From the IMG/VR virus record IMGVR_UViG_3300027771_000091, positions 1 to 25,385 of that record: a stretch of 25,385 nucleotides of DNA, one strand, 5' to 3'. This document shows, in pieces, positions 1 through 25,385 of the stretch (its first letter is position 1; each line of letters opens with the position of its first letter). The notes under the pieces are model-generated. The model searched no databases and was not told the origin of the DNA. It saw nothing but the letters and a program-made list of their open reading frames with translations. Origin of the DNA: a virus. The position numbers and the translations under genes were made by a program.

Positions 1-379
1 ATTTATCTTTACTATCCCAATCCCAAGCAGGAACTTTATCATTACTATAATTGTTAATATCCCAATTACGATTAGAAGCCCAATCTTTCAGTTTGGTTTC
101 TAGCTTTTGAGAAGCGTCTCTTAACTTGGTTCTTTTAGCATTAAGTAATTTATCAATACTATCAAAAAAAGTATTGTAATCACTTTCTGCCATGTCAACT
201 GCTTTCAAATCCTTTTCAACTTGAAGCGTTTTAGTGAAGCTACCAAAGTTTTTTTCACTAGTCTCTCTGATTTCTGCAAGGTGCATACTTTCAATAGCTT
301 GTATTTTAGTTTGGAACTTACTATTAAGTTTATTTTCCCAATACTCTTTATTGTCTTTGCTTATTTGTTTTGTGCTCAT
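1..379 (-). CDS. Partial coiled-coil-like protein, unknown function (runs off left edge)
   Basis: An open frame reads leftward from ATG at 379 to the window edge, giving 126 residues with no stop, so the C-terminus lies outside. A GGAGC ribosome binding site sits about 6 bases before the ATG. The protein begins MSTKQISKDNKEYWENKL and is rich in Lys, Glu, Ser and Thr with helical, coiled-coil-like heptads, then ends near the edge in a Trp/Asn/Asp-rich stretch (WASNRNWDINNYSND). No domain is recognised. It is the first gene behind the leftward promoter-like repeat at 447-482, so it probably starts its own transcription unit. A scaffold-type or other virion role is possible but not shown. Confidence 0.75.
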   Translation of the reverse strand, partial: MSTKQISKDNKEYWENKLNSKFQTKIQAIESMHLAEIRETSEKNFGSFTKTLQVEKDLKAVDMAESDYNTFFDSIDKLLNAKRTKLRDASQKLETKLKDWASNRNWDINNYSNDKVPAWDWDSKDK

Positions 380-446
380 TTTTATTGCTCCGTTTTTATT
401 GTTAGTTAAGGAATGTCCTCAATGAAATATATTCAGAGAACACTCC

Positions 447-482
447 GATATCTTATGTATATGGGATATATTAAGAAGTCAA
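447..482 (-). promoter_or_regulatory. Promoter-like repeat, copy 1 (leftward)
   Basis: This 36-bp block matches 5149-5184 at 31 of 36 positions without gaps. Read leftward it starts with TTGACTT, a perfect -35-like hexamer plus one base, and continues through a TATATCCCATATA core to TATACA and TAAGATATC. TATACA lies 15 bp after TTGACT and could serve as the -10 box; TAAGAT lies 21 bp after it. The next leftward start codon is at 379, leaving a leader of about 60 bases. The flanks are pure AT-rich intergenic DNA, so conservation of this block stands out. A host sigma-70-type promoter, possibly overlapped by a repressor site, is inferred. Confidence 0.6.
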
Positions 483-620
483 GCGTTAAATTAAAATAAA
501 AAAAATAATAAAATAACAAAAATTATAAAGGGTATAGGGTAAAAAATTAATACTCTTACTATAAAAGCTAAAAAATTATCCATAGCAACAAAGATATACG
601 TTAAAAAAATTATTACAAGA

Positions 621-956
621 TTAAACTTTTATTTTTCTAATAGATTGAATTACTGATGTTGGAATAATTGTAGTATTACCAACATTATCAAATGTTGGTT
701 TTTCTTTAGTCTCTATATAATCTGTAAAAATTCTTGTTATACCATTAGATTGATTTAACAGATAACCTTTGGAAACACACACAGGTAATTTTTCTTTATT
801 TAAATCTTTTGTACTACTCCAACCTGCGTCCCCCTCAATATCCAACCACCTTATCTCAACGAAAGGATATTGTAAAATATCATTGCCTAAATTCTTAAAA
901 TTAAAATTTAAAATTTTTGATTTTTGTAATTTTTTATTTTTCATAAATTCCCACAT
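621..956 (-). CDS. Conserved hypothetical phage protein, 111 aa
   Basis: The frame gives a compact protein with a distinctive centre: VEIRWLDIEGDAGWSS (about residues 33-48), then VCVSKGYLL, a tyrosine-containing IFTDYIE segment and a C-terminal IPTSVIQSIRKIKV. This beta-rich arrangement resembles small hypothetical proteins I know from marine phages, but no function is assigned. The first ATG (956) lies in the second unit of a 33-bp tandem duplication, six bases after the stop of a micro-ORF (963-989). An in-frame ATG at 944 (MKNKKLQ) with GGGAA upstream is an alternative start. About 240 bases of AT-rich non-coding DNA follow to the left, including the promoter-like repeat at 447-482. Confidence 0.72.
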   Translation of the reverse strand: MWEFMKNKKLQKSKILNFNFKNLGNDILQYPFVEIRWLDIEGDAGWSSTKDLNKEKLPVCVSKGYLLNQSNGITRIFTDYIETKEKPTFDNVGNTTIIPTSVIQSIRKIKV

Positions 957-1005
957 AAGGCTTCAAAGTTTTGAAAATAATTCCCACATATAACCTCAAA
1001 GTTTT
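940..1005 (-). repeat. 33-bp tandem duplication with nested micro-ORFs
   Basis: Two adjacent 33-bp units (973-1005 and 940-972) both begin AAAACTTTGA on the minus strand and share TATGTGGGAATT. The period is eleven codons, so every frame is preserved. In one frame ATG at 1008 overlaps the previous stop as ATGA and reads 24 residues (KTLRLYVGI..KTLKPYVGI) to 934, with AAGG upstream. In another frame unit 1 encodes an octapeptide MWELFSKL (963-989) preceded by GAGG, ending six bases before the 111-aa gene's ATG, which unit 2 supplies. Either or both could be translated; no product is known. Confidence 0.6.
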
Positions 1006-1100
1006 CATTTCTTTACCTTAAATTTATTGTCAATTACTACGCTTACAATACCAACAGAAGTATGCAAATGTTTGTTGTGAACTTCATTAAATACTTGCAT
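1005..1100 (-). CDS. Small protein of 31 aa, unknown function
   Basis: The frame from ATG at 1100 encodes MQVFNEVHNKHLHTSVGIVS followed by VVIDNKFKVKK. It begins ten bases after the terminase small-subunit stop and ends in a TGA that forms an ATGA overlap with the micro-ORF starting at 1008, which fits tight phage gene packing. Reading the frame further upstream would run it into the terminase gene in another frame with no good start, so the short form is preferred. The sequence shows no membrane segment or known motif. The spacing and plausible composition argue for a real gene; the short length keeps confidence moderate. Confidence 0.45.
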   Translation of the reverse strand: MQVFNEVHNKHLHTSVGIVSVVIDNKFKVKK

Positions 1101-1110
1101 AAAATTACCG

Positions 1111-1620
1111 TCATTTATTAAGTTCTTCTGGCGTAACGTCAATAATGTTTTTAGCTTCTCCAATTTTTCCTTCAAGCTCGGTAAGCCTACTTTCAAGTTG
1201 TTCACGACTCATTCCCTCCAATCCAACATGGGTTACTTCTTTTTTATCTATAAAAAATCCTGCCATCTGTCCGCTACGATATTCTGCATTTACGGCAACA
1301 GAGAATTGTTTTTTATCTTCTGCTTTTTTACTTAGTGTCTCAAACCTTTTATATTTTTTAAGCTTGTCCCCTTCGTGTTTTTTTAATTCTTGAGCATATT
1401 TCATTTCCATATAACGCACAACGTGGGGGTTTTTATTTGGATCAGTTAGTCTGCTGGCGATTTCTGTGGGCCCTTCTTTTTTAATAGAATTATATCCTGC
1501 CCTTGATGCAGCTTCAGTTTTAGAGATCTCTCCCCAGTTACTAACATATATATCTACAAAGGCCTTTTGCTTTAATGTGAGCTCAGCAGTAGATTTTAAA
1601 GTATTTTTTCTTTTAGTCAT
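1111..1620 (-). CDS. terS: Terminase small subunit
   Basis: This 169-aa protein should recognise the packaging site and hand concatemeric DNA to the large terminase. Residues about 15-60 carry the typical opening of phage small terminases: LTLKQKAFVDIYVSNW, then KTEAASRAGYN and a later NPHVVRYMEMK, matching the LTxKQxxFVxxY...A..AGY...NPxV pattern of the Terminase_2 family. The remainder is charged and helical, ending in a coiled-coil-like LESRLTELEGKI stretch suited to oligomer formation. AGGT lies seven bases before the ATG. The large subunit is not adjacent, which is unusual; it may lie beyond the left edge or elsewhere. The 409-bp non-coding block directly upstream is a candidate recognition site. 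Confidence 0.75.
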   Translation of the reverse strand: MTKRKNTLKSTAELTLKQKAFVDIYVSNWGEISKTEAASRAGYNSIKKEGPTEIASRLTDPNKNPHVVRYMEMKYAQELKKHEGDKLKKYKRFETLSKKAEDKKQFSVAVNAEYRSGQMAGFFIDKKEVTHVGLEGMSREQLESRLTELEGKIGEAKNIIDVTPEELNK

Positions 1621-1715
1621 CTTGACCTGTTATATCATAATTTTTCCCTAATACACTTTACTACAAACTATTTTTTTATTTTTTTATTACAGTGAAAGGC
1701 CTCAAGAAGTATATT

Positions 1716-1734
1716 TTCCTAGAACTACTAGGAA
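1716..1734. promoter_or_regulatory. Inverted repeat TTCCTAG-N5-CTAGGAA
   Basis: Perfect 7-bp arms (1716-1722 and 1728-1734) flank AACTA. Further TCCTAG copies follow at 1749-1754 and 1792-1797, and CTAGGA at 1857-1862. The arrangement looks like a multi-site binding region for a dimeric DNA-binding protein; the small terminase subunit encoded next door, or a repressor, are candidates. Confidence 0.4.
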
Positions 1735-1997
1735 TCTTCCCAGTGTTTTCCTAGTCTATTTTGCTCTAGAAGTATTATATATCAACGTTTTTCCTAGTTT
1801 CCCAGAGAAAAACCCTTACAAACTTTTTTTTATTTTTTTTTTTCTAAGGAAGTGTACTAGGAGAGAGAACCGTGAGCCGTGGTCACTGTGTCATTGACCT
1901 ATATTAAAGATTGACGTATCCCGTTCCAGGCATTAAAGTTATATCGAGTTATGTTTTTATCATTATCATAATCTCATTGTTAGTTAGATATGTTAAA

Positions 1998-2029
1998 TCT
2001 GCAGTTGAGAATTGCTCCCCAACTGCAGA
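1998..2029 (-). terminator. Stem-loop directly after the 157-aa gene
   Basis: TCTGCAGTTG and CAACTGCAGA form a perfect 10-bp stem around a 12-base loop, immediately next to the leftward gene's stop (TAG at 2030-2032). On the leftward transcript the stem is followed by ATTTAAC, not a proper U-run, so it may stabilise the mRNA end or act as a processing site and not as a standard intrinsic terminator. Confidence 0.4.
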
Positions 2030-2503
2030 CTACATTTCAATAGATAAATCTTTTAAGAATTTAGTAACATAAACATTATCAGCCATCATGATCTGTCTAC
2101 GTTTATTTTCTACATTACGTCTAAGTTCACGTCTGTAATCTAAGTTAGTTTCAACTTTTAATCTTTGAAATAATTTATCGTATTCATGCCATAATAAATG
2201 TCTTCTTTTAAATTTTATATCACCTTTAGTCAGGGCCTTATAATATCTATAACGTACATCTTCTGGTTCCCATCCAGCCCACCAACAAATTTGTTCAAAA
2301 TCTAAGGACTCTGCAATCCAGTAGTGAGCGTCACACTTATTTAAGCTTGGCTTACGGTCTCCAGATTCAGTTCTAGTATCTTCAAAAGCATTTAAAATTA
2401 CATGTCTCCACAACTTCTGCTCATTACAAACATGATTTTCGCTTGTAATATCAGACGTTATTTTAATGCCCATAAGTCTTAATAAGTCTACTGAGTAGAG
2501 CAC
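2030..2503 (-). CDS. Conserved hypothetical protein rich in Trp and Arg, 157 aa
   Basis: I do not recognise a named family, though proteins of this style (LWRHVILNAFEDTR, then AHYWIAESLDFEQICWW and RRELRR) are familiar from marine phages. It is mostly helical, with a Trp-rich centre (WIAESLDFEQICWWAGWEPE, about residues 62-81) and an Arg-rich region (about 123-136), which would suit nucleic-acid or virion binding. The listed start is GTG at 2503 with AAAGG about nine bases upstream; it overlaps the preceding gene by 41 bp. ATG at 2473 (MGIKITSD) would reduce the overlap to 11 bp but has a weaker ribosome site. A strong hairpin follows the stop. Confidence 0.7.
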   Translation of the reverse strand: MLYSVDLLRLMGIKITSDITSENHVCNEQKLWRHVILNAFEDTRTESGDRKPSLNKCDAHYWIAESLDFEQICWWAGWEPEDVRYRYYKALTKGDIKFKRRHLLWHEYDKLFQRLKVETNLDYRRELRRNVENKRRQIMMADNVYVTKFLKDLSIEM

Positions 2504-2678
2504 GATAATGGCCTTTCGATTTTTTAAAGTTTAATCGAGTGGCGATCTCAAAATGTTCATGTACATCATCAATTAATATTGTAATGGCTGCGCCTTGTAA
2601 ATTTTCTTCTGCAATGTGTTCGGTTATCTCATTAAAGTCTAGCTGAGACTCTTCCTTACTATAGTTGTCAGCCATCAT
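2463..2678 (-). CDS. Small hypothetical protein, 71 aa
   Basis: The protein starts MMADNYSKEESQLDFNEI and continues as an acidic helical protein ending LLSRLIKTYGH. AGAGG lies 5-6 bases before the ATG at 2678, a good ribosome site, and the start overlaps the preceding gene by 11 bp, so translation is probably coupled. No domain, membrane segment or signal peptide is visible. It belongs to a run of four overlapping small genes (3145 to 2030) between the sigma-like gene and the terminase block. Function unknown. Confidence 0.6.
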   Translation of the reverse strand: MMADNYSKEESQLDFNEITEHIAEENLQGAAITILIDDVHEHFEIATRLNFKKSKGHYRALLSRLIKTYGH

Positions 2679-2964
2679 AATTAACCTCTTTACTATAGTC
2701 TTTAAATTGTATTACGTTATCTTTGTATTTAACTTTATCTTTTTTAGTTAACTTCTTATGTACCTTATCACCTTTGTGCATAACAAATAAATCATTGGAG
2801 TCTTCTAAAAACCTACCATCCATTGAGTTATAGCCGAAATTAACGCCATGCATTAATGCAAATAATACAGACTGCAGCTTACCATACTGCCTCTCATTAA
2901 AATTTTTTGAGGCATCTATTAAGACCTTAGTTAGATCAGTGATACCACCCTTTTTCTCTGCCAT
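2668..2964 (-). CDS. Small hypothetical protein, 98 aa
   Basis: Residues 1-45 form a likely helical domain (GGITDLTKVLIDASKNFNER, then LQSVLFALMHGVNF), followed by a very Lys-rich C-terminal half (VHKKLTKKDKVKYKDN). The basic tail could contact nucleic acid, but no family is recognised. The start at 2964 overlaps the zinc-finger gene by 29 bp and GGGA lies about eight bases upstream. Part of the same overlapping leftward operon as its neighbours. Confidence 0.6.
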   Translation of the reverse strand: MAEKKGGITDLTKVLIDASKNFNERQYGKLQSVLFALMHGVNFGYNSMDGRFLEDSNDLFVMHKGDKVHKKLTKKDKVKYKDNVIQFKDYSKEVNYDG

Positions 2965-3145
2965 TTATGTAATCCCACGCTACTTTAAATAATAATACTT
3001 GTTGAGCTTCTGATGATGAGCCGTGGTTCGTTATTCCTGATCCATTGCAAATGATACAAGATACAAAACTATGACTAAAAGTTTTTATTTTACCTGTACC
3101 TTTACAGTCGGTACATATCTTGTGGTTGCGTAATAGTTTAGTCAT
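2936..3145 (-). CDS. DnaJ-type zinc-binding small protein (two CxxCxGxG-like motifs)
   Basis: This 69-aa protein carries CTDCKGTGKI and, about fifteen residues later, CIICNGSGI: a pair of CxxCxGxG motifs like one zinc site of the DnaJ central domain. The rest (SEAQQVLLFKVAWDYINGRE) is helical and has no J-domain, so it is not a co-chaperone by itself. Small phage proteins of this kind may bind zinc and nucleic acid or protein partners. ATG at 3145 is used as the start; a TTG eight codons upstream would only add a few unlikely residues. No clear ribosome site precedes either. It is first in the four-gene overlapping cluster. Confidence 0.65.
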   Translation of the reverse strand: MTKLLRNHKICTDCKGTGKIKTFSHSFVSCIICNGSGITNHGSSSEAQQVLLFKVAWDYINGREKGWYH

Positions 3146-3229
3146 ATAAAAATTTTGCTTGTGTTGCAAGTCTTTATTATAAACTAATTAAGGTCGTGGG
3201 TACAAGGTAGATGGAAAATTATTTTTTCA

Positions 3230-3928
3230 TTAATTTAAATGTTTTTTACTTAACCGTTCTAAAAAAGAATCATCCATATCCATATCTGCATCATCTTCTT
3301 TTTTAATTTTTTTTAAATGATTAGGTAAATTTTTTATATTAAATACTTCATCTGCACCTGATTTTAATATTTTTCTCATAACATTCGGATGGGACATTCT
3401 ACGTTTAGCTCTAGCAAGGATCTGTCTAACTCTTTCTGTAGATACTCCAAAAGTTGTAGCAATTTGTGCTAACGTTTGTTCATGGCCATCATCAAAACCA
3501 AACTTCATTTTAAGCATGGCAGCTTCTCTAGATCCAAGGCCCATCTCAATTGCATAACGAATATTATTTTTTGCATCCTGTTCAATCATTTTCGTCTCTT
3601 GATTCACAGCTGGGTTAATAAGTGCTTTAAGATCTTCTTCTTTAACTTTAATTTCAAAAGATCTTTTATTAAATCCTTTCATTTGTCTAGGTGTAAAACA
3701 ATCTTCAAACTCTGCTCCTAAAGCTTTTAAAAGTTGGTCACATATATAACATAACTCACCATTATCTTTAATAGGTTTAAGTTTACCACTAATTAATTCT
3801 GTTGTTCTTTGGTATTCTAGTTTTTGTGCTTCACAAAATTTCCTAACACTGACATACCCTTGGTCTTCAATTAGTTTTAGTATTCGTTCGTTTCTTATTG
3901 TTATCTTAACTCTATAATCATTTGTCAT
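3230..3928 (-). CDS. HTH plus sigma-70 region 4 regulator
   Basis: The 232-aa protein joins two DNA-binding parts. Residues about 25-78 look like a Cro/XRE-type helix-turn-helix (SVRKFCEAQKLEYQRTTELI, then LKALGAEFEDCFTP). Residues about 130-185 match sigma-70 region 4: an RE-aML-MKFGFDDG start, then TLAQIATTFGVSTERVRQIL and AKRRMSHP, which recognises the -35 element and contacts the RNA polymerase flap. Sigma regions 2 and 3 are absent, so it cannot melt promoters alone; it may act as an appropriator or anti-sigma-like switch of host polymerase. The C-terminus is strongly acidic and Met/Asp-rich (DDADMDMDDSFLE). AGAGGT precedes the ATG, and a 14-bp dyad lies 23 bases upstream. Confidence 0.78.
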   Translation of the reverse strand: MTNDYRVKITIRNERILKLIEDQGYVSVRKFCEAQKLEYQRTTELISGKLKPIKDNGELCYICDQLLKALGAEFEDCFTPRQMKGFNKRSFEIKVKEEDLKALINPAVNQETKMIEQDAKNNIRYAIEMGLGSREAAMLKMKFGFDDGHEQTLAQIATTFGVSTERVRQILARAKRRMSHPNVMRKILKSGADEVFNIKNLPNHLKKIKKEDDADMDMDDSFLERLSKKHLN

Positions 3929-3950
3929 TTTTTACCTCTTAGTTATTTTC

Positions 3951-3964
3951 TGCTAAACTTAGCA
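3951..3964. promoter_or_regulatory. Dyad TGCTAA-AC-TTAGCA before the sigma-like gene
   Basis: Perfect 6-bp arms around two bases lie in the 82-bp gap between the 77-aa gene to the right and the regulator at 3928. The dyad sits 23 bases before the regulator's ATG, just upstream of its ribosome site. A site of this size fits an HTH dimer, so autoregulation by the XRE-like domain is a reasonable guess. Confidence 0.35.
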
Positions 3965-4010
3965 AACTGAGATAACCCTGCAATAACTTTTTTTATAGGA
4001 CTATCCCATA

Positions 4011-4244
4011 TTAATTCTCAATGTATTCTTTCCTACTGGCATCCCTCATCTTCAAGAATTTAAACTTAGCAATCTTTAACATTCTTTCAAACAAAGATTC
4101 TGCTTTAAATGTTTTAACTACATTCATGACCTTGCCATTAACAATAAAAGTAAGCGTGTTAGTGGCATGGTCTAATTCAACAGTAAACAATTCTTTAGCT
4201 TTGATTCGAGTATCAATTCTTTTTAGATCGTTTTCCGTCATCAT
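4011..4244 (-). CDS. Small hypothetical protein, 77 aa
   Basis: The protein starts MMTENDLKRIDTRIKAKELF and contains a beta hairpin-like stretch (TVELDHATNTLTFIVNGKVM) followed by a basic helical tail. ATG at 4244 is chosen because GGAG lies at ideal spacing (GGAGATAGTAATG); an ATG twelve bases upstream at 4256 overlaps that ribosome site and is less likely. The gene overlaps the end of the preceding one by 32 bp. No domain is recognised. A long open frame on the opposite strand here is judged a shadow. Confidence 0.55.
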   Translation of the reverse strand: MMTENDLKRIDTRIKAKELFTVELDHATNTLTFIVNGKVMNVVKTFKAESLFERMLKIAKFKFLKMRDASRKEYIEN

Positions 4245-4440
4245 TACTATCTCCATTTAATAATTTGTTTACCAAAGTTTCTGTAGATATTTTTTGTTTT
4301 TTAGCCTCATATTCTACATGACTGTGTATTAACTTAGATATCATGGCTCCTGGGGCCCTAAACTTTTCCTTACATATTGCTTTGAGTAAGGAATAATCTT
4401 TCTTTTTAACTGCTACCGATTTCCATTTTTCAACATTCAT
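4213..4440 (-). CDS. Possible ribbon-helix-helix-type small DNA-binding protein
   Basis: The 75-aa protein has a short N-terminal strand (WKSVAVKKKDYSLL), a helix (LLKAICKEKFRAPGAMI) and a second helix (SKLIHSHVEYEAKK), the order expected of ribbon-helix-helix proteins of the Arc/CopG class, which act as dimeric repressors. The conserved turn is not a textbook match, so this is tentative. The C-terminus is Ser/Asp/Lys-rich and probably disordered. GGAG lies nine bases before the ATG, which overlaps the preceding gene by 11 bp. Confidence 0.5.
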   Translation of the reverse strand: MNVEKWKSVAVKKKDYSLLKAICKEKFRAPGAMISKLIHSHVEYEAKKQKISTETLVNKLLNGDSNDDGKRSKKN

Positions 4441-4873
4441 TTTTAATCTCCATATCTTTTGTTAATAATAAAGGTTCCTCTGTTGCTAATTTGCCTAAAG
4501 CTAAAGTTGTTAAACCTAAAGCTTCTGTGAGTTTTTTATTCTCATCCTTAAGTTTTTTTATATTAGCTTGAAGTATATCAAGGTTTTTAAATAAACCTTT
4601 TCTTGCTTCTTCTAGTTTTCCAAGTGCATCTAAATTGCCTTCTGGTTGTTCCCCTAAAGGTAGTACATCTTTTATTTCACTTATGTTTATTGTCATTTGT
4701 TTCTCCTTATATTTTTTATCTAATCTTCTTTTTTCAAAGGGCTCAGCTAATGTCATCTTCATCTCTCTAAAAAAAGCTTCTACCTTTTTTATATAACCTA
4801 AAGGTAAATCATCTAAGTTATTTTCATGGTAAGCGTTAGCCCAACCATAGCCTGTTGTTTTTATCTTACTCAT
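4430..4873 (-). CDS. Coiled-coil protein with a possible internal start, 147 aa
   Basis: Residues 1-58 form a basic domain (GYGWANAYHENNLDDLPL, then VEAFFREMKMTL), and residues about 80-120 form a clear coiled coil (LEEARKGLFKNLDILQANIK, LKDENKKLTEALGL). GGAG precedes the first ATG. A second, stronger ribosome site, AAGGAG six bases before an in-frame ATG at 4696 (MTINISEIKDVLPL), could give an 88-aa form containing only the coiled-coil part. The two halves could also be a fusion of two formerly separate genes. Function unknown. Confidence 0.65.
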   Translation of the reverse strand: MSKIKTTGYGWANAYHENNLDDLPLGYIKKVEAFFREMKMTLAEPFEKRRLDKKYKEKQMTINISEIKDVLPLGEQPEGNLDALGKLEEARKGLFKNLDILQANIKKLKDENKKLTEALGLTTLALGKLATEEPLLLTKDMEIKNEC

Positions 4874-5112
4874 TTTAAATTTATCTCCTTATCTCTTCTA
4901 CCAGGTATTGATGCACGTATCATTGGTGGATCAGTTAACCCATCCATAGCATCTATATAAACTTCTAGTGGACCTGCATTAGTTTTCATGGTTACATAAC
5001 AACATCCTTTCATTCTTATGTCAAAATGAATGCCTTTGGCATAACGATCTTCAGATCCGTTATGTCTACGGATTGCCATATGTTTTTTAGTTCTTCTAGT
5101 TCTTCTAGCCAT
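4870..5112 (-). CDS. Small basic hypothetical protein, 80 aa
   Basis: The N-terminus is highly basic (MARRTRRTKKHMAIRRH), followed by a compact beta-rich part (IHFDIRMKGCCYVTMKTN, then LEVYIDAMDGL). The basic arm suggests nucleic-acid binding. TAGGAGATAAAAGAT before the ATG is a strong ribosome site, making 5112 the best start; it overlaps the next gene by 4 bp. This is the first gene behind the promoter-like repeat at 5149-5184 and so probably leads the leftward unit 5112 to 621. Confidence 0.65.
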   Translation of the reverse strand: MARRTRRTKKHMAIRRHNGSEDRYAKGIHFDIRMKGCCYVTMKTNAGPLEVYIDAMDGLTDPPMIRASIPGRRDKEINLK

Positions 5113-5148
5113 ATCTTTTATCTCCTATTGTTTTGTCATTGTTAATAT

Positions 5149-5184
5149 GATATCTTACTTATATGGGATATAATTAAAAGTCAA
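5149..5184 (-). promoter_or_regulatory. Promoter-like repeat, copy 2 (between divergent genes)
   Basis: This block matches 447-482 at 31 of 36 positions. Read leftward it has TTGACTT, the TATATCCCATATA core, TATAAG at 15 bp spacing and TAAGATATC, about 36 bases from the start codon at 5112. Read rightward it contains TATAAT at 5170-5175, but that is only eight bases before the ATG at 5184, so a rightward role would have to use a different -10 upstream. The first base of that ATG is the last base of the repeat. Confidence 0.6.
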
Positions 5185-5402
5185 TGATTAAAATTTATTT
5201 AATAATGTTTATGTGCAGCACAACTCCAGGTAATGACTGTCAAAAAATACCTACTCCTGTTGAAGAATTTAGAGATACATATGAGTGTACTATAGCTGGA
5301 TATGGCTATTCTATAGATATTATAAAGAGTTTATCTAAGGAATTTGTTAATAAATATGGTGCTCATACTAAATTTGTTTGTAAGCCAAGCCCTACTATTT
5401 GA
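5184..5402 (+). CDS. Short Cys-patterned, possibly exported protein, 72 aa
   Basis: First gene of a four-gene plus-strand cassette. A short hydrophobic N-terminus (MIKIYLIMFMC) could be a minimal signal or membrane-associating segment, followed by cysteines at 11, 19, 35 and 66. The next gene has cysteines at 11, 21, 35 and 64 with the same MIK start and a shared EC at 34-35, so the two appear to be diverged paralogues. Disulfide bonding outside the cytoplasm would fit but is not shown. There is no ribosome site before the ATG. Unknown family. Confidence 0.6.
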   Translation: MIKIYLIMFMCSTTPGNDCQKIPTPVEEFRDTYECTIAGYGYSIDIIKSLSKEFVNKYGAHTKFVCKPSPTI

Positions 5403-5438
5403 CAACAATTTATAAATAAGTAGATTTAAACTAATATT

Positions 5439-5696
5439 GTGATTAAATTTATATTACTTACTACCTTTTGTTTAACCTACTCAAATGGTGAAACAAAGTG
5501 TAGTCAATACCTTAGAGATAACCTCTCAGATGCTCAAGAATGTAGATCTATGGCTAAAGCTATAGGTACAGCTCAAAAACATAAGATTGAAGGATTAGGT
5601 GGCTCTATGGCCTCTTACGAGGTAAGTTGTTTAGCTGTTGACAGTAAGGGCCTTGATATTGACCAGACCTTCAAAATATCTTATAATATCTTATGA
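5439..5696 (+). CDS. Paralogue of the preceding Cys-patterned protein, 85 aa
   Basis: The GTG start gives MIKFILLTTFCLTYSNGETK, a short hydrophobic N-terminus followed by a soluble part with cysteines at 11, 21, 35 and 64. The pattern parallels the neighbour at 5184-5402, including EC at 34-35 and a late hydrophobic-x-Cys. The middle is helical (CRSMAKAIGTAQKHKIEG). A clear ribosome site is missing. The stop overlaps the next gene as ATGA, so translation is probably coupled to it. Function unknown; a role at the cell envelope is only a guess from the N-terminus. Confidence 0.6.
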   Translation: MIKFILLTTFCLTYSNGETKCSQYLRDNLSDAQECRSMAKAIGTAQKHKIEGLGGSMASYEVSCLAVDSKGLDIDQTFKISYNIL

Positions 5697-5887
5697 CAGC
5701 TTATCACATCAGAGCAAACATGGGAGGATTGCATACAGACCAAGTAGTTGAAGCATCCGATTGTAAAGAAGCGATATTAAAATTGTCAGAAAAAGTGGAG
5801 GACGGTACTGCCGAAGTCATCAATGATGGCTTTACTGGTAATAAAAGAATCCACATAACATACGAGGAGATCGTAAATGTTAAGTAA
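5693..5887 (+). CDS. Small hypothetical protein, 64 aa
   Basis: The protein begins MTAYHIRANMGGLHTDQVVE and has an alternating strand and helix pattern (AILKLSEKVEDGTAEVINDG) typical of a tiny alpha/beta domain. It overlaps the upstream gene by 4 bp (ATGA) and the downstream gene by 11 bp. There is no independent ribosome site, fitting coupled translation. No family recognised. Confidence 0.55.
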   Translation: MTAYHIRANMGGLHTDQVVEASDCKEAILKLSEKVEDGTAEVINDGFTGNKRIHITYEEIVNVK

Positions 5888-6062
5888 AGAGAAACTGGAG
5901 TTATTAAAAAAACTTCAACATGAAGAACATAAATGGTCCGCTAGTCTTATGACAAATGGTGGCTGTAGTACTGATATGCTTTCAACTGAATCTAATATTA
6001 AATCTATTAGAAATCAATTAAAACATCAGGATGTTCAAGAAAATTTAGCCGCAGCCGGTTAA
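5877..6062 (+). CDS. Small helical hypothetical protein, 61 aa
   Basis: GGAGATCGTAA before ATG is the best ribosome site of this cassette. The protein is helical (LSKEKLELLKKLQHEEHKW, then SNIKSIRNQLKHQDVQENL) with no membrane segment. Its TAA (6060-6062) shares the TTAA palindrome with the stop of the converging homing-endonuclease gene, so the two coding regions overlap by 4 bp. Last gene of the plus-strand cassette. An AT-only inverted repeat (about 6062-6085) follows and might slow transcription from both sides. Confidence 0.55.
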   Translation: MLSKEKLELLKKLQHEEHKWSASLMTNGGCSTDMLSTESNIKSIRNQLKHQDVQENLAAAG

Positions 6063-6487
6063 GTTTTTTTAGGTTTTAAAAAACTAAACTTTTTCCCTAG
6101 GGTTTCTTTCGGCTTAACAAACTCATAATGATTTATTATAGCTAATAATTTAGGCCTCTTAACTGTGCTATAAGGTAAAAATAATCTAGCTAAGTATAAT
6201 GCTTTTTGATGAGAGCATCTCCATCTCCACTGATCTTTTTTACCAAGAGATCCTTTACCAATACCTTTGAAATGAATACTGCCTACTCCAACAATATCAT
6301 AAAAGTTTTTGATACAATCTAAATCTGTCATGGCAACTTCCATTGCAACATTCCATTTTAAATAAATTTTACCATTTGGTTTTTTACATTTATACTTTGC
6401 GTAATTAATACTACCTTCACCATCAAATAATCCTGCACAATAAGCAATCAAGTCATTGTTATTATTAGGCATATTTCTATTTTGCAT
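6059..6487 (-). CDS. LAGLIDADG homing endonuclease, single-motif
   Basis: Residues about 13-27 read LIAYCAGLFDGEGSI, a clear LAGLIDADG helix with its terminal acidic catalytic residue. A second recognition-type stretch (KNFYDIVGVGSIHFKG) and a tryptophan-rich strand (DQWRWRCSHQKALYLARL) match the usual beta-sheet DNA saddle of this family. With one motif in about 142 residues it should act as a homodimer that cuts one long DNA site. It is free-standing and placed directly behind the DNA polymerase gene, overlapping its end by 11 bp. Free-standing homing endonucleases often sit beside conserved genes such as this. ATG at 6487 is used; ATG at 6472 is possible. Confidence 0.8.
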   Translation of the reverse strand: MQNRNMPNNNNDLIAYCAGLFDGEGSINYAKYKCKKPNGKIYLKWNVAMEVAMTDLDCIKNFYDIVGVGSIHFKGIGKGSLGKKDQWRWRCSHQKALYLARLFLPYSTVKRPKLLAIINHYEFVKPKETLGKKFSFLKPKKT

Positions 6488-8351
6488 CGCCCCAACTCTT
6501 TCCAAGTCCTACATCAACTACTGAAGGTACTTTAAAATCAATTGCTTTTTCCATTATATTTTTTATCTCAGTCACCTGTGCCTCACTTTCTATATTAAAA
6601 CAAAGTTCATCATGTATTTGTAGCATTGGTAAGTGGCCTGCATTGTAACAGTCCAACATTGATTGCTTAGTTTGATCAGCTGAAGATCCTTGAATTAATC
6701 TATTTAAAGCTTTGTATGTATAGGCTCGTTTAATATTATCCTTACCATATTTAGCAACTGCATTATCAAAAGATTCCGCTTGGTGTAGCCCAAAGTCTCT
6801 AGTTTCCCACTTATCAAACCTACACTTCCTACCCTTCTTAGTTCTAATAACTCCTTTTTCATCTGCAGCTAATTTGCATCTATCAGAAAGTTGTCTAATA
6901 AAAGGTACTTTCTTATTATATTTAGTAATTAATTCATTTGCTTCATCCTTAGTTACCCCTAATGATAAAGCTAATTTATTTTTACCCATTCCATACATAA
7001 TACCTAAGCCAATAGTTTTAGCTTGGGTTCTCTCAATACCTACAAGATCTGCCACTGTTTGATGAAAGTCTGCACGGTTATCCTTATAAGCTTCAACTAA
7101 TTCTTGAGATCCTGCATATCCATTCTCTCCAATAGATGCTGCATAGTGCACTGTCATCCTTGGTTCTTGTTGTGAATAATCAAATGATCCCCATTGACAG
7201 CCCTCTTCTGGAATAAATAGTGCTCTTATCTTAGGACCAAGATTTTTATTTCTAGCAGGTACTTGTTGTAAATTTGGGTTACTCATTGAAAGCCTACCGG
7301 ATACTGTTCCTCCTAAATCTGATCTAAGTTGTTGTATCTCTCCATGTATTCTACCCTTTACTTGATATCTTAAAATCGAAGATAAGAATGTACTGTGGAA
7401 TTTATTTATCTCTCTGGCTTGCACAATCAATTGAGCTAGTTTATGTTTGTTATTTAACAACCAATTTTGTGTAAAGGAAGGCTCTTTTGTTTTTTCAGTT
7501 CTTGGATAATCTAATTTCATTTTGTCAAAAGCTTTGGCAATCTGGCGTGATGCCCAAATGTCTACTTCTATTCCTGATTCTTTTTTTATGGCCACCAATA
7601 TTTCTTTTTCTTGGAGCCTCATTTCTGTTCGTAATTGTTCAGCTGATTCCACTTGGACTCTCACTCCTCGTTGACGCATTTTTATTAAGACAGGAATTAA
7701 TTGTTGTTCTAAATCCCACACAGTTTCTAAACTCTGTGTTCTTATTTCTTGTTTAAATCTTTGCCATAATTTTAATGTAAGTACTGCATCTTGCTCTGCA
7801 TAGTAACCAACATGTTCTGCAGGTAACTTCCACATCTCTCCTTTAGGATCTATACCATGAGCTGCGGCAGCTTCTCTTAATTCTGTCTCTGCTTTTATTT
7901 CGCCAAGGTAATCAACTGATAATGCATTTAATGAATATGAAAATCTATTCTCGTCTATTAATGCTGCGGCTATCATAGTATCAATTATTTCACCGTGAAC
8001 CGTGATTCCAGATGCTTCAAGCCATCCTACATCATACTGAGCATTATGAAATATTTTAGGACAGGGTAAGCTACAAATCTTTTTCATGTATGCCTTAACT
8101 TGTTCAGGTATCATATTACCACCACCTAAATGACCAAACGGAAAGTATCCTTGCCATCCATCAACGGCTACTGCAAAACCTACAATCTCTCCTTTGCCTA
8201 TAGCCCAACCAGCTCCAAGCTTTTCATTAATACCATCATCACGTGTCTCTAAGTCAATTGCTATTTCAGTTGCACTAGATAAATCTTTATACTCAGATGG
8301 TGTATTCCACATTGATTTCTTAAATGTTAATGTAAGTTGAAGACCATTCAT
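6477..8351 (-). CDS. polA: Family A DNA polymerase with 3'-5' exonuclease domain
   Basis: The replicative polymerase of the phage, 624 aa. The N-terminal proofreading domain shows Exo I AIDLET (Asp33, Glu35), Exo II HNAQYDVGWL (Asp107) and Exo III YYAEQDAVLT (Tyr184, Asp188). The polymerase domain has motif A SFDYSQQEPR (catalytic Asp391), motif B RTQAKTIGLGIMYG (Arg441, Lys445, Tyr453) and motif C LQIHDELCF (His580, Asp581). The position equivalent to E. coli Pol I Phe762 is Leu449. There is no 5' nuclease domain, as in T7-like and many marine viral enzymes. The start overlaps the upstream gene by 4 bp (ATGA). All key catalytic residues are present, so the enzyme should be active. Confidence 0.95.
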   Translation of the reverse strand: MNGLQLTLTFKKSMWNTPSEYKDLSSATEIAIDLETRDDGINEKLGAGWAIGKGEIVGFAVAVDGWQGYFPFGHLGGGNMIPEQVKAYMKKICSLPCPKIFHNAQYDVGWLEASGITVHGEIIDTMIAAALIDENRFSYSLNALSVDYLGEIKAETELREAAAAHGIDPKGEMWKLPAEHVGYYAEQDAVLTLKLWQRFKQEIRTQSLETVWDLEQQLIPVLIKMRQRGVRVQVESAEQLRTEMRLQEKEILVAIKKESGIEVDIWASRQIAKAFDKMKLDYPRTEKTKEPSFTQNWLLNNKHKLAQLIVQAREINKFHSTFLSSILRYQVKGRIHGEIQQLRSDLGGTVSGRLSMSNPNLQQVPARNKNLGPKIRALFIPEEGCQWGSFDYSQQEPRMTVHYAASIGENGYAGSQELVEAYKDNRADFHQTVADLVGIERTQAKTIGLGIMYGMGKNKLALSLGVTKDEANELITKYNKKVPFIRQLSDRCKLAADEKGVIRTKKGRKCRFDKWETRDFGLHQAESFDNAVAKYGKDNIKRAYTYKALNRLIQGSSADQTKQSMLDCYNAGHLPMLQIHDELCFNIESEAQVTEIKNIMEKAIDFKVPSVVDVGLGKSWGDAK

Positions 8352-8593
8352 TTTCTCTCCTCTTTAATTTTTTCTATTTCTAATTCACAATAATGAATTA
8401 CTTTTTCTAAGTCTTGTATAGGTGTACCTTTAAACAAATATCTACAAACATATTTTACAACGCACCCTTGAAAGAAACTAAGATTATTTTTTGAAATAAA
8501 AGTATATGGCTGTATAGGTAAATCTTTATAATGAGAACCTCCTATTTGTTTATCGTGTGGAAAAGCTTCTTCTAGTATATTTTTATTTGTCAT
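8348..8593 (-). CDS. DUF3310 family protein
   Basis: The 81-aa protein carries the DUF3310 signature: QIGGSHYKDLPIQPYTFI, then a CVVKYVCRYLFKG helix and a DLEKVIHYCELEIEKI tail. DUF3310 proteins are common in phage replication operons; some are labelled nucleotide kinases, without good proof. ATG at 8593 is chosen because AGGAGAAAA precedes it directly; an upstream in-frame start at 8608 would overlap that ribosome site. It overlaps the helicase end by 11 bp and the polymerase start by 4 bp, so it is embedded in the replication unit. Confidence 0.8.
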   Translation of the reverse strand: MTNKNILEEAFPHDKQIGGSHYKDLPIQPYTFISKNNLSFFQGCVVKYVCRYLFKGTPIQDLEKVIHYCELEIEKIKEERK

Positions 8594-10223
8594 TTTTCTC
8601 CTGGACATAAATTAAATAATCTGAACCTATTGGGTAGTTAAACTTATAATCACTTCTTAATAAATGTAAAGTTTTTCTTGCTCTAGTAGCACCAGTGTAC
8701 CAAACCTTACGTTCATCACTCTTCTCTTGTCTAGTCTTACTATTATAATCAGATGGATAATTACCTTTACTATATAAAACTACATGGTTTGCCTCACCTC
8801 CTTTAACTGAATGAATTGTATCTATAGTGACAAGTGGATCTTTATCTAATTCTTTTTGTCCATACCTTCTCAACAATCTAATAAAATGTCTAACCTGTCT
8901 CGGTTTAAAGTTTCTTCTTAGTATCCAATACCAAGGCTTAGTCTTCTCTTCTTCCGATAGTTCTAGTCCACACCATTCTTTTAAATCTTCAAATTTATAT
9001 TCTTTTAAATCTGGTTCATTTCTCCAAAATTTATCTGATCTAAAATTAGGATGCCCTAACTCTCTTATAAATTTATACATATTCTTAGCTTGCTTCTTGT
9101 CTATAAATTTATCTTTAGTAAGTGTTGTCCAAGATTTAATCGCTTCCCATTGTTTAACATCAAAACATTTAGTGTCTTTGTTATCTTTGTAGTATAATCC
9201 TGCATCCTTAGCTAACATCCGAAGTTCATTTACAGTCTCATTAATACGCCCTAGGATATACCAATCTTCTTTCAGATCCTCAAAAGGTATTTGTCTAAAT
9301 GATAGGTAGCTTTTAACATAGCCTTTAGCTCCACCAGCTTCATAATCTTTCTCCTCACTATCTGTAATACCTCTTCTTATTACTTGAGAGAATTTATATA
9401 TAGCCTCACCAAATCTTTGAGTCTTTCTCAACTTAACCTTCCGGCCTGGAAAAAACTTTGTAAAATATTTTGGATCTGCTCCATTCCATTTGTATATACC
9501 CTGATCATCATCCCCTGCTAAATATATACGATCTACTTTGTCTGCCATTTTATATATAACAGACCACTGTAAAGGTGTGCAATCTTGAGACTCATCTAGA
9601 ATTAATATTTTTAGTTTAGGAAAATCTAAATCAATAGCCTTCTCAATCATGTCATCAAAATCTATTAAAGGTTTATCCGTGCCATATTTCTTATAATGCC
9701 TATAAGTATTTATTTTTCTATGGAATACAGTAAGAGAATCTTTCTTATAGCTTTCTCTTTTATAAGCTTCTTCTGGTTCTATTAATAAGTTTCTAGATTT
9801 ACTATATATAGCTAAGGACCAATCCTTATAGGTAAAGTTATCATCTACTAATCTTTGATCACTCCTCTTAATTATTTTAGTCTCTAAAGCAAAGTCTATT
9901 GCTGCATCTTTAGGGTCAAAAACATCTTCACTAAAGTATCTACGACAATAGGTATGTAATGTTTTAAATCTAAGAAAATCATCTGTAGTATAGTTAGGAA
10001 AAGATTCCATAGCTCTTCTAACTGCAGTGTTGACTGCCTTATTAGTAAATGAAAGATAAGCAATATCTTTTGGAGCAACACCTCTCCTAAGATAATTTTT
10101 TAATACTCTTTCAATTAAAGTATATGTCTTACCTGTACCTGGTGGTCCAAAAATCTTTACTGTTTTATGGTAAAGTTTTTTAAGTTTATTTAGTTCTGAA
10201 CTTTCCTGTGTGGAAGTCATCAT
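8583..10223 (-). CDS. UvrD/Rep-like superfamily 1 DNA helicase
   Basis: The 546-aa ATP-driven helicase shows the SF1 motifs in order: Walker A GPPGTGKT (residues 26-33), a motif Ia-like LSFTNKAVNTAV, Walker B ILILDESQDCTPLQ, motif III AGDDDQGIYKW, the motif V region VTIDTIHSVKGGEANHV and motif VI VWYTGATRARKTL. It most likely unwinds duplex DNA ahead of the polymerase, replacing the DnaB/gp4-type helicase that many phages carry, or serves in recombination. It is shorter than cellular UvrD (about 720 aa), mainly through small 1B/2B insertions. GGAG before the ATG pair gives the start at 10223, with a 38-bp overlap of the primase end. Confidence 0.92.
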   Translation of the reverse strand: MMTSTQESSELNKLKKLYHKTVKIFGPPGTGKTYTLIERVLKNYLRRGVAPKDIAYLSFTNKAVNTAVRRAMESFPNYTTDDFLRFKTLHTYCRRYFSEDVFDPKDAAIDFALETKIIKRSDQRLVDDNFTYKDWSLAIYSKSRNLLIEPEEAYKRESYKKDSLTVFHRKINTYRHYKKYGTDKPLIDFDDMIEKAIDLDFPKLKILILDESQDCTPLQWSVIYKMADKVDRIYLAGDDDQGIYKWNGADPKYFTKFFPGRKVKLRKTQRFGEAIYKFSQVIRRGITDSEEKDYEAGGAKGYVKSYLSFRQIPFEDLKEDWYILGRINETVNELRMLAKDAGLYYKDNKDTKCFDVKQWEAIKSWTTLTKDKFIDKKQAKNMYKFIRELGHPNFRSDKFWRNEPDLKEYKFEDLKEWCGLELSEEEKTKPWYWILRRNFKPRQVRHFIRLLRRYGQKELDKDPLVTIDTIHSVKGGEANHVVLYSKGNYPSDYNSKTRQEKSDERKVWYTGATRARKTLHLLRSDYKFNYPIGSDYLIYVQEKNDK

Positions 10224-11739
10224 CCATCTCCGATACAGTTTTATTAATTTCTTTTTTATCTACTACTTTATAATCTACAAACTTAGGCATCATAACTGAC
10301 CATACATTTTTAACGCCCTCATGGTAGTCAAGTCTATTACAATTTAATAAGTTTAGGGCTTCACTAGCACTCTTAAATGTTTTATCACTTCCTAAAAATT
10401 TTTCAAAAGTAATCTTTTTAAAGTAACAAATATTAGTTTTTGAATCTAATATAACGTAATTATCTTGAAGCTTCTCAAAGTCATCTTCTTCAATATGACT
10501 TTCAAAGAATTTTTTAAGAAAGTTATATTTCTCTTCACCAAGTGTATCTTCAAATTTCATTTTCTCATTCTCAACTGCTTTCCTAACTAATGTAGCCATA
10601 AGCATTTCAAAAGGAGAAGGGCCCGACTTAGGTTTAGGAAGTGTCATCCAGTAAATCCCATATCTCAACAACTTAACCCTAAAGGATTTTTCATCCTTCA
10701 TATCCTCTGGATTTATAATTATTTTTTCATCTTGAAATTTAAAAGTATACTCAATTGATTTTGTGCTTCTAATAAACTCAATATCCTCAAAGTCATCAAT
10801 CATGTCTGGAACTTGTGAGCCTATACCAAGCTTTCTTAACTTACATAGATCCTTATTACATAGTGGTGCAATTGCATTTGTTTTTGGTGGGCACTTATAA
10901 GCATAATCTTTTTTAGCTATAGACTTGGCTAAAGTCTCTACTTCTTTGTGATCCAATGGAGTTGTAAATATTTCATAATTTCTTTTTTGTAGAATAGTTT
11001 GAACCTCATTTGAATTTAAACTACCATCAGCTTTCTTCATTTCAAGAACACCAACATTAAATAACAATTCGTTTCTGTGGTTACCTTCCCATTTTTCTGA
11101 AATCATTTTTTGAACACAGGGTGGGTAATGTTTCCAATCCGTTTCTGGCTCATAGTCTTTAACTTTAATACTATTAAGCTGTTCTAAAGTAACAGTTTTC
11201 TTAGCTACCATTTCTAAAAAATTACTTATTAATACAGGTGTATTATTATCATTGTATGCAAACTCAGTTGTTTGATCCATATTAAAGTAAGGCATGTTCA
11301 AACACTTGTTCATTGGAAATACTTCATCAGAGTTAAAGAAGTTTTTATTCCACTCATTAAGTTTTTTAAGAACATCCGTGATAGGGGCCCAGTCATTTAA
11401 GAATAAAAATAAATGTAAACCTCCAGACTTAGATCTTACTACAATTAAAGGTAATTGGTTTTCTCTAATAATATCTACAATTTTCTTTTCAGAAAAAGTT
11501 GTATAGTTACGAGGATCAATATCAATACATCCCCATTTACATATGTCTCCTTTTTCAGGTTTAACCCCGATCCGTGTTTCTCCATTTAAATGTTTCTTCC
11601 ATAATTCAAGGGTAACAGGTTCGTGAATCGTGAGAACTTTAACCTGCTTCTTTCCCCGTTCATCTACTTCCCCTGTAAGAGAAGTAGTGATGAACAGTTC
11701 TGAATTACCCTCAAATATCTTTAAGAGTTTTTGCTCCAT
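10186..11739 (-). CDS. Archaeo-eukaryotic primase (AEP) with four-cysteine C-terminal part
   Basis: Makes primers for the phage polymerase. The N-terminal AEP core has the DhD metal motif (CIDIDPRN, Asp73 and Asp75), the sxH motif RSKSGGLHLF (His109) and a later NMPYFNMD (Asp155). Next comes a PPC motif (Cys208) with GNHRNELLFNVG, followed by Cys283 in YKCPP and Cys294/Cys299 in LCNKDLCK; this layout resembles the PriL/PriCT-type domain, whose cysteines hold an iron-sulphur cluster or metal. Residues 300-517 have no recognised domain. There is no TOPRIM or DnaB-like part. Start ATG at 11739 has no ribosome site but lies six bases after the previous stop, so coupling is likely. Confidence 0.8.
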   Translation of the reverse strand: MEQKLLKIFEGNSELFITTSLTGEVDERGKKQVKVLTIHEPVTLELWKKHLNGETRIGVKPEKGDICKWGCIDIDPRNYTTFSEKKIVDIIRENQLPLIVVRSKSGGLHLFLFLNDWAPITDVLKKLNEWNKNFFNSDEVFPMNKCLNMPYFNMDQTTEFAYNDNNTPVLISNFLEMVAKKTVTLEQLNSIKVKDYEPETDWKHYPPCVQKMISEKWEGNHRNELLFNVGVLEMKKADGSLNSNEVQTILQKRNYEIFTTPLDHKEVETLAKSIAKKDYAYKCPPKTNAIAPLCNKDLCKLRKLGIGSQVPDMIDDFEDIEFIRSTKSIEYTFKFQDEKIIINPEDMKDEKSFRVKLLRYGIYWMTLPKPKSGPSPFEMLMATLVRKAVENEKMKFEDTLGEEKYNFLKKFFESHIEEDDFEKLQDNYVILDSKTNICYFKKITFEKFLGSDKTFKSASEALNLLNCNRLDYHEGVKNVWSVMMPKFVDYKVVDKKEINKTVSEMDDDFHTGKFRTK

Positions 11740-11745
11740 GATAAT

Positions 11746-12570
11746 CTAGAAAGGTGCTGATTCTTTACTTTGATCATTACCTTGAGATTGATTCTCCTGA
11801 GAAAAATCTACCTTTCCAAAGATATCACTCGTCATAGCAGACTTATAAAAACCTTGAGTTGCCTCTAATGTTTTTAAATTTTTATCTGGTGTCATGAGAC
11901 TAATAAACTCTATTACCCATCCAGACCAAGTGTAGTCTCCTTTAGCTTCTTTCGTTGTAGATACTTTATACACCTGAGAAAATCTAGGTGGATTATAAAA
12001 TCCATTTTTACCCTGTGCTCTTCTAGAACCAATCATAGAATTCCACATTTTAGATTTTTTCTTTTGTGTTGATTTCATTGTAAGCAATGCTTGTTCAACA
12101 ACATTATATTTTTCGTCTAAGATACAAACGAAATGATTACCTGTATCCTCAACGTAGTTACCATTTGGTAATCTATCTTTACCATCCATATCTCTTTTAG
12201 TTTCACTCATGATAGCGGGATCAATGTGAATCTTCACAGGTCTTCCTGTACTTAGACCTTTGTCCTTCCATTCATTAAATGTATTTATGTATAAGCATGG
12301 AGCACAAAAAAATCCTTCTTTACCCTTCCACACTCTTCCAGATGTCTCACTCCAGATATCCCCAAGACTTGCCTTCTCATCAAATCTAGGATCTCTATCA
12401 TTTAATACTGGTGAACTAGCATATAACATTTTTAATATAGGTAGCTTAGTATCACGAGCTGTAACAAACTCATTACCCTGTCCTGCCATTCCCTCTAAAT
12501 CAATTGCTACTGGTAGGCTTTCTTTTTTTATTATTATTTCTTTTTCTTCCATATTTGTTTTTTCAATCAT
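11746..12570 (-). CDS. Candidate single-stranded DNA-binding protein
   Basis: The 274-aa protein starts MIEKTNMEEKEIIIKKESLP, then a beta-rich body with aromatic and basic residues (GRVWKGKEGFFCAPCLY, SRRAQGKNGFYNPPRFSQVY, TWSGWVIEFI) suited to an OB-like fold. The tail is a Gln/Ser/Asn-rich linker ending ESAPF, which recalls the flexible tail and terminal Pro-Phe of bacterial SSB, although it is less acidic. Position between coiled-coil protein and primase supports a replication role. AAGGA lies seven bases before the ATG. The assignment is from tail, composition and context, not from a clear motif; it could be another replication accessory protein. Confidence 0.5.
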   Translation of the reverse strand: MIEKTNMEEKEIIIKKESLPVAIDLEGMAGQGNEFVTARDTKLPILKMLYASSPVLNDRDPRFDEKASLGDIWSETSGRVWKGKEGFFCAPCLYINTFNEWKDKGLSTGRPVKIHIDPAIMSETKRDMDGKDRLPNGNYVEDTGNHFVCILDEKYNVVEQALLTMKSTQKKKSKMWNSMIGSRRAQGKNGFYNPPRFSQVYKVSTTKEAKGDYTWSGWVIEFISLMTPDKNLKTLEATQGFYKSAMTSDIFGKVDFSQENQSQGNDQSKESAPF

Positions 12571-12572
12571 CG

Positions 12573-13118
12573 CTATTCCTTCGTGGTTATTTTAGTTTTA
12601 TTTGCAACATAAGTACCAAATAATTCTGCAGGTACATCTTTACCAAAGTCTTCAATCTGTTCTTTTACAAACGATTTTAAACTACTTGGATGTACAGATG
12701 TCTTCTGCATAACTGCAAGGCCTTTTTGTCTTAGTTCTTCTACAAGTGACTTAGCTTCATTGTCTTGTTTCATTTTAAACTCCAAAGATATCTGATTTTT
12801 AATCAGATCTCCATGGCCGTTCTCACGTAACCAATTGAAAGCTTCTTCACTTCTAGATGCTGGTATTCTAGCAGAGTAGAATGGTTTAACCTCTACGGAT
12901 ATTCCACCTTCGAGTTTAATTAACTCTACACCTGCTTGTTGCATTAAGTTTGGAATTGTTTGCTCAGAAAGGGTCGTCTCAACTTCTTTTAACTTTTTTA
13001 GTTCTTCTTCAGCCGTTGATATTTTTTTCTGAGTTTCCAATAACTTGTTGCAAGATTCGGAAATGTCTGTTGACATCTCCATATCTACTTTTACAATAGA
13101 TTCTGCTTCTAAGTCCAT
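12573..13118 (-). CDS. Coiled-coil replication-operon protein, unknown function
   Basis: The 181-aa protein has an N-terminal coiled coil (residues about 22-57: LLETQKKISTAEEELKKLKE) and a C-terminal domain with RIPASRSEEAFNWLRENGHG, then KTSVHPSSLKSFVKEQ and FGTYVANKTKI. The second half resembles a conserved but unnamed phage family often located next to ssDNA-binding proteins and primases. AAGGAGG seven bases before ATG is a near-perfect ribosome site, suggesting high expression. It is the first gene of the leftward replication unit, reading away from the divergent intergenic region 13119-13198. Confidence 0.65.
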   Translation of the reverse strand: MDLEAESIVKVDMEMSTDISESCNKLLETQKKISTAEEELKKLKEVETTLSEQTIPNLMQQAGVELIKLEGGISVEVKPFYSARIPASRSEEAFNWLRENGHGDLIKNQISLEFKMKQDNEAKSLVEELRQKGLAVMQKTSVHPSSLKSFVKEQIEDFGKDVPAELFGTYVANKTKITTKE

Positions 13119-13198
13119 AAGAACCTCCTTGTTCGAATCAATATATTATTTAATTGATCTTTGCAAATAAATAATTTAAATAATTTTATAATTTTATA
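13119..13198. promoter_or_regulatory. Divergent intergenic promoter region
   Basis: This 80-bp AT-rich gap separates the leftward replication genes from the rightward helicase. Leftward, TTGCAA with a TATTGA-like hexamer 17 bp away could form a weak sigma-70 promoter. Rightward, TTGATC (13156-13161) followed after 17 bp by TAAATA, or TATAAT overlapping the start, could drive the helicase. The repeated ATTTTATA just before the ATG replaces a ribosome site. GTTCGAATC (13131-13139) looks like a tRNA T-loop but has no tRNA context. Confidence 0.4.
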
Positions 13199-14605
13199 AT
13201 GTATAAATATAAAACAGAGCCATTTAAACATCAGAGACAATCCTTAATAGAAGGAGCAAAACCTTATAACTTTGCATACTTCATGGAGATGGGAACAGGT
13301 AAAACAAAGGTTGCTATAGATAACGCAGCTTACTTATTTCAAGACCAAAAAATTAATTTTGTTTTTGTCATTGCGCCTAATTCAGTTTACCAGAATTGGA
13401 AAAAAGAAATAGATATACATTGTCCAGAAGAAACTAATATTTATATTTGGAAAGTTTCTAAAGATAAAACATTTAAAATGGATCCAGATAAACTTACATT
13501 TGTACTTATGAATGTTGAAGCATTATCTCATAAATCTGGTAAGAAATGGCTTGAGTCTAAATTACAAAAGCATGGTATGAGAAGTATGATTATATTAGAT
13601 GAAAGTACTTCTATTAAAAATTTAAGAGCCTCTAGAAGTAAAACTATAATTAAGTTAGGCCAGCTTGCTAGGTATAAAAGAATTCTTACAGGTTCTCCTA
13701 TTACTAAATCTCCCTTAGACTTATTTTCTCAATGTGCTTTTCTAGATAAAAAACTGTTAGGCTATGATAGCTATACAGTATTTAAATCAAAGTATGCTGT
13801 GATGTTCAGTATTGAAAGAGGTGGCTATAATATCCAGATCCCTAAGTATTATATTAACTTAGAAGAATTAGAATATAAACTTAAAAACTTTTCGTATCGA
13901 GTAAGAAAAAAAGATTGTTTAGATCTACCAGAAAAAATGTATATCCAAAGATATGTTGATATGCCAGAAGAACAAAGGGAAGCTTATGATAGATTAAAAA
14001 TTACTGCTCTTATTATGATGAAGGACAAAGAAGTATCATACAATAATAAATTAACTGAGTTACTTAAACTACAACAAGTAGCTAATGGTTTTGTTAAAAC
14101 AAATGAAGGGGACATTGTTGATTTTAAAACAAACGCCAAACTAAAAGAACTAATGAGTATTACAGAAGAGAGTGAAGATAAATGTATTATCTGGGCTAAT
14201 TATGTACACAATATTGAAAGCATTAAAAAAAAGCTAGCTGAAACTTATGGAGCAGACTCAGTAGTATCTATCTATGGTAAGGATTCAGTAGATGCAAGAA
14301 ATGAAGCAGTAGAGAAATTTCAAAATAAAGATGAGTGTAGATTCTTAGTTGGTAACCCAACAGTAGGGGGTTACGGTCTAACTCTTACTGCTGCTAAATA
14401 TGTAATCTATTTTAGTAATTCTTATAACCTAGAAGTTCGTCAGCAAAGTGAAGACCGGGCTCATAGAATAGGGCAGAAATCTCAAGTAACTTATATTGAT
14501 ATAATTTGTAGAGATACTATAGATCAAATGGTATTACATAATCTTGAAAACAAGATTGAACTATCCGCTAAGACTCTTGGTGAACAGGTACAGAAGTGGC
14601 TTTAG
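13199..14605 (+). CDS. SNF2-type superfamily 2 helicase/ATPase
   Basis: The 468-aa enzyme shows an SF2 set: PFKHQRQSL at the N-terminus, Walker A MGTGKTKVAI (residues 31-40), APNSVYQNW (Ia), DEST box ILDESTSIKN (Asp134, Glu135), ILTGSPITKSPLDLF (III), then NPTVGGYGLTLTAA (V) and the SNF2-like QQSEDRAHRIGQ (VI). Such small phage enzymes probably remodel or unwind branched DNA, in replication or recombination. It is the only large gene on the plus strand, isolated among leftward genes. No ribosome site precedes the ATG, so leaderless or AT-rich initiation is likely. Its last 38 bp overlap the end of the converging nuclease gene. Confidence 0.9.
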   Translation: MYKYKTEPFKHQRQSLIEGAKPYNFAYFMEMGTGKTKVAIDNAAYLFQDQKINFVFVIAPNSVYQNWKKEIDIHCPEETNIYIWKVSKDKTFKMDPDKLTFVLMNVEALSHKSGKKWLESKLQKHGMRSMIILDESTSIKNLRASRSKTIIKLGQLARYKRILTGSPITKSPLDLFSQCAFLDKKLLGYDSYTVFKSKYAVMFSIERGGYNIQIPKYYINLEELEYKLKNFSYRVRKKDCLDLPEKMYIQRYVDMPEEQREAYDRLKITALIMMKDKEVSYNNKLTELLKLQQVANGFVKTNEGDIVDFKTNAKLKELMSITEESEDKCIIWANYVHNIESIKKKLAETYGADSVVSIYGKDSVDARNEAVEKFQNKDECRFLVGNPTVGGYGLTLTAAKYVIYFSNSYNLEVRQQSEDRAHRIGQKSQVTYIDIICRDTIDQMVLHNLENKIELSAKTLGEQVQKWL

Positions 14606-15308
14606 CTTTATGATATTTCTCAACTCTCTCTAACCATTTATCTTCATACTCCAATAACTTTGATTGGTTCATTTTAAATTCTTGGTATAACTTATCTTTA
14701 GTACATACACATATTAAACCTTGTGTAATAGATCCATATTGTTTTTTATGGGCTAAAGAATAAGCTGCTATTTGATAATAGTAGTCTTCAACATACTCTT
14801 CTCTTTTAGGTTTGTTTGATTGTTTAAAGTCAATGATAGTTGGTTTACCATCATACAGTCCCACAACATCTGTTGCACCAGCCCATCTATCTTCATAGGC
14901 TAAGTTAACTTCATTACCCCATACCTCTTTTAGCTTACCTAAGTTTTCTATAATCTCATGGGCCATGAGTCGTGGTAGGGCACCATCAGATGATAGATTA
15001 ATGTATCCTCTACCATCAATATAATTTTCTAGTACATAGTGCATTTCAGTTCCACGAGTTGCAGCTTGAGTAGTTATTCTTTGTGCTTCTTGATAACCAA
15101 TTCTTTCTCTCCATCTATCAAGGCCTGCTTTCTTATCTTCTGATTGTGTAGCTGATAATATAGTTGTCACTGAGGGAATCTTTTTGTCTCCAACATTGTA
15201 GTGTCGTGAGCCGAGATCATTGTCCCTAGTATACTTTTTATAATCGTATTTCTTTTCGAGTTTTAAATCGTTAATGAAAAATCTATTATTTTCTCTTATG
15301 ATACGCAC
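14568..15308 (-). CDS. PD-(D/E)XK nuclease, Cas4/RecB-like exonuclease
   Basis: The 246-aa protein has an ordered PD-(D/E)XK core: RGTEMHYVLE (His90), GNEVNLAYED (Glu133), GATDVVGL (Asp147), TIIDFKQSNK (Asp160 and Lys162) and the QIAAY motif (Gln179, Tyr183) that defines the RecB/Cas4 group. N-terminal KIPSVTTILSAT is typical of phage members. It probably degrades or resects DNA for recombination and host-DNA recycling, perhaps with the neighbouring SNF2-type helicase. There are no four cysteines of a Cas4 Fe-S cluster, so it is RecB-like and not Cas4 proper. Start is GTG at 15308; no ATG is available in this frame. Confidence 0.82.
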   Translation of the reverse strand: MRIIRENNRFFINDLKLEKKYDYKKYTRDNDLGSRHYNVGDKKIPSVTTILSATQSEDKKAGLDRWRERIGYQEAQRITTQAATRGTEMHYVLENYIDGRGYINLSSDGALPRLMAHEIIENLGKLKEVWGNEVNLAYEDRWAGATDVVGLYDGKPTIIDFKQSNKPKREEYVEDYYYQIAAYSLAHKKQYGSITQGLICVCTKDKLYQEFKMNQSKLLEYEDKWLERVEKYHKAKATSVPVHQES

Positions 15309-15316
15309 ATGGTCTT

Positions 15317-15532
15317 TTAGTTTAATTTAAAGACAAGAGCAACTATTATTCCAACCATGGAAGTCATTAAAAAAGCCATACAAGATATTAGAATTTTTTC
15401 AATTCTATGTATGTCTGTGTGTAATTCTGTAATTTTTTTATTGGTATTTTCCTGCATAATTCTACATAACTTCTCATGATCATCTAATCTTTGATGAGCA
15501 AGGCTATCTTTACTAGAAGTTTTTTTTGGCAC
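15317..15532 (-). CDS. Small XhlA-like membrane protein, possible lysis accessory
   Basis: The 71-aa protein has a charged coiled-coil part (AHQRLDDHEKLCRIMQEN, then KITELHTDIHRIEKIL) and one C-terminal membrane helix (ISCMAFLMTSMVGIIVALVF) ending in KLN. This layout resembles hemolysin XhlA and other small tail-anchored phage proteins that help holin-driven lysis or stay at the membrane. The N-terminus would face the cytoplasm. It overlaps the upstream structural gene by 20 bp and lies directly before the nuclease gene. No endolysin is visible next to it, so a lysis role is tentative. Confidence 0.6.
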   Translation of the reverse strand: MPKKTSSKDSLAHQRLDDHEKLCRIMQENTNKKITELHTDIHRIEKILISCMAFLMTSMVGIIVALVFKLN

Positions 15533-18161
15533 TGACTATCCCTCCCTTATTAAAAAGGTTTAGGGCTTGTGCTAATTCTGTGTTTGATTGTTGTCCACTC
15601 ATACCCATAGGTAAGTTAGATGGTGCTATGTTTGGTAGGGGTACCTGGGGGGCAGAGCCCACTATAGAACCCATGCCTTGGCCAGAGCTTTGTTTTTGTA
15701 TTCCAGATTGTAAGTAAGGATCTATTTCAATTGCAGGAGCATTCTCTGGCTCAAACTCTCTTTTAGCGGGAGCATTTGGCATAAACCCTGTTTTAAAATA
15801 TTGTTCATAAGCTTCTTTATTTCCTTCAACTTTATCCATTGCTGCTTTTGCTTCTGTAGGACCAACAATACCTTCGGATACTAAAGCACTTCCTAACTGT
15901 CCAATATATCTTGTTAGCCCCTGATAACTATCAATTCCTTTTGTAGCTCCCCCTAAACCATTTATTAATGCTTTAGTTGTTGCCGGCCTTGACATTGCAT
16001 AAGCTAAACCAGCAGGACCTAATACAAAAAATGTTGCGGCTCCAGGATCAATTGTTCCAGTGGCAAATAAGCCAACTCCAACTATTTGTGAAAGAGCACC
16101 AGCTTGTTTCATCTGCACTAGCATTTCTCCACTGGTACCTGCAGCTCCTGGTGGTTTTATTTTACCTTCAATTATTTGTAATCTTCTTGTATAATCTTTA
16201 ATACCTTTAATTTGAGATTTAGTTAAAAAACCTACATCCTCTTTTAATAACCAATCATAATCTTTTAAAAATTTCTCTGCACCTGTTTTATTTAGTTTAA
16301 AATATTGACCAGATTTATCTACACTATTTCTTAAAAAATCTTTAAAAAATTGTCCTTGCAGTGCTCCTTGAATAGCTTCTCTTTGTGGAAATAAATCATA
16401 TTTTTTACCGCCTGCTTCTATCTTTCCATCTTTTAAACTTTTTTGAAAACCTCTAAAATAACTTGGTCTACCTGCACCTATAATATTTTTATATAATCTT
16501 TCTTGTCCTACATCTGTTTTTAACAGATCTGCTACTACTTTACCCTCAAACGCTTCACCCCCTAGTCTTGTAAAATCTGCTGCAGCTCTTCTGGCCGTAT
16601 TAACAGCGGGAGGTAATGGAGAGTTTGATAGCATTGATTCCATTCTTTTCATTACTTCTGCTTTTACACTATCTGCAGGTGTGCCGCCTACTCTCATTTT
16701 ACCAATTGCTGAATACACTCTTCTAAACTCATTATAATTTGCTCGATTTCCCATTCTCAAAATCATTCCAGTAATCTCTCTAATACCTTCGTCCTGAACA
16801 TTCATATTTTCTACAAATGCTCTATCAATATAAGTAGCTAAATTAGTAACTTCTTCCTCTTTCCCAGTAAAGCTATTAAAAACTTTTATTTTTACTGATT
16901 TCGGATCAGGGGCATATGCTCTGCTATCTCTAACTATTACATCAAATAAAGGGTCGAAATCTTTTGGACCATCACCTATACGAGTAGCTTTATTTACTTG
17001 CTCTGATAAATTATTCCATAATTTAGTTTTTGTATTTTTATATATTTCTCTACCGCCTCTTACTTGTGAATTTAAAAAAGCAGTAATACTATCCGCAGCT
17101 ACGTCATAATCCAGGTTAGGCAAATCTTTGGTTAACACTTTTGTAAAATTATCTATAGATTCTATAGTCATTAATCTACTTAAACCTTCAGAGTTTCTTA
17201 TAAAAGCACCCCCACCAATAGATGCAGCAGATAATGAACTCGCTAATTCTACACCTGACTGCTCTGTAATTTTACCTGCAATAATATTTGCAGCTTCAAA
17301 ATTATACTTGCCCCCTTTATTTAATTTAAAAAAATCTGGATTAGCTTGATTTGCACTTTTGTATGCATCATCACTTAGCTCCATACTTTCAAGAATAGAT
17401 CTTTGTTGAGGTGTAATAAAAACATCTGAAGTTTCATTTGAAATTTTATCAAGAACTTGTTTAGTTGGTAGTTTGCCTGAACTTTTTATTTTAGCTATTT
17501 CTTTATAAAATAATTTATCTGCATCCAATCCTCTTACAACCTCTTGTGCTCCGTCAATAGTTTTTAAAGAAAATCCTGTAACTTTATTATATGCTTTAGA
17601 TAATCCTGCAGCCATACCAAAACCTAATAGTTCTCCAAAAGCACCTTGAGCAGTCCCTCTTGCAACTTCTCTTACAATACTTTCTTTAGGATCAAAGGTT
17701 TGTGATATTGCTGCTCCAGCTCCACCACCTAATCCAGCTCCAGTTACACCACCAATTAATCTTTGTTTACCCTTACTTAAATTTAAAAGAGGTCTAGCTA
17801 TTCTAGCTACTCTTGCTGCCATTAAACCTGTTGTCGCTAATGAGGAGCCTCCAGTAAACGGAGCTGCAGCAACTCCAGCAATACCACCAGCGATAGATAA
17901 ACCTACCTCCGTAACAATCCTCATAAAGTCTGGACTTGCTAAAAAACTTTCTGTATCTTTATTATACTTTCCTTTTTGTGCATCTGATAAAACATCTTCA
18001 GGTGTAATCATAAGTTTCATCTCATCATCAAAACTTAATCCTCCATCTTCCCCAGAAGCACCTTTAGCTGCTAGAACAGAATCAATAGCTACTTGTTCTT
18101 TAGTAGTAGGCTCAGTGCCTTTAATTTTAAATGTGTTTCCTTGTACAATTATCTCTGCCAT
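15513..18161 (-). CDS. Large Ala/Gly-rich candidate DNA-ejection (internal virion) protein
   Basis: The 882-aa protein begins MAEIIVQGNTFKIKGTEPTT and soon enters hydrophobic Gly/Ala-rich helices (SIAGGIAGVAAAPFTGGSSL at about 89-108, GGVTGAGLGGGAGAA at about 138-152). Such segments let ejection proteins of short-tailed phages insert in the host envelope. The middle is long and helical with Lys/Asp-rich repeats; the C-terminus again has an Ala/Gly helix (LFATGTIDPGAATFFVLG) and a disordered Pro/Gln tail. Its place after three smaller virion-type proteins and its size fit T7 gp15/gp16 or P22 gp16/gp20-like roles. No lytic transglycosylase motif was seen. AAGGA precedes the ATG. Confidence 0.6.
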   Translation of the reverse strand: MAEIIVQGNTFKIKGTEPTTKEQVAIDSVLAAKGASGEDGGLSFDDEMKLMITPEDVLSDAQKGKYNKDTESFLASPDFMRIVTEVGLSIAGGIAGVAAAPFTGGSSLATTGLMAARVARIARPLLNLSKGKQRLIGGVTGAGLGGGAGAAISQTFDPKESIVREVARGTAQGAFGELLGFGMAAGLSKAYNKVTGFSLKTIDGAQEVVRGLDADKLFYKEIAKIKSSGKLPTKQVLDKISNETSDVFITPQQRSILESMELSDDAYKSANQANPDFFKLNKGGKYNFEAANIIAGKITEQSGVELASSLSAASIGGGAFIRNSEGLSRLMTIESIDNFTKVLTKDLPNLDYDVAADSITAFLNSQVRGGREIYKNTKTKLWNNLSEQVNKATRIGDGPKDFDPLFDVIVRDSRAYAPDPKSVKIKVFNSFTGKEEEVTNLATYIDRAFVENMNVQDEGIREITGMILRMGNRANYNEFRRVYSAIGKMRVGGTPADSVKAEVMKRMESMLSNSPLPPAVNTARRAAADFTRLGGEAFEGKVVADLLKTDVGQERLYKNIIGAGRPSYFRGFQKSLKDGKIEAGGKKYDLFPQREAIQGALQGQFFKDFLRNSVDKSGQYFKLNKTGAEKFLKDYDWLLKEDVGFLTKSQIKGIKDYTRRLQIIEGKIKPPGAAGTSGEMLVQMKQAGALSQIVGVGLFATGTIDPGAATFFVLGPAGLAYAMSRPATTKALINGLGGATKGIDSYQGLTRYIGQLGSALVSEGIVGPTEAKAAMDKVEGNKEAYEQYFKTGFMPNAPAKREFEPENAPAIEIDPYLQSGIQKQSSGQGMGSIVGSAPQVPLPNIAPSNLPMGMSGQQSNTELAQALNLFNKGGIVSAKKNF

Positions 18162-18169
18162 AAAAATCC

Positions 18170-19027
18170 TTAATTTGCGCTAACATCATATTTGTTGCCA
18201 TCATACTGTTTAACAGTTACATCGTTTGCTAAATCTATTTCATAATTAACAGCCCCTCTTCCAGAAACTTCCATTATCTCTAAGGCAGTAGTAAAGTCTG
18301 CATTATTGTCTTCTGCAATTGCAATAGCATCTGCAAAATAACTATCTAATGCTCTTAATTTAGATTCAAATGTAGATTCCGTATCCCCTACTTGTGGAAT
18401 TAATTTTGTAATTCTTTCCGCTTCTTGCTCCGATACGGCTGCACCAGAAATGGCCTGTGTCGTAAATGAAGTTGCTTGTTGTATTCTACTTTTAAATTCT
18501 CCATAGTCTTTTGAAAACTTTGTGCCCGCAACTTTACCAAGGGATGCCCTAATCCTACCCGGGTCACCAAACCCTACTGGCTTACCTAAGTCATAATATG
18601 AATCAGTAATTCTAGATAAGATAGTTCTTACTCTTTTACTACCCTGTATTTGTTTTACAGATTCTGCTGTAGGTTTTGATATAATTTTAATTTCACCTTC
18701 TGAGTTTACTTGTGCTGAAGTTCCTGGAGATAGCTTAGCCGTTTTTAATTCTTCTGGTGTCATAAACCTTGTTGATTTACCTTTATTTTTTTCTAAAGCA
18801 ATTATAGTTGCAGGTAATTTTGATACCCCTTCTCCTAAAGCACTTAGAGCGTTACCTACACCAGAACCTTTTGCTTGAAGTAAGGGCCCTGCTAAAGTTG
18901 CTGCATAAATAGCTTTCTCTTGATTACTTAATGATCCTAGACCACCTTTTTGAAAATGTTGTATAGTAGGCTTTAAAGATTTAAAGTATCTAGCCTTAAA
19001 CATTTTTCTAGTTAATATTTTATCCAT
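18170..19027 (-). CDS. Virion-internal-type protein, 285 aa
   Basis: N-terminal part is basic (LTRKMFKARYFKSLKPTIQH), followed by an Ala-rich segment (AIYAATLAGPLLQAKGSG). The C-terminal half has the feature seen in several phage injection proteins: TTQAISGAAVSEQEAERI, then IPQVGDTESTFESKL. It is predicted soluble and helical. It starts with TAATG, overlapping the previous stop by one base, with GAGGG upstream, and is followed eight bases later by the large ejection-type gene. Known structure-based function is not established; an internal virion or ejection role is inferred from the C-terminal motif and location. Confidence 0.6.
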   Translation of the reverse strand: MDKILTRKMFKARYFKSLKPTIQHFQKGGLGSLSNQEKAIYAATLAGPLLQAKGSGVGNALSALGEGVSKLPATIIALEKNKGKSTRFMTPEELKTAKLSPGTSAQVNSEGEIKIISKPTAESVKQIQGSKRVRTILSRITDSYYDLGKPVGFGDPGRIRASLGKVAGTKFSKDYGEFKSRIQQATSFTTQAISGAAVSEQEAERITKLIPQVGDTESTFESKLRALDSYFADAIAIAEDNNADFTTALEIMEVSGRGAVNYEIDLANDVTVKQYDGNKYDVSAN

Positions 19028-20046
19028 TAGTACCCTCTTCTTGGCTGCATCATATTGTAGGCTGAATATGCACCTAAACCTGCTCCTGCTGCTTGTGCTA
19101 TTGAATTAGATCCGGGAGACGTGGTCTGTGTAATACTACTTTGTGTTGTAGGTAAGTTAGTCATGATACCTTTCATAAACTCTACTCTTTGGTAAGGCTC
19201 ATAAGCTCTTTGTAATTCTGTTTGTCTTTGTGCATCTAAGCCCTGTTGACCAACACCTCTCTGTACTGCACCTGCTTGCATTTGTGCATTTATATCTGCT
19301 AGTGACATAGCTTGTTGCTGTGCACCTAATTGACCTAACATTTGTCCACCCATTAACTGTTGTTGTCTTTGTGCCTGTGAAGCTTGTAGAGCTGTATTAA
19401 ATCCTGATGCTTGAGCTTGGCCCATTGCTGAAAGTGTTCTTCCTTGAAGCTCTGCTTGTTGAACTCCTTCTCTTCCGCCACCAAACGCACCAGATTGAAT
19501 AGCACTAGCACCCATTTGGTTTTGCATCATTTGTCCTTGTCTACCAATTTCGTTTGTTACATATGATTGATAAGGATTTAAAAATTTACCTATATTTGGA
19601 TCTTGCATCCCTGTTTGTATTGAACCAATACCTCCAGTAACAGTACCTGCACCAACGCCTGTTTGTCCTGCTTGAGTAATACCAGCTTGTTCTAATGGAC
19701 TAAGACCAGCAACTTGAATACCCGGTATATTAACTGGATTCTGAGCTAAGTTTGAAGCTTGGTCATATAAAGCAAGTTTTCTAGCCTCAACTTCTGGAGC
19801 TTCTCTTTGTATATTTGTTTGGGTCCCAGAACCACCACCACCGCCACCGCCACCGAAGTATTGTGTTAGGCCTGTTTGTAAATTAATTGTACCGGACCCG
19901 CCGTGTTGAATAAGTAATTTTTTTTCAAATTTATTTATATGAGCTAACTCTGTATCCCCATTAACACCTTTACTAGATATCTCTTTACCTAGTTTTTTAA
20001 ATAATTCTATTTTTTGTTTTATGTTTAATTTATTTGTATCTATCAT
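19027..20046 (-). CDS. Gly/Gln-rich virion-type protein with poly-Gly tract, 339 aa
   Basis: After a helical N-terminus (LNIKQKIELFKKLGKEI) comes an eight-glycine run (about residues 66-73), then a long region of Gln, Ala and Gly (QGQMMQNQMGASAIQSGAFG, QAQRQQQLMGGQMLGQLGA). The Gln/Ala helices resemble proteins found between tail and ejection proteins of marine short-tailed phages. C-terminus ends with an Ala/Gly helix (AAGAGLGAYSAYNMM). It overlaps its upstream neighbour by 4 bp. The glycine run is a flexible hinge. Its exact role is unknown; association with the internal core is inferred from neighbours. Confidence 0.6.
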   Translation of the reverse strand: MIDTNKLNIKQKIELFKKLGKEISSKGVNGDTELAHINKFEKKLLIQHGGSGTINLQTGLTQYFGGGGGGGGSGTQTNIQREAPEVEARKLALYDQASNLAQNPVNIPGIQVAGLSPLEQAGITQAGQTGVGAGTVTGGIGSIQTGMQDPNIGKFLNPYQSYVTNEIGRQGQMMQNQMGASAIQSGAFGGGREGVQQAELQGRTLSAMGQAQASGFNTALQASQAQRQQQLMGGQMLGQLGAQQQAMSLADINAQMQAGAVQRGVGQQGLDAQRQTELQRAYEPYQRVEFMKGIMTNLPTTQSSITQTTSPGSNSIAQAAGAGLGAYSAYNMMQPRRGY

Positions 20047-20459
20047 AATTCTTTCTCTACTTGAACATGTGTTGCCACATAACCTTTTTGTTTAAATAAA
20101 GAGACATAACCAGGCCTTGAAAAGATTTCCATTTTTTTACAACCTTGTTTTTTAGCCCATTCAGCAACTTTATCAATTTGATCAAACCATTCTTTGTACC
20201 GTTTACCAGTAACGATTTTAGCATCACAAACACTGTAATTAGGGTACTTTCTAATTTCAGTAACACCAACGCATAAAACTTCGTTGTCTTCTGTAATAGC
20301 CAACCAAAGTTGCATAGTACCTTTTTTACAATATTCTTTAACATGTTCTCCACTAATAAATCCTCCCGCTCTTATGCAAGCTTTGTGTATTAATTCTTTT
20401 GCTAGAGGCCATACTTTATCTACCTCTTCTTTATTGAACTGTACTAGTTTTGTTGTCAT
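20043..20459 (-). CDS. T7 gp13-like / GNAT-fold protein
   Basis: The 138-aa protein has LWLAITEDNEVLCVGVTEIR, then KYPNYSVCDAKIVTG, WFDQIDKVAEWAKKQGC and a final MEIFSRPGYVSLFKQKGY. This strand, helix, strand order with the terminal RPGY...GY feature matches the internal virion protein A (gp13) family of T7-like phages, which has an acetyltransferase fold. It may assist assembly of the internal core; whether it acetylates anything is unknown. The acetyl-CoA loop is not obvious. It overlaps the genes on both sides (29 and 4 bp) inside the virion module. Confidence 0.65.
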   Translation of the reverse strand: MTTKLVQFNKEEVDKVWPLAKELIHKACIRAGGFISGEHVKEYCKKGTMQLWLAITEDNEVLCVGVTEIRKYPNYSVCDAKIVTGKRYKEWFDQIDKVAEWAKKQGCKKMEIFSRPGYVSLFKQKGYVATHVQVEKEL

Positions 20460-21330
20460 TAACTAAATCGTAAATTCTTTTTAATTTTTTTTGTTGGTCA
20501 TAAAAATAACTAGCCCCTGCTTTTCTCATGCTCTTAAAACTTTTAGGATCACCACCAGATAAAATACCGGCACCAAGTACAGCGTCCGCTCGTGAAACAA
20601 ATTCTCCATCAGCTAATTGAGCTAACATAGTATCTTCATCTTTATCACCATTACCAGCACCGTCTTCAACATAGCCTTCAGCTCTTACATAATTATTATA
20701 ATCATTTTCATTATGATCTGATTTAGAGGGTAAATAATTTACACCGCCTTTATTAAATTTTGGCAGGGCTGTCGCTAACCCACCTTGATTTGCATAGAAC
20801 ATATCTGATCTAATTGTTTCATCCATTGTAGGTTGTGTATTAGTTGCAGGCACAAACGCACCATCTAATTTACCAAGCTGTTCATCGTATGCTTTTTTAT
20901 AATCTTCTTGTGAGAACATTGGTTTCTCTGGTTTCTCTTCGCCCTCTAAAAAAGGAAGTAGTGTTGAGGCAGTTATTAATTTACCACCTGTACCCATACC
21001 CATAAAACCTTTTCCTTCTTGCATAGCCGCAGCTATTTGTTGTTTTGTTGCGTTTTCAATTCCTTTTTTCTTTAACGCTTCTACAGCTGCCTTTTCTCCT
21101 ATAGCTTTTTGTCCTAGTAATCCTTTGATACCACTGAATGCTGAACCTGTTCCAATGTTACCTAAACCTTGCCCTGCTGTAACACCTGGAATACTTCCTG
21201 CAGCCGCCATTTGTCCAAATGCATATGAACCCCCACCAACTAGAGCTGCACTTGCTAGGGCCTTCTTAGTTGATTTACCTCTGAGTTTTTGTACACCAAA
21301 TGTGGCTAGTGCTATTGTAAATGGATCCAT
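20431..21330 (-). CDS. Virion-module protein with C-terminal helical domain, 299 aa
   Basis: N-terminal Ala/Gly-rich hydrophobic part (MDPFTIALATFGVQKLRG, then ALVGGGSYAFGQMAAAG) is followed by a Gly/Lys-rich stretch, an acidic linker (YVEDGAGNGDKDEDT) and a conserved-looking C-terminal segment, LADGEFVSRADAVLGAGIL and RKAGASYFYDQQKKL. The latter resembles C-termini I have seen in many marine phage structural proteins, including the large ejection-type gene here (FNKGG motif shared). Role is probably virion-internal; no enzyme motif is seen. It follows the glycosyltransferase genes after a 35-bp AT-rich spacer. Confidence 0.6.
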   Translation of the reverse strand: MDPFTIALATFGVQKLRGKSTKKALASAALVGGGSYAFGQMAAAGSIPGVTAGQGLGNIGTGSAFSGIKGLLGQKAIGEKAAVEALKKKGIENATKQQIAAAMQEGKGFMGMGTGGKLITASTLLPFLEGEEKPEKPMFSQEDYKKAYDEQLGKLDGAFVPATNTQPTMDETIRSDMFYANQGGLATALPKFNKGGVNYLPSKSDHNENDYNNYVRAEGYVEDGAGNGDKDEDTMLAQLADGEFVSRADAVLGAGILSGGDPKSFKSMRKAGASYFYDQQKKLKRIYDLVNDNKTSTVQ

Positions 21331-21365
21331 AATCTAATTAATTAATTATGGATAATACTAGCATT

Positions 21366-22247
21366 TTACTCAGTAAGTTTCAACTCATCAGCAAAACGTC
21401 CTTCATACTGATGCTCACCAACGTGTACTATATTATCTGTAATATACGCATGACATATACCACCTATGTCTTTCCAAAGCTTACAGAAAGAGAAGTCTTC
21501 TCCTAAATATGTTTTAGTTTCTGGGTCATGAATACAATCAAAAAAATTCCACATGTGAGGCTTATCTACGTATTCTCCGTTTATAACAGTTTTTTGTACA
21601 ATAGATTTTTCGGGGTAATGTTTAATAAGTTTTTCAAATACAGATCTTTTAATTAACATACATCCTGTAGGGCTGTGGGTTACTTCCATAACACCCTTAT
21701 CTATTTTAATGTCTTTGCCATCTTTTACTTTTATAGGGTATGTATTAAATGCTTTCTTTAAATCAGAAATTTTTTTAATGTTACCTTCTTGAATTTGATC
21801 CATTGCCTTGTCCCACATTATAGTTTTTAAAGGATAGGGTATAGATATAATTTCTTTATCTTTCTCTATCATTTTAAATATAGACTCAGCATGAAAATAT
21901 ATGTCAGAATCAATAAACAACATATGGGAATAATTTGATTCTAAAAATCCTGCAACACATAAATTTCTACCTTGAGTAATTAAAGAAGACTTCATTAGTT
22001 GAAATGTAATTTTCGTTTTTCTCTCAACAGCTAGTTTTTGTAATTCTAATAAAGCTTGAGTATAATGAATAGAGCATTCACTGTGCACAGGAGTTGCTAA
22101 GAATATAGAGTAGGGAGCTATATCAGATGGAGCTTTATCTTTTTTCCATAAAGGTAAAATGGATTTATCGTGAGGCTCTGGTCTAACCTTTAAATCTTGT
22201 AGTGTTTGATATGTATCTTCGTTTATAAATTTTTTACTTTCGCTCAC
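21366..22247 (-). CDS. GT-A type glycosyltransferase
   Basis: The 293-aa protein starts at GTG (22247) with GGAG at good spacing. It shows a nucleotide-sugar transferase core: SIFLATPVHSECSIHYTQAL, an MLFIDSDIYF motif (Asp113-Ser-Asp115, the metal-binding DxD), then SIPYPLKTIMWDKAMD and PTGCMLIKRSVFEKL. A later AYITDNIVHVGEHQYEGRF is also typical of GT-A enzymes of this type. It probably attaches sugars to virion components or to host surface polymers during infection. The gene overlaps the GT-B gene by 14 bp, so both probably act in one pathway. Acceptor and donor are not deducible. Confidence 0.78.
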   Translation of the reverse strand: MSESKKFINEDTYQTLQDLKVRPEPHDKSILPLWKKDKAPSDIAPYSIFLATPVHSECSIHYTQALLELQKLAVERKTKITFQLMKSSLITQGRNLCVAGFLESNYSHMLFIDSDIYFHAESIFKMIEKDKEIISIPYPLKTIMWDKAMDQIQEGNIKKISDLKKAFNTYPIKVKDGKDIKIDKGVMEVTHSPTGCMLIKRSVFEKLIKHYPEKSIVQKTVINGEYVDKPHMWNFFDCIHDPETKTYLGEDFSFCKLWKDIGGICHAYITDNIVHVGEHQYEGRFADELKLTE

Positions 22248-23163
22248 TGATCGCTCCTTTTAAAAAGTTAGTCCACTCTTCTCCTTTTTTGTCCCAGCTA
22301 TAAAATCTTTTGTAGAACTTTTGTTGTTCGTCTAAGTGGTTTTGGATATAGTCTTTATGCAAATAACTAGAGGCAACTTTAATAGCTTCCGCCGTACCAA
22401 TAGCCATTGATTCATAGTCATCTGTATAGTTAACATATACAGGCCATTCAGCACAGGTTTCATACAGTGCGCCAAAATTATTTGTAACTACATGCACCCC
22501 TGCCGCTAAGGCTTCAAGAGCCGATGCACAAAAAGTTTCTTCAAATGTACTTGGATAAACAAACATATCATAATCTTTAATATGTTTTAGAATATATTCA
22601 TTTGGTTTATAGCCAATATAATTTACGTTTGGTAATTTTTTAGCTTGTTCATATAAAGGTTTAAATAATTCTTCATGTGAATTTTTAAACTCATCTCCAT
22701 AGACTTGACTACAGCTATATACGTCTAAGGTTATATTAGGGTTTTGTATTTCTTGCATTGCACGAAGTAAAACATTTAAACCTCTCCAAGGCGTACACTG
22801 GTGTATTAATTTTATTGGATTACCTTTTTTATAAACTTTTCTTTTTGGAAAATTGTTAATACCATTTTTAATTACAATAGATCTATCCGAAGGGATATCA
22901 AAAAAGTATCTAAATTTTTCATAGTTCCAATGACTATTAAATACATACCAATCATATTCCTTATGCCTTGATTTATTATTAAAAAATTCTTGTAAGTTTG
23001 GCTGATTGTAAGAATTTTTTTGCCAAAGTATATTTACTTTGTTTGGATCAATTGGAACTTTACCTGGAATAGAAGTACATATTTGAACCTGATCTAATAT
23101 ATCTTTAGATACATGTTTATGGAGAAGCTCCATTTGTAATTCAGTGGCTCCTCGGGGTTCCAT
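22234..23163 (-). CDS. GT-B (GT4-like) glycosyltransferase
   Basis: The 309-aa protein begins MEPRGATELQMELL, equivalent to the GGTE loop of retaining GT-B enzymes, with a FNSHWNYEKF segment after about 75 residues. The C-terminal domain has NPIKLIHQCTPWRGLNVLLR, VNYIGYKPNEYI and the diagnostic VYPSTFEETFCASALEALAA, with an E-x7-E pair (Glu209, Glu217) for donor binding. Ends in a helical tail. At about 309 residues it is somewhat short for the family but both domains are present. Placed beside the GT-A gene inside the virion operon; together they suggest glycosylation of a phage surface structure. Confidence 0.85.
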   Translation of the reverse strand: MEPRGATELQMELLHKHVSKDILDQVQICTSIPGKVPIDPNKVNILWQKNSYNQPNLQEFFNNKSRHKEYDWYVFNSHWNYEKFRYFFDIPSDRSIVIKNGINNFPKRKVYKKGNPIKLIHQCTPWRGLNVLLRAMQEIQNPNITLDVYSCSQVYGDEFKNSHEELFKPLYEQAKKLPNVNYIGYKPNEYILKHIKDYDMFVYPSTFEETFCASALEALAAGVHVVTNNFGALYETCAEWPVYVNYTDDYESMAIGTAEAIKVASSYLHKDYIQNHLDEQQKFYKRFYSWDKKGEEWTNFLKGAISERK

Positions 23164-23351
23164 TATTTTTTGGTTTCCGATCCTATAGTAACTTTAGTTA
23201 CTGTTATTTCAAGGTCTTGCCTAAAATCATCCACAGTAGTATCAGTAGTGGGATCAGCAACATCGTTATCAAAATGAATTTTACTAGCATATACTTTACC
23301 AGTTTTTTTGTGTTTAATAATTTCTTTAGCTTCTGCTGGTATTTTTATCAT
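23163..23351 (-). CDS. Small hypothetical protein, 62 aa
   Basis: Starts MIKIPAEAKEIIKHKKTGKV and continues with VYASKIHFDNDVADPTTDTT and a mixed-charge C-terminus. Beta-rich, without membrane segment or known motif. It overlaps the following glycosyltransferase by one base (TAATG) and begins five bases after the stop of the basic 46-aa gene. Ribosome site weak. Function unknown; position indicates a virion-operon accessory protein. Confidence 0.55.
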   Translation of the reverse strand: MIKIPAEAKEIIKHKKTGKVYASKIHFDNDVADPTTDTTVDDFRQDLEITVTKVTIGSETKK

Positions 23352-23356
23352 ATCAC

Positions 23357-23497
23357 TTATTTTTGTCTACGTCCTTGTCTATGATATTTTTTGTTATGTT
23401 GCAACTTCTTTTTTTTATTTAAATTTTTACAATGCCTTCTAGGCCGTTTTCTTGGCTTATCTCTAGGGACAAAATGAGTGAATTTTTGTTTAGCCAT
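23357..23497 (-). CDS. Very basic 46-aa protein
   Basis: A short gene on the minus strand encodes MAKQKFTHFVPRDKPRKR and an almost continuous Lys/Arg/His run (RHCKNLNKKKKLQHNKK) to its stop. The KFTHFVPRDKPRKR opening is one I recognise from tiny proteins of marine tailed phages. The charge suggests binding to DNA or RNA, for instance inside the virion. It overlaps the preceding gene by 8 bp and has AGGA a few bases before the ATG. The length and good ribosome site support a real gene. Confidence 0.7.
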   Translation of the reverse strand: MAKQKFTHFVPRDKPRKRPRRHCKNLNKKKKLQHNKKYHRQGRRQK

Positions 23498-23825
23498 TTT
23501 CCTGTGATCTATCTATTAGAGCATAACTAACAACTCCAGTAATAGTGTTTGCAGAAGCTGCTTGTATTTTAAGAATGTCGTTAGCTTCCATATTTAAACT
23601 AGCGGTGACCATGTTAGCAAAGTTTTTATTTAATTGCACGTGACTAATCTCTACATTTGAGCCACCAGATTTTTGTATGTATGCATCTACGTTTACATTA
23701 GAAGCAGCTTTATGACTTGCTTGTATTGACTTTACAATAATAGTTGCATCTGATGGGCATGTAAGAATATTAGTTATATTAGTATTCGTTAAATCAAATG
23801 CTTCGCTTTTATATCTAATTGTCAT
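23490..23825 (-). CDS. Small beta-rich structural-type protein, 111 aa
   Basis: Sequence is all short beta strands and turns (TILTC-like starts, then IIVKSIQASHKAASNVNVDA, IQKSGGSNVEISHVQL, MVTASLNMEANDILKI), ending with GVVSYALIDRS. The pattern of alternating Val/Ile with Asn/Ser is typical of small jelly-roll or Ig-like decoration and tail-tip proteins of phages. No enzyme motif or signal. It overlaps its upstream neighbour by 4 bp (ATGA). Placement just after the hub-type protein supports a virion role, but the family is not identified. Confidence 0.6.
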   Translation of the reverse strand: MTIRYKSEAFDLTNTNITNILTCPSDATIIVKSIQASHKAASNVNVDAYIQKSGGSNVEISHVQLNKNFANMVTASLNMEANDILKIQAASANTITGVVSYALIDRSQENG

Positions 23826-23986
23826 TGCATAAAGTATGTAAACGTATCTTGTTCATTTTTCAAGTCTTTTTGATAAGATGTATTTAATTGATTTTCAATA
23901 GTTGTCAACGCTTGGTTAATTTGTCTAAAATTTTCAGGTGTATATTCAGGTTGTGGCTCTGGTATGTAAACGTTTATTTTAGCCAT
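23822..23986 (-). CDS. Small conserved phage protein, 54 aa
   Basis: Encodes MAKINVYIPEPQPEYTPENF and RQINQALTTIENQLNTSYQK, ending DTFTYFMQ. The start (INVYIPEP...YTPENxRQIN.ALTTI.NQLN) is familiar from very short structural-operon proteins of marine phages. One short strand is followed by a long helix, which could dock to a larger virion partner. Its ATG overlaps the stop of the hub-type gene by one base (TAATG) and its TGA overlaps the next ATG by four. Function unknown. Confidence 0.7.
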   Translation of the reverse strand: MAKINVYIPEPQPEYTPENFRQINQALTTIENQLNTSYQKDLKNEQDTFTYFMQ

Positions 23987-25385
23987 TATCTTCTTCCATC
24001 TGGATTTACGTCTGCTCTAAATGTACCAAATCTCCATGTTTCATTAATAGCTGTGTTTTGTATTTTAATATTAGCAAGTCTTCCTCTAGCTCTAGTATCT
24101 ATTTTTTCTGTAGTAGAATTTATGGTAAAAGGACCAAGCTGAGAACTTGCTCCAGCATCTACAGGATAATTTTTTACAAATATTGTAACAACTGCATTTC
24201 CTTGTAAGTTTTTAAAATCAGGTAAGAATCTACTTATCCTTAATAAATATTCGCCATCTCCTCCTGTAGGTAAATCAAAATCTCCAGATTGAATAAATGC
24301 AGGTATAGCAGAAACAACTCCACTTAAGGATACTATATTATTACCTATCTCATGAGCAAAATATAAAGAAGAACCAAAAGTATTTGTAGCACCACTTAAG
24401 TTAGCTATTGTTGGTGTATTTGTTGAAGTATATTCTGTTGCATAAGGTACGTCATAGGTACTAGCATCTGCATAAGAACTTCTAGCTAAAGACATGGTTG
24501 ACCAACTATTTTCTACATAGTTATATACAACAGCCCTATTGTTTTGAACGGATGGATTACCTACTGGTGTACCTGCTGGATAGAACCAAATTATTTCATT
24601 AAACAAAGAATTATGAGATGCATATATAATTTCATTAGATGAATAATTAACCCCTACGTTTGAGCCGGTAGTCGTGAATACAAAATCTTCAACAAGAGAT
24701 GGCAGTAATTTTACCGTACCATCAAATACAAAAAATCCTCCACCAGCACCCATCCAAAAAACTTTACCATCTGCATAAACAACAGCGTGTTGACCTATAC
24801 ACCCACAGTTAGAACCCACTTGTCTTATAGAAAAAGTAAAAGGAGGACCTACGAATTGCATTTGATAAGCAGCTTGATCGGTTAAAATTAAATTATAATC
24901 CTTACCTGAAACTGCCGCTACAATTTTGTTTCCAGTATCCAGTCTAAAAGTTCCGGCTGTGTTAATTGAAGTAGGTTGATAGATACTGTAATTTTCTTGA
25001 TCACTAAATCTTATAAACATAGGGTCTTGTGTTGCTGTATTACCAATAGTTGTCTCAGTCCCAAAATGAACAACGTGTCTATCTCTGTCTGAGGTTATAG
25101 TTAATCTTGAAGCTGTTGGAGCATTTACCATTATAGCTGCTCTTTGATCAAGTGGATTAGACACAGCAGGATTCCAAACAAATGTTTTACCATCTTTAAC
25201 AGTTGCAATTAATTGTGCACCAAAATTATCTAAAGACCAGGTACCTGGATCTAACACAACAGAAGAAGTGGTAGAACCTGAGCCCCAAGTTAATCTACTC
25301 CAAGTACTTGTACCCCAACCATATCCATATGTTTGAATAGTAGGACCAATTTCTTCATAAGGGTTTATTGTAGCACCACCTCCAG
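23986..25385 (-). CDS. Partial tail/hub-type structural protein (runs off right edge)
   Basis: The frame stays open through the right edge (at least 465 residues); the GTG at 25257 is internal, since GGGATINPYEEIGPT and more lie upstream in frame. The body has repeated beta blades: GTWSLDNFGAQLIATV, DRDRHVVHFGTE, DPMFIRFSDQENYSIY, IRQVGSNCGCIGQHAVVY, VFWMGAGGGFFVFDG, AVVYNYVENSWSTM. This pattern, including the RHVVxFGxE, RFSDQEN and WMG segments, recurs in large marine short-tailed phage virion proteins of tail-hub or stabiliser type, possibly beta-propellers comparable to P22 gp10. The C-terminus ends DVNPDGRR. Exact homology is not proven. Confidence 0.65.
   Translation of the reverse strand, partial: GGGATINPYEEIGPTIQTYGYGWGTSTWSRLTWGSGSTTSSVVLDPGTWSLDNFGAQLIATVKDGKTFVWNPAVSNPLDQRAAIMVNAPTASRLTITSDRDRHVVHFGTETTIGNTATQDPMFIRFSDQENYSIYQPTSINTAGTFRLDTGNKIVAAVSGKDYNLILTDQAAYQMQFVGPPFTFSIRQVGSNCGCIGQHAVVYADGKVFWMGAGGGFFVFDGTVKLLPSLVEDFVFTTTGSNVGVNYSSNEIIYASHNSLFNEIIWFYPAGTPVGNPSVQNNRAVVYNYVENSWSTMSLARSSYADASTYDVPYATEYTSTNTPTIANLSGATNTFGSSLYFAHEIGNNIVSLSGVVSAIPAFIQSGDFDLPTGGDGEYLLRISRFLPDFKNLQGNAVVTIFVKNYPVDAGASSQLGPFTINSTTEKIDTRARGRLANIKIQNTAINETWRFGTFRADVNPDGRR

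What the first reader, a model, noticed from the sequence alone, without database searches (positions are those of the whole stretch)
447..5184. A 36-bp promoter-like element occurs twice, 4.7 kb apart
Blocks 447-482 and 5149-5184 match at 31 of 36 positions without gaps, in otherwise AT-rich intergenic DNA. Read leftward both carry TTGACTT, TATATCCCATATA and TATAAG or TATACA, followed by TAAGATATC, and each precedes the first gene of a leftward unit (379; 5112). Conservation of the central TATATCCCATATA, beyond -35 and -10 hexamers, hints at a shared regulator. Nearby genes encode a sigma region 4 protein and a ribbon-helix-helix-like protein that could bind it.
Basis: partly seen in the sequence, partly recalled or inferred. 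Interest (0 to 1): 0.6.

Follow-up and report, generated by a model that had tools for sequence, protein, structure and literature searches.

The report
Shared operator on pelagiphage early promoters
The repeated 36-base block is a real phage promoter with a mirror-symmetric protein-binding site laid over it; the same site sits on several genes in a large group of phages that infect SAR11, the ocean's commonest bacteria, and is probably read by a small repressor that the phage itself encodes.

Summary
In detail: 447-482 and 5149-5184 match at 31/36, and the pattern never occurs in shuffled sequence. The window is a pelagiphage fragment related to HTVC023P. The element is widespread: all 79 homologues of HTVC023P gp11 fetched by protein sequence alone carry it directly upstream, usually with the ATG at position 37 (near-leaderless).

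It is a TTGAC -35 box plus an 18-bp dyad, ATCYYA-N6-TRRGAT (window 450-467, 5152-5169), over the -10 region. The dyad occurs 55 times in 30 related records (reversed-pattern control: 0), mostly upstream of separate small genes. It flips orientation and lies 6-20 nt from the -35 box while staying in the core promoter. That fits an operator for a dimeric regulator, not a sigma-factor motif.

Best candidate regulator: the ribbon-helix-helix-like protein (4213-4440, minus), found in 30/30 records and downstream of the head promoter in all 173 places with enough DNA. The sigma-region-4 protein is in 5/30. HTVC027P, from the same host strain, lacks the operator and has a diverged homologue. Repression is inferred from geometry; binding, start sites and the -10 register are untested. 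Closest known logic: P22 Arc-type autorepression.

The parts
5149..5184 (-). Head promoter-operator (P1): TTGACT -35 box at 5179-5184, candidate -10 TATAAG at 5158-5163 (15-bp spacer; register uncertain)
   Evidence: direct reading
5152..5169 (.). 18-bp dyad operator ATCCCA-TATAAG-TAAGAT (shown on the minus strand)
447..482 (-). Second promoter-operator (P2): TTGACT -35 box at 477-482, candidate -10 TATACA at 456-461
   Evidence: direct reading
450..467 (.). 18-bp dyad operator ATCCCA-TATACA-TAAGAT (shown on the minus strand)
4213..4440 (-). Ribbon-helix-helix-like protein, 75 aa, candidate regulator, encoded in the P1 unit
   Evidence: in 30/30 records; downstream of P1 in all 173 places with enough DNA; AF2 model
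4870..5112 (-). First gene of the P1 unit in this phage (80 aa, unknown function); preceded by an AGGAG-type ribosome site
2..379 (-). First gene behind P2 (126 aa or more, cut by the window end, unknown function)
3230..3928 (-). Sigma-70 region 4 protein, 232 aa; not the likely regulator of the element
   Evidence: PF04545 E 5e-10; 5/30 records, absent from HTVC023P

Best explanation
Each copy is a host-RNA-polymerase promoter (TTGAC -35 box) whose -10 region is covered by an 18-bp two-fold-symmetric operator, ATCYYA-N6-TRRGAT. The operator belongs to a small regulon in the HTVC023P clade of pelagiphages: one copy heads the early-type unit (P1), and in many genomes further copies head separate small genes, several of them between the two terminase genes. 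The most likely reader is the phage's own ribbon-helix-helix-like protein, encoded in the P1 unit, which would bind as a pair of dimers and block RNA polymerase: negative autoregulation that shuts these promoters once the protein has accumulated. Shown: the element, the dyad, its recurrence, its placement on promoters, the linked candidate gene. Inferred: binding by this protein, repression rather than activation, and timing. My split: operator of a dimeric regulator 0.85; phage-encoded reader 0.8; this protein 0.65; repression 0.7.
For: All 79 gp11 homologues fetched by protein alone carry the element. The dyad occurs 55 times in 30 records against 0 for the reversed-pattern control; in HTVC023P 3 sites against a Markov mean of 0.14, and spacers 0-12 other than 6 give none except one at 7. 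Of 54 non-redundant sites 39 have TTGAC 14-20 nt upstream, and several others TTGAC or TTGCA 6 nt upstream. The unequal half-sites flip relative to the promoter at the same distance (L007:12059, L052:7362), and L052:5874 is fully symmetric. Most secondary sites lie just upstream of separate small genes. The candidate gene is in 30/30 records, downstream of P1 in 173 of 173 usable places, and the only one of the three families universal among 29 P1 units that looks like a DNA-binding protein. HTVC027P, same host strain, lacks the operator and has a diverged homologue.
Against: No binding or expression data. The fold assignment is weak: no Pfam match for the window protein, RHH_1 in only one of 38 members at E 0.0023, no significant structural match. 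The diverged homologues in phages without the operator mean that co-occurrence alone cannot prove the link. Records were mostly picked through the head copy. The promoter has a weak -10 and an unusual best spacer of 15.
Confidence: 0.6

Rival explanations
1. The conserved block is an alternative-sigma promoter (host RpoH/sigma32-like, TTGA...CCCATNTA), so the phage genes ride on the heat-shock sigma factor.
For: CCCATATA resembles the sigma32 -10 element (own knowledge), and host rpoH was reported up during infection by the sister phage HTVC027P (PMC12753301).
Against: The TTGAC-to-CATATA spacing is 13 bp, 2-3 shorter than I know for sigma32. Conservation runs on into TAAGAT. The motif flips and slides relative to TTGAC. 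HTVC027P itself lacks it.
Confidence: 0.1
2. The operator is real but is read by another protein (host-encoded, or another phage protein), or the effect is activation.
For: The ribbon-helix-helix assignment is weak. The DnaJ-type zinc protein and the 98-aa protein are equally universal in the unit. Binding was not tested.
Against: HTVC027P on the same host strain lacks the operator, against a host reader. Variable placement within the core promoter fits blocking better than activation. The sigma-like protein is in 5/30 records.
Confidence: 0.25
3. Only a conserved promoter: the two copies are a recent duplication, and the dyad has no protein reader.
For: TTGAC boxes with AT-rich -10 regions are ordinary, and the two window copies are 86% alike.
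Against: Flanks beyond the element differ between the copies. ATCYYA-N6-TRRGAT is kept across divergent phages and unrelated downstream genes, in both orientations.
Confidence: 0.05

Closest known systems
Phage P22 Arc repressor with its operator on Pant (own knowledge); RelB-relO of E. coli as a studied relative (PMC2812701)
   Same: Small phage protein of the proposed ribbon-helix-helix type, encoded behind the promoter it would control; pseudo-palindromic operator of about 18-21 bp with 6-bp half-sites lying over the core promoter.
   Different: Here many separate promoters share the operator; half-sites ATCYYA are 6 bp apart; the fold, the binding and the repression are not shown.
Sigma70 promoters of pelagiphages such as HTVC027P
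   Same: TTGAC(A/T) -35 box with AT-rich DNA upstream. The sister phage HTVC027P is reported to have no RNA polymerase of its own and to rely on the host's (PMC12753301).
   Different: The -10 match is weak and the best plausible spacer is 15 rather than 17 bp; the dyad is not part of a sigma70 promoter.
Sigma32 (RpoH) heat-shock promoters
   Same: CCCATATA resembles the -10 element.
   Different: Spacing too short, motif flips and slides, further conserved TAAGAT.

Membership tests
Ribbon-helix-helix autorepressor-operator system (Arc/CopG/RelB type) | Protein has the strand-helix-helix fold | tested here: inconclusive
   AF2 model pLDDT 77: no helix at residues 6-12, helices 13-26 and 33-49. 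No significant structural match; AmrZ, Arc, CopG and CdbA only among weak hits. RHH_1 in one of 38 members.
Ribbon-helix-helix autorepressor-operator system (Arc/CopG/RelB type) | Symmetric operator overlapping the promoter of its own unit | tested here: met
   Dyad over the P1 promoter, gene 219-1370 nt downstream on the same strand in 173/173 usable places.
Ribbon-helix-helix autorepressor-operator system (Arc/CopG/RelB type) | Protein binds the operator and represses | not testable with these tools
   Needs a binding assay and a reporter.
Sigma70 promoter | TTGACA-like -35 box | tested here: met
   TTGAC conserved in the unselected set.
Sigma70 promoter | TATAAT-like -10 box at 16-18 bp | tested here: inconclusive
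   Mean matrix score +0.8 at 15 bp and -3.5 at 17 bp for the P1-distance sites.
Sigma32 (RpoH) promoter | CCCCATNT-type -10 at its usual distance and in fixed orientation | tested here: not met
   13-bp spacer; flipped and shifted copies.
Promoter read by the phage sigma-region-4 protein | Gene co-occurs with the element | tested here: not met
   5/30 records, absent from HTVC023P.

The most novel reading that the evidence does not exclude
A phage-encoded ribbon-helix-helix regulon, with up to six operators per record and not described in the papers searched, is the early-gene switch of the HTVC023P clade. Its head promoter drives leaderless or near-leaderless mRNAs, and sister clades of the HTVC027P type run a diverged version built on ATCCTA half-sites.
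Probability: 0.35. Interest if true: 0.65.

Novelty: new member of a known kind. Interest (0 to 1): 0.5.

Why it matters
[quoted passage not shown] This finding gives a concrete operator sequence, a candidate regulator and a list of target genes in a culturable phage-host pair (HTVC023P on HTCC1062), so early transcription control in these phages becomes directly testable. The principle, a small autorepressor on early promoters, is familiar.

Tried and rejected
The first collection scan used a pattern with one N too many and found nothing. Sigma32-type promoter: rejected on spacing and flipping. Sigma-region-4 protein as regulator: rejected on co-occurrence. TAAGAT as the -10 with a 21-bp spacer: it scores well on the matrix but would put the start inside or past the ATG of the gp11-type genes, and it is better explained as the second half-site. 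The one genome-contig hit (L107, filed under a Flavobacteriaceae MAG) looks like a stray phage contig with TerS and the RHH-like gene. Paper searches pairing pelagiphage or early promoter with ribbon-helix-helix found nothing.

Full report
OBSERVATION. The two blocks are as described: 31 of 36 positions identical without gaps. They are the only places in the window matching the merged pattern with up to 3 mismatches, and 100 shuffles gave none. The window is a whole virus record of 25,385 bases. Its only near relative among annotated phages is Pelagibacter phage HTVC023P (MN698239), 78.5% identical over 34% of the query. Read leftward, copy 2 (5149-5184, here P1) precedes the first gene of a leftward unit (ATG 5112). 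Copy 1 (447-482, P2) precedes ATG 379, beyond the small terminase gene.

THE ELEMENT IN RELATIVES. A loose pattern (TTGAC-N9-TATCCCATNTA-N2-TAAGAT) matches 81 IMG/VR contigs. In most of these the ATG of one gene family, that of HTVC023P gp11, lies exactly at position 37, counting the first T of TTGAC as 1. As an unselected test, gp11 relatives were fetched by protein alone. All 79 with a readable start carry the element directly upstream, and 20 non-redundant upstreams give a clear conservation profile over TTGAC and TCCCAT..TA..TAAGA. No Shine-Dalgarno sequence fits between element and ATG, so these mRNAs are probably leaderless or nearly so (inference). The window and other relatives instead have a leader with a ribosome site and the ATG at 68-73. 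HTVC027P and 023Pt_psg01 have no element-like site in the 30 and 25 kb scanned and show ordinary-looking TTGACA promoters.

WHAT IS CONSERVED. The part behind the -35 box is a pseudo-palindrome: ATCCCA-N6-TAAGAT, generalised ATCYYA-N6-TRRGAT. In 30 related records it occurs 55 times, with 0 for the pattern read backwards. Most records were picked because they carry the head copy, but by my count about two thirds of the sites are other copies. HTVC023P has three (7951, 15174, 16557), the window two, and the complete HTVC027P and psg01 records none. In HTVC023P the 3 sites compare with a Markov mean of 0.14, and among other spacers from 0 to 12 only spacer 7 gives one. Of 54 non-redundant sites, 39 have TTGAC 14-20 nt upstream of the dyad, and several of the rest have TTGAC or TTGCA 6 nt upstream. 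The unequal half-sites point either way relative to the promoter, even at the same distance (L007:12059 and L052:7362), and L052:5874 is fully symmetric, ATCCCA...TGGGAT. The secondary sites mostly stand just upstream of separate small genes. A few dyads lie inside genes and may be chance (the L034/L073 sites).

MECHANISM. A motif that is two-fold symmetric, flips, and slides while staying within the core promoter is what a dimeric regulator's operator looks like, not a sigma-factor element. Covering the -10 region or spacer at variable offsets favours blocking of RNA polymerase. The ribbon-helix-helix-like gene (window 4213-4440; HTVC023P gp13) is in all 30 records: strongly in the HTVC023P clade, diverged in HTVC027P, psg01 and G011, which lack the operator. 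It lies 219-1370 nt downstream of P1 on the same strand in all 173 P1 places with enough DNA; these places include overlapping loci of the same contigs. Of the families tested, only it, the DnaJ-type zinc protein and the 98-aa protein are in all 29 non-redundant P1 units. The sigma-region-4 protein is in 5 of 30 records. The AF2 model shows a non-helical stretch followed by two helices (mean pLDDT 77). The structural search gave nothing significant, though AmrZ, Arc and CopG are among the weak hits. The proposal is therefore negative autoregulation of an early unit plus co-regulated genes, Arc-like in logic. Binding, direction of the effect and timing are not shown; that the unit is early is inferred from its position and small unknown genes.

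PROMOTER REGISTER. With an E. coli -10 matrix typed from general knowledge, the best plausible register for sites at the P1 distance has a 15-bp spacer (mean +0.8); 17 bp scores -3.5. Either would put the start within a few bases of the ATG at 36-37. The register stays open.

SISTER CLADES. ATCCTATA is over-represented in the HTVC027P part held (7 against 1.7 expected) and in L098 (5 against 0.96), often near TTGAC, but not in psg01 (1 against 1.3). This hints at a diverged version of the same control; it is a lead only.

LITERATURE. For HTVC027P infection: no phage RNA polymerase, host rpoD and rpoH up, all early genes of unknown function (PMC12753301). No held paper pairs pelagiphage with ribbon-helix-helix. 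The Arc comparison rests on general knowledge; RelB-relO (PMC2812701) is a studied relative with 6-bp repeats.

Noticed in passing
L035 375-690: L035 shares the upstream side of window copy 1, but downstream the element is joined to the interior of the gene that normally follows (codons near 133 onward of the 209-aa version in L022), as if a deletion removed the start of that gene.
   Followed up: partly
L206 (HTVC027P) 419, 11603, 17365, 17690, 19252, 19804; L098 7955, 9034, 11814: ATCCTATA/TATAGGAT is enriched near TTGAC promoters in sister clades, including sites facing HTVC027P gp33 and gp34, which PMC12753301 reports as an extra temporal class.
   Followed up: partly
L097:1395, L098:7955, L099:1934: In relatives with a diverged RHH-like protein the promoter before the homologous small gene carries a perfect 14-bp palindrome, TCCTATATATAGGA, over its -10.
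   Followed up: no
window 2936-3169 (-): Small protein with CxxCxGxG repeats resembling the DnaJ zinc domain (PF00684 E 1e-4, below cut-off); present in all 29 P1 units compared.
   Followed up: no
L107 (DIAL01000039.1): A 3.7-kb contig filed under a Flavobacteriaceae MAG carries the element, TerS and the RHH-like gene: probably a mis-binned phage contig.
   Followed up: partly
L017, L022, L040, L074, L078, L107: In one subgroup the element holds a tandem half-site, TATCCCATG-TATCCCATG, inside the spacer.
   Followed up: no
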